Below, piece by piece: positions 1-64,000 of a stretch of DNA of 64,000 nt. Below the pieces are notes generated by a model. The model had not been told where the DNA came from, ran no database searches, and saw nothing but the letters and a program-made list of their open reading frames with translations. Origin of the DNA: Croceivirga radicis (GTDB lineage Bacteria > Bacteroidota > Bacteroidia > Flavobacteriales > Flavobacteriaceae); contig NZ_MTBC01000003.1 in assembly GCF_002072105.2 (NCBI RefSeq), positions 372,001-436,000 of the forward strand, given 5' to 3'. Numbering within the stretch: position 1 is the stretch's first letter; each line of letters starts with the position of its first letter. The position numbers were made by a program, and so were the translations under genes.

Positions 1-183
1 GCTGTAGATTGTGCTGCCGTTTATCAGAATGCATCTACTAGATTTACAGATGGTGGCCAAATGGGAGTTGGTGCAGAGCTTGCAATTAGTACGGACAAAC
101 TACACCATAGAGGGCCACTGGGCTTAAAACAGTTGGTTACCAACAAATATTATATTTTAGGTAACGGACAAATTAGAAATTAA
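1..183 (+). CDS. proA: glutamate-5-semialdehyde dehydrogenase, 3' end only
   Basis: The window opens inside a gene. Frame 1 reads 60 residues to a TAA at 181-183. The sequence holds the [10 protein letters not shown] segment, a GAELAIST stretch, a HRGPLGL stretch and an ending of GNGQIRN, which is the characteristic C-terminus of ProA, the NADPH-dependent gamma-glutamyl phosphate reductase of proline synthesis. The N-terminus, the catalytic cysteine region and any proB neighbour lie outside the window. A Rho-independent terminator follows 26 bp after the stop, so proA is the last gene of its transcript. The identification rests on the conserved C-terminal block alone but that block is distinctive. 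Confidence 0.88.
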
Positions 184-208
184 TCTACATCGTAATATTT
201 AAATTTAG

Positions 209-233
209 AAACCTGGTTTATCCAGGTTTTTTT
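209..233 (+). terminator. Rho-independent terminator after proA
   Basis: Arms AACCTGG (210-216) and CCAGGTT (222-228) enclose a 5-nt loop and are followed by a T run. Confidence 0.8.
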
Positions 234-306
234 ATGCCTACACACTAAAATGTAGGATTTTTCGTATTTATATATAAATTTTTTCTTTAACAAACATTTT
301 TATATG

Positions 307-314
307 TATCTTTG
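307..314 (+). promoter_or_regulatory. possible -7 element (TATCTTTG) upstream of the histidine kinase
   Basis: TATCTTTG matches the Bacteroidota -7 consensus TAnnTTTG exactly and lies about 100 bp before the kinase start. No TTG is visible 17-23 bp upstream, so the call is weak. Confidence 0.3.
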
Positions 315-414
315 GATATCCCAGTATAGACTTCTCTTAAACCATAGAAAAAATTCCATTGGTGCCATATGTTATTTAATTGGCATTTAGGCCAACAACC
401 AAAAAGAATGAAAT

Positions 415-2343
415 ATGGATTTTAATCAGCTTGGCATTTTTTTTCTACAAACTACCCTAGTTTCTGGATTAATACTTACGCTATTTAGGGTTAGAAAAAC
501 CATGGGTTTGGGTATGGTTTACATTTGTCTAGGCCTCTTTCAATTTATTCAAGTATTTCTGCCTACAAACTTCTATATGAAAATTACTGGGGTATTGGCG
601 GTATCTTTTGCTTCTGTAGTATTCACTACCGTATTATTTACCATGCTATTGGTCTACATTAAAGAAGATGCCAATGAGACCAAAAAGGTTATCTATGCCT
701 TGCTATTATCTAATTTGGTAATTGCCCTTACCCTTTTAATATTAAATTTCAATTTGGGCTCTCAAAACTACACCAACCCTTATGGCATTAGTATGATTGA
801 GTCTCCCTTGAAGTTTAAAATTCTGCTGTTGGGCACCTTGGTATTACTGGCAGATATGATATTTGCCATTTTTTTATATGAGTTTATTTCTAAATATATC
901 AACAAGCTTTTCTTTAGAATATTCTTGACCATGGTCCTTGTGCTAGCCTTTGATTCTTTTGTATTCAACTTAATAACGTTTTGGGATCGAGATAACTTAT
1001 CAGAATTAATTTCGTCATCCATAATCGCAAAAGTATTTACGGCCACATTTCTGTCATTTTTGTATACCATATATCTTGCATATTTTGAAAAAGATAACAA
1101 GGCTGAAGAATTGTTAAAGATTCAAGACATTTTTCAAAAATTGTCTTACAAGCAAAAATTTGAACTTGCCTCTAAGGATATAATTAAAACTTCCACGGAA
1201 TTACAGATAAAAGAAGACCGTTACAAAACACTAACAGATACGGCTCCTGTAGGTGTTTTTCATACAACACCAACTGGTGAAACCACTTATGTAAACCCAA
1301 AGTGGTGTGAAATAACCGGTATTTCTGCCGAAGATGCCATTAAGGACGGTTGGAAAAATTATATTCATCCAGATGATGTGGATAGAATTTCCCATTGTTG
1401 GAACGAAGCTGTAAATAAAAAGATGAGTTCTTCCGCAGCCTATAGATTTATTCGTAAAGATGGTACCCTACGTTGGGTTTTAGGCAACGCTGTGCCAGAA
1501 TTAAATAAGAAGAATGAAATTATAGGTTTTATTGGTACAACTACAGACATTACCGAAATTAAAAAATACCAAGAGCAATTAATACAATTAAAGAACAAGG
1601 CCGAAGAGGCCAACAGATTAAAATCGGCTTTTTTGGCTAATGTTAGTCATGAAATACGTACGCCAATGAACGGTATATTGGGTTTTACCAATCTATTAAA
1701 AAACCAACAATTAACTAGTGACGATAGATTGGAGTATTTAGATATAATAGAAGATAGCGGTAGAAGGATGTTGCATATTATGAACGATATTATCAACATT
1801 TCTAGAATAGAGGCAGGTAGTGTAGAATTGCACAAAGAAACATTTGACCTTTTAAACCTACTCACCTATAAATTAGATTTTTTCACCCCAATAGCGCAAA
1901 AGAAAAATCTCGAATTGATTTACGAGAAAAATGAACCGGACCATCCTATCATAATGCATACGGACAAAGATAAAGTATGTTCTATTGTAAGTAATTTTAT
2001 TACAAACGCTATTAAGTATACAGATAAAGGTTCGGTTACATTTGGATATCAACTGCAAAAAGATAACGTACAGTTATACGTAAAAGATACCGGTATTGGT
2101 ATAGTCCCAGAAAAACATCAGGTGATATTTGAACGCTTTATACAAGCAGATATAGAAGATAGAATGGCACGAGAAGGTGCTGGCCTAGGATTGGCTATTT
2201 CTAAGTCCTATGCCGAATTAGTAAATGGTAAGATATCCATGGAAAGTAAACCAGGTGTTGGATCCATTTTTTACCTTACTTTACCATATGACCCAAAACT
2301 AACATTACATAACCAGATTGTAAACAATGAGTCAAAACCTTGA
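415..2343 (+). CDS. membrane PAS-domain sensor histidine kinase
   Basis: The 642-residue protein has about seven hydrophobic segments in residues 1-225, a PAS/PAC sensor domain at roughly 265-385, a HisKA dimerisation domain with the H-box SHEIRTPMNG (phosphoacceptor His412), and a HATPase_c domain with an N-box (NFITNAIKYT), a DTGIGI G1 box and a GAGLGLAIS G2 box. It should autophosphorylate and pass phosphate to the response regulator that overlaps its 3' end by 17 bp. The multi-spanning N-terminus belongs to no sensor family I can name with confidence; it looks loosely like an integral-membrane transporter-type module. No receiver domain is fused, and the overlapping gene supplies one in trans. 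The ligand is unknown. The start ATG at 415 was chosen because the first membrane helix begins directly after it. Confidence 0.9.
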   Translation: MDFNQLGIFFLQTTLVSGLILTLFRVRKTMGLGMVYICLGLFQFIQVFLPTNFYMKITGVLAVSFASVVFTTVLFTMLLVYIKEDANETKKVIYALLLSNLVIALTLLILNFNLGSQNYTNPYGISMIESPLKFKILLLGTLVLLADMIFAIFLYEFISKYINKLFFRIFLTMVLVLAFDSFVFNLITFWDRDNLSELISSSIIAKVFTATFLSFLYTIYLAYFEKDNKAEELLKIQDIFQKLSYKQKFELASKDIIKTSTELQIKEDRYKTLTDTAPVGVFHTTPTGETTYVNPKWCEITGISAEDAIKDGWKNYIHPDDVDRISHCWNEAVNKKMSSSAAYRFIRKDGTLRWVLGNAVPELNKKNEIIGFIGTTTDITEIKKYQEQLIQLKNKAEEANRLKSAFLANVSHEIRTPMNGILGFTNLLKNQQLTSDDRLEYLDIIEDSGRRMLHIMNDIINISRIEAGSVELHKETFDLLNLLTYKLDFFTPIAQKKNLELIYEKNEPDHPIIMHTDKDKVCSIVSNFITNAIKYTDKGSVTFGYQLQKDNVQLYVKDTGIGIVPEKHQVIFERFIQADIEDRMAREGAGLGLAISKSYAELVNGKISMESKPGVGSIFYLTLPYDPKLTLHNQIVNNESKP

Positions 2344-2713
2344 AAATAAAAAAGAGTTAACCGTGCTTATTGCAGAAGACGATAAGATTTCTAGCTACTT
2401 AATAGAGAAGATTTTGAAGCCTTATGGTTGCAAAATTCTGCATGCCAAAGATGGTGAAGAGGTAATAAATTTATGCAAAGAAAATAATACTATAGACCTC
2501 ATTTTCATGGATGTTAAAATGCCCGTTTTTGATGGTTTTGAAGCTACTAGACAAATAAGAGCCTTTAATACAGAAGTTGTAATCATTGCACAAACCGCAT
2601 TTACCCTATTAGGTGATAAAGAAAAAGCGGCGGCAGTAGGTTGTAATGAGCATATTTCCAAACCTATTGAACAAGAAAAGGTTACACGTATACTGGAGAA
2701 ATACTTTCCTTAG
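2327..2713 (+). CDS. single-domain (CheY-like) response regulator
   Basis: This 128-residue protein is a lone receiver domain. It has the acidic pair in IAEDDK (residues 17-18), the phosphoacceptor Asp62 in IFMDVKMP and the conserved lysine in SKPIE. There is no output domain, so it acts through protein contacts or as an intermediate in a phosphorelay. The ATG lies inside the end of the upstream kinase gene (17-bp overlap), which indicates translational coupling and makes the kinase its likely phosphodonor. The switch Thr/Ser position falls in the AQTAF segment. No downstream target is visible nearby. Confidence 0.9.
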   Translation: MSQNLENKKELTVLIAEDDKISSYLIEKILKPYGCKILHAKDGEEVINLCKENNTIDLIFMDVKMPVFDGFEATRQIRAFNTEVVIIAQTAFTLLGDKEKAAAVGCNEHISKPIEQEKVTRILEKYFP

Positions 2714-2810
2714 AAACCGTTTTGCTCTTACCGCCCTTAAATGAATTAGGTTTCTTACCTATTGGATTAATTTCTATCTAGTTAAGGATTTATTTTTGCC
2801 CTAAAAAATA

Positions 2811-4580
2811 ATGTTCAAGAAAGGTGGTTTGGAAGTAGTGGTGTTTCGTGATTTAGAAAGAAAAATTTCTTCTAAAGCATCTACGACCTTAAAAAAAACA
2901 CTAGAAAATTACGGTAATAACATCTCATTGAAGTATAAATATGTTATTCATGATTTTTCTTCCCATAACCAAGTTCTAGCAGTAAAAGCCATCCATGCTG
3001 CCAGAAATCAGAATAAAGAAGAAGATTATTATAGACTTGTTGTAGAGAGCAATGGTTACACCAAAGAGCAGCTCTTGGTTTTTGCCCAAAGCCTAAGACT
3101 GAACATGTCCAAGTTTAAGGAAGACTTGGAATCCAAAGAACTAATCAACAAAATAAAGGCGGATAAAAAAGACGCGGAATCTTCTGGACTATCTTTTTAC
3201 CCTGGTATTACCATTAACGGCATACCGTATAAAGGCGCTTGGGATAAAGAATCAATTATAGCAGCTTTAAAAAAAAATGGTGCTACCCAAATTAGGGTGG
3301 CCATGCAAGGGTTGTTCCAATGGGGAGCATCTGCTGCAATTGCCTTGATTTTGGCCACTATTGCTGCCCTACTTTTGGTAAATTTTGGAAATCTCGAAGT
3401 ATACGAGCATTTGAAAAAATTTCCATTAGGTTTTACATACGGAAATATAAATTTTTCCCTTCCTGTAGAAGTTTGGATAAACGATTTTTTAATGGCAATT
3501 TTCTTTCTTCTTATCGGTTTAGAGATAAAAGAAGAAATATTAGAAGGAGAATTATCCAACAGAAAAAAAGCAGCAATGCCAGTAATTGCAGCTATTGGCG
3601 GTATGTTGGTTCCTGCTTTGCTTTATATCATCTTTAATTTTGAAACGGACACCGCTCATGGTTGGGGCGTTCCCATGGCAACAGATATTGCATTTACCTT
3701 AGGATTAATGGCAATTTTGGATTCTAGGGTACCTGTTGCGCTCAAGGTATTTATTTCTGCCCTTGCTATTGCAGATGATTTAGGAGCTATTTTAATTATT
3801 GCCTTATTTTATGGTCATGGTTTCCATTTGAACTTTTTTCTCCTTGCAATGGCAACCCTGCTAATCATGTACTTTTTTAACCGTAAAAAAGTCTTCAATG
3901 TAAATGTATACCTATTTTTAGGTCTTTTATTATGGTTTTTCATCTATAAAAGTGGCTTACATGCAACACTTGCCGGGGTACTAACCGCGTTTTTAATACC
4001 CGTTCAAGGTAAAGCCAACTTATCTTTAATCGCCAAACAAATAGCCGTAATCTTTCAAAAAGAAATTGGAGAAATTAAAAATCCAGAAACAGATAAAAGC
4101 AAGATTAGTCCAAATTCACTTTTAACCTTAAAACGTGCTATTGAGCGCTTACGAGAACCCAGTGAATACCTTATGCACAATCTAGAAAGATTTGTAAATT
4201 TTATTGTTCTACCCCTATTTGCTTTTTTCAATACAGGAATTCTTTTGACCGGGTCTAATTATAATTTTAACCAACCTTTGAGCTTAGGTGTAATTGCCGG
4301 ACTTTTAATTGGTAAACCCTTGGGAATTTTAGGTTTTACTTGGCTAGCTTCTAAATTAAAGATTGCCAAATTAAGCAATGATATCCGATTTAGAGAATTA
4401 TTTGGGGGCGCTTGTTTGGCAGGTATTGGTTTTACCATGTCTATTGTTGTTGGGTCTAGCGCATTTACAGAACCAGCTCTAACCACGGCCAAAATAAGTA
4501 TATTGTTGGCCTCTACCCTATCTGCAGTTTTAGGATTGGTAATTTTATACCTGACTACAAAAACTAAAGACTCCGTTTAA
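2811..4580 (+). CDS. nhaA: NhaA-type Na+/H+ antiporter with N-terminal DsbA-like domain lacking CxxC
   Basis: Residues about 170-585 form a complete NhaA antiporter, which exchanges sodium for protons across the inner membrane. The segment ALAIADDLGAI carries the paired aspartates (Asp322-Asp323) that bind the ion in the family. Residues 1-165 are an extra domain that follows the DsbA/thioredoxin-like pattern: a beta-strand opening EVVVF, a helical insertion (SHNQVLAVKAIHAAR and following), and the terminal FYPGITING/PYKGAWDKESI block equivalent to the usual TPTFFING region with its cis-Pro. The place of the CxxC motif is taken by RDLERKISS, so redox activity is not expected. An in-frame TAA at 2802 fixes the earliest start. 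A possible -7 box TATTTTTG lies at 2791-2798. Fusions of NhaA to DsbA-like domains are known in other phyla. Confidence 0.92.
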   Translation: MFKKGGLEVVVFRDLERKISSKASTTLKKTLENYGNNISLKYKYVIHDFSSHNQVLAVKAIHAARNQNKEEDYYRLVVESNGYTKEQLLVFAQSLRLNMSKFKEDLESKELINKIKADKKDAESSGLSFYPGITINGIPYKGAWDKESIIAALKKNGATQIRVAMQGLFQWGASAAIALILATIAALLLVNFGNLEVYEHLKKFPLGFTYGNINFSLPVEVWINDFLMAIFFLLIGLEIKEEILEGELSNRKKAAMPVIAAIGGMLVPALLYIIFNFETDTAHGWGVPMATDIAFTLGLMAILDSRVPVALKVFISALAIADDLGAILIIALFYGHGFHLNFFLLAMATLLIMYFFNRKKVFNVNVYLFLGLLLWFFIYKSGLHATLAGVLTAFLIPVQGKANLSLIAKQIAVIFQKEIGEIKNPETDKSKISPNSLLTLKRAIERLREPSEYLMHNLERFVNFIVLPLFAFFNTGILLTGSNYNFNQPLSLGVIAGLLIGKPLGILGFTWLASKLKIAKLSNDIRFRELFGGACLAGIGFTMSIVVGSSAFTEPALTTAKISILLASTLSAVLGLVILYLTTKTKDSV

Positions 4581-4746
4581 AACTATTAACACCAATGGTT
4601 AAAAAGTAGAAAACGAAGTATGGGTATAGAACCGCCAAAGTTGTAAATTTGCATTTTCCTATTCCTAATTACTCTGGTTAAATACTTAAGTTTTTGGGTA
4701 ACGGAAGCCAAAAACCGTAGGCATTATTATTTTGAAAAAGCAAGAT

Positions 4747-7700
4747 ATGATTCATTTCTTTGGCAAGGTAGACCAAAAGGTCTTTGCTGTACAGACCAAT
4801 CAAGAAATTACAGAAGAAAATCAACAAAAATTGGAGTGGTTATTTGGTAACCAACCTAAGATAAACGCGGCGTCTTTAGACGCCTTTTTTGTTGGCCCTA
4901 GGGCAGCTATGATTACCCCTTGGAGTACTAATGCAACCGAAATTACCGTAAATATGGGTATTGAGGGGGTATTAAGAATAGAAGAATTTTTACCTATAGA
5001 AGAATCCAATACGGATTATGATCCCATGCTTTTTCAAAAATATCAAAGTTTAAATCAAGATATTTTTAAGATTGATGTTACTCCTGAACCCATTCTTGAA
5101 ATTGAGGATATCAAATCGTACAACGAAAAAGAAGGATTGGCATTGAGCACCGAAGAGGTTGCCTATTTAGAAGAACTTAGTACTAAATTGGGTAGAAAGC
5201 TAACAGATTCTGAGGTATTTGGTTTTAGCCAAGTAAACTCAGAACACTGTAGACACAAAATATTTAACGGTACATTTGTTATAGATGGTAAAGAGATGCC
5301 CTCCTCTCTTTTTAAGCTAATCAAAAAAACATCAGAGACCCATCCAAACGATATTGTATCGGCATATAAAGACAACGTTGCCTTTATAAAAGGCCCTAAA
5401 GCGGTTCAATTTGCACCTAAAACTGCCGATAAGCCGGATTTTTATCAAGAAAAAACATTTGATTCCGTACTTTCTTTAAAAGCGGAAACACACAATTTTC
5501 CAACAACCGTAGAACCTTTTAACGGGGCGGCTACTGGTTCAGGTGGAGAGATTAGAGACCGTTTAGCCGGTGGTAAAGGCTCTTTGCCCCTAGCAGGAAC
5601 AGCGGTTTATATGACCTCTTATTCCCGTTTAGAAGAAAATAGACCTTGGGAAAAAGGCTTTCCTGAACGCAAATGGCTATACCAAACACCAATGGATATC
5701 CTAATAAAGGCATCTAATGGAGCATCTGATTTTGGCAATAAATTTGGACAGCCTTTAATAGCAGGTTCGGTGCTAACTTTTGAGCATCAAGAAGAGGCCA
5801 AAAACCTTGGTTTTGACAAGGTTATTATGTTAGCTGGAGGTATTGGCTATGGTAAGGTAGAACAAGCCTTAAAAGACACGCCCAATAAAGGAGACAAAGT
5901 GGTTATTCTTGGTGGTGATAACTACAGAATTGGTATGGGTGGGGCTGCCGTATCCAGTGCTGATACCGGTGCGTTTGAGTCCGCAATTGAACTGAATGCC
6001 GTTCAACGTTCCAATCCAGAAATGCAAAAACGAGCTGCAAATGCTATTCGTGGCATGGTAGAAAGTGATGAAAACCCTATTGTTTCCATTCATGACCATG
6101 GTGCAGGTGGGCATTTAAATTGCTTGTCAGAGTTGGTAGAAGAAACCGGCGGACATATAGATACGGATAAGCTTCCCGTTGGGGACCCAACTTTATCTGC
6201 CAAAGAATTAATTGGTAACGAAAGTCAAGAACGAATGGGCTTGGTTATTGGTGAAAAAGATATAGACCACCTAAAACGTATTGCGGACCGTGAACGTTCT
6301 CCAATGTACGAGGTAGGTTCCGTTACAGGAGAACACCAATTTACTTTTGCCTCTGGTACTACCGGAGAAAAACCTATGGATTTGGCGTTGTCCGACATGT
6401 TTGGTAGTTCGCCCAAAACCATAATGGAAGATAAAACCGTTAACTTCAATTATGCGGACAAACCCTATAGTTTAGAGCATTTTCATGACTATTTGGAAAA
6501 TGTTTTGCAATTAGAAGCCGTTGCCTGTAAAGATTGGTTAACAAATAAAGTAGACCGCTGTGTAGGTGGTAGGGTGGCCAAGCAACAATGTGCCGGCCCT
6601 TTGCAATTGCCTTTGAACAATTGTGGGGTTATGGCCCTTGATTTTAAAAGTAAGGAAGGTATTGCCACCAGTGTGGGCCACTCTCCTATTTCTGGTTTAA
6701 TAGATCCTGTAGCTGGTAGTAGAAACAGTATTGCAGAGGCTTTGACCAATATAATTTGGGCACCTTTAAAAGATAATCTTACCTCTGTTTCCTTATCCGC
6801 CAACTGGATGTGGCCTTGTAGAAATGAGGGGGAAGATGCCAGATTGTATGAGGCGGTACAAGCTGTAAGCGATTTTGCAATAGCGCTCGGTATCAACATT
6901 CCAACCGGAAAAGATAGCCTTTCTATGAAACAGAAATATTCCGATATGGAGGTTATATCTCCAGGTACCGTAATTATTTCTGCGGCAGGTAATTGTTCAG
7001 ACATCAATAAGGTTGTAGAACCTGTACTACAACGTAACGGAGGAAACATTTACTACGTAAACCTATCTAAAGACAACTTTAAATTAGGTGGTAGTTCTTT
7101 TAACCAAACGTTAAACGCAGTTGGTAACCAAGCTCCTAGTGTTATAGATGCGGCATATTTTAAAAATGCCTTTAACACAATTCAAGAACTTATTAAAGAT
7201 GGCAAAATTAATGCTGGGCACGATGTAGGTTCAGGAGGACTAATAACCACATTGTTAGAACTTTGCTTCGCAGATAACAATTTGGGGGCCAATTTAGACT
7301 TAAATGGTTTGGGTGAGGCAGATACTATTAAGTTACTGTTTGCAGAGAATATTGCAATCGTTATTCAGGCACATGAAGAAATTGAAGCGGAACTAAGCCA
7401 AGCTAACTTGGTGTTTCACAAACTAGGTAATGTAATAGAAGAAGATGTTTTAAAATTGAAAAACAACGGAGTTGAAATTGGATTACCAATTGGTTCGTTA
7501 AGAGATACTTGGTTTAAAACATCCTATCTTTTAGATAATAAACAAACGGCAAACAATCTGGCCAAAGCTCGTTTTGAAAATTACAAGCAACAACCATTGC
7601 TTTACAGGTTTACGGATCAGGCAGAAAAAGCCACAAAAGCAATAGACCAAGAGTTGATTTTTAAAATGGCACAAAATACGGAAGGAAGACCTAAAGCTGC

Positions 7701-8442
7701 TATTTTGAGGGAAAAAGGCAGTAATTCTGAACGTGAAATGGCCAATGCTATGTATTTAGCTGGTTTTGATGTTAAGGATGTTCATATGACCGATTTAATT
7801 AGCGGTAGAGAAACCTTAGAAGACATTAAATTTTTAGGTGCCGTTGGTGGTTTCTCTAATTCTGATGTACTAGGAAGCGCTAAAGGTTGGGCAGGAGCAA
7901 TTAAGTACAATGAAAAAGCCAATAAGGCCGTAAAAAACTTCTTTAGTAGACCAGACACCCTATCGGTTGGTATTTGTAATGGATGCCAATTATTTATGGA
8001 GTTAGATTTGATAAATCCCGACCATGCCGAAAGACATGGAAAAATGGTTTACAATGAGAGTCATAAACACGAAAGTAATTTTACATCCGTTCAAATCCAG
8101 AAGAACAATTCGGTTATGCTTTCTAATTTGGAAGGCGCAACGCTAGGTGTTTGGATATCTCATGGCGAAGGTAAATTTAACTTGCCGTTATCTGAGGACG
8201 AATATCAAATTGTTGCAAAATATGGTTATGCGGAATATCCTGCCAATCCAAATGGCAGTGATTACAACACCGCTATGTTATGTGATCCTTCTGGTAGGCA
8301 TTTGGTAACGATGCCGCACATAGAACGAAGTATATTTCCTTGGAACTGGGCATACTACCCTGCAGAGCGTAAAGATTTGGTTTCTCCATGGATACAAGCT
8401 TTTATAAATGCAAAAAATTGGATTGAAGAATACAATTCTTAA
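4747..8442 (+). CDS. purL: phosphoribosylformylglycinamidine synthase, single-chain form
   Basis: This large PurL (about 1231 residues) converts FGAR, glutamine and ATP to FGAM, the fourth step of de novo purine synthesis. It has the N-terminal PurS-like region, two AIRS-like halves (SQVNSEHCRHKIF, KAETHNFPT, HDHGAGGHLNCL, GHDVGSGGL) and a C-terminal class I glutamine amidotransferase with nucleophile Cys1077 in GICNGCQ and the PHIERSIFPWNW block. A TTG at 4732 would add five residues, but ATG 4747 gives the MIHFFG opening that I recall for flavobacterial PurL, so I prefer it. A TAAATTTG box at 4644-4651 could be the -7 promoter element, without a clear TTG partner. The gene stands alone and ends at a strong bidirectional terminator. 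I saw no riboswitch in the 165-bp leader. Confidence 0.95.
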   Translation: MIHFFGKVDQKVFAVQTNQEITEENQQKLEWLFGNQPKINAASLDAFFVGPRAAMITPWSTNATEITVNMGIEGVLRIEEFLPIEESNTDYDPMLFQKYQSLNQDIFKIDVTPEPILEIEDIKSYNEKEGLALSTEEVAYLEELSTKLGRKLTDSEVFGFSQVNSEHCRHKIFNGTFVIDGKEMPSSLFKLIKKTSETHPNDIVSAYKDNVAFIKGPKAVQFAPKTADKPDFYQEKTFDSVLSLKAETHNFPTTVEPFNGAATGSGGEIRDRLAGGKGSLPLAGTAVYMTSYSRLEENRPWEKGFPERKWLYQTPMDILIKASNGASDFGNKFGQPLIAGSVLTFEHQEEAKNLGFDKVIMLAGGIGYGKVEQALKDTPNKGDKVVILGGDNYRIGMGGAAVSSADTGAFESAIELNAVQRSNPEMQKRAANAIRGMVESDENPIVSIHDHGAGGHLNCLSELVEETGGHIDTDKLPVGDPTLSAKELIGNESQERMGLVIGEKDIDHLKRIADRERSPMYEVGSVTGEHQFTFASGTTGEKPMDLALSDMFGSSPKTIMEDKTVNFNYADKPYSLEHFHDYLENVLQLEAVACKDWLTNKVDRCVGGRVAKQQCAGPLQLPLNNCGVMALDFKSKEGIATSVGHSPISGLIDPVAGSRNSIAEALTNIIWAPLKDNLTSVSLSANWMWPCRNEGEDARLYEAVQAVSDFAIALGINIPTGKDSLSMKQKYSDMEVISPGTVIISAAGNCSDINKVVEPVLQRNGGNIYYVNLSKDNFKLGGSSFNQTLNAVGNQAPSVIDAAYFKNAFNTIQELIKDGKINAGHDVGSGGLITTLLELCFADNNLGANLDLNGLGEADTIKLLFAENIAIVIQAHEEIEAELSQANLVFHKLGNVIEEDVLKLKNNGVEIGLPIGSLRDTWFKTSYLLDNKQTANNLAKARFENYKQQPLLYRFTDQAEKATKAIDQELIFKMAQNTEGRPKAAILREKGSNSEREMANAMYLAGFDVKDVHMTDLISGRETLEDIKFLGAVGGFSNSDVLGSAKGWAGAIKYNEKANKAVKNFFSRPDTLSVGICNGCQLFMELDLINPDHAERHGKMVYNESHKHESNFTSVQIQKNNSVMLSNLEGATLGVWISHGEGKFNLPLSEDEYQIVAKYGYAEYPANPNGSDYNTAMLCDPSGRHLVTMPHIERSIFPWNWAYYPAERKDLVSPWIQAFINAKNWIEEYNS

Positions 8443-8462
8443 GCTAATTAACCCACAGCATT

Positions 8463-8497
8463 AAAAAAGCCGCTCAATATTTGAGCGGCTTTTTTTT
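8463..8497. terminator. bidirectional terminator between purL and the convergent surface-protein gene
   Basis: A perfect 10-bp stem, AGCCGCTCAA (8468-8477) and TTGAGCGGCT (8481-8490), has a 3-nt loop. It is flanked by an A run on the left and a T run on the right, so it can serve both converging genes. Confidence 0.9.
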
Positions 8498-8511
8498 CCT
8501 TCAACATTAAT

Positions 8512-11112
8512 CTACTTCACTAATATTCTTCCACTCCAGATTCGTTTACTACTACTTTCCAATCTATAGAAATACAATCCAGAATCCAATCCTTTTCTAC
8601 TTATCTTAATCGTATTCTGTCCCTGTTTTACAACACCATGGTTGGTATGGGAACCAATTACCCTACCACTTATATCAAACAATTCCAAAGTATACTCACC
8701 CGCTACTTCGTCATAAAAATATAATGTTGTCTCCGTAGTAACTGGATTTGGACTTACTATAGAACGGGTTAAATCTTCGTCTATAAAAGCAGCTGGTTTA
8801 TCTTCATTGGTAAATTCTACAGCACTTAATTGTAGCTGTTTTTCTTCCATATCACCACTGGTAGACTTCATATTAAACTGAATTACTTTTAAGTTAGCAA
8901 AGTCTGTGCTATTACCACTGATATTTGTAAACAAACTACTTTCTAAATAAAAGGCCTCTTTTGTGGCAGACAAGGCCACTTCGTGCGAATAGGTTTCGCC
9001 ATTACCTTTAATCAATTGAATTTCTAAAGTTCCAGTACCTGCAGCGCTAAAAACCAAGTTGTCATAAGTAGATAGATCCACGGGAGCAAACCTTGGACTT
9101 AATGCCCTGTAAACCCCAACATAAGTGTCTGTTGTTGCAACTAGGTTTACATTACGTTCAACAGGATATCCCTGACCAAAATAAGCCTCTTCGCTTGCAA
9201 TTATTTCATAACCGTTAACCTGTGTTCCAGCTTGGCTGTCATCTAGACCCCATGGCGCATCGGCTACGAATAAATCATCTGGGGTATCGCCATTATCATT
9301 GGAAATCCTAAAACCAAAATCGAAAATATTTCCAGTTTCCACAGCAACGGTATCAATATACCCATCTAACGGGGACTGCAAACCAACCATTTCTGCTTGG
9401 CTTGTTTCACTTCTTTTAATGCCACCCTCTAAGCGGATATATTCTGTACGATTGTTATTGACTACGTTCATATGAACGGCACCACGCTCATATCTAGCAG
9501 ACTTAACAAATACTGGTGGAGGTGCAGATGTTGTATAGTCTACAATTGGTGCATTACTTTCTAGTAAATTCAATATTTCATCTGCCAATTTTAATAGATC
9601 ATCTACAGAATTAGACCAAATCTGAAAGTTGTAGAAGGCCGTATTTGGCGCATAAGCATCTATATTCCAGTGAGATTCTACAACAAACTGGTTTTGTTCG
9701 TTTAAACGTGCAGAAAAACTCAGTGCAAACTCCGTAGCGCCATCTGCTTGTTTAATAATGGATTTTATAAAATTATGCTCTCTTAACTGTAGGGTAGAAA
9801 CAGAAAGTAATTGTGCCCCCAAGAAACGATCACATATAAATTTACTATGCTCATAAACCTGCTCTTCTGTTTTAATTACCATTAAAGCACTCATAGTTTC
9901 GGAACCATTTAGGTAATCTACCGCATAAATATCACTGGCATTGGTTAAATCCAATAAATCTTCCGGGGCAGATTCTATCGTACTACTCTCCCCTATTATT
10001 CCTAATGGAACTAGGGCATTAAGTTCTATGGCATTAGGTGCAAACATACCTTTACGTAGATAGTTTTTGTTCTTTTTTACCTTTTTTGCAGCTAATGCAT
10101 CAAACCTGTAATTGGTTTTGGCCCTCTGATAATTTCGCTTGCTAATAAGGTTAGCTAATCGATCATTACTCTCCAGACCTCCATCGTTTCCACTAGAAGC
10201 CAACTGAATTACAGGACAAGCCGCCACACCAGAACAAGATGGGTCGTCACAGTCTGTTAATCCATCACCATCATCATCTAATCCATTTAAGCAATCTTCT
10301 TGGGGTACCGGAGCAGACGGGCATCTTGCACCATCATTACTAGCAGATGCAGGACCAAATGCAAACACATTGGAATCCATTATTCCACTAACAATATTTT
10401 GCACTTGTCGTATAATATAGACCGTACCTGTTTGGTTGGCAGATACATAAAAATTACCGTCTACATCAAAATAAACAGCTCCATAAGTATAGTTATTACC
10501 AGCCAAGATGGGAACTACCCCTAGATTTTCTACGTTACCGGTCTCTACATCTATACGATATAAATTATTGGTTTTCTTTTCTACGGAATACAACATATTA
10601 TCGGCAGCATTAAATGCCCAGTCATGTATATTTATACTTTGGCTTAAAGAAGAGCTGCCCACATATTGCAGGTAATTTGGAGAGTCTGGATTTAAATCTA
10701 CATGATGATAGGTAGACCCGCCTGCCCTAAAATAATACTGACCAAACAAATCAATATCACCTACATAATTATTATTGGTAACCGGTATTTCAGGAATTGT
10801 ATACAAATCGGTCTCAAAGTTCTCACCTATTCTTACAATTGTTTTTGGGTTTCCAGAAACATAGCCCCAAATAAAACCATCGGCAGAATTATATGCGGCC
10901 CCATTAATAGAATTTTCAATAATGTTTTCTTTGACCAAGTAGCTACTTCCAGAAGCTAAATCTATTGCATAGATATCGTTATACTGAAATAAATAGGCAT
11001 TGTAGGAACAGTTAAATGGTTCTGATTGCGCATATAATTTTACCAATCCAATTTGTAGAAAGGTTAGAAAAAATAGGCTTAAAAAAGTAGTTAATGTGTA
11101 AAAGTGTTTCAT
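8512..11112 (-). CDS. T9SS-exported multidomain surface protein (DUF6923-like repeats, calcium-type loop, sorting tail)
   Basis: The 866-residue product starts with a signal peptide (MKHFYT, then a hydrophobic run ending near YAQ). Residues about 30-260 resemble a DUF6923-type beta-propeller, with phrases such as YAIDLASG and FDVDGNFYVSANQTG. A cysteine/aspartate segment NGLDDDGDGLTDCDDPSCSG follows, of the EF-hand or thrombospondin type 3 kind. The middle is of unknown function, and a jelly-roll-like region precedes the C-terminal type A T9SS signal (about 790-866: SPNPVTTETTLYF, LFDISGRVI, LDSGLYFYRLES). The protein should cross the outer membrane through the type IX system and be cell-attached or released. 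An ATG two codons upstream (11118) is also possible. The substrate or ligand is unknown, and no partner gene is adjacent. Confidence 0.85.
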   Translation of the reverse strand: MKHFYTLTTFLSLFFLTFLQIGLVKLYAQSEPFNCSYNAYLFQYNDIYAIDLASGSSYLVKENIIENSINGAAYNSADGFIWGYVSGNPKTIVRIGENFETDLYTIPEIPVTNNNYVGDIDLFGQYYFRAGGSTYHHVDLNPDSPNYLQYVGSSSLSQSINIHDWAFNAADNMLYSVEKKTNNLYRIDVETGNVENLGVVPILAGNNYTYGAVYFDVDGNFYVSANQTGTVYIIRQVQNIVSGIMDSNVFAFGPASASNDGARCPSAPVPQEDCLNGLDDDGDGLTDCDDPSCSGVAACPVIQLASSGNDGGLESNDRLANLISKRNYQRAKTNYRFDALAAKKVKKNKNYLRKGMFAPNAIELNALVPLGIIGESSTIESAPEDLLDLTNASDIYAVDYLNGSETMSALMVIKTEEQVYEHSKFICDRFLGAQLLSVSTLQLREHNFIKSIIKQADGATEFALSFSARLNEQNQFVVESHWNIDAYAPNTAFYNFQIWSNSVDDLLKLADEILNLLESNAPIVDYTTSAPPPVFVKSARYERGAVHMNVVNNNRTEYIRLEGGIKRSETSQAEMVGLQSPLDGYIDTVAVETGNIFDFGFRISNDNGDTPDDLFVADAPWGLDDSQAGTQVNGYEIIASEEAYFGQGYPVERNVNLVATTDTYVGVYRALSPRFAPVDLSTYDNLVFSAAGTGTLEIQLIKGNGETYSHEVALSATKEAFYLESSLFTNISGNSTDFANLKVIQFNMKSTSGDMEEKQLQLSAVEFTNEDKPAAFIDEDLTRSIVSPNPVTTETTLYFYDEVAGEYTLELFDISGRVIGSHTNHGVVKQGQNTIKISRKGLDSGLYFYRLESSSKRIWSGRILVK

Positions 11113-11292
11113 AATCATCTTTTTGGGACGGTACGAATTTACTTTTATTTTGAAAGTATTTTCTTACTTTGTTGTAAAACGAAAGATTTTGTAGGTGAAA
11201 ATAAACTATCTATAGTTAAATGGTTTGCATCAACTAATTCGTTTTATTTTAAGATTTTAATATGATATTTTCATTTTAATTGCATCTTTGTT

Positions 11293-11320
11293 GCGGATGC
11301 CATTTTAAAATACCATCCGC
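11293..11320. promoter_or_regulatory. inverted repeat in the acyl-CoA synthetase leader
   Basis: GCGGATG (11293-11299) and CATCCGC (11314-11320) flank a central ATTTTAAAAT palindrome. 24 of 28 positions are symmetric. A near-consensus -7 box (CATCTTTG, 11283-11290) sits just before it, so it may be an operator over the transcription start or a leader hairpin. Confidence 0.45.
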
Positions 11321-11356
11321 TTTCCCTATTTTGCAATCCTGATTTAGAAACTGAAT

Positions 11357-13126
11357 ATGCAGAACGTAACTAGACTATTTGATTTCCCCTATCACCAATT
11401 GGAAAAATACCCTTTAGACAAGGCGTTGGTGACCAAATATGATGGTAAGTGGGTAGCCACTTCTACTCAAGAATATATAGACAAGGCCAATGCCATAAGC
11501 AGGGGGCTTTTAAGAATGGGAGTAAAACCCAATGACAAAATTGCTGTTATCTCTATGACCAATAGGTCAGAATGGAGCATTTTAGATGTAGGTATACTTC
11601 AAATTGGCGCCCAGAATGTGCCTATTTATCCTACTATTTCAGAAGAAGATTATGAATATGTTTTAAATCATTCTGAAGCTAAATTCTGCTTTGTTTCCTG
11701 TGATGAAGTTTTACAAAAGGTTCTAGCCATTAGCGGAAACGTTAAAAACCTAGAAGATGTCTTTTCTTTTGACCAATTAAAAAATTGCAACAATTGGGAA
11801 CAAGTATTGGAAAAAGGAAAAGACACCGGTAACCAAGAAGAAGTAGAAAAACTTAAGAATGCGGTTAAACCAGAAGATTTAGCTACGCTAATCTATACCT
11901 CTGGCACCACTGGTAGGCCAAAAGGTGTTATGCTTACCCATAACAACATTGTCTCCAATGTTGTTAAAAGTGAGGAACGTGTACCCTTTGTTGCCGGCGC
12001 AACGGCCCTAAGTTTTCTACCCGTATGCCACATATTTGAACGTATGCTTCTTTATTTATACCAATACTGTAGCATTGAAATCTATTTTGCAGAAGGGCTA
12101 GATAAAATAAGTGACAATGTAAAAGAGGTTAAACCAGATGTAATGACGGTTGTTCCAAGGTTACTAGAAAAAGTGTACGATGCCATCATTGCCAAAGGTG
12201 CCTTATTAACCGGAATCAAAAAGAAACTTTTCTTTTGGGCGGTAGATATAGGTTTAGCGTTTGAACCCTATGGAGCCAACGGTTGGTTCTATGAACAAAA
12301 ATTAAAACTGGCCAGAAAGTTAATATTTAGCAAATGGAAAGAAGGTTTAGGTGGTAATTTAAGCACTATGGTTTCTGGTAGTGCCGCTTTACAACCTAGA
12401 TTAGCAAAAGTATTTGCTGCCGCAGAAATGCCAGTTATGGAAGGCTACGGTTTAACGGAAACCTCTCCCGTTATCTCTGTAAACGAAGTAAAAAACAAAG
12501 GCTGGAAAATTGGTTCTGTGGGCAAAATCCTTGCAGATGTAGAAGTAAAGATTGCGGAAGATGGAGAAATACTTTGTAAAGGACCTAATGTAATGGCTGG
12601 TTACTACAAAGACCCAGAAAAAACCGCAGAAGTAATGACGGACGGGTATTTCCATACCGGAGACATTGGTGAGATTGACGCTGATGGTTTCCTAAGGATT
12701 ACAGACCGTAAAAAAGAAATGTTCAAAACCTCTGGTGGTAAGTATGTAGCCCCACAATTATTGGAAAATCGTTTTAAACAATCTAGGTTTATAGAACAAA
12801 TTATGGTGATAGGTGAAGGCGAAAAAATGCCCGCTGCTTTTATTCAGCCAAATTTTGAATTTTTAGAAGAATGGGCAAAACGACATAATGTAACTTTTAC
12901 AGACCACAAAAACCTGGTAACCAATCCACAAGTTCTAGAACGCTATCAAGAAGAAGTAGATTTGGCCAACGAAGATTTTGCCAAATGGGAAAAGGTTAAA
13001 AAGTTTAGATTAACGCCAGATGCATGGAGTGTAGATGATGGTCACCTAACCCCTACCATGAAACTTAGAAGAAAGATTATAAAAGCAAAATATCAAGATT
13101 TATACAAAGACATCTATGGCCATTAA
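11357..13126 (+). CDS. long-chain fatty acid-CoA ligase (AMP-dependent synthetase)
   Basis: The 589-residue enzyme activates fatty acids to acyl-CoA through an acyl-adenylate, feeding beta-oxidation or phospholipid synthesis. It has the ANL-superfamily P-loop IYTSGTTGRPKG (near residue 180), the GYGLTETSPV segment, the YFHTGDIGEID hinge region and the C-terminal catalytic lysine region ending PTMKLRRKIIKAKY. This is the long-chain type with the insertion common in the FAA1/FadD15 group. It has its own terminator and sits directly upstream of the marR-fad operon, so the activating enzyme and the degradation pathway are neighbours, but they appear to be separate transcripts. The chain-length preference cannot be read from the sequence. 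Confidence 0.93.
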   Translation: MQNVTRLFDFPYHQLEKYPLDKALVTKYDGKWVATSTQEYIDKANAISRGLLRMGVKPNDKIAVISMTNRSEWSILDVGILQIGAQNVPIYPTISEEDYEYVLNHSEAKFCFVSCDEVLQKVLAISGNVKNLEDVFSFDQLKNCNNWEQVLEKGKDTGNQEEVEKLKNAVKPEDLATLIYTSGTTGRPKGVMLTHNNIVSNVVKSEERVPFVAGATALSFLPVCHIFERMLLYLYQYCSIEIYFAEGLDKISDNVKEVKPDVMTVVPRLLEKVYDAIIAKGALLTGIKKKLFFWAVDIGLAFEPYGANGWFYEQKLKLARKLIFSKWKEGLGGNLSTMVSGSAALQPRLAKVFAAAEMPVMEGYGLTETSPVISVNEVKNKGWKIGSVGKILADVEVKIAEDGEILCKGPNVMAGYYKDPEKTAEVMTDGYFHTGDIGEIDADGFLRITDRKKEMFKTSGGKYVAPQLLENRFKQSRFIEQIMVIGEGEKMPAAFIQPNFEFLEEWAKRHNVTFTDHKNLVTNPQVLERYQEEVDLANEDFAKWEKVKKFRLTPDAWSVDDGHLTPTMKLRRKIIKAKYQDLYKDIYGH

Positions 13127-13170
13127 ATACACCATTAGCTGTCAAAACACACAATAAATAAGATAAATTT

Positions 13171-13199
13171 TAAAGGTTCTCTACGGAGAGCCTTTTTTA
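13171..13199 (+). terminator. Rho-independent terminator after acyl-CoA ligase
   Basis: Ten-bp stem (13172-13181 with 13186-13195, one G-U pair) closed by a TACG loop of the stable UNCG type, followed by T residues. Confidence 0.85.
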
Positions 13200-13213
13200 T
13201 TTGTCATATTATC

Positions 13214-13241
13214 AAATTTATTATGCATGCATAATAAATTT
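13214..13241. promoter_or_regulatory. perfect 28-bp palindrome, probable MarR operator
   Basis: The half-site AAATTTATTATGCA is followed immediately by its exact reverse complement, with no spacer. It ends 4 bp before the -7 box of the marR gene, covering the place where the -33 element should lie. A dimeric MarR protein bound here would block transcription of its own operon. Confidence 0.7.
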
Positions 13242-13245
13242 TTTT

Positions 13246-13253
13246 TATATTTG
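13246..13253 (+). promoter_or_regulatory. -7 promoter element of the marR-fad operon
   Basis: TATATTTG is an exact match to TAnnTTTG, 16 bp before the marR ATG and directly next to the palindrome. Confidence 0.6.
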
Positions 13254-13269
13254 GGACAGATTAATTTGC

Positions 13270-13716
13270 ATGAAAGACATTACCATTGACTGGGCCTTGC
13301 GCGCAACTTGGCAGGCCGTAACCAGAGTTTATAATGAACAAGCCAAAGAATATGATTCTTCTATGGCAGTAGGCTTTACACTCTTGAGCATTGACCCAAA
13401 AACAGGTACACCATCTACAGCCTTGGGTCCTAAAATGGGTATGGAAGCAACTAGTTTATCTCGCATTATTAAAAATATGGAAACTAGGGGATTAATTGAA
13501 AAAAAACCAAACCCAAATGACGGCAGAGGCGTATTAATTCACCTAACACCATTTGGCACAGAGATGCGTACGCGCTCTAAAGACGTAGTATTGCGTTTTA
13601 ATGAAGTAGTATCCCAAGTTGTAGAGAAAGAAGATTTACAAGGTTTTTTTAAAACTATAGACGCTATTAATCAACTGATTAACGATAAAAAAATTTACAC
13701 AAAGACAACTAATTAA
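13270..13716 (+). CDS. MarR-family transcriptional regulator of the beta-oxidation operon
   Basis: The 148-residue protein has a winged helix-turn-helix: the recognition region MGMEATSLSRIIKNMETRGLI is followed by the wing KPNPNDGRGVLIHLT, and amphipathic dimerisation helices lie at both ends. The frame is open back to a TTG at 13201, but that stretch contains the promoter and palindrome, so ATG 13270 is the real start. It is the first gene of a four-gene operon with fadJ/B-type, fadA and acyl-CoA dehydrogenase genes, 16 bp ahead of the next start. By position it is probably a repressor released by an acyl-CoA or related ligand; that ligand is inferred. Confidence 0.9.
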   Translation: MKDITIDWALRATWQAVTRVYNEQAKEYDSSMAVGFTLLSIDPKTGTPSTALGPKMGMEATSLSRIIKNMETRGLIEKKPNPNDGRGVLIHLTPFGTEMRTRSKDVVLRFNEVVSQVVEKEDLQGFFKTIDAINQLINDKKIYTKTTN

Positions 13717-13732
13717 TTATCTATTCTAAACA

Positions 13733-16138
13733 ATGAAGAGACATATTAACAAAATTGCAGTAGTAGGTTCCGGTATTATGGGTAGCGGTATTGCCTGCCA
13801 CTTTGCAAATATTGGAGTAGAAGTTCTTTTGCTAGATATTGTACCAAGAGAATTAACGGACAAAGAAAAGGCTAAAGGACTAACACTAGAAGACAAAGTA
13901 GTTAGAAACCGTTTGGTGAACGATTCGCTAACCAAAGCGTTAAAATCTAAGCCTTCTCCCATTTACCATCAAAAATTTGCCAATCGTATTACAACGGGTA
14001 ATCTAGAAGACGATATTGCAAAAGTTAAAGATGTAGATTGGATAATTGAAGTTGTTGTAGAACGCCTTGATATAAAGAAGAAGGTGTTTGAAAGCTTAGA
14101 AAAACATAGAACACCGGGCACTTTAATTACCTCCAATACGTCTGGTATTCCAATAAAATTTATGAGCGAAGGAAGAAGTGAAGATTTCCAGAAACACTTC
14201 TGTGGAACCCACTTCTTTAACCCAGCCCGTTACCTAAAATTATTCGAAATTATTCCAGGACCAAAAACAGATGCTTCGGTTCTAGAATTCCTTAATGGTT
14301 ATGGTGAACAGTTTTTAGGTAAAACTTCCGTTGTTGCCAAAGACACACCCGCCTTTATAGGTAACCGTATTGGTATTTTTAGTATTCAAAGCCTATTCCA
14401 TGCGGTAAAAGATTTGGGCATGACGGTAGAGGAAGTAGACAAGCTTACCGGCCCGGTAATCGGCAGACCCAAATCCGCAACCTTCCGTACGGTAGATGTT
14501 GTTGGTCTAGATACCTTGGTGCATGTTGCCAATGGTATTTACGAAAACTGCCCTAACGATGAACGCCACGATTTGTTTAAACTACCAGATTTCATCAATA
14601 CCATGATGGAAAATAAATGGTTGGGTAGCAAAACTGGTCAAGGTTTTTATAAAAAAGTAAAAGGTGAGGGTGGCAAGAGCGAAATCTTGACATTAGATTT
14701 GGATACAATGGACTACAGGTCTAAGAAAAGTGCCAAATTCGCAACCCTAGAGTTAACCAAAACCATAGACAAGGTAGTAGACCGTTTTGCCGTGCTTTGT
14801 GGCGGCAAAGACAAAGCAGGCGAATTTTACCGTAAAAGCTTTGGCCAATTATTTGCCTATGTTTCACACAGAATTCCAGAAATTTCAGACGATTTATATA
14901 AAATAGATGATGCTATGAAAGCTGGATTTGGATGGGAACATGGCCCATTCCAAATTTGGGATGCAGTAGGTCTAGAAAAAGGACTTGAATTTATTGCAGC
15001 TGAAGGACAAACCGCTGCGCAATGGGTTCATGATATGAAGGCTACTGGCGTTTCTTCTTTCTATTCTGTTAAAGAAGGTGCTACTTATTATTATGATATT
15101 CCAAACAAAGAAATGATGAAAATTCCAGGTCAGGATGCTTTCATCATACTAGATAACATTAGAAAATCTAAAGAGGTTTTCAAAAACTCTGGGGTAATAA
15201 TAGAAGATTTGGGCGATGGTATATTAAACTGTGAGTTCCAGTCTAAGATGAATACTATTGGCGGTGATGTTCTTGCAGGGCTTAATAAGGCGGTAGACCT
15301 TGCCGAAAAAGACTTCCAAGGATTGGTAATTGGTAACCAAGCTGCTAATTTCTCTGTTGGTGCCAATATTGGTATGATATTCATGATGGCGGTAGAACAA
15401 GAGTACGATGAATTGAACATGGCCATTAAATACTTCCAAGATACTATGATGCGTATGCGTTATAGCAGCATACCAACTGTGGCCGCACCACATGGAATGG
15501 CTCTTGGTGGTGGTTGTGAATTATCCATGCACGCAGACAAAGTAGTTGCCGCGGCAGAAACCTACATTGGTTTGGTAGAATTTGGTGTTGGGGTAATCCC
15601 TGGCGGTGGTGGTTCTAAAGAAATGGCCATGCGTGCATCAGATTCTTTTAGAAAAGGAGATGTAGAGCTTAACGTTTTACAAGAATACTTCTTAACCATT
15701 GGTATGGCCAAAGTTTCTACCTCTGCCTACGAAGCTTTTGATTTGGGCATCTTACAAAAAGGAAAAGATACCATTGTAGTTAATAAGGATAGGCAAATTG
15801 CTACGGCTAAGGCACACGCTAAGTTAATGGCAGAGCAAGGCTATACTAGACCACCACAACGAAAAGATATTAAGGTACTTGGTAAACAGGCCCTAGGTAT
15901 GTTCTTGGTGGGTACAGATTCTATGGAAGCAAGCCGCTACATTAGTGAGCATGATAAGAAAATAGCCAACAAATTGGCTTATGTAATGGCTGGGGGTGAT
16001 CTATCTGAACCTTCTTATGTTAGTGAGCAGTACCTGCTAGATATTGAAAGAGAAGCATTCCTTTCTCTTGCTACGGAACGCAAAACATTGGAGCGTATTC
16101 AACACATGTTAAAAACAGGTAAACCATTAAGAAATTAA
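13733..16138 (+). CDS. 3-hydroxyacyl-CoA dehydrogenase / enoyl-CoA hydratase, bifunctional
   Basis: The 801-residue protein carries two beta-oxidation activities in one chain. The NAD-binding 3-hydroxyacyl-CoA dehydrogenase is N-terminal (VVGSGIMGSGIACHFA near residue 10, GTHFFNPARYLKLFEII near 160-175, and two HAD C-terminal-type repeats). The enoyl-CoA hydratase (crotonase) part is C-terminal, about residues 500-720, with the oxyanion-hole segment FSVGANIG and the catalytic glutamates in GGGCELSMHAD and GLVEFGVGVIPGGGG. This is the reverse of the order in E. coli FadB. It works with the thiolase encoded 42 bp downstream and the acyl-CoA dehydrogenase after that, in the cytoplasm. Confidence 0.94.
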   Translation: MKRHINKIAVVGSGIMGSGIACHFANIGVEVLLLDIVPRELTDKEKAKGLTLEDKVVRNRLVNDSLTKALKSKPSPIYHQKFANRITTGNLEDDIAKVKDVDWIIEVVVERLDIKKKVFESLEKHRTPGTLITSNTSGIPIKFMSEGRSEDFQKHFCGTHFFNPARYLKLFEIIPGPKTDASVLEFLNGYGEQFLGKTSVVAKDTPAFIGNRIGIFSIQSLFHAVKDLGMTVEEVDKLTGPVIGRPKSATFRTVDVVGLDTLVHVANGIYENCPNDERHDLFKLPDFINTMMENKWLGSKTGQGFYKKVKGEGGKSEILTLDLDTMDYRSKKSAKFATLELTKTIDKVVDRFAVLCGGKDKAGEFYRKSFGQLFAYVSHRIPEISDDLYKIDDAMKAGFGWEHGPFQIWDAVGLEKGLEFIAAEGQTAAQWVHDMKATGVSSFYSVKEGATYYYDIPNKEMMKIPGQDAFIILDNIRKSKEVFKNSGVIIEDLGDGILNCEFQSKMNTIGGDVLAGLNKAVDLAEKDFQGLVIGNQAANFSVGANIGMIFMMAVEQEYDELNMAIKYFQDTMMRMRYSSIPTVAAPHGMALGGGCELSMHADKVVAAAETYIGLVEFGVGVIPGGGGSKEMAMRASDSFRKGDVELNVLQEYFLTIGMAKVSTSAYEAFDLGILQKGKDTIVVNKDRQIATAKAHAKLMAEQGYTRPPQRKDIKVLGKQALGMFLVGTDSMEASRYISEHDKKIANKLAYVMAGGDLSEPSYVSEQYLLDIEREAFLSLATERKTLERIQHMLKTGKPLRN

Positions 16139-16180
16139 ATTTCGCTTTTAGCAAAATGCTTAAAGCCTAAAGCTAGAATA

Positions 16181-17371
16181 ATGAAAACAGCATATATAGT
16201 TAAAGGATATAGAACTGCGGTAGGTAAAGCTCCAAAAGGCTTATTCCGATTTAAACGCGCAGATGAGTTAGCAGCAGAAACCATAGAGTATATGATGAAA
16301 GAGCTGCCAGACTTTGACAAGAAACGAATAGACGATGTAATTGTAGGTAATGCTATGCCAGAAGGCTCTCAAGGGTTAAATATGGGTCGCCTAATTTCTC
16401 TAATGGGGCTAGATATCGTAGATGTTCCTGGTGTTACCGTTAACCGGTTTTGTTCGTCGGGTCTAGAAACTATCGGTATTGCAACAGCTAAAATACAAGC
16501 AGGTATGGCAGACTGCATCATTGCCGGCGGTGTAGAGAGTATGAGCTCCGTTCCTATGACCGGGTTTAAAACTGAATTGAATTACGATTTGGTAAAATCT
16601 GGCCATGAAGATTATTATTGGGGAATGGGTAATACGGCAGAAGCTGTTGCAGAACAATTTAAGGTGTCTAGGGAAGACCAAGATTTATTTGCATTCAATT
16701 CGCACCAAAAAGCCCTAAAGGCTCAGGCAGAAGACCGTTTTCAGTCGCAAATTGTTCCTATAGAGGTAGAACAGACTTACGTAGATGCCAACGGTAAAAA
16801 AGCAACTAAAAAGTATACCGTAACTAAGGACGAAGGACCAAGAAAAGACACTTCTTTAGAAGTATTGGGCAAGCTAAGACCTGTATTTGCCGCCAACGGA
16901 AGCGTTACAGCAGGTAATTCTTCCCAAACCAGTGATGGTGCCGCATTTGTAATGATCATGAGTGAGGAAATGGTAAAGGAACTTAATTTAGAGCCTATAG
17001 CCCGTATGGTAAACTATGCCGCTGCAGGCGTAGAACCTAGAATTATGGGTATAGGACCTGTTAAAGCGGTACCAAAAGCACTAAAACAAGCAGGTCTTAA
17101 ACAAGATGATATTGCGCTTATAGAATTGAACGAAGCCTTTGCTTCACAATCTATAGCAGTAATGCGCGAATTAGGATTAAACGAAGATATTGTCAATGTA
17201 AACGGAGGAGCAATAGCCTTGGGTCACCCATTAGGTTGTACAGGGGCTAAATTATCCGTTCAGTTATTTGACGAGATGCGTAAAAGAGAAATGCAAGGCA
17301 AATACGGTTTGGTAACCATGTGTGTGGGTACTGGACAAGGTGCGGCAGGTATATTTGAATTTTTAAAATAA
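16181..17371 (+). CDS. fadA: acetyl-CoA C-acyltransferase (3-ketoacyl-CoA thiolase)
   Basis: The 396-residue thiolase cleaves 3-ketoacyl-CoA with CoA to give acetyl-CoA and a shortened acyl-CoA. The acyl-accepting Cys91 lies in [11 protein letters not shown], His349 in [11 protein letters not shown] and the proton-shuttling Cys381 in [11 protein letters not shown]. Length and motifs are standard for the degradative thiolase family. It follows the hydratase/dehydrogenase gene by 42 bp and precedes the acyl-CoA dehydrogenase by 16 bp, so the three enzymes form one transcription unit. An acetoacetyl-CoA thiolase role is possible, but the operon favours beta-oxidation. Confidence 0.94.
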
Positions 17372-17387
17372 GCTGAAACTATTAACC

Positions 17388-19196
17388 ATGAGTGATACTG
17401 TAAATAAAGACATTTTAAGAGGAGGTCAATTTTTGGTAAAAGAAACCAATTGCGAGGACGTATTTACCCTTGAGGACCTAAACGAAGAACAAAAAATGAT
17501 GCGCGAAAGCACCAAGGAATTCGTGGACCGCGAGCTTTGGGCGCATTGGGAACGTTTTGAAAAGAAAGACTACGCCTTTACGGAAGAAACCATGCGTAAA
17601 GCTGGTGAACTTGGCTTGCTAAGTGTTGCCGTACCAGAAAAATTTGGTGGTATGGGAATGGGGTTTGTTTCTACCATGTTGGTTTGTGACTATATCTCTG
17701 GTGCAAGTGGGTCTTTTAGTACTGCTTTTGGTGCCCATACCGGTATTGGTACTATGCCAATAACTCTATACGGTACAGAAGAACAACGTAATAAATACGT
17801 TCCTAAGTTGGCATCTGGAGAGTGGTTTGGTGCGTATTGTTTAACCGAACCTGGTGCCGGATCGGACGCCAACTCGGGTAAAACAAAAGCAGTTCTTTCA
17901 GAAGACGGTAAACATTACAGCATTACAGGACAAAAAATGTGGATTTCCAATGCTGGTTTCTGTAACCTATTCATTGTTTTTGCAAGAATAGAAGATGATA
18001 AGAACATCACTGGATTTATAGTAGAAAACGACCCTAGTAATGGCATTACGTTAGGTGACGAAGAAAAGAAGCTGGGTATACACTCTTCTTCTACAAGACA
18101 AGTATTCTTTAATGAAACCAAAGTTCCTGTAGAAAACATGCTATCTGAAAGGGGAAATGGTTTTAAAATTGCCATGAACGCTTTAAATGTAGGGCGTATT
18201 AAATTAGCGGCAGCTTGTTTAGAAGCGCAACGTAGGGTTCTTAACGAAGCTGCTGTGTACGCAAATGAGCGTGTGCAGTTTAAAACACCTATCGTAAACT
18301 TTGGTGCCATAAAATCTAAATTGGCAGATATGGCAACCAATACCTACGTAGATGAGTCTGCCTGCTACCGTGCCGCAAAAAATATAGAAGATAGAATTGC
18401 TATAAGAGAAGCAGAAGGTAACACGCACCAAGAAGCAGAGCTTAAGGGTGTAGAAGAGTATGCTATTGAATGTTCTATTCTAAAAGTGGCTGTTTCTGAA
18501 CACGTACAGCAAACTTCAGATGAAGGTATCCAAATATTTGGTGGTATGGGCTTTAGTGCAGATACTCCTATGGAATCTGCTTGGAGAGATGCCCGTATCT
18601 CTAGAATATACGAGGGTACCAATGAAATCAACAGAATGCTTTCTGTGGGTATGTTGGTGAAAAAAGCTATGAAAGGTCACGTAGATTTATTAGGGCCCGC
18701 TACTGCTGTAGGTGAAGAATTAATGGGTATTCCTTCTTTTGATGTGCCAGACTTCTCTGAGCTGTTTGCAGAAGAAAAAGACCTTATCAAAAGATTGAAA
18801 AAAGTCTTTTTAATGGTTGCCGGTAGTGCAGTTCAAAAGTATGGAACGGAATTAGAGGAGCATCAACAATTATTAATGGCCGCTTCAGACATTCTAATCC
18901 AAGTTTACATGGCAGAATCTGCTATTTTAAGAACTGAAAAGAATGCAAAACGCTTTGGTGAGGATAAGCAAGCCACACAAATAGCTATGTCTAAGTACTA
19001 TTTATACAGAGCTGTGGATATTATTACACAAAAAGGTAAAGAAGCTATTGTTTCTTTTGCAGAAGGCGATGAACAAAAAATGATGCTTATGGGTCTTAAA
19101 CGATTCACTAAGTACACAAATCAACCAAACGTAGTGGCACTAAGAACGCAAATTGCGGACAAGATAGCTGCTGACAATGGTTATAAATTCGACTAA
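17388..19196 (+). CDS. acyl-CoA dehydrogenase
   Basis: The 602-residue FAD enzyme introduces the trans-2 double bond in acyl-CoA. The family signatures are GAYCLTEPGAGSDANSGKT, WISNAGFCNLFIVFARI and QIFGGMGFSADTPMESAWRDARI. The likely catalytic base is Glu409 in YEGTNEINRM. The C-terminal extension of about 170 residues beyond the core is typical of very-long-chain-type dehydrogenases and may mediate dimerisation or membrane contact. It is the last gene of the marR-fad operon and is followed by a strong terminator. Electrons should go to an electron-transfer flavoprotein, which is not encoded in the window. Confidence 0.93.
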   Translation: MSDTVNKDILRGGQFLVKETNCEDVFTLEDLNEEQKMMRESTKEFVDRELWAHWERFEKKDYAFTEETMRKAGELGLLSVAVPEKFGGMGMGFVSTMLVCDYISGASGSFSTAFGAHTGIGTMPITLYGTEEQRNKYVPKLASGEWFGAYCLTEPGAGSDANSGKTKAVLSEDGKHYSITGQKMWISNAGFCNLFIVFARIEDDKNITGFIVENDPSNGITLGDEEKKLGIHSSSTRQVFFNETKVPVENMLSERGNGFKIAMNALNVGRIKLAAACLEAQRRVLNEAAVYANERVQFKTPIVNFGAIKSKLADMATNTYVDESACYRAAKNIEDRIAIREAEGNTHQEAELKGVEEYAIECSILKVAVSEHVQQTSDEGIQIFGGMGFSADTPMESAWRDARISRIYEGTNEINRMLSVGMLVKKAMKGHVDLLGPATAVGEELMGIPSFDVPDFSELFAEEKDLIKRLKKVFLMVAGSAVQKYGTELEEHQQLLMAASDILIQVYMAESAILRTEKNAKRFGEDKQATQIAMSKYYLYRAVDIITQKGKEAIVSFAEGDEQKMMLMGLKRFTKYTNQPNVVALRTQIADKIAADNGYKFD

Positions 19197-19225
19197 TTAG
19201 ATTGAATCTTCTTCTTGAAGACAAG

Positions 19226-19255
19226 AAACCACTCCAAAAGGAGTGGTTTTTTTGT
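19226..19255 (+). terminator. Rho-independent terminator of the fad operon
   Basis: AAACCACTCC (19226-19235) and GGAGTGGTTT (19240-19249) form a perfect stem with an AAAA loop, followed by Ts. Confidence 0.9.
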
Positions 19256-19263
19256 TTTTAATC

Positions 19264-19294
19264 TTGTAGAATGATGTAGATGCATTTAGTTTTG
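19264..19294 (+). promoter_or_regulatory. consensus Bacteroidota promoter placed against the decarboxylase start codon
   Basis: TTG (19264-19266), a 20-bp spacer and TAGTTTTG (19287-19294) match TTG-N17-23-TAnnTTTG exactly. The box ends 4 bp before the ATG, so the mRNA would be leaderless or nearly so. Confidence 0.6.
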
Positions 19295-19298
19295 AGGC

Positions 19299-20729
19299 AT
19301 GAAATACCCTACCCTATCACAAGCGTTTGAAACTACAGACTTTCTGCTAAATCTGGAGAAAGTAAAAGCCTTGGCACTAACAAGAATTAAAGACACCGAA
19401 GGTCCAGCAGACACCCTGGTTTATGACTATAAATCACCAGAAGAAGAATTGGCATTTTGGCAGGATCAGCTAGAGTCTACTACTAATTCTTTTTTTGAGT
19501 CGGTTTTTAAACGAACTACAAACGTTCAACATCCAAACTATGTAGGACACCAGGTAGCCACTCCCGCTCCACTTACTGCCGTAACAGGTTTAGTAAACAG
19601 TTTACTTAATAATGGTATGGCTGTTTATGAAATGGGTATGTCTCCTTCTGCCATAGAGCGCGTGGTAACCGATAAAATTTGTGAGGCTATTGGGTTTGAT
19701 TCCCAATCAGGTGGTTTTTTAACCTCTGGCGGTACGTTGGCCAACTTAACCGCATTATTGGCTGCAAGAAAGGAAAAGGTATCTACAGATATTTGGAACA
19801 ACGGTTTGAAACAACAGCTTGGTATCATGGTTTGCGAAGAAGCTCATTATTGTATAGATAGGGCAGCCAGAATAATGGGTTTGGGTAGTAAGGGTATTAT
19901 TAAAATACCTGCACAAGACAACTATGCAATGGACACAACTTGCTTAGAATACGAACTAGAAAAAGCCCGTAACGCGGGTATAGCTGTTTTTGCAATTGTA
20001 GGCTCCGCACCTTCTACGGCAACTGGTGCTTATGACAATCTTGAGGCTATTGGTAAATTTGCTGCTAAAAACAATCTTTGGTTTCATGTTGATGGGGCAC
20101 ATGGTGGGGCCGCGATATATTCAGATAAATACAGCTATTTATTAAATGGTATTGCAAACGCCGATTCCGTTGTAATCGATGGCCATAAAATGCTGTTAAT
20201 GCCTATCATTACTACAGCCTTGTTGTTTAAAAATAAATGGCATACCCAGCGTATTTTTAGTCAGCAAGCCGATTATTTGTTGGATGATACCCAAGAAGAC
20301 CAATGGTACCAAAGCGGTAAAAAAACCTTTGAATGTACTAAAAGTATGATGAGTTTACATTGGTTTATATTGATGAAAACTTATGGTAATAAGCTTTTTA
20401 ATGAATATGTAACCCGGCAATATGATTTAGCCAAAGAATTTGAAGCCCTTCTCAGAAACGACAAAGATTTTGAGGTAGCTGTAAGTCCACAATCAAATAT
20501 TCTATGCTTTAGAATTGTAAAACAAAATTGGTCTACAGAAAAATTAAACCAGTTGAACGCGGATATTAGAAAAGCCATATTGGCAAACGGCAGGTTTTAT
20601 TTGGTACAGACCAAATTAAAAGGGATTCACTACTTACGTACTTCTTTAATGAATCCCTTTACTGAGTTATCGCATTTATCCGAACTAGTAAAACAAATAA
20701 AAGCCGCGGCCCTTATTATAAATCCGTAA
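19299..20729 (+). CDS. PLP-dependent group II decarboxylase family protein
   Basis: The 476-residue protein belongs to the fold-type I PLP decarboxylases (glutamate, tyrosine, DOPA and diaminobutyrate decarboxylase group). The segment LTSGGTLANLTALLAAR binds the PLP phosphate, HVDGAHGGAAIYS contains the conserved aspartate and alanine contacts, and Lys297 in IDGHKMLLMP is the Schiff-base lysine. The usual motif at this point is DPHKW or SPHK, so DGHKM is slightly unusual. The substrate cannot be assigned; L-2,4-diaminobutyrate or an aromatic amino acid is possible. The gene follows the fad terminator and has its own promoter. It ends 14 bp inside the convergent GH15 gene. Confidence 0.85.
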   Translation: MKYPTLSQAFETTDFLLNLEKVKALALTRIKDTEGPADTLVYDYKSPEEELAFWQDQLESTTNSFFESVFKRTTNVQHPNYVGHQVATPAPLTAVTGLVNSLLNNGMAVYEMGMSPSAIERVVTDKICEAIGFDSQSGGFLTSGGTLANLTALLAARKEKVSTDIWNNGLKQQLGIMVCEEAHYCIDRAARIMGLGSKGIIKIPAQDNYAMDTTCLEYELEKARNAGIAVFAIVGSAPSTATGAYDNLEAIGKFAAKNNLWFHVDGAHGGAAIYSDKYSYLLNGIANADSVVIDGHKMLLMPIITTALLFKNKWHTQRIFSQQADYLLDDTQEDQWYQSGKKTFECTKSMMSLHWFILMKTYGNKLFNEYVTRQYDLAKEFEALLRNDKDFEVAVSPQSNILCFRIVKQNWSTEKLNQLNADIRKAILANGRFYLVQTKLKGIHYLRTSLMNPFTELSHLSELVKQIKAAALIINP

Positions 20730-22521
20730 TATGGTCTATTATTTCTTGCTCACTATGCTTTTTAGAAAATAGAATGGCACATTCTATTAAAGCTAAATGC
20801 GAATAGGCCTGCGGGAAATTGCCCAACAATCGCTTGCTTTTAAAATCAATGTCTTCACTAAAAAGTCCAAGGTGATTGCTGTAGCTCAACACTTGTTTAA
20901 ATAGTGCTTCCGCTTTTTCCTCCTCTCCCATTTTAAATAAACTCTTTATGAACCAAAAAGTGCAAATAGTAAAGGAAGATGAAGGTAATCCAAAATCGTC
21001 TTGATTCTTATAACGGTAGAGTAACCCGTCATTGTTCAAATCCTTATCAATAGCGTGCACGGTGCTTACAAACTTAGGGTCTTTGGCATCTATAAAACCA
21101 TAAGATTCCATTAACAGTACGGATGCATCTAAATAATTAGAACCGTAAGACTGTACAAAAGCTTTTACCTCATCATTCCAGGCATTTTTGTGAATATCTT
21201 CACGTATGGCCTTCTCCAAGTCTTTCCACATTTCCAATTTGTGGTGTTTTCCAAAGATTTCAGCAACTTTTATAGCCCTATCTATAGCTACCCAACATAA
21301 CACTTTACTGAAGGTAAAATGCCTATCCTCTTCTCTAAATTCCCAAATACCCTTATCTGGCTCTTGCCAGTGTTTATCTACTATCCATACAATCCCCTTG
21401 GTTATTCCCCAAAGCTCTTCGCAGTTTTCCAAATCTGTCCCAAACTTACATACCTGCTCGTGTATTACATCCATAAGAATGCCGTAAATATCATTCTGGG
21501 TCTGCTGGTATGCCGCATTACCAATACGTACCGGTTTAGAGCCTTTATAACCATCTAAGTGGTCTAAGGTTATTTCGGTAAGTGTTTTTTCTTTGTTAAT
21601 ACCATACATAATCTGGAATTTTTCGTCCTTGTCTGGCATCAAATCAATAATAAACTGTAAGTAACGTAATGCAGAGTTTTTATGCCCTAGCTCAGACATC
21701 ACTTTAATTACCATAGAGGCATCCCTTATCCAACAAAAACGATAATCCCAATTTCTTACTTCACCTATGGTTTCTGGTAAAGAGGTGGTAGCAGCTGCTA
21801 AAACCGCCCCAGTTTTATCATAGGTAAGCATCTTAAGGGTAAGTGCACTTCTTAAAATTTTATCGTTATACTTTTTATAGGTAGGTGTTCTATCGCACCA
21901 ATCTAGCCAATAGATTTTGGTCCGCTCCATTTCCAAGTATACCTTTTCTAGGTTTGGTACCAATAATTTTTCATTATAGGTAATAAGAAAAAAGCCGTCG
22001 TCTTTTAGCGTAAGCGTATCACCGTTGAGTACCTTTTCCTTTTCAAAGGATGTGTATAGAAATACGGTATCGTACTGTTGTTCATCGGTTAAGCTTACAA
22101 TAAAATCTTTCTTGATAAAAGAATTGGTAGCTTCTTTGGCGTACTCTAGCCTAGGGTTGTAATGTATGGATAGTTTTGGGCTTCCAGACACTAGCTTAAC
22201 GTATCGTATAATTTCTGGTTGGGCGTGGTAACCTCCTTCCATTTTATGATATCTGGGCATAAAATCTCGTAACTCAAAAGCATCCTTACCGTTGCTAAAA
22301 GTGGTTACAAGTATGTTGGTCCTATTTTCGTACGCCTGTTTTATTTCATAACTATCGTCTACTAAAATCTCAAAACTCCCACCCTTTTTCTCATCTAGAA
22401 TTTTGGCAAAAATTGAAGAAGAGTCAAACTCCGGTAAACAGCTCCAATCCATAGAACCTTTAACTGATATGAGTGCCGCACTTCTACAGTTACCTATTAT
22501 TCCATAATTTAGATTATCCAT
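20716..22521 (-). CDS. glycoside hydrolase family 15 protein (trehalase- or glucoamylase-like)
   Basis: The 601-residue cytoplasmic protein has the GH15 layout: an N-terminal beta-sandwich-like region (NYGIIGNCRSAALIS, MDWSCLPEFDS) and an alpha/alpha barrel with RNWDYRFCWIRDAS, the catalytic glutamate segment GIWEFREEDRHFTFSK and the second acidic segment LFSEDIDFKSKRLLGNFPQAYSHLAL. There is no signal peptide. Some GH15 enzymes are trehalases, and the divergently transcribed neighbour makes trehalose, so a trehalose-hydrolysing role is a reasonable inference; alpha-glucan hydrolysis is the alternative. Its 3' end overlaps the convergent decarboxylase gene by 14 bp with no terminator between them. 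The 102-bp divergent gap to the trehalose gene holds a small inverted repeat at 22569-22582 (AATTTC-2-GAAATT). Confidence 0.9.
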   Translation of the reverse strand: MDNLNYGIIGNCRSAALISVKGSMDWSCLPEFDSSSIFAKILDEKKGGSFEILVDDSYEIKQAYENRTNILVTTFSNGKDAFELRDFMPRYHKMEGGYHAQPEIIRYVKLVSGSPKLSIHYNPRLEYAKEATNSFIKKDFIVSLTDEQQYDTVFLYTSFEKEKVLNGDTLTLKDDGFFLITYNEKLLVPNLEKVYLEMERTKIYWLDWCDRTPTYKKYNDKILRSALTLKMLTYDKTGAVLAAATTSLPETIGEVRNWDYRFCWIRDASMVIKVMSELGHKNSALRYLQFIIDLMPDKDEKFQIMYGINKEKTLTEITLDHLDGYKGSKPVRIGNAAYQQTQNDIYGILMDVIHEQVCKFGTDLENCEELWGITKGIVWIVDKHWQEPDKGIWEFREEDRHFTFSKVLCWVAIDRAIKVAEIFGKHHKLEMWKDLEKAIREDIHKNAWNDEVKAFVQSYGSNYLDASVLLMESYGFIDAKDPKFVSTVHAIDKDLNNDGLLYRYKNQDDFGLPSSSFTICTFWFIKSLFKMGEEEKAEALFKQVLSYSNHLGLFSEDIDFKSKRLLGNFPQAYSHLALIECAILFSKKHSEQEIIDHITDL

Positions 22522-22623
22522 AAATTAATTTTTCGCAAAAGATTTTGTACTTCTAGTTTATGCGCATGAATTTCCCGAAATTTCAAGAAACATAAAAGTA
22601 AAAAAGGATAAAAACCCAAAATA

Positions 22624-24828
22624 ATGAGTAGAACTATCATAATCTCAAATCGCTTACCCGTTCAATTAAAAATCAACAATGGAAATCTAAGTGCGGAGCC
22701 AAGTGTTGGTGGATTGGCAACAGGATTAAAATCGGTTCATAGAGAAGGTAATGGATTATGGATTGGATGGACAGGACTTACCGAAGAAGACACACCAAAA
22801 GCCATGGAAGGAGAAATAGACCAAGCCTTGGCAGAGCTAAATTGTGCAAAGGTAGTTTTGAATGCCGAAGAAATTGATGGTTTTTATTTTGGATTTAGCA
22901 ACCGTACCGTTTGGCCACTATTTCATTACTTTTTAGAATATTCTGAATTTGAACTGGATTTTTGGGAAGCCTACAAAAGGGTTAACCAGAAATTTGCAGA
23001 TGCCATCTTAGAAGTTGCAACAGATGATGATATTATTTGGGTACATGATTATCAATTAATGTTGGTTCCCCAAATGGTTAAAGAAAAAAGGCCCAATGCT
23101 ACTATTGGCTTCTTTTTACACATTCCTTTTCCTTCTTTTGAGATTTTTAGAACCATGCCTTGGAGAGAAGAGGTGTTAGACGGGCTATTGGGTGCAGATT
23201 TACTGGGTTTCCATACGTATGATTATGAAAGACATTTTTTAAGCTCGGTACGGCGTTTAAAGGGGCTAGAAGTTAGTTTTAATGAAATATACCTGGAGAA
23301 TAGGGTAATAAAGGTAGACTCCTTTCCTATGGGGATTGATTATAAAAAATTCCATAATGCCGCAAAAGACAGTGCAACCTTAAGCGGCAAGGATCGTACC
23401 GATTTACAAATAAAACTAGATGAACATAAAAAGGCTGCTCCCAACACAAAACTCATAATTTCTATAGACCGTTTAGATTATAGTAAGGGTATAGCAGCTA
23501 GAATAAAGGCTTTTGAGTATTTCTTGATAAAAAATCCTGAATACAAAGAAAAAGTAAGACTTATAATCTTAGCGGTACCTTCTAGAAGCAATGTGCCACA
23601 ATACCAATTATTAAAAAAGGAAATTGATGAGTTAATTGGTAGGATTAATGGCGAACTATCTACCGTAAATTGGACCCCTATATGGTATTTTTACCGTTCC
23701 CTACCTTTTGAAAATTTAATAGACCTATATACCAAATGTGACATTGCATGGTTAACTCCCTTACGTGATGGCATGAATTTGGTTGCGAAAGAATTTGTAG
23801 CTTGTAGAACAGACCAATCTGGGGTTCTAATTTTAAGTGAGATGGCTGGTTCTGCCTATGAAATGAACGAGGCATTATTAATTAACCCTAATAATTTTGA
23901 AGAACAGGCCGCGGCACTTAAAGAGGCCATAAACATGCCTTTAGAAGAGCAGAAAAACAGAAATAAACTATTACAACAACGTTTAGAGCGATATAATGTT
24001 GAATTTTGGGCAAATGAGTTTATGACAGCCTTAAAGGATCAGCAAAATGATGAAAACGTTTACGTCTCCCAAAAGGTGAACGATACCATTTTGAATGAAT
24101 TTTCAAACGCCTATAAAGCAGCTAATAAACGATTGTTGTTTTTGGATTATGACGGAACTTTAGCAGGCTTTCATAAAGACCCACAAAAAGCTTCTCCAGA
24201 CGAGGAGCTCTATGAACTACTAGACCAACTTCATAATCAAGAGAACACAGAGTTATTTTTAATAAGTGGAAGAGATAAAGAAACCTTTACGAAATGGTTT
24301 TTACCTAAAAAGTATAACATGATTGTTGAACATGGTGTTTGGATTTCTAGAAACGGTGAGCCTTTTAAATTATTAGAACAGGTAAAAGGTGAATGGATGG
24401 AAAAAATTAGACCGGTTTTAGAATCTTTTGTGGATAGGACACCAGGTTCTTTTATTGAAGAGAAAAATTACTCCTTGGCTTGGCATTATAGAAATACAGA
24501 CCCAGATTTTGGGGAAAAAAGAGCTACACAATTAAATACCGTTTTAACCAGCCTTATTGGTAATGATGATATTAGCGTACTTAATGGCAACAAGGTAATG
24601 GAAGTTAAAAGTAGTAACGTAAATAAAGGCAGAGCGTCTGTACGCATGTATGGCGAAGCAGATTATGATTTTGTTTTTGCCATAGGAGATGATTGGACAG
24701 ATGAATTTATGTTTCAAGAATTACCAGATTCTGCAATTACCGTTAAAGTTGGCCCAAAAAAAACACATGCCAAATATCATGTTGAAGGTACCAAAAAAGT
24801 ACGCGAAGTTTTAAAACGCTTCATCTAA
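22624..24828 (+). CDS. bifunctional trehalose-6-phosphate synthase / trehalose-6-phosphate phosphatase
   Basis: The 734-residue fusion has a GT20 OtsA-type domain (about residues 1-465) and an HAD-family OtsB-type phosphatase (about 490-734). In the first, IVSNRLPV-like ISNRLPVQ, GGLATGL, WVHDYQLMLVP, FFLHIPFPS and DRLDYSKGI bind UDP-glucose and glucose-6-phosphate, and DGMNLVAKEFVAC is the C-terminal donor-site motif. In the second, LFLDYDGTLAGF holds the nucleophilic Asp, ISGRD the second motif and AIGDDWTDEFMF the magnesium-binding aspartates. One chain therefore makes trehalose, a compatible solute. It is divergent from the GH15 gene, which suggests shared control of trehalose turnover. 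The fused form is common in Bacteroidota. Confidence 0.95.
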   Translation: MSRTIIISNRLPVQLKINNGNLSAEPSVGGLATGLKSVHREGNGLWIGWTGLTEEDTPKAMEGEIDQALAELNCAKVVLNAEEIDGFYFGFSNRTVWPLFHYFLEYSEFELDFWEAYKRVNQKFADAILEVATDDDIIWVHDYQLMLVPQMVKEKRPNATIGFFLHIPFPSFEIFRTMPWREEVLDGLLGADLLGFHTYDYERHFLSSVRRLKGLEVSFNEIYLENRVIKVDSFPMGIDYKKFHNAAKDSATLSGKDRTDLQIKLDEHKKAAPNTKLIISIDRLDYSKGIAARIKAFEYFLIKNPEYKEKVRLIILAVPSRSNVPQYQLLKKEIDELIGRINGELSTVNWTPIWYFYRSLPFENLIDLYTKCDIAWLTPLRDGMNLVAKEFVACRTDQSGVLILSEMAGSAYEMNEALLINPNNFEEQAAALKEAINMPLEEQKNRNKLLQQRLERYNVEFWANEFMTALKDQQNDENVYVSQKVNDTILNEFSNAYKAANKRLLFLDYDGTLAGFHKDPQKASPDEELYELLDQLHNQENTELFLISGRDKETFTKWFLPKKYNMIVEHGVWISRNGEPFKLLEQVKGEWMEKIRPVLESFVDRTPGSFIEEKNYSLAWHYRNTDPDFGEKRATQLNTVLTSLIGNDDISVLNGNKVMEVKSSNVNKGRASVRMYGEADYDFVFAIGDDWTDEFMFQELPDSAITVKVGPKKTHAKYHVEGTKKVREVLKRFI

Positions 24829-24924
24829 GATTCTATTCAAGGTACGTGTAAAGCCAACTTGAACATACTAGAGTGATTCTTGGTTTTATTCGTACCTTTT
24901 TCCTTTCTTAAACTACCAATTAAA

Positions 24925-26256
24925 ATGAAAAAGCTAACTACCCTTCTACTAGTAATTCCCTTTTTAATCAATGCACAAGTAGATACGCGTATCTATGATA
25001 TTATAGATGCGGTTTCTGCGGACCACATAGAAAAAGATATTACCACATTGGTGAATTTTGGAACAAGACACACCCTGAGTGATACTACAAGTACAACCAC
25101 GGGTATAGGAGCAGCTAGAAGATGGATAAAAAAAGAATTTGAGCAAATTTCTAAAGAATGTAACAATTGCCTAGACGTTTTTTACCAAAAGAATTTTGTC
25201 AAAAAAGGTGATGGAGCGCGTATTGTAAAAGACGTTTGGGTGGTGAACGTAGTGGCTATAAAAAAAGGCACAAAGTACCCAAATCGTTATATCATTATGA
25301 GCGGAGATATAGATTCAAGGGTAAGTGACCCAAACGATTTTACCTCAACCTCTCCTGGTGCCAATGACAATGCCAGTGGTATGGCAGGCACCCTAGAAGC
25401 GGCCCGTGTTTTATCTAAATACGATTTTGAAAGCAGTATCATCTTTGTAGGATTATCCGGAGAAGAACAAGGTCTTTACGGAGGTAAAGGCTTGGCCGCT
25501 TACGCAAAAGAAAAAAAATGGGATGTTATTGGTATATTGAATAATGATATGATTGGCAACATAAAAGGAGTAGATGGTATTATTAGCAATACAGATTTTA
25601 GAATATTCTCAGAACCGGTACCCCCTACGGAAACAGATAACCAAAGAAATGCTAGAAGGTTTTATGGTGGCGAAGTAGATGGAATTTCAAGGCAACTGGC
25701 TAGATATGTACATAAAACTACCAAAACCTACATGCCAGAAATGAACCCTATGTTAATTTACCGTTTAGACCGTTTTGGTAGAGGTGGGCACCACAGACCT
25801 TTTAACGATGCGGGTTTTGCTGGAATCCGTATAATGGAGGCACATGAAAATTACACCCAACAGCATCAAGATATTAGAACGGAAAACGGCATTGCTTATG
25901 GTGACAAATTAGAACATGTAAATTTTGATTATGCCAAAAAATTAACTGCGGTGAATGCAATTAACCTTGCTTCCATAGCTTGGGCACCAGCCGCACCTGA
26001 AAAAGTTCAAATTGGCGGTATTGTACAGCCCTATGCGAAATTAGTATGGACAGAGGTTCCTGGAGCTAAAGGCTACAAAGTTTATTGGAGAGACACAACT
26101 TCTCCTACTTGGGATAATTTTAAGTACGTAGAAAACGTTAAGGGTACAACTTTGGAGGGAATTGTATTGGACAATTACTTTTTTGGCGTTTCTGCCGTAG
26201 GCGCAAATGGGCATGAAAGTATTGTAGTTTTTCCTTCCGGAATCATAAGAAATTAA
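24925..26256 (+). CDS. secreted M28-family zinc peptidase
   Basis: From ATG 24925 the product has 443 residues and a clear signal peptide (MKKLTTLLLVIPFLINAQ). An upstream in-frame TTG at 24880 would put non-signal residues in front and is rejected. The M28 metal ligands are visible in PGANDNASGMA (Asp), SGEEQGLYGG (catalytic and bridging Glu) and LNNDMIGN (Asp). The C-terminal 90 residues look like a fibronectin type III-like domain (PYAKLVWTEVPGAKGYKVYW). It is probably an exported aminopeptidase. The next gene, an M1 peptidase with its own signal peptide, starts 2 bp after the stop, so the two are co-transcribed and likely act together on extracytoplasmic peptides. Confidence 0.92.
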   Translation: MKKLTTLLLVIPFLINAQVDTRIYDIIDAVSADHIEKDITTLVNFGTRHTLSDTTSTTTGIGAARRWIKKEFEQISKECNNCLDVFYQKNFVKKGDGARIVKDVWVVNVVAIKKGTKYPNRYIIMSGDIDSRVSDPNDFTSTSPGANDNASGMAGTLEAARVLSKYDFESSIIFVGLSGEEQGLYGGKGLAAYAKEKKWDVIGILNNDMIGNIKGVDGIISNTDFRIFSEPVPPTETDNQRNARRFYGGEVDGISRQLARYVHKTTKTYMPEMNPMLIYRLDRFGRGGHHRPFNDAGFAGIRIMEAHENYTQQHQDIRTENGIAYGDKLEHVNFDYAKKLTAVNAINLASIAWAPAAPEKVQIGGIVQPYAKLVWTEVPGAKGYKVYWRDTTSPTWDNFKYVENVKGTTLEGIVLDNYFFGVSAVGANGHESIVVFPSGIIRN

Positions 26257-26258
26257 AC

Positions 26259-27884
26259 ATGAAAAAACTTTTTACGATTGTTTTTGTTTTTGCCTTCTTG
26301 GGGATTTATGCACAGGATATTGCCATAACAGAAGACGATTTTTTAAGAGGTAGCGTTACCCCGGAACGTTCTTGGTGGGACCTAACTTTTTATCATTTAG
26401 ATGTAACGGTAGACCCAGAAAACAAAGCAATATCTGGTAGTAATCTTATTCAATTTACAGCGCTTAAAAATGGTTCCATTCTTCAAATAGACCTACAGCC
26501 TCCTTTAAAGATAGAAAAGATTATTGCCCAAAACGAAGAGCTTGCCTACAAAAAAATAGGAACTAACGCCTATCATGTATTGTTTAATGAAGAAATACAA
26601 AAAGGGCAGACCCAGCAAATCAAAGTATACTATTCTGGCAAACCAAAAGAAGCTGTTAGAGCACCATGGGACGGCGGATTTTCATGGAAAAAAGACCAAA
26701 ATGGAAAACCATTTATCGCTACTTCCTGCCAAGGTTTGGGTGCCAGTGTCTGGTGGCCCTGTAAAGATCATATGTATGATGAGGTAGACAGTATGGCTAT
26801 TAGTGTAACTGTTCCTAAAAACTTAATGGATGTCTCTAACGGCAAACTTAGAAAAGTAGAGGAAAACGATACCTCCAAGACCTATCATTGGTTTGTAGAT
26901 AATCCTATTAACAATTATGGGGTAAACGTTAACATTGGCGATTATGCACAATGGTCAGAAACTTACAACGGAGAAGGTGGTGATTTAGCACTGGATTACT
27001 TTGTGTTAAAAGACAACTTAAACAAGGCAAAAGAACAGTTTAAGCAAACTCCTAAAATGTTAGAGGCATTTGAATATTGGTTTGGTCCCTACCCTTTTTA
27101 CAAAGATGGTTTTAAACTGGTAGAGGTTCCCTATTTAGGTATGGAACACCAAAGCTCCGTTACTTATGGTAATAAATTTCAAAATGGCTATTTGGGTCGA
27201 GATTTATCTGGTACGGGATGGGGATTAAAATTTGATTTCATTATTATTCATGAAGCGGGTCATGAATGGTTCGCCAATAATATTACCTATAAAGACGCTG
27301 CAGATATGTGGATACATGAAGGGTTCACAGCCTATTCTGAAAATTTGTATCTGGATTACCATTTTGGAACCAAAGCTGCAGAAGACTACGTAATTGGCAC
27401 TAGGGCAAATATTAGAAATGACAAACCCATTATTGGAAGGTATAATTTAAACATGGAGGGCTCTGGAGATATGTACTATAAGGGTGCCAACATTATCCAC
27501 ACCATAAGACAAATGGTAAATGATGATGATAAGTGGCGAGAAATACTTAGAGGACTTAATAAAGATTTCTACCACCAAACCGTAACCACACAACAAATAG
27601 AAAATTATATTATCAAAAAAAGCGGATTGGATTTAAAAGCGTTTTTTGACCAATATTTAAGGACCATTAAAATACCCGTTCTAGAGTACCAATATGATGG
27701 CAAAAAACTTAAGTATAGATTTACAAACACAGACACGGATTTTAGCATACCCGTTAAAGTGTATGTAGATACTAATCCCATCTGGATTAAACCTACAAGT
27801 AACTGGAATGTGCTAAAGCAAAAAGGAAAAGCATTTAGTATAGATAGAAACTTCTATATAGAAAGTAAATCAATTACAGATTAA
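26259..27884 (+). CDS. secreted M1-family metallopeptidase
   Basis: The 541-residue protein has a signal peptide (MKKLFTIVFVFAFLGIYAQ), an N-terminal beta domain as in leukotriene A4 hydrolase and M1 aminopeptidases, and the zinc site H331-E-A-G-H335 with the third ligand Glu354 in WIHEGF, matching HExxH-x18-E. The usual GAMEN exopeptidase motif is replaced by LGMEHQSS, so the substrate rules may differ. It is shorter than full M1 aminopeptidases because the C-terminal helical domain is missing. It forms an operon with the M28 peptidase (2-bp gap) and is followed by a hairpin terminator. Confidence 0.92.
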   Translation: MKKLFTIVFVFAFLGIYAQDIAITEDDFLRGSVTPERSWWDLTFYHLDVTVDPENKAISGSNLIQFTALKNGSILQIDLQPPLKIEKIIAQNEELAYKKIGTNAYHVLFNEEIQKGQTQQIKVYYSGKPKEAVRAPWDGGFSWKKDQNGKPFIATSCQGLGASVWWPCKDHMYDEVDSMAISVTVPKNLMDVSNGKLRKVEENDTSKTYHWFVDNPINNYGVNVNIGDYAQWSETYNGEGGDLALDYFVLKDNLNKAKEQFKQTPKMLEAFEYWFGPYPFYKDGFKLVEVPYLGMEHQSSVTYGNKFQNGYLGRDLSGTGWGLKFDFIIIHEAGHEWFANNITYKDAADMWIHEGFTAYSENLYLDYHFGTKAAEDYVIGTRANIRNDKPIIGRYNLNMEGSGDMYYKGANIIHTIRQMVNDDDKWREILRGLNKDFYHQTVTTQQIENYIIKKSGLDLKAFFDQYLRTIKIPVLEYQYDGKKLKYRFTNTDTDFSIPVKVYVDTNPIWIKPTSNWNVLKQKGKAFSIDRNFYIESKSITD

Positions 27885-27906
27885 CATTTTTTATACGAAC
27901 AAGAGT

Positions 27907-27944
27907 AAGACCCAAGATTAGCAATAACTTGGGTCTTGTTTTAG
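27907..27944 (+). terminator. terminator after the M28-M1 operon
   Basis: AAGACCCAAG (27907-27916) pairs with CTTGGGTCTT (27928-27937), with an 11-nt loop, followed by GTTTTAGTT. Confidence 0.75.
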
Positions 27945-27990
27945 TTAAGAGTCCTAATGGAAAGGCTCTTCAATAAATACCTATCTTACA

Positions 27991-28005
27991 ATATGCATTG
28001 CATAT
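27991..28005. promoter_or_regulatory. small inverted repeat upstream of the MBL-fold gene
   Basis: ATATGCA-T-TGCATAT is a perfect 7-bp inverted repeat around one base, 22 bp before the ATG of the next gene. A repressor site is possible; no cognate regulator is identified. Confidence 0.35.
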
Positions 28006-28026
28006 AAGAAGTTATTATCAACTTAA

Positions 28027-29163
28027 ATGAAAATAGTACTAAAAATCCTCCAAAAAATGCTTTCAGTAATTGGAATCCTTTTTCTTTTAATAGTAATTAT
28101 CTCCATACTATTTATTAACCTTAGCCCTCAATTTGGAGGAAAAGCCAATAAGGAAGAGCTTAAAAGATATTCCCAATCAAAACAATTTAAAGGAGAAGAA
28201 TTTTTTAATCTAGGCGACGTAAAAAACGATATGTCCGCAGGAGATATGGTAAAAGCTTTAGGCGGCCTATTTAAAAAAATTCCAAACGCTGTACCAGATA
28301 GCCAATTACCGATAACTGAATTGGATTCGGCCCATGTGGCCAATTACAATGGGGGAACACAATTTATCTGGTTTGGCCATTCTACATTTCTTTTACAAAT
28401 AAATAAGTTAAACATTCTCATTGACCCAATGTTTGGAGCGGTACCAGCACCACACCCTTTATTAGGAACCAAACGTTTTAATACCAAACTACCATTATCC
28501 ATAGCGCAATTACCCCATATTGATGCCGTAATATTATCTCATGACCATTATGATCATTTAGACTACCAATCTATTGTTCAACTCAAAGAAAAAGTAAATC
28601 ACTTTTATACCCCATTGGGTTTAGGCGTTCACCTTAAAAAATGGGGTGTTGCCGCCACTAATATCACGGAATTAGATTGGTGGCAAAACACCAGTATAGC
28701 GGACTTAACGTTAACCTGCACACCAGCGCAGCATTTTTCTGGTAGGGGTTTAAACGATAAGAATAAAACGCTTTGGAGTTCATGGGTAATTGAATCTACA
28801 ACCGAAAGGCTATTTTTTAGTGGAGATAGTGGCTACGGGCCCCATTTTAAAACTATTGGAAGAAAATTTGGCGAATTTGATTTTGCTATGGTAGAATGTG
28901 GCCAATACAATAAAATGTGGCCAGAAATACATATGTTCCCCGAAGAAACCGTTCAAGCGGGGCTAGACATTAATGCAAAACTTATAATGCCTATTCATTG
29001 GGGTGCTTTTAAGTTGGCTCAGCATACCTGGACAGACCCCGTAGAAAGAGCTGTACGTAAGGCAAAAGAATTGAACGTTCCTATAATTACACCACAAATA
29101 GGAGTTCCTACAGGTATTTATAAAAACAAACCTACTGTAGAAACTTGGTGGCAGAACTACTAA
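28027..29163 (+). CDS. membrane-anchored MBL-fold hydrolase (RomA / NAPE-PLD-like)
   Basis: The 378-residue protein starts with a strong hydrophobic helix (about residues 10-33), which anchors it in the membrane. The metallo-beta-lactamase fold shows WFGHSTFLLQI, LSHDHYDHLD (metal site 1), a His in PAQHFSGRG, SGDSGYG (bridging Asp) and MPIHWGAF (final His). The arrangement matches the group of RomA/YfhQ-like and NAPE-phospholipase-D-like enzymes. The substrate is unknown; a phospholipid-type phosphodiester is the family precedent. It is separated by 36 bp from the SMR gene and may be co-transcribed with it. Confidence 0.88.
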   Translation: MKIVLKILQKMLSVIGILFLLIVIISILFINLSPQFGGKANKEELKRYSQSKQFKGEEFFNLGDVKNDMSAGDMVKALGGLFKKIPNAVPDSQLPITELDSAHVANYNGGTQFIWFGHSTFLLQINKLNILIDPMFGAVPAPHPLLGTKRFNTKLPLSIAQLPHIDAVILSHDHYDHLDYQSIVQLKEKVNHFYTPLGLGVHLKKWGVAATNITELDWWQNTSIADLTLTCTPAQHFSGRGLNDKNKTLWSSWVIESTTERLFFSGDSGYGPHFKTIGRKFGEFDFAMVECGQYNKMWPEIHMFPEETVQAGLDINAKLIMPIHWGAFKLAQHTWTDPVERAVRKAKELNVPIITPQIGVPTGIYKNKPTVETWWQNY

Positions 29164-29199
29164 GCTATTTTACATTAATTCTAGTAATTTATAGTAAGG

Positions 29200-29526
29200 A
29201 TGAATTGGATTTTATTAATAATAGCCGGACTATTTGAGGTGGCATTTGCTTTTTGCCTAGGCAAAGCAAAAGAAGCGAATGGTATGGAAGCTACCTATTG
29301 GTACATAGGTTTTCTTATTGCCCTGACTGTTAGCATGGTACTTTTGGTTAGGGTAACACAACATTTACCTATTGGTACCTCATATGCTGTTTGGACTGGT
29401 ATTGGTGCCGTGGGTTCCGTAATTGTTGGTATTCTTGTTTTTAAAGAACCTGCCACTTTTTGGAGGCTATTTTTTATGACCACCTTAATAGCATCTATTG
29501 TTGGCTTAAAAGTAGTATCCCATTAG
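29200..29526 (+). CDS. SMR-family exporter of the Gdx/SugE type
   Basis: The 108-residue protein has four membrane helices. Glu13 in IAGLFEVAFAF is the conserved coupling glutamate of the small multidrug resistance family. The segment PIGTSYAVWTGIGAVGSVIVGILVFKEP is much closer to SugE/Gdx (guanidinium/H+ antiporter) than to EmrE. It functions as a dual-topology dimer in known members. No guanidine riboswitch is visible in the 36-bp gap before it. Its regulator may be the Crp/Fnr-type gene 114 bp downstream, but that is only proximity. Confidence 0.85.
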   Translation: MNWILLIIAGLFEVAFAFCLGKAKEANGMEATYWYIGFLIALTVSMVLLVRVTQHLPIGTSYAVWTGIGAVGSVIVGILVFKEPATFWRLFFMTTLIASIVGLKVVSH

Positions 29527-29618
29527 TACCGTAACTTTTATAACTACACTTCTTTAATATCATCAAATTATTCTGTAATCTGAATGAGGTAAGCCCAGAA
29601 GGTAACTTCTTAGAATTT

Positions 29619-29637
29619 CTAAATTCCTTAAATTTAG
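29619..29637. promoter_or_regulatory. inverted repeat immediately before the Crp/Fnr gene
   Basis: CTAAATT (29619-29625) and AATTTAG (29631-29637) flank a 5-bp spacer and end 3 bp before the ATG. It is AT-rich, so chance is possible. Confidence 0.25.
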
Positions 29638-29640
29638 TCC

Positions 29641-30216
29641 ATGCAAAAGCTAAGGGAATTTTTTAAGCAATCTGGCGAACTATCAGAAGAGAATTTGGAC
29701 CTATTACTTAGCAGCTGTGCGCCAAAAACATTACCTAAAGGGCAGGTTTTACTACAAACCAATGATTGGGTAAACAGTATCTATTTTATAGAATCTGGTT
29801 TTCTTCATTATTATACCAATATGCAGGATGGTACACGAGTAACCTTAAAAGTGGTAAGCCCTAATTACTTTTGGACCATGTTAGATGAGTTTTTTAATCA
29901 AAAACAAACCTTAGACACTTGCGTTGCTTTAACAGATGTGCATTATTGTGAAATAAAAAGACAAGATTACAATCAATTAAAAAGCATAAATACTACCATT
30001 GCCAACTTTATGCATTCTATAACCGAGCAAATACTTTCTAATAAGGTTAAGGAGGAAAATGATAAGTCTAAAATGTCTGTAGAAGAAAAGTACTTGGATT
30101 TATTGGAACATAATCCACAAATGGTTCAAGTGGTTCCCGTTGGCATTCTAGCTTCCTATATAGGAACGTCTAGAGAAACCTTGCATAGAATACGTAGAAA
30201 ATTATCATCCGTTTAG
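29641..30216 (+). CDS. Crp/Fnr-family transcriptional regulator
   Basis: The 191-residue protein has a cyclic-nucleotide-binding-like beta-roll (residues about 20-120: LPKGQVLLQTNDWVNSIYFIESGF), a long dimerisation helix and a C-terminal winged helix with recognition region ILASYIGTSRETLHRIRRKL. The phosphate-binding RxAS signature for cAMP is absent and there are no iron-sulfur cysteines of the FNR kind, so the effector is unknown. A perfect 20-bp palindrome lies just 18 bp after the stop, in front of the SRPBCC gene, and is the natural candidate for its operator. Confidence 0.88.
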   Translation: MQKLREFFKQSGELSEENLDLLLSSCAPKTLPKGQVLLQTNDWVNSIYFIESGFLHYYTNMQDGTRVTLKVVSPNYFWTMLDEFFNQKQTLDTCVALTDVHYCEIKRQDYNQLKSINTTIANFMHSITEQILSNKVKEENDKSKMSVEEKYLDLLEHNPQMVQVVPVGILASYIGTSRETLHRIRRKLSSV

Positions 30217-30233
30217 CTAACCACCGCCACATA

Positions 30234-30253
30234 TTTGTGTCAATTGACACAAA
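30234..30253. promoter_or_regulatory. perfect 20-bp palindrome, probable Crp/Fnr-type operator
   Basis: The half-site TTTGTGTCAA is followed by its exact reverse complement. TGTG..CACA and TGTCA..TGACA elements are of the kind bound by Crp/Fnr dimers. It lies between the Crp/Fnr gene and the SRPBCC gene, 56 bp before the latter start. Confidence 0.65.
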
Positions 30254-30308
30254 AAAAAATTATAGTTTGTTCGACTTTTAACGGGAGAAAATTTATAAAA
30301 TAAACTGT

Positions 30309-30794
30309 ATGAAAACCTTAGCTAAAATTGCGCTTTTTTTTCTTCCGCTTATAGGTTTGGCGCAAAATCCAGACAAAACTTTTGAGGTATCCATTTTATT
30401 GGAGACTAGCCCAGAAAACGCATGGAATGCCATAACAGATTTTTCTAATTTTAATACGTGGGACACTAACGTAGTTGCCGTAAAATGTCCAGAAGATGTT
30501 AGAAATAATCAAATATGCCAAATGATTTCCAATACTGGAGATATTATTGAGGTAGAATTGGTAGAACGCATAGAAAACCAATCTTACACCATTAGATATA
30601 AACTATCTTCCGGTAATTTTTACGTTAAACGTAGTTTAGACAATAAAGACCAACTAAGGTTCACAGAAACTGCATGGTTCACTGGAATATCCAAGAAAAC
30701 CTTTGAAAAGTATAAAGGGGATAATTATGCTTCTTTAATGAAAAACAGAATACAGTCTTTTAAATCATATCTAGAAAAAGACTTTGGAAAATAA
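30309..30794 (+). CDS. exported SRPBCC (START-like) domain protein
   Basis: The 161-residue product has a signal peptide (MKTLAKIALFFLPLIGLAQ) and a START/Bet v 1-like fold opening with ILLETSPENAWNAITDFSNFNTWDTNV, the pattern of polyketide cyclase/SRPBCC proteins. Such proteins hold hydrophobic ligands; export to the periplasm is less common in the family. It follows a palindrome and the Crp/Fnr gene and is probably controlled by it. The stop codon forms part of the terminator stem. Its ligand is unknown. Confidence 0.82.
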   Translation: MKTLAKIALFFLPLIGLAQNPDKTFEVSILLETSPENAWNAITDFSNFNTWDTNVVAVKCPEDVRNNQICQMISNTGDIIEVELVERIENQSYTIRYKLSSGNFYVKRSLDNKDQLRFTETAWFTGISKKTFEKYKGDNYASLMKNRIQSFKSYLEKDFGK

Positions 30795-30826
30795 GAAAAG
30801 GGCCTAGCGCCCTTTTCTTATTTTGT
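30792..30826 (+). terminator. terminator whose stem begins at the SRPBCC stop codon
   Basis: TAAGAAAAGGGC (30792-30803, including the TAA) pairs perfectly with GCCCTTTTCTTA (30809-30820), followed by TTTTG. Confidence 0.85.
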
Positions 30827-31029
30827 GATTTGGCCTTAATCATATTGTCTTCTTCACCTCAATGGGCTTCTCTTTACCATTTAATAAAACCATCACCTTA
30901 CTTAAAAATTTGCTGTATAGCCAATATTAAACCAAATTGCATTACCAATATTTAAGTAAATAAAGGCTTTAACTTTTACAAATACGGCTATGCAGGGACG
31001 CATCTTTACTTGCCAAAGGAATTGGTATT

Positions 31030-31803
31030 TCAAAGTTCACGTATTTTCATATTTCTGAACCATACATCAAAGTACCAATTTTGTAGGGCAATTTTACCTT
31101 CTGTATGTTTTCCAAATTCTGGTTTGTCTGCAAATCCCGAACCGTTAACCTGACTTAACCATTTAGAGGATTTAAAATCTTCTTTGGCCGTTAAAACACC
31201 GTTTAAATAAAATTCAATTTTGCCGTTTTTTTGTTTTATGGTAGATGTGTTCCACTGGTTGGTAGGTTTAACGTTCACAGGATTTAATTGCTCCTGGAAA
31301 CCATACAAACAACCTGGACTCTTAAAAGGTTCATTATAATCCATATGGTCTGTATCTAGCATTTGATATTCGGGACCAGAATGGTACGTTTGTAAAATTT
31401 CTGGAGATTCCTGTACATTAATAAAAACACCACTATTACCCCTAGCCGAAATTTTCCACTCAAAATTAAGTTCATAATCTTTAAAGGGCCTATTTGTAAC
31501 CAAATCGCCTCTTACCTTTGATTCATCTGTGGCATTACAATACAACATACCGTCCTTAACTTGCCAAGCGCTATAATTGGTCGAGTCTGGGTTGTTGTAC
31601 AAATGCCAGCCATCCAACGTCTTTCCATTAAATAGCAAAAGCCAGCCTTGCTTTTTTTCAATTTCCAACAATTGATTGTGTTTTTTATTCGCTTCCGCTA
31701 CAGCTTTAGTGTTCCATTTTATAGGTGCTTTTTCTGTTTTTCCTTTACAAGAAACAAGAATCGTAAGTAGGGTTATGAATAAGAATTGTACAATTGATTT
31801 CAT
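31030..31803 (-). CDS. DUF1080 / 3-keto-disaccharide hydrolase-domain lipoprotein
   Basis: The 257-residue protein has a lipoprotein signal (ITLLTILVSCKG, Cys19) and one DUF1080 domain, a concanavalin-like jelly roll. Typical phrases are LLFNGKTLDGWHLY, DYELNFEWKIS, GNSGVFINVQES and GCLYGF. Members of this family hydrolyse 3-keto-glycosides in gut and marine Bacteroidota. The gene lies 211 bp downstream of the ThuA/PQQ-dehydrogenase gene on the same strand, with a terminator between them. ThuA-type proteins are also tied to 3-keto-sugar metabolism, so the cluster suggests oxidation and cleavage of a sugar at the cell surface. The actual substrate is unknown. Confidence 0.9.
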   Translation of the reverse strand: MKSIVQFLFITLLTILVSCKGKTEKAPIKWNTKAVAEANKKHNQLLEIEKKQGWLLLFNGKTLDGWHLYNNPDSTNYSAWQVKDGMLYCNATDESKVRGDLVTNRPFKDYELNFEWKISARGNSGVFINVQESPEILQTYHSGPEYQMLDTDHMDYNEPFKSPGCLYGFQEQLNPVNVKPTNQWNTSTIKQKNGKIEFYLNGVLTAKEDFKSSKWLSQVNGSGFADKPEFGKHTEGKIALQNWYFDVWFRNMKIREL

Positions 31804-31968
31804 AGGTACAGTTTAGTTTATTGAATAGAAAATTAATATTTAGAGCATTTTTTCAATGGTTTTAGCTAGATTCCTTTTTAAGCGTACATATAGGACACAA
31901 AACAATTTAATAATCCAGTCCTGTTTTCATATTCGGTATATAAATTAAATAGCAGTACCAATGTCTAA

Positions 31969-31999
31969 CAAAAAGGTTGGGCTATAACCAACCTTTTTG
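31969..31999 (-). terminator. hairpin terminator after the ThuA gene
   Basis: An 11-bp perfect stem (31970-31980 with 31988-31998) with a 7-nt loop. On the minus strand the 3' arm ends in five Ts. Confidence 0.75.
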
Positions 32000-32013
32000 T
32001 GTAACCTATTGTT

Positions 32014-35000
32014 TTAGTTAAATTGAACGTTAAGCAAAGCCATTGTTCCTAATTCGCTACCTTCCGCTTTATAGGTAATATATAAATCTTCCACTCCTTT
32101 TTCTTGGTCATAATTTATGGGGATTACAATAGCAGTCCCCTGCCCCTTGCCCATGCTTGGCTCATATTTACCCGTGCCCACTACGGTACCATTTGTACTA
32201 CCCAAATGCATTTTAAAAGTAAACGGAATAACAGGTGCTTCTTGCCATCCAGCCATAATCATTGCAGTAGAAAGTCCGTTTAAATCTACCTGAGGTAATT
32301 TTAGGTATCCACTGGTATTATTCATTAACAGCAATTCCATTCCATTAAACTGCATGTACTGCAAATTTTCGGTTTCTGTATTCTCAGAAAACCCAACGGT
32401 ATTACTATTTAATATAATGGTTTTAGACCCAGTTAAAGGTAATGCTTGCGCTGTTCCCCTATCTGTATAACTAGCCGTAAGTACCAAGGCTTCACCCCCG
32501 GTCCTGTTTTCAGGATTAATATTTCCTTTTAAGGGTAGCGACTTTTTCTTGTTTTCACCTCCTGTCAAGGATTGAATGTACATTACAATTTGGCTAGCTT
32601 CTGCCTCACTTAAATTAGGATGCGCAGGCATGGTTACTTCACCCCAGACACCAGATCCACCACCAATTATTCTAGACATTAAATAATTAGCTGCTCTTCT
32701 TTGCCCATCATACTTTTGGGCAACTTCCAAATAGGAGGGGCCTATTGATTTTTCTTTCTCTTTATGACAAGATTTACAATCCAAAGAGGTAGTTAAGGCT
32801 TTACCCATAACTGCTCCAGAAACCTGCTGATGTCCTAAATTATCATTGGCCTGGTCCATACCAACCCTATAATCTAAACTAACATAGATATTTTCTTGGT
32901 CTACTGCTCCATCTGGATCATCTACCTTAACTTCATATGTAAAAGGTTTTCCCGGTATATAAAAAGAGGAATTTGCACCTTCTATAGTAATAGCAACTTT
33001 TGGTCTTTCGTTACCTGCTATAACATCTAAGGCATCACTGGTTACCGCTTCACCATTGGCATCAATTGCGGTAACCATAAGCTTATAGGCACCAGAATCT
33101 TTGTAAGCATACGTTACCGTTGGTGCATTAGTCTCCTTAGTGTTTCCATCTCCAAAATCCCATTTATAGCTAATGGCATCTGCTTCCCTGTCATGAGCGG
33201 TTACCGTGGCCGTAACCGTTAAAGGCGTGCTACCTGAGTTTTTATCCACAATCATATTGTCTATTACAGGTGGTCTATTGCCTCCATTAAAGTCAATATA
33301 GCTTAGGCCACTATCTGGATTTGCAGAAAACCATCCACTTCCATATTCCAATAAATAAACCCTGCCGTCTGGGCTCATTTCCATGTCTATGAGGTTGCTT
33401 AATTTTATCTCTGAGCCAAAAGGTTCTACCTTATTTGGTGTTCCATCTTCAAATAGGGTTAAAGCCATCATCCAGTTGCGCATCCAATCATAAATTAAAA
33501 CCTTACCATCATAATAACCTGGTAAACCACCACCATTGGGGTACAAATCTGAATAATAGGTAGGCCCGGCCATTGCATTTCTTCCGCCAGAAGCAACCTG
33601 TGGAAAATCTGGTGTATCTGCATAAGGATAATACATATAGGCAGCTTGTGCAGGTGGCAACTTTGTTAAACCGGTATTGTTTTTAGATTGGTTGATTGGT
33701 TCCTCTGGATTAAAAAATTCACCGGATGTACCTGTTGTATAATCATATTCTCTATAAGCAAAATTGTTGCCTATAAACAATGGCCAACCAAAGTTGCCTG
33801 GCTTTCTGGCTTGGTTCATTTCGTCATAGCCTTTTGGCCCTCTAGTTGACAAGCTGTCTGCCCTTGCATCTGGCCCTACATCTCCCCAATAGAGATAACC
33901 GTTCTTTGGGTCTACCGAAATTCTATACGGATTTCTATGCCCCATGGTATAAATTTCTGGTCTTGTTTTAGCGGTTCCTTCTGGAAACAAATTTCCCTTG
34001 GGAATGCTATAACTACCATCTTCATTTACCTTGATCCTTAAAATTTTACCGCGTAAATCGTTGGTATTGGCAGAGGTTCTCCTAGCATCGTACTGCTCCT
34101 TACCAGGTATATCATTTAAAGGTGCATATCCACTATTTACGTACTTTGCCCCATCTTCGTTAAACGGTGTGCTGTTATCTCCAGTAGATAAATACAATAA
34201 ATTGTCAGGACCAAAAGCTATAGAACCACCAGTATGGCAGCAAATTTCCCGCTGGCTGTCTACCTCTAAAATAATTTGTTCACTTTCAAGATCAAAAACA
34301 TTAGCTACAAATTTAAAGCGAGACAATCTGTTAACCCACTTATCACCAGTTGGTGCGTAATAAACATACACCCAATTGTTCTGTTCAAAATTTGGGTCTT
34401 TTTGTAATCCCATTAAGCCCTCTTCTGCATTTACCCCAGGGGTTTCTAAAGTCTTATGGTATACATCAAACTTGGCTACCTCGGTTAAACTTTTGTCCGC
34501 ATCTTTATATAAAAGTACCTCTCCCCTACGTTGCCCAATCAATACATCATTATTTGGCAAAACGGTCATTTCTGTTGGTTCATAAAACTGACCTCTTGAC
34601 AAAACAACTTTAGAAAAACGGTCTTGTTCTGGTGGATATTGAGTTTTCGCAAGTGTGTAATCTAGATTTAAATTTTCGCCAATGGCGTATTGGATACCCC
34701 CTAATAGATGCTTTAAAAACAATTCTTCTGAAAAGCTTTCATCTGTATGTCCTGCAGCTGTGTAGAAAGCCCTTCCACCGTCATAGTTATGATACCAGCT
34801 CATAGGATGGTTTTCCCCATTGGCCCCACCTTCATAAGTACGCTCATCTACCGTCATTAATACAGTAACATCTGGGTTTAAGTTTTTAAAATTGTACAAT
34901 TCGTCTGTTCTAGACCAAATACTATCCGTAAAAAATTCCGTTGCTGGATGATTGGTATTCTTTATATGAAAATCAGCCTGGGGTGTGCCGCTAGGGTGAC

Positions 35001-35400
35001 TAAGAAACTGCCCTCCTACTAGTTTCTTATACCAACCCCAGTCATACTCCGTATCCGTGGCGGCATGCACTCCTACAAAACCTCCGCCGGCTTGTATATA
35101 GCGCTCAAAAGCAGCCTCTTGTGTGGCATCTAAAATATTTCCGGTTGTACTTAAAAAAACAATAGCTGAAAATTGCTCTAGATATTCGTCTGTGAACAAT
35201 TCTGCATTTTTTGTGGTGTCTACGGCAAAGCCGTTTTCTTTGCCCAATTTTTGTATTGCGGTTATACCTGCTGGTATAGAGCTATGGACAAATCCTTCAG
35301 TTTTGGAGAATACTAAAACTTTAGGTTCTCCTTTTCGTTTGTTGGTGCAGCTTACTACTAAAAAAACAATAGTAGTTATAGTTAGAATCAGTTTTTTCAT
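32014..35400 (-). CDS. multidomain lipoprotein: ThuA, PQQ-sugar-dehydrogenase-like propeller, PKD, cytochrome c, C-terminal beta domain
   Basis: The 1128-residue product starts with a lipoprotein signal (FLVVSCTN). Residues about 25-240 are a ThuA class I amidotransferase-like domain (VLVFSKTEGFVHSSIPAGI, GGGFVGVHAATDTEYDWGWY). Residues about 255-690 are a six-bladed soluble glucose/sorbosone dehydrogenase-type propeller (GLMGLQKDPNF, CCHTGGSIAFGPDNLLYLSTGDNS, MGHRNPYRISVDP). A PKD domain (KWDFGDGN) follows at about 715-800. One c-type haem site, C875-K-S-C-H879, has a probable Met ligand in TMPAHPNLS. The last 130 residues look like a carbohydrate-binding beta sandwich. The likely role is periplasmic or surface sugar oxidation with electrons passed to its own haem. 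It sits between an MFS gene and the DUF1080 gene, all on the minus strand. Confidence 0.9.
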   Translation of the reverse strand: MKKLILTITTIVFLVVSCTNKRKGEPKVLVFSKTEGFVHSSIPAGITAIQKLGKENGFAVDTTKNAELFTDEYLEQFSAIVFLSTTGNILDATQEAAFERYIQAGGGFVGVHAATDTEYDWGWYKKLVGGQFLSHPSGTPQADFHIKNTNHPATEFFTDSIWSRTDELYNFKNLNPDVTVLMTVDERTYEGGANGENHPMSWYHNYDGGRAFYTAAGHTDESFSEELFLKHLLGGIQYAIGENLNLDYTLAKTQYPPEQDRFSKVVLSRGQFYEPTEMTVLPNNDVLIGQRRGEVLLYKDADKSLTEVAKFDVYHKTLETPGVNAEEGLMGLQKDPNFEQNNWVYVYYAPTGDKWVNRLSRFKFVANVFDLESEQIILEVDSQREICCHTGGSIAFGPDNLLYLSTGDNSTPFNEDGAKYVNSGYAPLNDIPGKEQYDARRTSANTNDLRGKILRIKVNEDGSYSIPKGNLFPEGTAKTRPEIYTMGHRNPYRISVDPKNGYLYWGDVGPDARADSLSTRGPKGYDEMNQARKPGNFGWPLFIGNNFAYREYDYTTGTSGEFFNPEEPINQSKNNTGLTKLPPAQAAYMYYPYADTPDFPQVASGGRNAMAGPTYYSDLYPNGGGLPGYYDGKVLIYDWMRNWMMALTLFEDGTPNKVEPFGSEIKLSNLIDMEMSPDGRVYLLEYGSGWFSANPDSGLSYIDFNGGNRPPVIDNMIVDKNSGSTPLTVTATVTAHDREADAISYKWDFGDGNTKETNAPTVTYAYKDSGAYKLMVTAIDANGEAVTSDALDVIAGNERPKVAITIEGANSSFYIPGKPFTYEVKVDDPDGAVDQENIYVSLDYRVGMDQANDNLGHQQVSGAVMGKALTTSLDCKSCHKEKEKSIGPSYLEVAQKYDGQRRAANYLMSRIIGGGSGVWGEVTMPAHPNLSEAEASQIVMYIQSLTGGENKKKSLPLKGNINPENRTGGEALVLTASYTDRGTAQALPLTGSKTIILNSNTVGFSENTETENLQYMQFNGMELLLMNNTSGYLKLPQVDLNGLSTAMIMAGWQEAPVIPFTFKMHLGSTNGTVVGTGKYEPSMGKGQGTAIVIPINYDQEKGVEDLYITYKAEGSELGTMALLNVQFN

Positions 35401-35580
35401 ACTTCAATAATAACATAGAATTCAGCCTTATACAAGTAAATTAACAAGACTAAACCACATATATTGTGAAATTGAAAAACACGGCGTCAGTAAATTATTG
35501 ATTTGATTAGTATAGCAGGAAAATCCTATTTATATAATTCACGAATAATTTTCGTAAAATTTTTTAACGCAAGAATAGAC

Positions 35581-36837
35581 TTAGCGCAACTTAGCATACT
35601 TACTATCGTATAAATAAGCAGCCAAACCACCAGTTAGTGAGAAAAGTGACAGCATCATAAAAACAATTTGATGCCCTTTTATACCAGGATAGGTGTCTAG
35701 GAAGTATCCATAAAGCGGGCCTGCAAAAATATCGGGTGTATAGCCAACCAAAGAAATTAATCCTACTGCTGTTCCTGTTAATGCCAATGGAATATTGCCT
35801 AATCTTAAAATTGAAAAATAAAGTGCCCTACAGGCATAAACCCCTATACCTACCGTAAAAACGGCCATAAAGAACAAAATAGTTTTATTGGCAACAACTA
35901 ATCCAGAAGCGAACAGTAAACCACCTATTACACAAACAGCAAAACCTAAAATTAAAATTTTGGTTAGTTTAAAACGGTCTGCAAATACACCTAAAGCTAT
36001 TCCTGTTATAGGTCTTAAAAACTGAAGAAACGTTCCTGTTTTTGCCGACTCTACTTGATTTTGGCCCATTACTTCTTCTGCATACAAAGAGATAACATCT
36101 GTAATTTTATAGCCTACATAGCCACAACAGATAATTACCATTAATAACCAAACAGACCTTAGCCGCAACAATTGCTTTATTTCTATCCATTTAATTTTTT
36201 CTTGAGTCTTTTCCTCTTCTATGGTAATATGCTTCATATAACGCCATACAAGAACCCCGATAATGCTTATTAAAAAAGAAGTTGTGTAGATTACTTGTGC
36301 AAAAGCTTTTTTCTTAACCATTGGGCCAATATCTTCTGGTGAACCGGGTAACATAACCGAAAATATAAGTACGCCCAACAACCCAAATAGAGCTCCGGTA
36401 AGTCCTCTACCGCCATCTAAGAAACTAAAAGCCCTACCTTGTAATGTAGCACCACCCCAAACACGTGTAGCTTTTATCATAGGCGCCCAAAACAGAAATA
36501 TCGTTGTAAAACCCCACCAACCATACACTATTTGTAAAACCCAAAGTTGCGGAAATTGAGCATAAACCAAACCTCCCAAAGCGGTTAACCATAAGGCCAT
36601 AGCTATTAATTTTCTGGGCGCATATTTGTCTGCCAAAGGTCCTCCCAACAAATAAGAAATCATGGCCACAATGCCATAAATAGAAAAGCAAAGACCCAAC
36701 TCTACATTAGAAAGCTCAAAGGCATCCATAACGGTAGGTCTAAAAATACGTGTAAGTACAAAGGGTAAAATAAATATAGCTTCGCCAGATAATACCAATA
36801 GTAAAAGGTAGAGCCAGTTTTGGTTAGGTTTTCCCAA
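35581..36837 (-). CDS. major facilitator superfamily transporter
   Basis: The 418-residue protein has about 12 hydrophobic helices and the MFS loop 2-3 signature GGPLADKYAPRK near residue 65-75. A central cytoplasmic loop (HITIEEEKTQEKIKWIEIKQ) splits two six-helix halves. The substrate is not clear from the sequence. The gene is upstream of, and on the same strand as, the ThuA/PQQ-dehydrogenase gene, 180 bp apart, so uptake of a sugar or its oxidation product is a reasonable guess. A hairpin terminator separates it from the DJ-1/PfpI gene further upstream. Confidence 0.88.
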   Translation of the reverse strand: MGKPNQNWLYLLLLVLSGEAIFILPFVLTRIFRPTVMDAFELSNVELGLCFSIYGIVAMISYLLGGPLADKYAPRKLIAMALWLTALGGLVYAQFPQLWVLQIVYGWWGFTTIFLFWAPMIKATRVWGGATLQGRAFSFLDGGRGLTGALFGLLGVLIFSVMLPGSPEDIGPMVKKKAFAQVIYTTSFLISIIGVLVWRYMKHITIEEEKTQEKIKWIEIKQLLRLRSVWLLMVIICCGYVGYKITDVISLYAEEVMGQNQVESAKTGTFLQFLRPITGIALGVFADRFKLTKILILGFAVCVIGGLLFASGLVVANKTILFFMAVFTVGIGVYACRALYFSILRLGNIPLALTGTAVGLISLVGYTPDIFAGPLYGYFLDTYPGIKGHQIVFMMLSLFSLTGGLAAYLYDSKYAKLR

Positions 36838-36887
36838 AGTTGTTTGATTTGCATTAAAAATGATGAAATCCTAGACCAAAAACAAAA

Positions 36888-36912
36888 AAAGCGCAGGAAA
36901 ATCCTGCGCTTT
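36888..36912 (-). terminator. Rho-independent terminator after the DJ-1/PfpI gene
   Basis: AAAGCGCAGGA (36888-36898) and TCCTGCGCTTT (36902-36912) form a perfect 11-bp stem. On the minus strand a long T run follows. Confidence 0.88.
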
Positions 36913-36934
36913 AATCTCTGAACTAAAACAACAC

Positions 36935-37615
36935 TTAATTCAACCTTCTCAACAACATCTCTGCTACAAGTTCAGAGGAGGCGGGGTTTTGTCCTGTTAT
37001 CAACAATCCATCTTCAATGGCATATTCGCTCCAATCATCTTTCTTGGAATACACCCCACCTTTTTCTTTTAACATATCTTCTACCAGAAATGGTACCACA
37101 TCTGTTAATTGTACTGCTTCTTCTTCTGTATTGGTAAAACCAGTTACTTGTTTACCTTTTACCAACGGTTCTCCATTTTGGTCCTTTACGTTTTTAAATA
37201 CCCCTGGTGCATGGCACACGGCAGCAACAGGCTTGTTAGAGGAGTAAAAACTTTCTATTAAAGTTGCGCTAGTTTCACTTTCCGCCAAGTCCCACAGCGG
37301 TCCGTGACCTCCAGGATAAAATACTGCATCAAAATCATCAGCATTTACTTCTGTGAGTTTTTTGGTGTTCGCCATCAACTCCATTGTTTCTTTATCTTCA
37401 AAATAGCGCTTAGTGGCAGGAGTTTGAAAATCTGGTTCATTACTTTTTGGGTCTATAGGTGGCTGTCCGCCTTTTGGTGAAGCTAGCGTTACGTTTACCC
37501 CTTTATCTTTTAACAAATAATAGGGAGCTGCAAACTCTTCTACCCAAAATCCCGTCTTTTCTCCTGTATTTCCTAATTCGTCATGACTGGTCAATACAAA
37601 CAACACATTTTTCAT
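36935..37615 (-). CDS. DJ-1/PfpI-family protein (type 1 glutamine amidotransferase-like)
   Basis: The 226-residue cytoplasmic protein has the nucleophile elbow AAVCHAPGVF with Cys134, the preceding FYPGGHGPLWDLAE block, and an acidic pair in GFWVEEFAAPYY (Glu26-Glu27) as in Hsp31/glyoxalase III-like members. Such proteins act as glyoxalases or deglycases or have chaperone roles; the exact activity is not readable here. It is transcribed alone, with a terminator after it. The 363-bp region upstream also carries the promoter of the divergent BNR-repeat gene. Confidence 0.88.
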   Translation of the reverse strand: MKNVLFVLTSHDELGNTGEKTGFWVEEFAAPYYLLKDKGVNVTLASPKGGQPPIDPKSNEPDFQTPATKRYFEDKETMELMANTKKLTEVNADDFDAVFYPGGHGPLWDLAESETSATLIESFYSSNKPVAAVCHAPGVFKNVKDQNGEPLVKGKQVTGFTNTEEEAVQLTDVVPFLVEDMLKEKGGVYSKKDDWSEYAIEDGLLITGQNPASSELVAEMLLRRLN

Positions 37616-37978
37616 ATCTCTTTTTCTTTTGTTATCAATAAATTATAGTACAAAATTAGTGGCCATGGCCCTGCTTTTTATTGATGTAGGTCAATATTTA
37701 AATATTTATAAATTATTTAAGATGATGGTTCTAGATTACCATAAATACTAACGCTATTGCAAGAATTGCGTTAACAAGCTTTTAAGATATACGATGCCTG
37801 TTTTTGGTATCTTTAGGCGACTAATTAATCCAATCCAGAATGATAAAAGACAAATTGTCTTGCCAAGGTATGCCGCCTAGTTATAATATTACTACTGCTA
37901 ATATCCCAGGCCTAAAAAGGAGCCGATTAAATTAGCATCCGTTTAACTCAAAATAGCTAATTCGACAAACCTTTAAAA
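37616..37978. other. 363-bp divergent intergenic region
   Basis: It lies between two divergent genes. It holds an AT-rich 14-bp palindrome (AATATTTAAATATT, 37693-37706) and a near-consensus -7 box TATCTTTA (37808-37815) facing right without a TTG partner. A 31-codon ATG frame at 37840-37935 has no support. Nothing else was seen. Confidence 0.4.
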
Positions 37979-40900
37979 ATGAAAAAACCGATTCTTCTTT
38001 TACTGTGTCTTGCAGTAAGCTGCCTAAGTTTTGGGCAGGAATTTTCCATGGAGCTACTCCAGGACATTAAACCTAGAAATATTGGCCCAGCTGGCATGAG
38101 TGGGCGTGTTACCACTATTGACGTAGTTACGGACCAACCAGATGTTATGTATGTTGGTACCGCATCTGGAGGTTTATGGAAATCTACTTCTGGTGGCATT
38201 AAATGGGAGCCTATTTTTGATCATGAGCTTACCGCCTCTATTGGTGCGGTTGCCATACAACAAAGCAACCCATCCGTAATTTGGGTAGGTACCGGAGAAG
38301 GTAACCCTAGAAACAGTTTAAATGGTGGTTATGGGGTCTATAAATCCTTGGACGGTGGTAAAAGCTGGATGAGCATGGGGCTTGAGAAAACTAGGCACAT
38401 ACATCGTATTTTAATAGACCCTACAGACCCAAATACCGTGTATGTTGGCGCTATTGGTTCTCCTTGGGGTATTCATGAAGAAAGAGGCGTATACAAAACC
38501 ACGGATGGTGGTAAAACTTGGAAGAAAATTTTATACACCAATCCTAAATCTGGTGTTGCAGATATGGTAATGGACCCAAGTAATCCAAACAAAATTTTGG
38601 TGGCTATGTGGGAGCATAAGCGCGACCCTTGGTTTTTTAAATCTGGTGGTGAAGGCAGTGGCCTGTATATGACCCATGATGGTGGAGAAAATTGGAAAAA
38701 ACTTAGCAATGAAGATGGTTTGCCAAAGGGCGAATTGGGCCGTATTGGTTTGGCTATAGCAAAGAACAAACCCAACATTGTTTATGCGTTGGTAGAAGCT
38801 AAGAAAAATGCATTGTACAAGTCTATCGATGGCGGTTTTAAATGGAAAAAAGTCAATGATAAAGAAGAAATTGGCAACCGTCCTTTTTATTACTCGGACA
38901 TTCGTGTAGACCCAGAAAACGAAAACCGTTTAATCTCTGTATTTACTTACGTAAATGTTTCTGAAGACGGTGGTAAAAGCTTTACTGCTTTAATGCCCGC
39001 CTACGGTGTTGCCAATGGGGTACACCCAGACCATCATGCATTTTACATTCACCCAGAGAATGGCCAATTTATGATAGATGGTAATGACGGTGGTTTAAAC
39101 ATTTCTAAAGATGGAGGTAAAACCTGGCGTTTTATTGGCAACCTACCTGTAGCACAGTTTTATCATATTAGCGTAGATAATGAGTATCCGTATAACGTGT
39201 ACGGCGGTATGCAAGATAATGGTTCTTGGAGAGGACCTGCTTACGTTTGGAAAGCCCAAGGTATACGTAACAGTTATTGGCAAGAAATTGCGTTTGGTGA
39301 TGGGTTTGATGTGGTACCAGACAAAGACAACAGCCAATATGGTTATGCAATGAGCCAACAAGGATTTGTAAGCCGTTACGATTGGAAAACGGGTAACAAT
39401 TACATTGTACGCCCAACACCACCAGACGCGGACACCAAACTTCGTTTTAACTGGAATGCCGGTATTGGGCAAGACCCGTTCGATAATAGCACGGTTTATT
39501 TTGGAAGTCAGTTTGTGCACAAGTCTACCGACAAAGGGTTGACCTGGCAGGTAATCTCTCCAGATTTAACCACAAACGACCCAGAAAAGCAAAAACAAAG
39601 TGAAAGTGGTGGTTTAACTATGGATGCTACTGGCGCGGAAAATCACTGTACGGTATTGGTAATAGAACCTTCACCGGTAGAAAAAGACATGCTTTGGGTG
39701 GGTACCGATGATGGTCGTGTGCATATTACGCAAAACGGCGGACAAACTTGGACAGAAGTAACAGCTAATCTTAAGGGTCTACCTAAAGGAAGTTGGATTC
39801 CACAAATTAAGGCCTCACAAAAAAACAAGGGCGAAGCTTTATTAATCGCTAACGATTATAGACGTTTTAATTACACACCATACGCTTACAGAACTAAGGA
39901 TTATGGTAAAACATGGACCCGTATTGTAGATGGAAACGATGTAGAAAGCTATACGCTTTCTATAATAGAAGACCCAGAAAATCCAAATCTAGTCTTCTTA
40001 GGTACGGATGATGGTTTGTATGTGTCTTTCAATGCAGGTGAAAAATGGCAAAAATGGGGTAAATCTTTCCCTACAGTTTCTACAAAAGATTTAGCTATAC
40101 ACCCAAGAGAGCAAGATTTGGTCATAGGAACATTTGGTAGGGCCGCTTGGGTTTTAGACGATATTAGACCTTTACGTGCTATTGCCAAGGACATGAGCAT
40201 TCTTAATAAAGAAGTAGCCCTTTTTGAGAGTCCAACCGCCTATTTAGCATCATACCAACAACCCACAGGTAGCAGATTTGGTGCAGATGCATTGTACAAT
40301 GCAGAGAACAGAGAATATGGGGCTATGCTAACCTATTTCTTAAAAGAAGGCAGCAAAAAGGCAGATAAAGCAGCAAAAAAAGAAGAAAAGGAAGATGCTG
40401 AGGAGGCGGAAACTAACCAAAAAGAAATGACGGGTGTTCAGAAAAAAGATTCTGTCCAGTTCGATATTATTGATGGAGACCGTCTAATACGTACCCTTAA
40501 AATTAAAACACCAGAAAAGGCGGGCTTTCATAGGTTATATTGGAACATGGACGAGAAAGGCCCAGACCGCCCTTCAAGAAGAATCAGCAAAGGTAAAAGA
40601 GAACGTGGAGGGGTTACGGTTAAACCAGGAACTTATCGCGTACAGGTAAGTCATGGAACAACCATGGACGAAACCACAATTAAAGTAGAAACCGACCCAA
40701 GATTGGATGTAGATATGGCTTCTGTGAATGAAGTTTACAATACCGCCAAGCAGTTACAGGATTTTACACAAACCGCTGCAGATGCCGTAAAGCAATTGGT
40801 AGAAAGTAAAGAATTGGCCAACAGCTTTAAAAAAGATATGCAGGACTTAGATAAAGAAAAGTTCAAAGAACAAATAAAAGCATCTAAAGAAATTGTAAAA

Positions 40901-41200
40901 GAAATTGATAGTGTTATAGCTTTATATATTGGTAAAGAAGATAAGCGCCAAGGTATTACCCGTAATCCAGAAATTACCGTAATGAATAGAATTGGTACAG
41001 CTTCTGGCTATATCCAGAGTAGGCAAACAGGCATTACCAATACAGAACGTCAGTTACTAAAATTTGCGGAAGATGAATTAACCACCGCTTTAGAAAAAAC
41101 CAATACCTTTTTTAATCAGAAGTGGAAACCCTATCAAAGCAGCATTAAAGCTTTGGATTTATCGCCCTTTAAGGAGGTAAAAACATTTAGTTTAAAATAG
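37979..41200 (+). CDS. secreted VPS10/sortilin-type BNR-repeat beta-propeller protein
   Basis: The 1073-residue protein has a signal peptide (MKKPILLLLCLAVSCLSFGQ) and at least ten Asp-box/BNR repeats of the S-x-DGG-x-x-W type (KSLDGGKSW, KTTDGGKTW, MTHDGGENW, KSIDGGFKW, ISKDGGKTW, ITQNGGQTW, RTKDYGKTW and others), giving a large propeller over residues about 30-730. A lysine/glutamate-rich linker (about 795-825) separates it from a C-terminal part with FlgD-like FHRLYWNMDEKGP and a helical segment. The family is abundant in marine Bacteroidota and is often annotated as glycosyl hydrolase, but no catalytic evidence is visible. It is probably periplasmic or surface-located. It is transcribed alone and ends at a strong hairpin. 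Confidence 0.88.
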   Translation: MKKPILLLLCLAVSCLSFGQEFSMELLQDIKPRNIGPAGMSGRVTTIDVVTDQPDVMYVGTASGGLWKSTSGGIKWEPIFDHELTASIGAVAIQQSNPSVIWVGTGEGNPRNSLNGGYGVYKSLDGGKSWMSMGLEKTRHIHRILIDPTDPNTVYVGAIGSPWGIHEERGVYKTTDGGKTWKKILYTNPKSGVADMVMDPSNPNKILVAMWEHKRDPWFFKSGGEGSGLYMTHDGGENWKKLSNEDGLPKGELGRIGLAIAKNKPNIVYALVEAKKNALYKSIDGGFKWKKVNDKEEIGNRPFYYSDIRVDPENENRLISVFTYVNVSEDGGKSFTALMPAYGVANGVHPDHHAFYIHPENGQFMIDGNDGGLNISKDGGKTWRFIGNLPVAQFYHISVDNEYPYNVYGGMQDNGSWRGPAYVWKAQGIRNSYWQEIAFGDGFDVVPDKDNSQYGYAMSQQGFVSRYDWKTGNNYIVRPTPPDADTKLRFNWNAGIGQDPFDNSTVYFGSQFVHKSTDKGLTWQVISPDLTTNDPEKQKQSESGGLTMDATGAENHCTVLVIEPSPVEKDMLWVGTDDGRVHITQNGGQTWTEVTANLKGLPKGSWIPQIKASQKNKGEALLIANDYRRFNYTPYAYRTKDYGKTWTRIVDGNDVESYTLSIIEDPENPNLVFLGTDDGLYVSFNAGEKWQKWGKSFPTVSTKDLAIHPREQDLVIGTFGRAAWVLDDIRPLRAIAKDMSILNKEVALFESPTAYLASYQQPTGSRFGADALYNAENREYGAMLTYFLKEGSKKADKAAKKEEKEDAEEAETNQKEMTGVQKKDSVQFDIIDGDRLIRTLKIKTPEKAGFHRLYWNMDEKGPDRPSRRISKGKRERGGVTVKPGTYRVQVSHGTTMDETTIKVETDPRLDVDMASVNEVYNTAKQLQDFTQTAADAVKQLVESKELANSFKKDMQDLDKEKFKEQIKASKEIVKEIDSVIALYIGKEDKRQGITRNPEITVMNRIGTASGYIQSRQTGITNTERQLLKFAEDELTTALEKTNTFFNQKWKPYQSSIKALDLSPFKEVKTFSLK

Positions 41201-41206
41201 TAACCC

Positions 41207-41246
41207 AATAGGTCCATTCCCACAAAGGGAATGGACCTATTATTTA
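41207..41246 (+). terminator. long-stem terminator after the BNR-repeat gene
   Basis: A perfect 15-bp stem (41207-41221 with 41227-41241) and a 5-nt loop ACAAA. The T run is short (ATTTA). Confidence 0.75.
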
Positions 41247-41273
41247 ACATCTTATAGAATTACATAGAGGCTT

Positions 41274-41969
41274 ATGAAAAAGTTAATAGCTCTTGGACTA
41301 TTATTAACCTCACTTTTTACCCATTCCCAAATTAACGGAGAAGGTGAGTTAGGTGCATGGTACATGTATTTTGGTACCAACAAGCTCGCAGAAAAATGGA
41401 GCTTACATACCGAGGCACAATTTAGATATTTTGAAACTACAGATAACTTTAACCAGTTATTGCTGCGTACCGGAGCCAATTACCATATTAACCAAGATGC
41501 TATTGCAACCCTAGGTTATGGATTTATTGAAACAGACGGTAGCTTTTTAAATTTGCCAGGAGAGACCAATAGTAAAGAACACCGAATTTTTGAACAGTTT
41601 ATTTTAAAAAATAAAGTTTGGGAATTGCTATTTGAACACCGGTATCGTCTAGAACAACGTTTTTTGGAGTTTGCCAATAACACTACGGATACGCAACACC
41701 GTGCACGTTATCGCCTGCAAGTTACACTCCCCTTGACCAATACCTTTTTCTTAAATTTTTACGATGAATTATTCATTAACCTGCAAGACGATTTGTTTGG
41801 TCAAAACCGCCTTTACGGTGCTTTAGGTGTACATGTAACGGAAAACAGCAGCGTGCAAATTGGTTACTTAAGAAACCAATTTACCAATGCGGTTTATGAT
41901 AGACTCCAGATAGGAATCTTCTATAATCCCGACTTATCTGGTCTCTTTAAAAAGAAATCTAAAAGTTAA
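41274..41969 (+). CDS. DUF2490 outer-membrane-like protein
   Basis: The 231-residue product has a signal peptide (MKKLIALGLLLTSLFTHSQ) and alternating beta-strand sequence typical of a small barrel: GAWYMYFGTNKLAEKWSLHTEAQFR, NQLLLRTGANYHIN, FEHRYRLEQRF and NQFTNAVYDRLQIGIFYNPD. This is the DUF2490 family, whose role is unknown. Aromatic residues near strand ends fit an outer-membrane position. It stands between two hairpin-free gaps and is probably monocistronic. Confidence 0.85.
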   Translation: MKKLIALGLLLTSLFTHSQINGEGELGAWYMYFGTNKLAEKWSLHTEAQFRYFETTDNFNQLLLRTGANYHINQDAIATLGYGFIETDGSFLNLPGETNSKEHRIFEQFILKNKVWELLFEHRYRLEQRFLEFANNTTDTQHRARYRLQVTLPLTNTFFLNFYDELFINLQDDLFGQNRLYGALGVHVTENSSVQIGYLRNQFTNAVYDRLQIGIFYNPDLSGLFKKKSKS

Positions 41970-42022
41970 CATTTCAGGGCATTAAACACCACTTACTTTG
42001 GCCTTGTTAAAAATAAATAGTT

Positions 42023-43237
42023 ATGAAAACGGACAAAGTTAAGTTTACCAATAATAAAGGCCAGCAATTAGTTGGTCTTTTAGAATTTCCTGTTAATAGG
42101 CATCCGCACAATTTTGTGCTTTTTGCACATTGCTTTACCTGCACTAAAAACCTTTTGGCCATAAAAAACATTTCTAGAGGCTTAACCGCCAACGGGTTTG
42201 GAGTGTTACGATTTGATTTTACTGGATTGGGAGAAAGTGAAGGCGACTTTGCGGATACCAATTTTTCTGGTAACGTGGAAGATTTAATAGCAGCTGCAAA
42301 TTTTCTAGGTAAAACATACCAAGCACCACGTCTATTAGTAGGCCATTCCTTAGGGGGCGCAGCCGTTTTACAAGCTGCCGCTAAATTAGATTCTGTAATA
42401 GCAGTAGCTACCATAGGGGCACCTAGCCATCCAAAGCATGTAAAACATCTTTTTAAATCAGATTTAGAAAAAATAAACACAACCGGAAATGCGGTTGTAA
42501 ATTTAGGCGGAAGGGATTTCACAATTAAAAGACAATTTATATCGGACTTAGAGGAACATGGGGCAAAAGAGGCCATAAAAAACTTAAGAAAACCCCTGCT
42601 AGTAATGCATTCGCCACAAGATACCGTTGTAGGTATTAAAAATGCAGAAGAAATTTATACCGCAGCGCATCACCCCAAAAGTTATGTTTCCCTGGATGGT
42701 GCAGACCACTTATTATCCCGCCAAGAAGATTCTCTATATTCAGGAAACCTAATTGGTACCTGGGCCGCACGTTATGTGGATATTACCAAGGAGGCCTCGG
42801 TAAAAACCACACACGAAGTTGTAGCCAGTTTGGATAGTGAAGATAATTTTACAACGCAAATGAAAGTGGGCGACCATTTTATGGTAGCAGATGAGCCTAT
42901 TTCTTTTGGAGGCAATAACTTTGGCCCTTCACCTTATGAAATGGTATCTGCCGGCCTATCTGCTTGTACCGCTATGACCGTACAAATGTATGCCAAACGC
43001 AAAAGTTGGCCTTTAACAAATATAGAGGTGCATACAACGTACAGCAAAGAGCATGCTTTAGACTGCGAAAGTTGCGAAGAAGCCGGTTCAAAAATTGATA
43101 CGTTTAATAGGTTTATAAGGTTTACAGGTAATTTAACTACGGCACAGCAAGACAAATTATTGGAAATTGCTGATAAATGCCCTGTTCACAGAACTTTGCA
43201 AACCAAAACCCAGATTATTACAAAGAAAATTAATTAG
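42023..43237 (+). CDS. bifunctional alpha/beta hydrolase - OsmC family protein
   Basis: The 404-residue protein joins an alpha/beta hydrolase (residues about 1-255) with an OsmC/Ohr-like domain (about 265-404). The hydrolase has the nucleophile elbow GHSLGGAA, an Asp in MHSPQDTVVG and His in GADHLLSRQ. The OsmC part has the two redox cysteines in LSACTAMTVQMYAKRK and DKCPVHRTL, which reduce organic peroxides in known members. The fusion is common in Bacteroidota and proteobacteria. The downstream gene encodes Cu/Zn superoxide dismutase, so an oxidative-stress context is likely. The substrate of the hydrolase half is unknown. Confidence 0.9.
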   Translation: MKTDKVKFTNNKGQQLVGLLEFPVNRHPHNFVLFAHCFTCTKNLLAIKNISRGLTANGFGVLRFDFTGLGESEGDFADTNFSGNVEDLIAAANFLGKTYQAPRLLVGHSLGGAAVLQAAAKLDSVIAVATIGAPSHPKHVKHLFKSDLEKINTTGNAVVNLGGRDFTIKRQFISDLEEHGAKEAIKNLRKPLLVMHSPQDTVVGIKNAEEIYTAAHHPKSYVSLDGADHLLSRQEDSLYSGNLIGTWAARYVDITKEASVKTTHEVVASLDSEDNFTTQMKVGDHFMVADEPISFGGNNFGPSPYEMVSAGLSACTAMTVQMYAKRKSWPLTNIEVHTTYSKEHALDCESCEEAGSKIDTFNRFIRFTGNLTTAQQDKLLEIADKCPVHRTLQTKTQIITKKIN

Positions 43238-43294
43238 ACTTACCAATAGAGCACATAGTTTTTACAATTGTGCTAAGAATGATTTACTCCATTT

Positions 43295-43325
43295 TTGATT
43301 TGAGCCGCTTATTTTTTTACTTTTA
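43295..43325 (+). promoter_or_regulatory. probable promoter of the Cu/Zn superoxide dismutase gene
   Basis: TTG (43295-43297), a 20-bp spacer and TACTTTTA (43318-43325, one mismatch to TAnnTTTG), 24 bp before the ATG. Confidence 0.45.
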
Positions 43326-43349
43326 ACAAAATCTAAAAGTCTATTACAA

Positions 43350-43949
43350 ATGAAAAAACTAGCAATATTACCCTTAGCCACTTTACTTATAGCCCTAGGC
43401 AGTTGTAAAGAAGCTAAAAAAGAAACCAAAGAAGGCATGCAAGAGGTAGAGGAAAGCATGGATAAAGTAGTTGAAGAGGTTACCAATGAAATTGAAGTGG
43501 AAAAAATTACTTTTACCCTTGAGCCAAAAAGCGATAGCAATGTAAATGGGGAAGCTACTTTTGAATCTAATGGAGAAAAAGTTATGATGATTGCCAAACT
43601 ATCTGGGTTAACACCTGGAGAGCACGCCATACATTTACACGAAAAGGCAGATTGTTCTTCTGCGGATGGAAAATCTACTGGCGGCCACTGGAACCCTACA
43701 TTTAAGCCACATGGTAAGTGGGGCGCAGAGGAAGGCTACCACAAAGGGGATATTGGTAACTTTACAGCAGACGAGGAAGGAAACGCAACCGTTGAATTTG
43801 CTACAGACGAATGGTGTATTGGCTGTGAAGATGAAACCAAGAATATATTAGGTAAAGCGGTTATCGTGCACCAAGGCGTGGACGACTATACTTCACAACC
43901 AAGTGGAGCTGCCGGAGCAAGAGTAGCTTGTACGGGGATAATCCAATAA
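43350..43949 (+). CDS. sodC: Cu/Zn superoxide dismutase lipoprotein
   Basis: The 199-residue protein has a lipoprotein signal (LLIALGSCKE) and an acidic helical spacer of about 35 residues before the SOD fold. The copper ligands are in HAIHLHEKADC, the bridging and zinc histidines in GGHWNP, KPHG and YHKGD, a copper histidine in VIVHQGVDDY, and the active-site arginine in GAARV-like AGARVAC. It converts superoxide to peroxide in the periplasm or at the surface. An insert DEWCIGCEDETKN adds two cysteines not found in typical members. The neighbouring OsmC fusion fits an oxidative-stress role. Confidence 0.92.
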   Translation: MKKLAILPLATLLIALGSCKEAKKETKEGMQEVEESMDKVVEEVTNEIEVEKITFTLEPKSDSNVNGEATFESNGEKVMMIAKLSGLTPGEHAIHLHEKADCSSADGKSTGGHWNPTFKPHGKWGAEEGYHKGDIGNFTADEEGNATVEFATDEWCIGCEDETKNILGKAVIVHQGVDDYTSQPSGAAGARVACTGIIQ

Positions 43950-43966
43950 AAAGAACATCAAATTAG

Positions 43967-43995
43967 AAAACCGCTCTTAAGAGCGGTTTTTTTGT
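43967..43995 (+). terminator. Rho-independent terminator after sodC
   Basis: AAAACCGCTC (43967-43976), loop TTAA and GAGCGGTTTT (43981-43990), followed by TTT. Confidence 0.9.
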
Positions 43996-44020
43996 GCATA
44001 ATACCAAACCTTTAATCCTC

Positions 44021-45340
44021 TTGAAACGAAGCAAAACAAATTCAAGGTTCTTACAAATAATAAACCCCGCCAAAAGCCCAATTTTTTATGGTTATATTAT
44101 CTTGCTAGTAGGCACCATTGGTGTCTATTTTAGTATTCCTGGGCAAACAATAGGCGTTTCCGTATTTACAGACCCCGTTAAAGATGCATTGGGGCTTACC
44201 CGCAACCAATTTAGCAATGCGTACATGATCGGTACCATCCTTAGCTCCTTGACTATTGGCCGGGCGGGTGTTTGGTTTGATAAATATGGTGCTATAATCG
44301 TAGCATTTGGAGCTGCGGTTTTATTGGGAATAACAGTACTTTTATGCTCCGTTTCTACCATTTTAAGCGAAAGCTTGGCTACACTTTTAAATAGCCCTAG
44401 TTGGTGGATTCCCTTTGGTGTAATGATTGTCTTATTTTATTTACTTCGATTTTCTGGGCAAGGTGTTTTAACCATGGCGTCAAGAAATGTGATCATGATT
44501 TGGTTTGATGCGCATAGAGGAAAAGTTAATATGTTTACCAGTATTGCGCTTTCCTTTGGTTTCTCCTCATCACCATTATGGATTAACTACTTAATAGAAG
44601 GTCATGGTTGGCAACAAGCGTGGCAATTTATGGGTATAGCCCTATTGTGTTTCTCAATTTTAATTCTACTTTTTTACAAAAACAAACCAGAAGACCATGG
44701 GCTTCACCCAGACGGTAAACAGTCTAGCAAACCAAGGCAACAAACAGCCTCTGTAAACACGTACAAACAATTTACACTAAAAGAAGCCAAACAAACAAGG
44801 GCCTTTTGGGTGTATGGGCTAATGCTCGCCTTTAATAGTTTTTTCATTACAGGATTAACCTTTCACGTAATTTCTATATTTACTACACAAGGCTATGAAA
44901 AAGAAGATGCCATAGCCATATTCTTGCCCGCTTCCGTAATTTCGGTTTGCACCTCTACCCTATTTAATTGGCTAAGTGATAAGCTTCAGCTTAAAACTTT
45001 ATTACACCTAATGCAGTTTGGTGGCATTATTTGCTCTATAGGTTTTTTAATTTTAGACTCTAAAGTTGGTGTTCTTCTTCTAATTATAGGTTTTGGCTTA
45101 ATGGGCGGATTATTTGCCGTACTTAATACGGTAACCTGGCCCAGATTTTATGGACGTGATTTTTTGGGGGCAATTACCAGCCGGGTCATGAGTTTTTTAA
45201 TTTTGGGTAGTGCCTTGGCCCCATCTTTATTTAGCCTATGTTACTCCTATTTAGGGAGCTACAACCCAATTGGATACCTAGGATTGGCATTCGTAAGCTT
45301 TTTAGTAGTGGCTAGTATCCATGCCAAAAATCCACAATAG
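44021..45340 (+). CDS. major facilitator superfamily transporter (oxalate/formate antiporter-like)
   Basis: The product has about 12 membrane helices, with the loop motif GRAGVWFDKYGA and a central hydrophilic loop (HPDGKQSSKPRQQ). The early helix sequence GYIILLVGTIGVYFSIPGQT resembles OFA/monocarboxylate-type transporters. The frame is open to a GTG at 43994, but that codon lies in the T run of the sodC terminator. No ATG occurs before the first helices, so I chose TTG 44021 (MKRSKTNSRF...); this start is uncertain. The substrate is unknown, and no metabolic partner gene is adjacent. Confidence 0.82.
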   Translation: MKRSKTNSRFLQIINPAKSPIFYGYIILLVGTIGVYFSIPGQTIGVSVFTDPVKDALGLTRNQFSNAYMIGTILSSLTIGRAGVWFDKYGAIIVAFGAAVLLGITVLLCSVSTILSESLATLLNSPSWWIPFGVMIVLFYLLRFSGQGVLTMASRNVIMIWFDAHRGKVNMFTSIALSFGFSSSPLWINYLIEGHGWQQAWQFMGIALLCFSILILLFYKNKPEDHGLHPDGKQSSKPRQQTASVNTYKQFTLKEAKQTRAFWVYGLMLAFNSFFITGLTFHVISIFTTQGYEKEDAIAIFLPASVISVCTSTLFNWLSDKLQLKTLLHLMQFGGIICSIGFLILDSKVGVLLLIIGFGLMGGLFAVLNTVTWPRFYGRDFLGAITSRVMSFLILGSALAPSLFSLCYSYLGSYNPIGYLGLAFVSFLVVASIHAKNPQ

Positions 45341-45370
45341 CTATTTTGTGTAAATTGAGTGTGATGGTTA

Positions 45371-45402
45371 TTGCACAAGCCATTTTTCTTTTGCTATATT
45401 TA
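45371..45402 (+). promoter_or_regulatory. probable promoter of the ECF sigma gene
   Basis: TTG (45371-45373), a 21-bp spacer and TATATTTA (45395-45402, one mismatch), ending 5 bp before the ATG, so a nearly leaderless transcript is predicted. Confidence 0.45.
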
Positions 45403-45407
45403 ACCCG

Positions 45408-45944
45408 ATGGTAATAGACCTTGATAATTTAATTGTTCGGTTCAAAGAAAAAGACCCAACAGCATTTGACCAACTCCATGGTATGTACGCAGAGAATATC
45501 TGTGGCGTTATCAATACCATAGTTCGTGATCCTGAGCGAGCCCAAGAGCTATGCCAAGACGTGTTCGTTAAAATCTGGCATAATGCCGAAAGTTACGACA
45601 GTTCTAAAGGACGATTTTTTACTTGGATTTTAAATATAGCCCGTAATACGGCCATAGACGAGGTTCGTTCTAAATCACATAAAAACCAAAAGAAAAACCT
45701 ACATGTAGATTTTTTCGTAGGTATTCTTGAAGGCCAAGACAATATGGATTCTAAAACGGATACCATTGGCCTAAAAAAACTATTGCAAAACCTAAAAGCT
45801 AAGTGCACTCAAATAATAGAACTTTTATATTTTAAGGGGTATACACAGAAAGAAGTTTCTGAAGAGTTGGCCATACCTATTGGAACGGTAAAAACTAGAA
45901 ATAGGAGTTGTATTGGGCAAATTAGGGAAAACTTGAAATTGTAG
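45408..45944 (+). CDS. ECF-type RNA polymerase sigma factor
   Basis: The 178-residue protein has sigma region 2 (TAFDQLHGMYAENICGVINTIVRDPERAQELCQDVFVKIW, with helix WILNIARNTAIDEVRSK) and region 4 (QIIELLYFKGYTQKEVSEELAIPIGTVKTR). The longer region 1.1/3 parts are missing, as expected for group IV sigma factors. Its stop codon abuts the ATG of the anti-sigma gene with no gap, so the two are translationally coupled. Target promoters are unknown. Confidence 0.93.
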   Translation: MVIDLDNLIVRFKEKDPTAFDQLHGMYAENICGVINTIVRDPERAQELCQDVFVKIWHNAESYDSSKGRFFTWILNIARNTAIDEVRSKSHKNQKKNLHVDFFVGILEGQDNMDSKTDTIGLKKLLQNLKAKCTQIIELLYFKGYTQKEVSEELAIPIGTVKTRNRSCIGQIRENLKL

Positions 45945-46736
45945 ATGGATATTGAAAAATACATAGCGTCCGGTGTGCTGGAACTTTACGTTGCAGGATT
46001 GCTTTCAGAAAAGGAAAATCTGGAGGTAGATGCGCTTGCACAACAATATCCGGAGATTAAAACTGAAATTATTGCCATAGAAACCGCAATTCTGGCTTTG
46101 AGTAAGTCGGTTTCGCCAGGTGTGCCTAGTTCCAATTTAAGTGGTATCCACAACAGAATCCATAAGGTTAGAACATTAGATACACCAACCAAAAAACAAA
46201 CCAATTGGCTTAGTTACACAGGTTGGGCAGCCGCTATTTTGTTTGCGGCAGGTTTATTGTGGATGTACAATCAAAACAACACATTAAAATCTAACATAGA
46301 AGTAGTTAACCAAGAAAAACTAAAATTAAAAGACACTTTAAACCAAACCAAGTCTAGTAAAATAAAGACGGAAACACTTCTCGAAGAGCTACGAGACCAA
46401 AATGTAGCCGTGGTTGCATTAGGTGGGCAAGCCGTTTCTCCGGAATCTTTTGCTAAGGCCTACTGGAATAAGGAAGAAAACAAAGTGTTTATAGATGCCA
46501 GCGGATTACCGGAACCCCCAGAAGGGTATACTTACCAAGTTTGGTCTTTAAAACTTGAACCACTAACCCCTTCTAGTTTAGGTTTATTAGACGATTTTGC
46601 CGCTAATGACACTAAGGTTTTTGAATTGGAAAACACTAACGAATCTGAAGCATTTGGTATAACACTTGAGCCAGCCGGTGGTAGTGAGTCGCCTACGCTA
46701 GAACAATTATATACATTAGGAGCGGTAGGTGCTTAA
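45945..46736 (+). CDS. membrane anti-sigma factor, RskA-like
   Basis: The 263-residue protein has an N-terminal cytoplasmic helical part (SGVLELYVAGLLSEKENLEVDALA), which lacks the Cys/His zinc motif seen in ZAS-type factors. One membrane helix follows at about residues 85-107 (LSYTGWAAAILFAAGLLWMY), then a short coiled-coil stretch and a C-terminal RskA/anti-sigma-K domain (GYTYQVWSLKLEPLTPSSLGLL, FGITLEPAGGSESPT). It should hold the upstream-encoded sigma factor at the membrane. The signal that releases it is unknown. Confidence 0.9.
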   Translation: MDIEKYIASGVLELYVAGLLSEKENLEVDALAQQYPEIKTEIIAIETAILALSKSVSPGVPSSNLSGIHNRIHKVRTLDTPTKKQTNWLSYTGWAAAILFAAGLLWMYNQNNTLKSNIEVVNQEKLKLKDTLNQTKSSKIKTETLLEELRDQNVAVVALGGQAVSPESFAKAYWNKEENKVFIDASGLPEPPEGYTYQVWSLKLEPLTPSSLGLLDDFAANDTKVFELENTNESEAFGITLEPAGGSESPTLEQLYTLGAVGA

Positions 46737-46739
46737 TAG

Positions 46740-47738
46740 TTATTTTTTCAACTTACGCTTTTCGTGGATGGCCAAAGCTTTTACAAGCCAATTTGGCACG
46801 GGTTTATTGCCGTTATCACCTCTTAAATTATAATATAAATTTAAAGGCTTACATATGGGTACTTTGTGGGTTTCTACCAATTCTATCAAGGTACCGTCTG
46901 GGTCTTCTAAATAGGCAAAACGCCCTGCGGCCGCACCCATATTAAAAGAATCCGCACTATCTACGGTAAAATGGTATCCTACATTAGCTGCGGTAGATTT
47001 AAGATTCTCTAGGTTAAAAACGTCAAAACAAAGATGTATGTATCCCAAATCTCCCCAATATCTATCTTCGTAAATTTTTGTTCGCTTTGCCGTTAAACAT
47101 TCCAATAGTACCAACTTGTACTTACCGTATAAAGTTCCAAAACCGCCTGGATTTTCATTGGTACTACATAACTCTACTTTTCTAAATTGTTCATTACCCC
47201 CGGATATTGTATAAAACTCGTTGCCCATTATAGTTTTATCCGAAGTAATTTTCAACTTAAATAATTGCCGATAAAATGTTAATGCCTTTTCCATATTGGA
47301 AACTCCTATTACAACACCAGCAACCCCACTATTCGTATTTTTTTTATCCGTAGTTGGTTCTAAGACCAACCAATTACCATTTAAATCTTGTTCATAAGAT
47401 TGGGCAGTTTTGGTATTAGCTTTAAGTATGAGCGCGTTAATGCCTAAACTACCCCAGAGAAATGGAGATTTTTGAGACAGTGGCTTTCTTTTGGTGAATT
47501 GCCATATTTCAAGTCCGCCCCCACCATTTAAATTTAGGCTTAACAAGGCCCTACGCTGTTCCACGGAATTACCAGTATATTTTGTCATTAACTGGGCATT
47601 AGCCACGTCATCAAACACCAAAATATTAAACCCTTTGTATTTATTGTACCAATTAAAAGTCTCAACTAAATTGTTAACACCAATACCTACTTGCTGTATG
47701 CCATTAATTTGATACTTATTGTTTTGCGGTTGCTGCAT
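46740..47738 (-). CDS. protein with two VOC (glyoxalase/dioxygenase-fold) domains
   Basis: The 332-residue protein repeats the VOC unit twice: IQQVGIGVNNLVETFNWYNKYKGF (about 8-120) and VAGVVIGVSNMEKALTFYRQLFKL (about 140-290), ending in YLEDPDGTLIELVETHK. Metal ligands could be the Glu in GGLEIWQF and His/Glu in YIHLCFDVF and LIELVE, but the site is not certain. Its start overlaps the 3' end of the glycosyltransferase gene by 23 bp, so the pair is co-transcribed. A role with the glycosyltransferase in arsenosugar or related sugar metabolism is only an inference from position. Confidence 0.85.
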   Translation of the reverse strand: MQQPQNNKYQINGIQQVGIGVNNLVETFNWYNKYKGFNILVFDDVANAQLMTKYTGNSVEQRRALLSLNLNGGGGLEIWQFTKRKPLSQKSPFLWGSLGINALILKANTKTAQSYEQDLNGNWLVLEPTTDKKNTNSGVAGVVIGVSNMEKALTFYRQLFKLKITSDKTIMGNEFYTISGGNEQFRKVELCSTNENPGGFGTLYGKYKLVLLECLTAKRTKIYEDRYWGDLGYIHLCFDVFNLENLKSTAANVGYHFTVDSADSFNMGAAAGRFAYLEDPDGTLIELVETHKVPICKPLNLYYNLRGDNGNKPVPNWLVKALAIHEKRKLKK

Positions 47739-48432
47739 AAGGGGTGCTAAGAAGTTTTGAATGGAGTTGTTTTAATTTTTTTGCGGGATATCCCATTCTA
47801 AAAAGAATAACCAATAATAGATTAGATAAATTCACCTTTAGGTATGAATTTGTTTCGTACTTGCGTGAAGAAACAACAAGATTATTGGGGATTATGGTAT
47901 AGGAATAATTGTTTTGTTTTATCCTACGGAAAATTTCAAAATCTTCCATGATTACCTGGTTTGGATCAAAGCCGTTCAAGGCTTTGAAAACACTAGCTTT
48001 TATAAATAAACATTGGTCTCCACCTCCGGTGAAGATACCATCTTTTTTGGTGAAACTTGAATTTATGTTTAGTAAAAAACTGTCTTTATCAAATTTATAG
48101 GAAAAGAATCCTGCGTCCATACCGGCGCTTAATGTAACTTTAATATCCCTAAAAAAACCTTGTGGCGGTCTAACATCTGCATGTAAAAAAGCATAGTAAT
48201 CACCTTTGGCCATAGCAACACCATAGTTCATTTGTTTAGCCCTACCCATTTCTGTGCAGCGAAAACACCTTACCTTATTTTCCAGGCAAATTTCTTCTGA
48301 ATTATCTGCATTACAAGCAGATACTACCACTATTACTTCCATTAAATAAGGCGCTCCATCCTTTGTTAAGGTGGGCAAAAGCTCAATTAGGTTTTTAGCC
48401 TCGTTATGAGCTGGAATTATTACGCTAACCAA
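47716..48432 (-). CDS. family 2 glycosyltransferase, TIGR04283-like (arsenosugar-type)
   Basis: The 238-residue protein has the GT2 opening SVIIPAHNEAKNL, the acidic donor site FLHADVRPP and a GGGDQCLFIKASVFKALNGFDPN segment followed by IMEDFEIFRRIKQ. This order matches the TIGR04283 family, named for arsenosugar biosynthesis clusters. There is no ATG near the N-terminus; translation must begin at the TTG at 48432, directly before the first beta-strand. The VOC gene overlaps its end by 23 bp. ArsM or ArsS genes, expected in a full arsenosugar cluster, are not in the window, so the real product is open. Confidence 0.85.
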   Translation of the reverse strand: MVSVIIPAHNEAKNLIELLPTLTKDGAPYLMEVIVVVSACNADNSEEICLENKVRCFRCTEMGRAKQMNYGVAMAKGDYYAFLHADVRPPQGFFRDIKVTLSAGMDAGFFSYKFDKDSFLLNINSSFTKKDGIFTGGGDQCLFIKASVFKALNGFDPNQVIMEDFEIFRRIKQNNYSYTIIPNNLVVSSRKYETNSYLKVNLSNLLLVILFRMGYPAKKLKQLHSKLLSTPYAATAKQ

Positions 48433-48561
48433 TTTATATTTTTTGCTGTACCTACGTAAATTTGTTTTAGTCGGTTTGTTTTTGAAAGGAGTTCTTTACA
48501 TTTCCGTCCAAACCAATGGCTTACTTATTACGTATATTTTAAAGTTTATAAGATACTCCAA

Positions 48562-49344
48562 ATGAAATTAAAACACTTACTGGTTCCATTATTAATCTTA
48601 GTACTAAGTTGTGGAACCAAAAAAACAGCTTTAACGGACATTACGGAATCAACAGAGTTAAACGCCCTGTCCGAAGAATTGTTGGAACGAATTAAAAATT
48701 CTGAAGAAACCCAATCTATAGAAAAGCGTATCGCCGTATTAGACTTCAATGTCTTGGACACCACTTTAAAATCAGATGCCCAAAAGTATGCGTTTTGGCT
48801 TAATGTTTACAATGCTTACATACAGTTAATTTTAAAGGAGCATCCAGAATTTTATGAAGATAGGGGTACATTTTTCTCCAAAGAGCAAATAAAAATTGCT
48901 GGTGAAACAGTCTCTTTTGAAACGATAGAACACGGTATTTTACGTAAATCACAGTGGGATTTAGGTCTTGGATATATTAGAAAATGGTTTCCAGGTAAAT
49001 TTGAAAGAAAATTACGAGTTGCCAAGAGAGACTACCGGGTTCATTTTGCGTTAAATTGTGGCGCAAAAGATTGCCCACCGGTAGCTATATATACCCCTAG
49101 CAAGGTTAACCAGCAACTTAAAAAGGGAACCCAGAAATACCTAGAAGCAACTACAGATTACGACAAGAATACCAATACGGCAAATGTAACTTCTTTATTT
49201 AGTTGGTTTAGAGGAGATTTTGGTGGTAAAAAAGGAACCAAGAAGATACTAAAAGAACACAAACTTATACCTCAAAAGAAAGTAGACCTGAAGTACAAAA
49301 ATTACGATTGGACTTTAGCCTTGGACAATTTTATTGATTTATAA
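48562..49344 (+). CDS. DUF547 lipoprotein
   Basis: The 260-residue product has a lipoprotein signal (LILVLSCGTKK) and a DUF547 domain with YAFWLNVYNAYIQLIL near residue 77, HFALNCGAKDCPPVAIY near 155 with its paired cysteines, and FSWFRGDFGG near 213. The catalytic role of DUF547 is not established; a papain-like fold has been proposed in some annotations. It is divergent from the glycosyltransferase-VOC pair, and I recall DUF547 genes near such glycosyltransferases in flavobacteria, so a shared pathway is possible. Confidence 0.87.
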   Translation: MKLKHLLVPLLILVLSCGTKKTALTDITESTELNALSEELLERIKNSEETQSIEKRIAVLDFNVLDTTLKSDAQKYAFWLNVYNAYIQLILKEHPEFYEDRGTFFSKEQIKIAGETVSFETIEHGILRKSQWDLGLGYIRKWFPGKFERKLRVAKRDYRVHFALNCGAKDCPPVAIYTPSKVNQQLKKGTQKYLEATTDYDKNTNTANVTSLFSWFRGDFGGKKGTKKILKEHKLIPQKKVDLKYKNYDWTLALDNFIDL

Positions 49345-49372
49345 AAAATGCCCCCAATTTCTTGAGGGCATC
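49342..49372 (-). terminator. terminator for the TPR lipoprotein gene
   Basis: ATGCCCCCAA/TTGAGGGCAT stem (49348-49357 with 49362-49371, one mismatch). The T run follows on the minus strand only, so it serves the minus-strand gene. Confidence 0.65.
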
Positions 49373-49412
49373 ACCAAATAAAAACCAAACAATTAAACAA
49401 CCAACCTAATTT

Positions 49413-50696
49413 TTATAAGTTTTTAATAGGTTCTATAGCATCGGGTCCAAGCTCGTAAAAAGCGGTTTCTAATTCCCTTTTTAGCGCCTGCACTTTATCA
49501 AATTCGTTATTGACCTTATACACTTCTGCTGTTGTCCACAAAATAGTAGGTTCATAACTTTTGGCGACTAATTTATCTTCTACTACGGCAAGCGCCTTTT
49601 TATATTCTCCCATTTTTAGATATGTTTTTGCCAATAAATTATATGTTTCCGGTGTTGGCCTACTTTCAATTTCTTTGAATGCCAATTGCATGGCTTTTTG
49701 ATAATCTTTTGTGTGTTCCAATAAAAACTCAACATTATAGGCCGCATACATTTGCCCGTAATATGGGTTTTTGGCCAAATTAAAATAGGCATCCAGATTT
49801 TGTGCTTTTTTATCTTCATCACCCAAAAAATCATAAATTTCTGCCTTTAACAAATAGTAATCTGGAGCAACATAATTTTGTGTAACGGCGTCCAATATGC
49901 GCAGCGCTTCAACTCCATTTTTTTCATGTGAAAAAACTATCCAGGCCAAACCTTTTTTTGCATAGGCATTTTTTGGGTCTAACTTTAACGCTTTAAGATA
50001 ATATCTGTAAGAATCCTCAATACGTCCGGCATGGCCATAATAATCGGCAATATTGGTGTAAGACCATAAACGCAAACTAATATTGTTAGAAGATTCTGCT
50101 CTGGCCATGGCCAGTTCCATCAATTTAATGGTAGTATCCAAATCGCCTTTGTAATCGTTCCATTTTGCGGCCCTTATCAAATAGCCAAAACTGCTCATAT
50201 TTTTTAAGCTATCTAAATAACTGGCAGCTGTCTGGTAGTTGCCCAATTCCAAATGAACATCAAAAAGTAATGCTTGTGTTTCTTCCTTACCACCACCAAT
50301 ACTATCCGCTATCTCCGCCATTTTAAGGGCTTCTCTAAAACGGTGCTGTGAAATGTAATTTCTTGCCAACCCCCGTGCGTAATTTTCCTTTCCAATATTG
50401 GCAATCTCAAAAGCTTTGGTAAGTGCTTTTTCTGCCTTTTTTAAATAGGTGATGTTTCCCGTTTTGCCAAAATTCCGTTCGTATTCCCCAGCAACAATTC
50501 CAAAACTCATTAGTTCTGTACTATCCTTGGTTATTTTATTGTTCCAAGTATCAAAATATTTTGAAGTTGTATTGGGTGCGATGGTTTCTAGATAAACATT
50601 GTAATCTTCTACGTTACTTTTAAACGTTTTCTCTTTTGTACAGGAGCATAGAAAGATTGCGGTTAATGAGAAAATAAGGATATGTTGTTTGTTCAT
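49413..50696 (-). CDS. TPR-repeat lipoprotein
   Basis: The 427-residue protein has a lipoprotein signal (TAIFLCSCTK) and a chain of tetratricopeptide repeats from about residue 60 to the end, for example YLKKAEKALTKAFEIA, YRYYLKALKLDPKNAYAKKGLAW and ETYNLLAKTYLKMGEYKKAL. It is probably a periplasmic scaffold. It lies 73 bp downstream of the split DUF4331 genes on the same strand, with a hairpin between them. TPR proteins are often found beside DUF4331 genes in Bacteroidota, to my recollection. No enzymatic motif is seen. Confidence 0.85.
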   Translation of the reverse strand: MNKQHILIFSLTAIFLCSCTKEKTFKSNVEDYNVYLETIAPNTTSKYFDTWNNKITKDSTELMSFGIVAGEYERNFGKTGNITYLKKAEKALTKAFEIANIGKENYARGLARNYISQHRFREALKMAEIADSIGGGKEETQALLFDVHLELGNYQTAASYLDSLKNMSSFGYLIRAAKWNDYKGDLDTTIKLMELAMARAESSNNISLRLWSYTNIADYYGHAGRIEDSYRYYLKALKLDPKNAYAKKGLAWIVFSHEKNGVEALRILDAVTQNYVAPDYYLLKAEIYDFLGDEDKKAQNLDAYFNLAKNPYYGQMYAAYNVEFLLEHTKDYQKAMQLAFKEIESRPTPETYNLLAKTYLKMGEYKKALAVVEDKLVAKSYEPTILWTTAEVYKVNNEFDKVQALKRELETAFYELGPDAIEPIKNL

Positions 50697-50722
50697 TGTT
50701 CTATATTTTTATTTGGTAATTA

Positions 50723-50754
50723 AAAGAGAGTACCATTTAAATGGCACCCTCTTT
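50723..50754 (-). terminator. hairpin between the DUF4331 and TPR genes (minus strand)
   Basis: Two 16-nt arms (50723-50738 and 50739-50754). On the minus-strand RNA the two non-Watson-Crick positions become G-U pairs, but on the plus strand they are A-C mismatches, so the structure belongs to the minus-strand transcript. The following T run is short. Confidence 0.6.
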
Positions 50755-50769
50755 CCTCTTTTCCATAGT

Positions 50770-51486
50770 CTATTCTGGAGCACCCAAGTATGGAAACTCG
50801 GTTGAAATATTCGCAGAAAAACCTACACCATCACTTACTAACAACGGTAAACCATCTTGGCCAGCAAAACGAGCTCCGTTACCGCCACCAAATAACAATA
50901 TCAAGGATACATCTATAACATCATCTGATAACGTTCTACCTGTTAAACCAACTGCACCTTCATAAGCAGGCGCACCAGCTCCAGGATTAAAATATGTTGT
51001 GGGTAAGTTAGGGGCAACTTCTAAAACATCTGCCGCTAAAACACTTGTTAAAACCGTAGCAGATACCGGATTATCCGTATAACCATCCGCATCTGGACCG
51101 TTTAAAATATCCCCTAAAATATTCGGCTCGTAATCCACATCTTCCGGAGTTAAACCCAAGGCAACCGCATAACCATCATGATAAGCCTCTAATTGACTTT
51201 CAAATCCTGGTTGAAACGTAGCAGCCATTTCTGATGGTATGGCCGTATTGTGCATGTTTTTAATTTCACCGGTGCCGCTTAGTACAGTATTAATACCTGG
51301 CCTACCCATGTAATCTACCTGCATAAAAGTTCCAGAAAAATCTACTTCTTCCATCATGCCATCATCTTCCATACCTGTCATATCATCTTCCATCATCATG
51401 GAATCATTATCGTCAGAATCACAGGCTACTCCTAAACTCAATAGTGCCCCTAAGGCAATTGTATATGTATATCTTTTAAGTTTCAT
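50770..51486 (-). CDS. DUF4331 C-terminal half as a separate lipoprotein
   Basis: The 238-residue protein has a signal with a possible lipobox (LLSLGVACDSD) and then an acidic, methionine-rich linker (about residues 26-48, with runs such as DSMMMEDDMTGMEDDGMMEE). The rest matches the second half of a DUF4331 domain: FMQVDYMGRPGINTVL near 52 and LTGRTLSDDVIDVSLILLFGG near 180. It follows the gene for the N-terminal half after 18 bp. Full-length DUF4331 proteins carry both halves in one chain. The function of DUF4331 is unknown. The linker could bind metal, but nothing shows this directly. Confidence 0.82.
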   Translation of the reverse strand: MKLKRYTYTIALGALLSLGVACDSDDNDSMMMEDDMTGMEDDGMMEEVDFSGTFMQVDYMGRPGINTVLSGTGEIKNMHNTAIPSEMAATFQPGFESQLEAYHDGYAVALGLTPEDVDYEPNILGDILNGPDADGYTDNPVSATVLTSVLAADVLEVAPNLPTTYFNPGAGAPAYEGAVGLTGRTLSDDVIDVSLILLFGGGNGARFAGQDGLPLLVSDGVGFSANISTEFPYLGAPE

Positions 51487-51504
51487 AGTACTTATTTTTG
51501 CTAA

Positions 51505-52188
51505 TTATTGTTTTCTATTTGTAGTTACCCAAGTTTTGTAAACTTCCAAGCCTAAAACGTTGGTAGCCGTTGGTGTTCCCAACATCGCATTTGGTAGTTC
51601 AATTACAATAGACATGGTATTGGCACCATCAAACGTGTCTACTCCTGGGCTGTTAAAGCCAGAATTATCTTCAGCACTTGGCATAACAACTTGGTTGTAC
51701 CTATTAAAATCAAAGAAAAACGGATCTTGTCTAGGACCTGCAAATAAAGAAACCCCGTCTGCAGTGGTTTCTGTAATTGCGGTAGCATCAGAAATTTCTA
51801 CCATACCCAAAGGGCTGTCTACTGCAACTTCACTTGAAGTTCCGGTTTGTGAAGGGTCAAAAGGCCCAAAAAAGTACATCATCCCGTCTCTTGGAATGGC
51901 TTGTATAACTTTATCCTCTACTAAATCGCCATCCAAATCAATATTAATTTCGGTAAGCACGTCTTCATCAAAAGTGCCGTACGGTAGGCCGTCCACCACA
52001 TTGGTTTGTAAGTCTACCACAAAGGTGGTATTGTCCGATCCTTCGGTTGGTTCAAAGGCATAATAATCTGCAATGTCTGCCGTAGTTCCCATACTATCTG
52101 GTGCATCTATATGGTCTGCTGCCACCATAATACCAAGGGCAACCACCAAAGAGCTCAAAATAATGGCTGTTTTAGCTGTGTTTTTCAT
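51505..52188 (-). CDS. DUF4331 N-terminal half as a separate exported protein
   Basis: The 227-residue protein has a signal peptide (AIILSSLVVALGIMVAADHIDAP) followed by the typical DUF4331 start DHIDAPDSMGTTADIADYYAF. Further family blocks are EINIDLDGDLVEDKVIQA, FAGPRQDPFFFDFNRYNQV and NTMSIVIELPNAML. It stops at VYKTWVTTNRKQ, where single-chain members continue into the QxDRMGRP block now encoded by the next gene. Each half has its own signal sequence, so this is a two-subunit arrangement and not a sequencing frameshift. The 175-bp upstream region was read for an ECF-type promoter without a clear result. Confidence 0.85.
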   Translation of the reverse strand: MKNTAKTAIILSSLVVALGIMVAADHIDAPDSMGTTADIADYYAFEPTEGSDNTTFVVDLQTNVVDGLPYGTFDEDVLTEINIDLDGDLVEDKVIQAIPRDGMMYFFGPFDPSQTGTSSEVAVDSPLGMVEISDATAITETTADGVSLFAGPRQDPFFFDFNRYNQVVMPSAEDNSGFNSPGVDTFDGANTMSIVIELPNAMLGTPTATNVLGLEVYKTWVTTNRKQ

Positions 52189-52363
52189 ATTAAATGTTTT
52201 AATGATTTATCGGTCTTACCTACGGGGCTTTAAATAGGAGGGTTTGGTTTTAAACGTTAAAATTCTCTTAACACACTTAAGGTGCTGTAAATAAGCAATG
52301 ATAAATTCTTGTAGTAGACTGGCATAAATTTCCTTACTTTGAGCCCATCAATCAATTACCTAA

Positions 52364-53551
52364 ATGAACCCATCTGCCGCTGGTTGGATTAAAAAGTTTG
52401 GCCATGTTATCAAGGACAAACAAAACCATTACATAGACAAAAACCATTTATACCATAGCTTATTGGAACATGGTTTTATCTATGGGGTTCATTTAAGCTC
52501 TCCCAGTTTTGCCAAGGCAGAACATATTTATACGGAAGATGAAGTGGCCAAAATAAACCTCTTAACGGCACTTTATTTTACCTATAGTTTTGAGACCCAA
52601 CAAAACGACTTTTCCAAATTTGTAGAAACGGTATTTACCTATTATAAAAAATTGGACGTAGGCAATTTTACCTTTTTACAAAAAATATTAAGTGGTTCCA
52701 AGACGGAAGATCAGTTGGAAAAACTATTGGATTCTAGAATTTATTTAGGTGGAAATACCTTTAGTAGAGCATTTGGAAATAGCTTAACAAATTCTCTATT
52801 ATATGTAGATGTTTTAATCTTTAGGGAATACCTAAAAAGCGATAAAAATTTACTGGAGCATGCCGAACTATTAGAGTATGTAACCATCAATATTGCATAC
52901 CAGGCATTGAACTCTAAACAGACCCGAAAGAGTGATGAAAAGTTGCTGCAACTTTTAGCTTCTTCTTTAAGTTTTGTAGACTTGAACGCTACCCAATATC
53001 GCAAAAGTTTTCAGGAACTCTTGGACCTAAATTTCAGTGATATGGAAAAGCAATATTTATTGGATATTGCCTGCTTAACGGTATGGGAAGATGGTACCTT
53101 GGAGCAAGAAGAATCTAACTATATTCACGAGATTGGCAGGGCCTTAAAACAGGATAAAAAAAACATAGAAAACGCCATCAAAAATGTGCTTGTTTTTTTT
53201 GATAAAAACAGGGATAAAATACCTTATTTAAAAGACGATAATTTGGCCTCCAAATTCTATGAAGGAATGACCAAAAACGTTAGTAAATTAATCTTAAGAA
53301 ATAGTAAAAGACTTGGAAAAGAACTCCGGGAAAGTAAAGAATTAATGTCCTTATTAGTAAAAGCAACCACCACAGATTTAACTAAGGAAGAGCGCAAAAA
53401 AGTACAAAAACAATTATTGGATATTTTTAAAAGTATTCCTTCACTAGCCATTTTTATGTTGCCCGGTGGCGCAGTTTTGTTACCAATTTTTATTAAATTA
53501 ATTCCGCAATTACTGCCTTCTGCTTTTGATGACAATAGAATTGAGGAATAA
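52364..53551 (+). CDS. LETM1-related protein
   Basis: The 395-residue protein is mostly helical and ends with a LETM1-like hydrophobic segment (SIPSLAIFMLPGGAVLLPIFIKLIPQLLPSAFDDN). The middle (LLDIACLTVWEDGTLEQEESNYIHEIG) resembles a TerB-like helical unit. Bacteroidota members are annotated as LETM1-related biofilm-associated proteins; the mitochondrial LETM1 is a cation/proton exchanger-associated membrane protein. There is no signal peptide, and only one hydrophobic region, near the C-terminus. Its role is not established. It is divergent from the DUF4331 genes and convergent with the LytTR regulator. Confidence 0.82.
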   Translation: MNPSAAGWIKKFGHVIKDKQNHYIDKNHLYHSLLEHGFIYGVHLSSPSFAKAEHIYTEDEVAKINLLTALYFTYSFETQQNDFSKFVETVFTYYKKLDVGNFTFLQKILSGSKTEDQLEKLLDSRIYLGGNTFSRAFGNSLTNSLLYVDVLIFREYLKSDKNLLEHAELLEYVTINIAYQALNSKQTRKSDEKLLQLLASSLSFVDLNATQYRKSFQELLDLNFSDMEKQYLLDIACLTVWEDGTLEQEESNYIHEIGRALKQDKKNIENAIKNVLVFFDKNRDKIPYLKDDNLASKFYEGMTKNVSKLILRNSKRLGKELRESKELMSLLVKATTTDLTKEERKKVQKQLLDIFKSIPSLAIFMLPGGAVLLPIFIKLIPQLLPSAFDDNRIEE

Positions 53552-53634
53552 GTCCTTTTCTAAAGTCTTACTTTAACCATAAGAAATATTTATATAAACA
53601 TATAAAATACTTTATACCAGTTAATTAAAATAGA

Positions 53635-54390
53635 CTACTCTAACCAAAGCTTAAAGTCTTTTACACGTTCTCTACTCACTATAATTTCCTGCTCCTTGAA
53701 GCTATTCATCTTTATTTGAAGTCTAGAATTGGTATAGGAAATGATGTCTTTTATATGATCTATGTTTACGTAAAACTTTCTGCTAACACGAAAGAATTGT
53801 TTTGGAGAAATTTCATTTTCTAAATTTTCTAAAGTGGTATCTAAAAGATAATTTCTTCCGTCTGTGGTTGCGGCATAGGTACCCTTATTCTCACTAAAAA
53901 AACATTCTACCTCGTCTGCATTTATAATTTTTAGGTGCTGCCCTACCTTAGCGGTAAAACGTTTTTTAAACTCCCTTTCCAATGGGTTTACCAACAGCTT
54001 TTTTATGTCGTTAAAATCTATGGAAATTTGGTCCTTTTTGGGTGCAAAATCTTGGTACTTTTTCACTGCCTTTTCCAAGTCTTCATCATCTATTGGTTTT
54101 AACAGATAATCTATGCTATTTAACTTAAAAGCTTGTAGTGCATATTCATCATACGCCGTTGTAAAAATGATAGCACTTTTAACTTCTAGTTTATCAAAAA
54201 TCTCAAAGGATAAACCGTCTGATAATTGAATGTCTAAAAAGATTAAATCTGGATGCTCGTTGGTAGAAAACCAGGCTATGGATTCTTCTACACTGTGCAA
54301 CATTTTGGTTACGTTTACATCTAGCTCAGAAAGCATTCTAGAGAGTCTTCTTGCCGCCGGTTTTTCGTCTTCAATTATAATTACGTTCAT
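53635..54390 (-). CDS. LytTR-family response regulator
   Basis: The 251-residue protein has a receiver domain (IIIEDEKPAARRL, Asp53 in IFLDIQLSDGLS, Lys in YLLKPIDDEDL) and a C-terminal LytTR DNA-binding domain (about 145-250: FTAKVGQHLKIINADEVECFFSENKGTYA, RVSRKFYVNIDHI, IIVSRERVKDFK). LytTR dimers bind two direct repeats spaced about 21 bp on one DNA face. Three such elements occur in this cluster (55451, 57994, 60251). The gene is the last of an operon with three 2TM genes, 22 bp after the nearest one. The LytS-type kinase encoded 1.6 kb upstream is the likely partner. Confidence 0.93.
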   Translation of the reverse strand: MNVIIIEDEKPAARRLSRMLSELDVNVTKMLHSVEESIAWFSTNEHPDLIFLDIQLSDGLSFEIFDKLEVKSAIIFTTAYDEYALQAFKLNSIDYLLKPIDDEDLEKAVKKYQDFAPKKDQISIDFNDIKKLLVNPLEREFKKRFTAKVGQHLKIINADEVECFFSENKGTYAATTDGRNYLLDTTLENLENEISPKQFFRVSRKFYVNIDHIKDIISYTNSRLQIKMNSFKEQEIIVSRERVKDFKLWLE

Positions 54391-54412
54391 GGTTGGTTTG
54401 GTACTTTTTTAA

Positions 54413-54730
54413 TTACAGATATTTTTCTTTTTCCGCTTTATCACGGGCCATAAATTCTTTAATTTTTCGGTCTTCCCATTTAGATGAATACACTGGGATA
54501 ATTCCAAATGTACGAACCGTATGAAACAATAATCCAATACCCCAAAAAAATGTTGTGGTAAAATTTTTCCAATCCCAAAACGATTCATTATCATAACCAC
54601 TTTTGATGTAAAGATTGGCCAGGATAAATGCGTTAATTACAACGTAGACTCCCAAATGAACGTAATAACTTTTTAACTGGGCAACCCTTTTTCTTGCTCT
54701 CTCGTATTTTAAATCTTCTGCATTTTTCAT
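54413..54730 (-). CDS. 2TM-domain membrane protein (third copy)
   Basis: This 105-residue protein is a stand-alone 2TM domain: an amphipathic opening (DLKYERARKRVAQLKSYYVHL), two membrane helices and the closing signature SSKWEDRKIKEFMARDK. It is the most divergent of the four copies: the usual KDWEERKI is SKWEDRKI, and the loop between the helices is longer. The start at ATG 54730 lies 2 bp after the previous gene's stop. An upstream ATG at 54742 is also possible and would overlap that gene. The function of 2TM proteins is unknown; the shared operon with a LytTR regulator suggests a signalling role. Confidence 0.82.
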   Translation of the reverse strand: MKNAEDLKYERARKRVAQLKSYYVHLGVYVVINAFILANLYIKSGYDNESFWDWKNFTTTFFWGIGLLFHTVRTFGIIPVYSSKWEDRKIKEFMARDKAEKEKYL

Positions 54731-54732
54731 GA

Positions 54733-55035
54733 TTATTTCCATTTATCGGTTTCCCTATCCTTTTCCATAAACTCCCTAATTTTTCTTTCTTCCCAATCTT
54801 TGTTAAAAAATGGATTTACCCTAAAAGTTTTTAAAGCGTGAAAGAAAACACCTATTCCCCAACCAAATGCGGCCCATAAAAACCACATATAACCAAAACC
54901 GGTAGTGTAGTAGTTTATTCCTGCCAAAAAGACCACGAATATGAGGTAAATGGTTAGGTTGTTATAGAACTTTTTAAGTTCGTCTACCCTATCTCTTGCT
55001 CTCTGGTATTTATTTGCGTTGAAATTCTTTTCCAT
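54733..55035 (-). CDS. 2TM-domain membrane protein (second copy)
   Basis: From ATG 55035 the product has 100 residues (MEKNFNANKYQRARDRVDELKKFYNNL). An in-frame upstream start at 55098 would add 21 residues that are not conserved in the other copies. Two membrane helices are separated by a short loop, followed by HALKTFRVNPFFNKDWEERKIREFM. It lies 63 bp downstream of the first 2TM gene. The conserved pattern Y-x-RA-x-x-RV, FGWGIG, HA-x-x-x-F and DWEERKI is shared by all four copies in the cluster, including the kinase's C-terminus. Confidence 0.85.
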   Translation of the reverse strand: MEKNFNANKYQRARDRVDELKKFYNNLTIYLIFVVFLAGINYYTTGFGYMWFLWAAFGWGIGVFFHALKTFRVNPFFNKDWEERKIREFMEKDRETDKWK

Positions 55036-55098
55036 GATTGTTGTTATTGAAATGCTATTTTTTGATGATGAATTTGCTATGCTTAAAGATACTAACAA

Positions 55099-55377
55099 TT
55101 AAAAATTGCCATCTTTCATTAGTTCTGCAATCTTACGTTCTTCCCAATCCTTACCAAAGAACGGATTTATTGTAAAAGCATGTAGTGCATGCCCTACTAG
55201 ACCCAATCCCCAGCCCAATGCAGGAAAAATTACCCATAAAAAACTTGTGGTGCTGTAGTTAATGTACGCCAGAATAGGAATTACTATTAAATAGGAAGTA
55301 AGATTACCGTAAAACCCCTTTATGTTTTCTACTTTCTCCTTAGCTCTTTTGTATTTTAAATCGTCTCTAAATTCCAT
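55099..55377 (-). CDS. 2TM-domain membrane protein (first copy)
   Basis: The 92-residue protein opens with DLKYKRAKEKVENIKGFYGNL, has two membrane helices and ends with NPFFGKDWEERKIAELMKDGNF. It is the copy most like the C-terminus of the LytS-type kinase (TSFLWVIFPALGWGLGL against TSFIWAIFPTLGWGFGL), so one probably arose from the other by duplication. It is the first gene of the 2TM-2TM-2TM-LytTR operon. A LytTR-type direct-repeat element lies 73 bp upstream of its start. Confidence 0.85.
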   Translation of the reverse strand: MEFRDDLKYKRAKEKVENIKGFYGNLTSYLIVIPILAYINYSTTSFLWVIFPALGWGLGLVGHALHAFTINPFFGKDWEERKIAELMKDGNF

Positions 55378-55450
55378 TTTTATTGTTTTAATTGTTCTTA
55401 TTAATTACATGGTAAATATCTTAAGAACATAGCCTTGAAGAAAAAATGGA

Positions 55451-55484
55451 TTACCCAATTGTAAGTTTTACAAACTGAATTGTA
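55451..55484 (-). promoter_or_regulatory. LytTR-type direct-repeat operator, site A
   Basis: Read on the minus strand it holds TACAATTCAG and, 21 bp on, TACAATTGGG. Its 3' edge is 73 bp before the first 2TM gene. It shares the half-sites and exact spacing with sites B and C, and it could also affect the divergent gene at 55541. Confidence 0.72.
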
Positions 55485-55540
55485 ATTTTGTAATAGAAAA
55501 CCAATTTTGAACAATCGACACTTGTATATCTGATAGAAAT

Positions 55541-55957
55541 ATGAGAATAGCCTATACATACATAGAAGGCAAAAATCTTTTGGTACAGCAGTATTCTGGA
55601 CAGCCTAATATTAAACAGTATGCAGCCTACCTAGAGCATTTGAAACAACAACCTTTCTATGAAGATGTTTTCTTGTTGTTGACAGACCTAACCCATATGG
55701 ATTTTGAAGCCGTTAAAGCATCCGTAGAAAGTGTTACCAATACCCGTAATCAAAAAGTAAATAAAAAGTTTAAAGAGGTTTTAGTGGTTTCTAGCCCTAG
55801 CAATACTGCATTTGCAACACTTTTAAAAATTGCTGGTAGTAAAAATGCCCAATTTGCCCTCTGCAGTACTTTTGAAAAGGCAATTACCACTTTGGGGATA
55901 GACTTGACTAAAACAGAAGTTGAAGAAATTCTAGAATCAAAATTGAAACTTGTTTAG
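55541..55957 (+). CDS. small SpoIIAA/STAS-like protein of unknown function
   Basis: This 138-residue cytoplasmic protein has no signal peptide or membrane segment. The alternating strand/helix pattern (IKQYAAYLEHLKQQPFYEDVFLLLTDLTHMDF, VLVVSSPSNTAFATLLKI) resembles SpoIIAA-like/STAS folds, but I do not recognise a named family. It runs opposite to all of its neighbours and splits the 2TM/LytTR/kinase cluster: its start faces the first 2TM gene and its end is 3 bp from the convergent end of the kinase gene. Direct-repeat site A lies in the shared divergent region, 57 bp before its ATG. A role as a signalling accessory is an inference from position only. Confidence 0.7.
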   Translation: MRIAYTYIEGKNLLVQQYSGQPNIKQYAAYLEHLKQQPFYEDVFLLLTDLTHMDFEAVKASVESVTNTRNQKVNKKFKEVLVVSSPSNTAFATLLKIAGSKNAQFALCSTFEKAITTLGIDLTKTEVEEILESKLKLV

Positions 55958-55960
55958 GTA

Positions 55961-57298
55961 TTAAAAATTCTCATCTTCCATGTATTGTTTTATTTTTCGC
56001 TCTTCCCAATCCTTGCCCAAAAGAGGATGATAGCCAAATGCTTGCAATGCATGAGCCGCTAGCCCAAACCCCCAGCCCAATGTGGGGAAAATTGCCCAGA
56101 TAAAACTCGTAGTACGGTAATTTATCCACCATAAAAACGGAATTACCAATGCATAAGCCGTTAGGTTACCATAAAAGCCCTTGATAGCTTCTACCCGTTC
56201 TTTTGCTTTCTCGTAACGCTTTTCCTCTAAAAATTCGTCTTGGGTTTCCACACGAGATATTTGTTGGTTAAGCATGGGTAAGGTTACTCTAAAATCGGTT
56301 TCCGTTTTTTCTATAGATACTTCCCTATTGGTTAAAATCTGATAGCGTTGTTTAATGTTCTGTAGTCCAACCCCACTACTCTTTTTTACCACTTCCTTAG
56401 CCTGTAGGTTGTTACTCACCACCAAATTGTTCCCAGCTTCAAACACTTTTAAGTGCAATGGCCTAGATGCCGTAACAACATTATGCTTTACTGCATTTTC
56501 TAATAATAATTGTAAACTCAAAGGCACAATTTTAGCTTCTGGATCTGTTGCCTGATCTGGAATATCAAACACAATACTATCTTCAAAACGCATTTTTAAC
56601 AAACGAACGTAAGTCCTTGCAAAGTTGAGCTCCTCATCTACCGTTACCAAATCTTTATTCTTCTGCTCCAAAACATAGCGGTATACTTTGGAAAGGGACG
56701 TGGTGAATTTCTGCGCTTGATAAGGGTCTTCTTCTATTAAACTAGTCAATACATTTAAGCTATTGAACAAGAAGTGTGGGTCTAACTGATTTTTTAACGC
56801 ATCAAAACGGGCAGATGCGGTACCCGCAATAATTTTCTGCTCTTTTACCTTATTGTCTTGTCTATATTTGTAATAATAGGCCCCATAAAATATGAGGTTT
56901 ATTACAAAAGAGATAATTAGGGATTGGGTATAGTTATGTACGCGCTCCCCAAGAAGAAACTCCATAAAAACCTCATCTCCAAAAATTACAAGCCTTATGA
57001 GTCTTGCAAAGAAAATAGCGATAAGAGAAACTACTAAATTACCTCCAAAAGCAATAGAAAAGCGTTTAACTCTCCATATTTTCTTATCAAATCGCTTTAG
57101 AATATAATCAAACCAATAAATGTTGAGCATGTAGATAATGATAGAAAAAATGATATTCTCATAATATTCTGCCCATGCTCCGCGCCATAATTGGGTTTTA
57201 TCCACATCTGTAAAAAAGTAGAAATAAACCATAAAGACCACATAAATTGCGGTCCCTATGAGTGTTCCTTTAAAAAATTCCTTTATAAATTTTTGCAT
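55961..57298 (-). CDS. LytS-type sensor histidine kinase with C-terminal 2TM domain
   Basis: The 445-residue protein has four membrane helices in residues 1-145, a His_kinase (PF06580-type) domain with phosphoacceptor His175 in NQLDPHFLFNSLN, an ATPase domain (LLLENAVKHNVV, GVGLQNIKQRY), and then a complete 2TM domain (about 360-445: YEKAKERVEAIKGFYGNL, GWGFGL, KDWEERKIKQYM). The tail places two further membrane helices after the catalytic domain. It is very probably the partner of the LytTR regulator at 53635. It follows the TPR gene by 3 bp, so the two are one transcript. The three separate 2TM proteins may associate with it through the same domain. Confidence 0.92.
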   Translation of the reverse strand: MQKFIKEFFKGTLIGTAIYVVFMVYFYFFTDVDKTQLWRGAWAEYYENIIFSIIIYMLNIYWFDYILKRFDKKIWRVKRFSIAFGGNLVVSLIAIFFARLIRLVIFGDEVFMEFLLGERVHNYTQSLIISFVINLIFYGAYYYKYRQDNKVKEQKIIAGTASARFDALKNQLDPHFLFNSLNVLTSLIEEDPYQAQKFTTSLSKVYRYVLEQKNKDLVTVDEELNFARTYVRLLKMRFEDSIVFDIPDQATDPEAKIVPLSLQLLLENAVKHNVVTASRPLHLKVFEAGNNLVVSNNLQAKEVVKKSSGVGLQNIKQRYQILTNREVSIEKTETDFRVTLPMLNQQISRVETQDEFLEEKRYEKAKERVEAIKGFYGNLTAYALVIPFLWWINYRTTSFIWAIFPTLGWGFGLAAHALQAFGYHPLLGKDWEERKIKQYMEDENF

Positions 57299-57301
57299 GC
57301 T

Positions 57302-57925
57302 CTAGTTGTTGCATTGGGCCAAAACTTCTTTGGCTCTGTCTTGCCCCCAGTTTGGATAAAATTCGGTTTCTGGTTTAAAATTAGCGAAAAGTTCCAAAGA
57401 CCGTTCCACATCTTTGCAATAAGGGGTGGTATCCTTTCCAAAATATTTGGCAGACCCCATGTCCCACTCCGCTTTAGAAAACACTACTCTAGGGTTGTTG
57501 GGCGCTAACTGTGCCGCCTTTTCATACAATTGCACTACTTTTCCAGAAAGGGTCATCCCATAGGTTGCCCCATCAAAAGCAATGTACGCCGTATTTGTCA
57601 AGGCCTCTAAAACCAATAGCTCTGCATTATCTGGCGAAATATTCTTGGCCACGTCTATAAATTCTTGTGCTTTTTCTAATTTTTGTTTCAATTTGGTTTC
57701 ATCTGTTTCGCCAAAAGAGGCTGTTGTATTTACCAATGCGTTATAGTAGTAGGGCAGCCAATTGTCTTGTTCTACCATAGAAATACGTTCAAATAAATTA
57801 GAGGCTTCGGTTATTTTACCTTCTCCCCAAAGTTGCAAAGCTTTTTGCATACCCTTAGTGTATTTATCTTGTGCACTTAACATACTGGTTACAACTAAAA
57901 GACAAATTAAAATAGTTTTTTTCAT
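57302..57925 (-). CDS. exported TPR-like protein
   Basis: The 207-residue protein has a signal peptide (MKKTILICLLVVTSMLSAQ) and tetratricopeptide-like helical repeats (YTKGMQKALQLWGEGKITEASNLFERI, LVVLEALTN-like AELLVLEALTNTAYI, VVQLYEKAAQLAPNNPRVVFSKA). It is probably a periplasmic partner of the TonB receptor encoded just upstream or of the kinase, whose gene starts 3 bp after its stop. Direct-repeat site B is 69 bp before its start, so the TPR-kinase pair appears to have its own controlled promoter. Confidence 0.85.
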   Translation of the reverse strand: MKKTILICLLVVTSMLSAQDKYTKGMQKALQLWGEGKITEASNLFERISMVEQDNWLPYYYNALVNTTASFGETDETKLKQKLEKAQEFIDVAKNISPDNAELLVLEALTNTAYIAFDGATYGMTLSGKVVQLYEKAAQLAPNNPRVVFSKAEWDMGSAKYFGKDTTPYCKDVERSLELFANFKPETEFYPNWGQDRAKEVLAQCNN

Positions 57926-57993
57926 GACTGTTTGTTTTTATGTTTGATTACGATGTAAAACTCGGGTTAACCAGCAAGCCATACCAATAGGAG

Positions 57994-58027
57994 TTACCCA
58001 ACTGTATAAATTGCTTACCGAATTGTA
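57994..58027 (-). promoter_or_regulatory. LytTR-type direct-repeat operator, site B
   Basis: Minus-strand half-sites TACAATTCGG and TACAGTTGGG are 21 bp apart, 69 bp before the TPR gene and just after the TonB receptor stop. Confidence 0.75.
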
Positions 58028-58031
58028 CTTT

Positions 58032-60188
58032 TTATAAATTATCTAATTGATTGCTCTTTTTATCGCTGCTGATGGTCCAAAAGAATCCTACAAAAAAGAA
58101 ACTATCCGCAGCGGGTGATATGGCCCTACGGTTGTAAACACCTTCTGCATTTGGGGTATTGGCATATTGGTAGTTTCCAATATTATTAGTCCCCAACACA
58201 TTGTTAACCGAGAAAAATAAAATTTTTTGTTGGTCTATTAAATAGGCCCAATTAAGGCTTAGATTGTGGTAGTCTTTAGTTTTTTCGGCATAAAATTCTG
58301 GTGTGTTAGGGTTATCATAGGGTCTGCCAGAACCATAACTATAAGACATTCCTATTTGCGAACGCCAATCGTTTACCCAATATTTACCTACGGCAGAAAA
58401 ATTATGGGCATTCGCAAAATTTGGTGTGGCCTGCTCCGTAAAATCCAGAAAATTACGTTCTGTGTTTAAGTAGCTATAAGATAGCCAATAATCTAAGTTT
58501 TTAATACTCTTGTTATCCCTGTAAAATACATCTAGACCGGCAGCATAGCCATTTCCTAAATTGGTAAAATTGGAGTTGAATTGTGGCTCACGGGTATCAT
58601 ACTTCACCAAATTGTCATAATCCTTGTAGTACCCTTCTACCCTAAAGGTTTTGCCGTTTTTAGCGTATTGATAATTAAGAATATAATGTGCCGTTCTTTC
58701 ATAATCTAGGGTAGCATCATAATTGATAAACTGGGTTAATGGATTTTGATAATAATTACCATAAGCTAAGGATAACTGACTGTCCTGACCCGTTTTGTAA
58801 GCCAAGGATGCTCGTGGAGCTACATTCCAAGCTTCAATTAAATTAGAATACTCTGTACGTGCCCCTAGTTTTAGGGCAAAATTGTTGCTAAAAAACACAT
58901 CGGCCTCCGCAAAGCCACTCCAAAGCAATTCATCAAAGCCAGCGATAAAATCGAATCCATTATTGGCTATAAATTCTTCTTCATAATTGGTGTGGAACAC
59001 TTCAGAACCAACATTTAATTTAAACCGGCTACTGAATTCTTTAGAAGCTTTCAACTTCAAATGAAGCGAAGTATCTGCTGTTTCTATGTCATTTTCAACA
59101 ACCGTAATGGCATTGGTATCCCATGCCGTACTAGCTCCGGCATAAACCGTCCAATTGTTTTCAAAAAAGTATTTATAATTCGCGTTTAAATACAGGTTAT
59201 TGTTTTTCAATCTAAAATTTACATACTCCTCAAAATTGATGTCCTCCTGGTCTATATCAAAATTGGCATGGTTAAAACCCGTGTAGAATTTAAACATACT
59301 GCGTTCCCCCTTTTGCCTAAAAACAGCTTCGCCCGCCATAGACTCATACGGGTTGTTCCAACGCACTCCATTGGTAGAAGGTATCAAGGCTTCGTAAGGC
59401 GATAAATTGATGTAACTGGTATTAAAACTTAAGCTTGTATTTCCCCAAATCTCTGTATGTCCCAGACCTGCTCCTACGCTCATCACAGAAATATCCGTCT
59501 TTTCCTGGTCCGGTAAATCAGTAGTATTCATAAGCAACACACCAGAAAGCGCCTGCCCATACTCCGCAGAATAACCGCCGGTACTAAAGCTAACTCCTTT
59601 AAACAGAAAAGGAGAAAACCTGCCTCTTGTGGGTACATTGTTGGTACTTGCCATAAACGGCTGAAAAACTCGCTGCCCGTCTATAAACACTTGGGTCTCT
59701 TCTGCCCTACCGCCGCGCACAAACAAACGCCCGTCTTCACTAACTGTAGTGGTGCCCGGCAAGGTTTGCAAAGCAGAGCCTATATCTCCCGCCACACCTG
59801 CCGTGGTTACAATATCTAGCGGTTTTAATGCCGCCGCTTTAGATTCCGTACCCGCCTCAAAAGAACCTGCTGTTAGCGTTACTCCACTTAAGCTATTAAT
59901 GGCTTCTTGCAAGACAATGTTTAATTCTTGAAAATAGGTAACCTCTCCCATTTCATAATGGGTATCGTAACCTATACTTGAGACCACCAACGTTTGCGTT
60001 CCCGTTTCTGTAGTTGTAAAGGAGAAACGACCTGCAGCATCAGTAGAAGCACCATCATACGTACCTTCTAAATACACATTGGCCCCTGCTACCGGTAATT
60101 TACCTGCGGTTACAGTACCTGTAATTGTTGTTTGCGCTAAAAGTGCAAAGCTGATAAAGAAAAATAGTAGTGCTAAATAGTTTTTCAT
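58032..60188 (-). CDS. TonB-dependent receptor with carboxypeptidase-regulatory-like domain
   Basis: From ATG 60188 the product has 718 residues with a signal peptide (MKNYLALLFFFISFALLAQ). A TTG further upstream in frame is rejected because it would precede the signal. Residues about 20-105 are a carboxypeptidase-regulatory-like domain (GTVTAGKLPVAGANVYLEGTYDGA). The plug follows (DIVTTAGVAGDIGSALQTLPGTTTVSEDGRLFVRGGRAEETQVFIDG), then a 22-strand-type barrel. No SusD gene is present, so this is not a typical glycan-uptake pair. The ligand is unknown. Direct-repeat site C is 63 bp before its start, linking it to the LytTR regulator. Confidence 0.92.
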   Translation of the reverse strand: MKNYLALLFFFISFALLAQTTITGTVTAGKLPVAGANVYLEGTYDGASTDAAGRFSFTTTETGTQTLVVSSIGYDTHYEMGEVTYFQELNIVLQEAINSLSGVTLTAGSFEAGTESKAAALKPLDIVTTAGVAGDIGSALQTLPGTTTVSEDGRLFVRGGRAEETQVFIDGQRVFQPFMASTNNVPTRGRFSPFLFKGVSFSTGGYSAEYGQALSGVLLMNTTDLPDQEKTDISVMSVGAGLGHTEIWGNTSLSFNTSYINLSPYEALIPSTNGVRWNNPYESMAGEAVFRQKGERSMFKFYTGFNHANFDIDQEDINFEEYVNFRLKNNNLYLNANYKYFFENNWTVYAGASTAWDTNAITVVENDIETADTSLHLKLKASKEFSSRFKLNVGSEVFHTNYEEEFIANNGFDFIAGFDELLWSGFAEADVFFSNNFALKLGARTEYSNLIEAWNVAPRASLAYKTGQDSQLSLAYGNYYQNPLTQFINYDATLDYERTAHYILNYQYAKNGKTFRVEGYYKDYDNLVKYDTREPQFNSNFTNLGNGYAAGLDVFYRDNKSIKNLDYWLSYSYLNTERNFLDFTEQATPNFANAHNFSAVGKYWVNDWRSQIGMSYSYGSGRPYDNPNTPEFYAEKTKDYHNLSLNWAYLIDQQKILFFSVNNVLGTNNIGNYQYANTPNAEGVYNRRAISPAADSFFFVGFFWTISSDKKSNQLDNL

Positions 60189-60250
60189 GACTGTTGTTTT
60201 AGATTGATGCTCCAAAAATCTATAAACCCTGTCTACTATTTAAAGCTTAC

Positions 60251-60284
60251 TAACCCAACTGTAGAAATTACCTACTGGATTGTA
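60251..60284 (-). promoter_or_regulatory. LytTR-type direct-repeat operator, site C
   Basis: Minus-strand half-sites TACAATCCAG and TACAGTTGGG, 21 bp apart, 63 bp before the TonB receptor start. The divergent peptidase E gene starts 37 bp away on the other side and could be affected. Confidence 0.72.
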
Positions 60285-60320
60285 AAAATTCGTTTTAACT
60301 TACCGCAAAAATAATTTTAT

Positions 60321-61019
60321 ATGAAAAGACAACTATTGATTTACGGTAGCGGTAGACATACAGTTCCTTTCTTAAATTACATGGCAAAGGCCACAGGTAA
60401 AACCAAACCAAACCTGTGTTTTATTCCAACCGCCAGCGGGGACGATGCGGAATATATACAACGGTTTTACGAGGTTTGCGAACAAATAGCTGTTACTCCC
60501 CATGTGCTGCGGGTTTGGATTAATTCTTACGACCAAAAAGAGAGTTTTGATGAAATACTATCAAAAATGGACGCCGTAGTTGTTGGCGGTGGCAATACTT
60601 TAAACATGATGGCCATTTGGAAAGCCCAAGGTATAGATATTGCCCTGCGCAAGGCTTATAATAAGGGTGTTATTATGGGCGGTGGCAGCGCAGGCTCTTT
60701 ATGTTGGACACTGGGCGGCACCACAGATTCTAGACCCAAAGAATTGAGCATTGTTTCTTGCTTAGGTTTTCTAGAAAAGAGTCATTGTCCGCATTACAAC
60801 TCTGAGAAATCTAGAAGACCCCTTTATCATTCTAATATTTTAGCAGGTACCTTGGCAGATGGTTACGCTTGTGACGACCGTTCTGCTATCCATTTTATAA
60901 ATGAAAAAGTACACACCTCTGTTGCCTTAGATGCAGATAACCATTCGTATTATGTTTATAAGAAAGAAGGCCAAATTGTAGAAGAGTTAATACCGGGAAC
61001 TGTTTTAGCACAAGATTAA
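60321..61019 (+). CDS. pepE: peptidase E (S51-family dipeptidase)
   Basis: The 232-residue cytoplasmic enzyme of the class I amidotransferase-like fold has nucleophile Ser123 in MGGGSAGSLCW, the preceding VVVGGGNTLNMMAIW block and a HCPHYNSEKSRRP segment that contains the catalytic histidine region. Known members cleave dipeptides with N-terminal aspartate. It is divergent from the TonB receptor gene and shares the control region with site C. Confidence 0.88.
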   Translation: MKRQLLIYGSGRHTVPFLNYMAKATGKTKPNLCFIPTASGDDAEYIQRFYEVCEQIAVTPHVLRVWINSYDQKESFDEILSKMDAVVVGGGNTLNMMAIWKAQGIDIALRKAYNKGVIMGGGSAGSLCWTLGGTTDSRPKELSIVSCLGFLEKSHCPHYNSEKSRRPLYHSNILAGTLADGYACDDRSAIHFINEKVHTSVALDADNHSYYVYKKEGQIVEELIPGTVLAQD

Positions 61020-61152
61020 AAAGCAGCTTTTTAAATACACTTATTTCAATTTTTTAAATGAATTAATTAATATTCGGATTGAGGTAGCGGACGGAGTTAA
61101 AATGTAAAATCTTCGCATACGTAAAGAACACAAAACAACCTAAATCGATTGA

Positions 61153-61311
61153 ATGAGAAAGTGTATATTTTATGGATTAGCATTAGTAGCTACATTATGC
61201 TATTCTAGTTATGACCAGCATGAAAAGGTTAGCTCTACTCAAAATATAAAAGTGGAAAAAGTCCGTTACAAACCAGTTGCTAACACTACTTCTAAAACAT
61301 CCAGGGCATAA
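61153..61311 (+). CDS. tiny exported protein (52 residues)
   Basis: A short frame, ATG 61153 to TAA 61311, encodes a basic N-terminus, a hydrophobic stretch (CIFYGLALVATLCYSS) and a polar basic tail of about 32 residues (DQHEKVSSTQNIKVEKV, RYKPVANTTSKTSRA). It looks like a small secreted or membrane-bound peptide. The strong terminator 25 bp after its stop supports transcription in this direction. No homologue comes to mind. The 133 bp before it hold nothing else that I can identify. Confidence 0.6.
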   Translation: MRKCIFYGLALVATLCYSSYDQHEKVSSTQNIKVEKVRYKPVANTTSKTSRA

Positions 61312-61335
61312 GTTGCCTTTCTATATAAATACTTG

Positions 61336-61365
61336 AAAAAAAGCGGGTCTCAACCCGCTTTTTTA
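61336..61365. terminator. bidirectional terminator between the small exported gene and the M23 gene
   Basis: AAGCGGGT (61341-61348) and ACCCGCTT (61353-61360) with a CTCA loop, flanked by an A run and a T run. It overlaps the stop codon of the convergent M23 gene. Confidence 0.88.
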
Positions 61366-62523
61366 TTGTAGTAGGTTTTTAAAAACGTAACCTGCCGTTC
61401 CACTTTGGTCCCTAACATGAACCCAGTTTTTGGTATATCCCAAAATTTGAACCGTATCTTGTTGTTTTAAGGTTTTTAGTTTAGTTGATTTTACTGAATT
61501 TCCTTGCCGTACATTGGCCTTGGCGCCTTTAACAATTCCGTCAGTTGTTGGATTATTTAATTCAAAACTTGGCAATGGTTCTATCTTTTTTATAAAAGGA
61601 TAAGGGTCCACCGCTTTGGATTTATAGATGCCGAAGTGTAGATGGGGTGCCGTGGTTTTTGCATTACCCGTATTCCCTACCAAGCCCAAAGTATCGCCAA
61701 CAGTTACTTTTTGTCCTGCACTTGCAATAATGCTATCTAAATGCGCATAATACAAACGATTGCCAAACAGCCCATCTGCCAACCAAACTTGTTTACCACC
61801 CAATCCTTGATTACGTGTGCTCACTACGCGACCATCTGTTGCAGCAACTACGGGCGTACCTCTAGCAGCAAAAATATCTATACCCTCATGTTGGCGGGTA
61901 CCACCAGCTCGTGGTGCACCCCAGAAACTTTGCACGGCGCTGTTGTCCTTTCCACTAACGGGAAAATAATACGTAGGCCTTCTCCTTATCAATAGGGTAT
62001 ATTCTGTATTTGCAAAAAGTTGGGGCTGCAGTAGTAATTTGTACTTACCCGATTCCTTTATGATATAGGACAAAGAAGATGCATTGGGTTTGTTTTCTAG
62101 TAGTAAGTCCATTTTTTTCGATTCATCATATTTGTATAGACTTAAAAAACTAGAGGTGATACTATCTGTTTGTAAGGACACTACCAAACGCTCTCCTTCT
62201 TTCAACGCTAAAGAAAAACTCAAAACCGTAGGCTCAACACTAGAAAACTTGCCTACTTGTTTATAGGGCAGGTTGATCATTACACTATCGTTAAAAGCGT
62301 TAGCAAATGCTTTCTGCCAAGCTGCATACGCCTTATCCTCTAAACTATAATTGCGTTCGTATACCTCTCTAGCAGAAGGTTGGGTAATAGCATCGGACAA
62401 ACTGGTCATTTGTTTACAGCTGCATAAAGCCAAATACAGGGCTAATATTAGACAGTACCTTACATAGCGTCTATGGTAAGGTCCTTTACCAGTAAAATTT
62501 TTTAGGTGCAGTTTATCATTCAT
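61363..62523 (-). CDS. M23-family peptidoglycan endopeptidase with C-terminal SH3 domain, probable lipoprotein
   Basis: The 386-residue protein has a positively charged N-terminus and a hydrophobic stretch with a lipobox-like LALCSCKQ. The M23 (LytM) domain has HEGIDIFAARGTPVVAATDGRV near residue 214 and TAPHLHFGIYKS near 292, which supply the zinc ligands. The last 60 residues form a bacterial SH3 domain (NVRQGNSVKSTKLKTLKQQDTVQILG, WVHVRDQSGTAGYVFKNLL), which binds cell wall. It should cut peptide cross-links in the periplasm. The middle (about 60-190) is an unassigned beta-rich region. Confidence 0.9.
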   Translation of the reverse strand: MNDKLHLKNFTGKGPYHRRYVRYCLILALYLALCSCKQMTSLSDAITQPSAREVYERNYSLEDKAYAAWQKAFANAFNDSVMINLPYKQVGKFSSVEPTVLSFSLALKEGERLVVSLQTDSITSSFLSLYKYDESKKMDLLLENKPNASSLSYIIKESGKYKLLLQPQLFANTEYTLLIRRRPTYYFPVSGKDNSAVQSFWGAPRAGGTRQHEGIDIFAARGTPVVAATDGRVVSTRNQGLGGKQVWLADGLFGNRLYYAHLDSIIASAGQKVTVGDTLGLVGNTGNAKTTAPHLHFGIYKSKAVDPYPFIKKIEPLPSFELNNPTTDGIVKGAKANVRQGNSVKSTKLKTLKQQDTVQILGYTKNWVHVRDQSGTAGYVFKNLLQ

Positions 62524-62612
62524 ACTAAAGCAAGGTAAACGCTCTGTATGAGTATTCTTAATTGAAAAAAGAGTATGTTTAATCTGTTAAATTAAATGAG
62601 CTCCGTTACAGC

Positions 62613-63215
62613 ATGTACATACCACACTATTATCAAAATGAAAATATAGAAGAAGTAAAAGCTTTTATACAAGCCAATAGCTTTGGTATCTTAATAGACC
62701 AAGTGGAAGGTAAACCATGGGGTACCCACATTCCGTTAGAATTGGAAACAGATAACAATGGGGAAGCCATTTTGGTGAGTCATTTGGCCAAGGCGAACCC
62801 ACAAGCAAAGGCTTTGGTTGACGGGAAAGAAGTATTATGTATTTTCAATGGTCCACACCATTATATTTCTTCTTCTTGGTATAAAGAAGAGGAAGTACCC
62901 ACATGGAATTATATTGCCGTGCATGTTTATGGAAATCTAAAAGTGCTTTCTGAGGAGGAAACTATGGCATCGATGCATCGATTAGTAGAGAAATATGAGC
63001 AAATGGCCAAAAAACCTATCGACTTATCTAAATTTTCTTCTAAAACCTTGCGCCAAGTTAAAGTCACGGTAGGGTTTGAAGTTAAAATAACAGATATACA
63101 GGCCGCTTACAAAATGAGTCAGACCCGTAGTGAAGACCATGCTGTTATTATTTCAGAATTAGAAGAATTAGATACTGTAGCCAGTAAAGCTGTTGCCGAT
63201 AAAATGAAAAAGTGA
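62613..63215 (+). CDS. FMN-binding PaiB-like protein
   Basis: The 200-residue protein opens with MYIPHYYQNENIEEVKAFIQANSFGILI, and then has THIPLEL, LVSHLAKANPQAKAL, CIFNGPHHYISSSWY and VPTWNYIAVHVYG, the order of the PaiB / FMN-binding split-barrel family. Such proteins bind FMN; the Bacillus founder was described as a negative transcriptional regulator. The activity here is unknown. It overlaps the next gene by one base (TGATG), so it leads a three-gene operon with a small membrane protein and a GNAT acetyltransferase. In Bacillus, the neighbour PaiA is also a GNAT acetyltransferase. Confidence 0.88.
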   Translation: MYIPHYYQNENIEEVKAFIQANSFGILIDQVEGKPWGTHIPLELETDNNGEAILVSHLAKANPQAKALVDGKEVLCIFNGPHHYISSSWYKEEEVPTWNYIAVHVYGNLKVLSEEETMASMHRLVEKYEQMAKKPIDLSKFSSKTLRQVKVTVGFEVKITDIQAAYKMSQTRSEDHAVIISELEELDTVASKAVADKMKK

Positions 63216-63526
63216 TGAATCGTAAAACCCTTTCTCGTTTTTTAGGAATATTTCCTTTAGTTATTAATACTTACTTCTGGATTAAAACACTGTCTCCTCT
63301 AGTTGCTATATTTTTGATTAAAAAAACTGAATCCATTAGTTTTATAGGAAGCAAGTATACTTATCTATTAATAATACATCTTTTATTTATAAATGCTTGG
63401 AGCATAATTTTCTATACCAAACTTATATTTAAAAATAAAGAACAGAAAAAATTAATAAAATTTTTAAGCTTTCTATTTTTAAGTGGCCTTGGGCAATTTA
63501 TTTATTGGATACGAAAAATTAAATAG
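63215..63526 (+). CDS. small membrane protein of unknown function
   Basis: The 103-residue protein has about three hydrophobic segments (LGIFPLVINTYFWIKTL, YLLIIHLLFINAWSIIFY, FLSFLFLSGLGQFIYWI) and a basic C-terminus. No family is recognised. The ATG at 63215 shares its A with the paiB stop codon, and its own stop abuts the ATG of the GNAT gene, so all three are translationally coupled. A GTG one codon earlier is possible. The DNA here is visibly more AT-rich than the flanking genes, which may reflect membrane codon use. Confidence 0.75.
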   Translation: MNRKTLSRFLGIFPLVINTYFWIKTLSPLVAIFLIKKTESISFIGSKYTYLLIIHLLFINAWSIIFYTKLIFKNKEQKKLIKFLSFLFLSGLGQFIYWIRKIK

Positions 63527-64000
63527 ATGATGAATGACAGCTTTAAAATAGTCCCGTTTACCTCTGCGTATGCCGCCGCTTTTAAGGCGATTAATCAGCA
63601 ATGGATAGAACAGTATTTTAAAATGGAGCCATCAGATTTTAAAGCGTTGGACTATCCACAAGAAAATATAATAGACCAAGGCGGTTATATTGCTGTTGCC
63701 TTATTGGACAAAGAAGTGGTAGGAGTTTGTGCCTTGATTAAAATGGATGGCAACCGTTTTGATTACGAATTGGCCAAGATGGGGGTTACTCCAAAAGCCC
63801 AAGGCAAACGAGTAGGGTATTTATTAGGGCAACACATTATAGCTAAAGCCAAAAGTTTAGGTGCAAAAAACATTTTTATAGAAAGTAACCGTGTACTTGT
63901 ACCAGCCATTAAATTATATGAGAAGCTCGGTTTTGTAGAAATAGAGGGACCACCATCTCCGTATGAACGTGCCGATATTCAAATGGAATTTAGGTTTTAG
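63527..64000 (+). CDS. GNAT-family N-acetyltransferase
   Basis: The 157-residue protein has the GNAT fold: motif D/A strand VALLDKEVVGVCALIKMD, then the acetyl-CoA loop in VTPKAQGKRVGYLLGQHI (R/Q-x-x-G-x-G/A type, here QGKRVG), and the C-terminal motif B with IKLYEKLGFVEIE. It starts directly after the stop of the small membrane protein gene (no gap) and ends exactly at the window edge with TAG. Together with the PaiB-like gene it echoes the paiA-paiB pair of Bacillus, though PaiA acts on polyamines and the substrate here is not known. Confidence 0.9.
   Translation: MMNDSFKIVPFTSAYAAAFKAINQQWIEQYFKMEPSDFKALDYPQENIIDQGGYIAVALLDKEVVGVCALIKMDGNRFDYELAKMGVTPKAQGKRVGYLLGQHIIAKAKSLGAKNIFIESNRVLVPAIKLYEKLGFVEIEGPPSPYERADIQMEFRF

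Follow-up and report, generated by a model that had tools for sequence, protein, structure and literature searches.

LytS proper carries an N-terminal LytS 5TM receptor module. LytS/LytTR two-component systems, with AlgR, AgrA and LytR regulators, pair a PF06580 kinase with a regulator containing a receiver and a LytTR domain, and LytTR regulators bind 9-bp repeats with 12-bp spacing, according to the accessible part of PMC6193735. The same partial text describes the LytTR Regulatory Systems HdrRM and BrsRM, in which a LytTR regulator is autoregulated together with co-encoded membrane proteins; the 9-bp repeats are mostly 12 bp apart and precede the -35 region by about 10 bp. For the Lia and PSP systems, the accessible part of PMC11237479 notes an association of LytTR with Toastrack in Firmicutes.

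The cluster described here lies in a 64,000-nucleotide stretch of Croceivirga radicis DNA (contig NZ_MTBC01000003.1, positions 372,001 to 436,000), referred to as the window, and resembles each of these systems in part. It shares with LytS/LytTR systems the PF06580 kinase, the receiver-LytTR regulator and the 9-bp direct repeats with 12 bp between them, but the kinase matches no LytS-type receptor model and carries a 2TM hairpin at its end, behind the ATPase domain, and it is adjoined by one to seven free 2TM proteins, for which a separate LytTR-type promoter is predicted. Like HdrRM and BrsRM as far as they are portrayed in that source, it has a LytTR regulator, membrane proteins encoded alongside and a predicted repeat-based autoregulation; theirs has no kinase and one membrane inhibitor, whereas a full kinase and receiver are present here, which places the cluster outside the LytTR Regulatory Systems, defined by two proteins and no kinase. 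With Lia/PSP, to the extent covered by the source, it has in common small membrane proteins tied to a two-component system and a probable regulon including a DUF2807 gene located after a PspC-Toastrack gene, although the regulator is of the LytTR type, not LiaR or PspF, and 2TM stands in the place of LiaF. The literature searched contained no paper describing such a 2TM-kinase/LytTR system and no role for the PF13239 2TM domain. The Riemerella pair RAYM_RS09735/09740, judged from part of PMC5399024, is of the OmpR/BaeS type and was set aside, and the accessible parts of PMC9425974 and PMC10057207 hold nothing on a 2TM-kinase system.

Gene content and conservation of the cluster

The kinase (55961..57298, minus strand) contains four N-terminal TM segments, a His_kinase domain (PF06580, 89.9 bits), an ATPase domain and a C-terminal 2TM domain (residues 363-441). 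Conserved motifs at residues 173 (DPHFLFNSLN), 265 (LLENAVKHN) and 307 (SSGVGLQNIKQRY) are presumably the His, N and G boxes. A profile search at E 0.01 returned PF06580 and PF13239 only, with no HATPase_c match and no LytS-type receptor model. Hydropathy and the structure model both give four N-terminal TM helices and not the 5TM arrangement of LytS; the model (pTM 0.45) is informative on the helices and not on how the C-terminal hairpin packs against the N-terminal ones. A sequence search of the PDB with the kinase, at E 0.01, gave 6swj/6swk (E 2e-17) as the sole relative. The LytTR response regulator (53635..54390, minus strand) has both domains typical of LytS/LytTR systems, Response_reg (PF00072, 55.6 bits) and LytTR (PF04397, 76.6 bits).

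An earlier note, made from the sequence alone, had assigned one common domain to three stand-alone proteins and the kinase C terminus, and the profile search bears this out. The free 2TM proteins A (55099..55377), B (54733..55035) and C (54413..54727), all on the minus strand, match PF13239 at 101.0, 106.4 and 77.8 bits, respectively, and the kinase domain does so at 99.3 bits; all four scores (77.8-106.4 bits) are well above the cut-off of 24.8 bits. Copy A is indeed nearest to the kinase copy, with a domain identity of 63% versus 40% and 31% for the other two. The motifs said to be common to all four are less uniform than the domain itself: the RA found in all three free copies is replaced in the kinase, which reads YEKAKERV, and the third free copy has FWGIG in place of GWGxG and KWEDRKI in place of KDWEERKI. 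Residues A12, Y23, W56, G57, W78, E79 and R81 of copy A are invariant in 53 aligned sequences. The predicted structure of the free 2TM protein is only fair (pLDDT 77.6, pTM 0.54); by sequence the best PDB hit of 2TM is at chance level (E 0.33), and a fold search of the PDB gave no match at E <= 0.001. The genome has six PF13239 matches, four of them in the cluster.

The cluster, placed at 54413-57298 in the earlier note, is neither contiguous nor confined to that span. An opposite-strand ORF (55541..55957, plus strand) lies between the kinase and copy A, so the kinase and the free copies do not form one uninterrupted run, and a predicted promoter separate from that of the kinase operon precedes the free copies. 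For this ORF neither Pfam nor NCBIfam gave a match at E 0.01, and 60 other loci hold no homologue at E 1e-5; it is outside the conserved system. Beyond the span, the regulator, a TPR-like gene and a TonB-dependent receptor recur in other genomes. The TPR-like gene (57302..57925, minus strand; a weak TPR_19 match below cut-off) directly precedes the kinase; a homologue stands ahead of the kinase in 99 of 141 loci. The receptor (58032..60215, minus strand; PF13715, PF07715 and PF00593), which has a CarboxypepD_reg domain, is a probable regulon member; judging from the sequence, TTG at 60215 is probably not its true start, and an in-frame ATG is present at about 60188.

The 141 loci were picked by similarity to the fused kinase: 60 were taken because it was among the matches listed, and 80 further ones were the best hits of a query containing the fused domain. 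The presence of the fusion in 141/141 loci is therefore no frequency. Free 2TM genes adjoin the fused kinase in 140 of these loci, in one to seven copies, which upholds the expected conservation of the free genes with the kinase in other genomes. The LytTR regulator is present in 131. Among 19 genomes with few 2TM matches, for which all matches were listed, seven have a kinase-length 2TM ORF (440-459 residues), each with a free copy as well; the other 12 have a single 2TM match, and its ORF, at 147-164 or 301-316 residues, falls short of kinase length in every case. A 2TM domain after the ATPase domain, called seldom discussed in the earlier note, is not rare: it occurs across genera of Flavobacteriaceae and in a second family of Flavobacteriales, one of the underlying searches having matches in 71 genomes. 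Kinase labels that fell on short ORFs in these comparisons stem from the query file and were disregarded. A genome of another order has a free 2TM gene, an unfused kinase and the regulator in a row, with 2TM as the first gene.

A predicted composite LytTR promoter and its targets

The strongest evidence on the free 2TM proteins is a common LytTR-type promoter, which the first reading of the sequence overlooked. This predicted composite promoter is new here. It consists of two ACARTT half-sites 21 bp apart, which fit two 9-bp direct repeats with a 12-bp spacer, and a -7 box 34 bp past the second. Predicted copies on the minus strand precede the free 2TM genes (55413..55483; repeat pair at 55454-55483) and the TPR-kinase operon (57956..58026; repeat pair at 57997-58026) with 0 mismatches and the TonB receptor (60213..60283) with 1 mismatch; others precede DUF2141 and DUF2807 genes. 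The row of genes from another order, with its unfused kinase, also has the composite promoter with 0 mismatches before its free 2TM gene.

A half-site pair matching at least 17 of 18 letters at period 21 is found upstream in 74/141 loci and at each of 14 other periods in 0/141, the remaining 67 upstream regions scoring below 17/18. In the 78 loci where the kinase-to-2TM gap exceeds 40 bp, 64 have a pair of at least 16/18 at period 21, and other periods give 0-1. The consensus initially derived from half-sites in the window overlooked a common CATC variant; the strict form is found in 32/120 genomes and the CRTC form in 43/120. Exact sites number 103, in 66 of 120 genomes, and the reversed-pattern control yielded 0 sites in both genome searches. 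The -7 element (at least 5/6 letters) lies 34 bp past repeat 2 in 92 of the 103 exact sites, with at most 7 at each other offset. It is at the expected offset in 62/64 boxes before free 2TM genes and 83/93 before the TPR/kinase gene; offset 6 also yields 24 matches to a looser -7 pattern in the 64 gap boxes.

Six families, namely DUF2141, TPR, DUF2807, TonB receptor, 2TM and kinase, account for 93 of the 103 exact sites, and 10 were assigned to other genes. The DUF2141 assignments number 30, one of them 3.1 kb off with its site at a 765-residue ORF. The box before DUF2807 is found in the own genome and at 17/103 exact sites, and the own genome has six composite sites at up to 2 mismatches. Exact sites occur in 66/94 genomes with at least two 2TM matches and in 0/26 others (Fisher p 1.2e-11); at up to 2 mismatches the counts, complete for every genome, are 93/94 and 2/26. 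The one cluster genome without a site at 2 mismatches is G094. DUF2141 and DUF2807 genes of G006, a genome lacking the cluster, have such sites in front of them at up to 2 mismatches, so promoters of target genes can occur where the cluster is absent. The gene cluster, the pattern of the promoter, its target set and the association with the cluster are all results of computation.

The promoter before the free 2TM genes makes them probable targets of the adjoining regulator; on this sequence evidence, the system very probably produces the free proteins encoded beside it.

Relation of the free 2TM proteins to the kinase

These data somewhat favor a self-activating envelope-signalling two-component system of Flavobacteriales in which free 2TM proteins assemble with the kinase hairpin. 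The membrane-embedded LytS-type kinase would phosphorylate the LytTR regulator encoded at the cluster end. The regulator would bind paired ACARTT half-sites 21 bp apart and, at a fixed distance, assist RNA polymerase at a weak promoter of the form [GC]AnnTTTG; that the cluster's own regulator binds and activates these sites is very likely. It would thereby raise the kinase operon and the free 2TM genes, making the free proteins outputs as well as neighbours, and also envelope genes (the TonB receptor, DUF2141 and a DUF2807 gene after a PspC gene); the regulon likely serves the envelope. The kinase 2TM hairpin would tether the ATPase end to the membrane, and the free proteins, assembled with it, may report or adjust kinase activity as feedback. 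Binding of the free proteins to the kinase's 2TM has close to an even chance, and it is rather unlikely that they restrain the kinase and do not raise it.

Such binding and tuning is plausible from co-variation with the fused copy and from one natural 2TM-2TM tandem protein (214 residues, in L091, one of the 141 loci). Beyond the kinase core, the fused domain co-varies with the first free copy (partial Mantel r 0.57, 0/500 permutations) but little with the last (r 0.13, 1/500). A correlation with the last free copy (partial r 0.24) is seen for the membrane part at the kinase N terminus too, so the co-variation of fused and first copies is not unique, and clade-wise duplications could be its source. 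Gene conversion between the two was considered and left no signal (mean difference 0.001, 56/117 positive).

The free 2TM proteins might instead be effectors only, small membrane proteins that envelope stress calls up in quantity and that stabilise the inner membrane or recruit other proteins with no kinase contact, the domain being common to both because both need a membrane anchor. This is rather unlikely but has points in its favor: the free proteins are predicted in a regulon with other envelope proteins, the copy number varies from one to seven, mean identity to the kinase copy is 30-36% for the later copies, and co-variation with it is slight for the last. It accounts poorly for the strong co-variation of the first copy without gene conversion, for 2TM as the first gene of the unfused kinase row in the outgroup, and for the 12 single-2TM genomes without a kinase-length 2TM ORF, whose single genes may be of the DHFR-linked kind. 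Orthology is poor among 2TM classes other than the fused one, and with the variable copy number this makes redundancy fit as well as tuning. Other 2TM proteins adjoin or are fused to dihydrofolate reductase, so 2TM may be a mere membrane tether. Both observations suit a generic anchor whose tandem copies are low-function remnants of repeated local duplication, which is nonetheless improbable given that 140/141 loci retain one or more free copies, that a separate promoter is predicted for them in 64/78 loci with room, and that copy A has invariant residues. That a different LytTR regulator binds the repeats, the cluster's own having other targets, is very improbable: L049, L050 and L051 have further response-regulator homologues close to the cluster, and sites with up to 2 mismatches turn up in two genomes that lack it, but exact sites are confined to genomes with the cluster (66/94 against 0/26), and the sites precede its own genes, in another order too.

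An extension of the assembly with the kinase hairpin, possible but doubtful, treats PF13239 proteins as interchangeable membrane subunits of the sensor, with regulator-made free copies exchanging into the complex and the fused-to-free ratio setting output; feedback on the kinase would then rest on duplication of one domain. An internal start at the fusion joint was also considered. A Met there was striking in the first 23 kinases, and 45 of a set of 61 have ATG; in the larger set, with four of the 141 kinases left out as duplicates, the codon is ATG in 85/137 and GTG in 9/137, the window included, and it is another in many loci, several among those most similar to the window. The internal start is thus no more than a possibility, by which kinase mRNA might also give a separate hairpin from the joint Met/GTG.

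Possible meaning for Flavobacteriales envelope signalling

A domain family without known function, PF13239, gains a regulatory context, and the promoter is testable at once on a small target list, the six composite sites in the own genome. If the proposed system is true, DUF2141 and DUF2807 proteins and a TonB receptor would be outputs of a Flavobacteriales system, and Flavobacteriales would have an envelope-signalling system of their own in the place held elsewhere by Lia or PSP.

The 2TM gene cluster and its distribution

The cluster is carried on the minus strand and begins, in transcription order, with a TonB receptor gene (58032–60215). It continues with a TPR-like gene (57302–57925) directly before the LytS-type kinase (55961–57298), three stand-alone, or free, 2TM genes (55099–55377, 54733–55035 and 54413–54727) and, last, the LytTR response regulator (53635–54390). 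The earlier note had described four 2TM domains in one cluster, one of them on the kinase, and all four indeed matched PF13239 at 78–106 bits against a cut-off of 24.8. A plus-strand ORF of 138 residues without a family match (55541–55957) lies inside the cluster and splits the kinase from the free copies; no homologue was found at E 1e-5 in the 60 other loci searched. Convergent with the regulator gene is a gene for a LETM1-related biofilm-associated protein (NF040639, 515 bits; 52364–53551, plus strand).

PF13239 is present in 71 of 296 genomes across the phylum and in 106 of 120 genomes of the window's family (one genome per genus), 91 of these 106 having three to six matches. Sixty loci were taken from such genomes, picked because a fused kinase was listed. 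Together with 80 named loci (from Maribacter, Allomuricauda, Flagellimonas, Arenibacter, Robiginitalea, Winogradskyella, Lacinutrix and others) and the window, they make 141 loci, all 141 with the fused kinase by selection. Free 2TM copies numbered none in 1 locus, one in 20, two in 45, three in 39, four in 20, five in 10, six in 5 and seven in 1. The LytTR regulator was found in 131/141 loci, four of the ten misses being close to the locus end, and the TPR gene in 99/141. One locus (L312) has the TonB receptor, DUF2141, TPR, kinase, four 2TM ORFs and regulator all in one row; another (L309) has DUF2141 in place of TPR.

Among the matches listed, the fused kinase with several copies occurs in the window's family and one other family of the order, where the kinase of L305 and L310 is preceded by a TonB receptor and a TPR gene. 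Genome G164, from another order of the class, has a free 2TM gene followed directly by an unfused kinase and then the regulator; therefore, either the 2TM–kinase partnership predates the fusion or G164 lost the fusion.

Other 2TM contexts were also seen. An ICMT/PEMT-like membrane methyltransferase gene sits amid the free 2TM genes at L305:6115–6684 and L310:6042–6611 (by Pfam scan in L305 only). A different kind of 2TM protein is joined to dihydrofolate reductase (DHFR_1, 190–207 bits) in three genomes, at L296:4407–5324, L297:3549–4487 and L298:4380–5246, and as a free gene this kind adjoins a dihydrofolate reductase gene in the window's own genome (C12:293961–294203, locus L031; 195 bits) and in L313 (208 bits); a membrane-tethered dihydrofolate reductase is unexpected. 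L295:5626–7986 encodes a 786-residue protein whose N-terminal 2TM domain is its sole Pfam match at E 0.001; it is close to a gene that by eye resembles a serine/threonine kinase.

The fused domain and its free relatives

Four hydrophobic segments lie at the N-terminus of the kinase; its His, N and G boxes are at residues 173, 265 and 307, and residues 363–441 form the 2TM domain. In the AlphaFold model (pLDDT 83, pTM 0.45), helices span residues 345–396, 403–420 and 431–441, a layout in which the ATPase domain would pass via a weakly predicted joint (347–351) into the 2TM hairpin. A Met is often conserved at this joint, with ATG in 85/137 kinases and GTG in 9/137; the window kinase has GTG at residue 350 (56249–56251). 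The conserved codon is possibly an internal start or a fusion scar.

The first free copy is the nearest to the fused domain in 99 of the 120 loci holding at least two free copies. Across genomes, the best match of a fused domain was a fused domain in 77% of 3000 sampled pairs, and the free classes were mixed. Distances of the fused domain and the first free copy correlate more than the kinase core accounts for (partial r 0.57, 0/500 permutations), and those of the fused domain and the last free copy at partial r 0.13 (1/500 permutations). The N-terminal membrane part of the kinase also correlates, more weakly, with the 2TM copies (0.15 for the fused, 0.12 for the first free and 0.24 for the last free copy; 0/500 permutations each), and the co-variation signal is thus partly non-specific. 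Clade-wise duplication is a possible source of the co-variation. Gene conversion between the fused and the first free copy is disfavoured, as within-genome identity was not above identity to neighbours' copies (56/117). One of the 141 loci (L091) encodes a 214-residue protein made of two 2TM domains.

A predicted LytTR promoter and its probable regulon

Paired ACARTT half-sites precede the free 2TM genes and the TPR–kinase pair. They are spaced 21 bp start to start, in line with the 9-bp repeats, mostly 12 bp apart, described for LytTR regulators of this kind (PMC6193735); AgrA likewise binds two direct repeats (PMC4227749). Of the upstream regions (n = 141), 74 held a match of at least 17/18 at period 21, and none did so at any of the 14 other periods; in the kinase-to-2TM gap (n = 78), matches of at least 16/18 occurred in 64 at period 21 and in 0 or 1 at other periods. 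The first pattern tried on the 3.6 Mb own genome gave three sites, two in the cluster, with two for the reversed-pattern control. The third site precedes a DUF2807 gene that comes after a PspC-Toastrack gene. Allowing one mismatch adds two sites, one preceding the TonB receptor gene and the other a DUF2141 gene just beyond the window, and the five fall inside 23 kb.

Two exact patterns gave 103 sites in 66/120 genomes and no reversed-pattern matches. The first downstream gene was DUF2141 in 30 (one assignment being 3.1 kb off, with the site at a 765-residue ORF), TPR in 22, DUF2807 in 17, TonB receptor in 11, 2TM in 7, kinase in 6 and other in 10. Of these last, one looks by eye like a DUF2141 ORF that is short and another like a fragment of the kinase. 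Sites selected through the repeats alone share a [GC]AnnTTTG element at a fixed offset, 34 bp past repeat 2; at least five of the six TAnnTTTG letters stand there in 92/103 sites versus at most 7/103 at any other offset. The element is in place in 62/64 boxes before free 2TM genes and 83/93 before TPR or kinase genes. The sigma-A box of Flavobacterium psychrophilum is TAnnTTTG at −12 to −5 (PMC9723704); the replacement of its first T by G or C may mark weak promoters that would depend on an activator.

The composite of half-sites and element gave six own-genome sites at up to two mismatches (control 0) and seven at up to three (control 1). Five of the six are those named above. The sixth (two mismatches; C14:14291–14361, minus strand, locus L338) precedes a gene whose exported product, 491 residues or longer, weakly matches Peptidase_S41 (28 bits). 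Exact sites occur in 66/94 genomes with at least two 2TM matches versus 0/26 genomes with fewer (Fisher p 1.2e-11), and the composite pattern with two mismatches in 93/94 versus 2/26 (reversed-pattern control, one site). One exception, G006 (contig C8; L355 and L343), has a single 2TM match, no kinase-length 2TM ORF and no cluster, yet keeps sites that precede DUF2141 and DUF2807 genes, perhaps through recent loss or through use of another regulator; in the other, G051, a single site lies on a contig of 5.3 kb. The unfused row of G164 has a composite match with no mismatches ahead of its 2TM gene.

Proposed mechanism

The component parts are of known kinds. No account of this system was found in the accessible portion of the literature searched (2TM/PF13239, DUF2807, DUF2141 and LytTR, including PMC11237479, PMC5399024, PMC9425974 and PMC10057207), most subscription papers being beyond reach. 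Because of the predicted promoter and regulon, the most economical reading of the sequences is a two-component system that would activate its own expression plus an envelope regulon. We hypothesize, because of the fusion, the neighbourhood in the unfused relative, the co-variation and the tandem 2TM protein, that the free 2TM products may act back on the kinase via its own 2TM hairpin.
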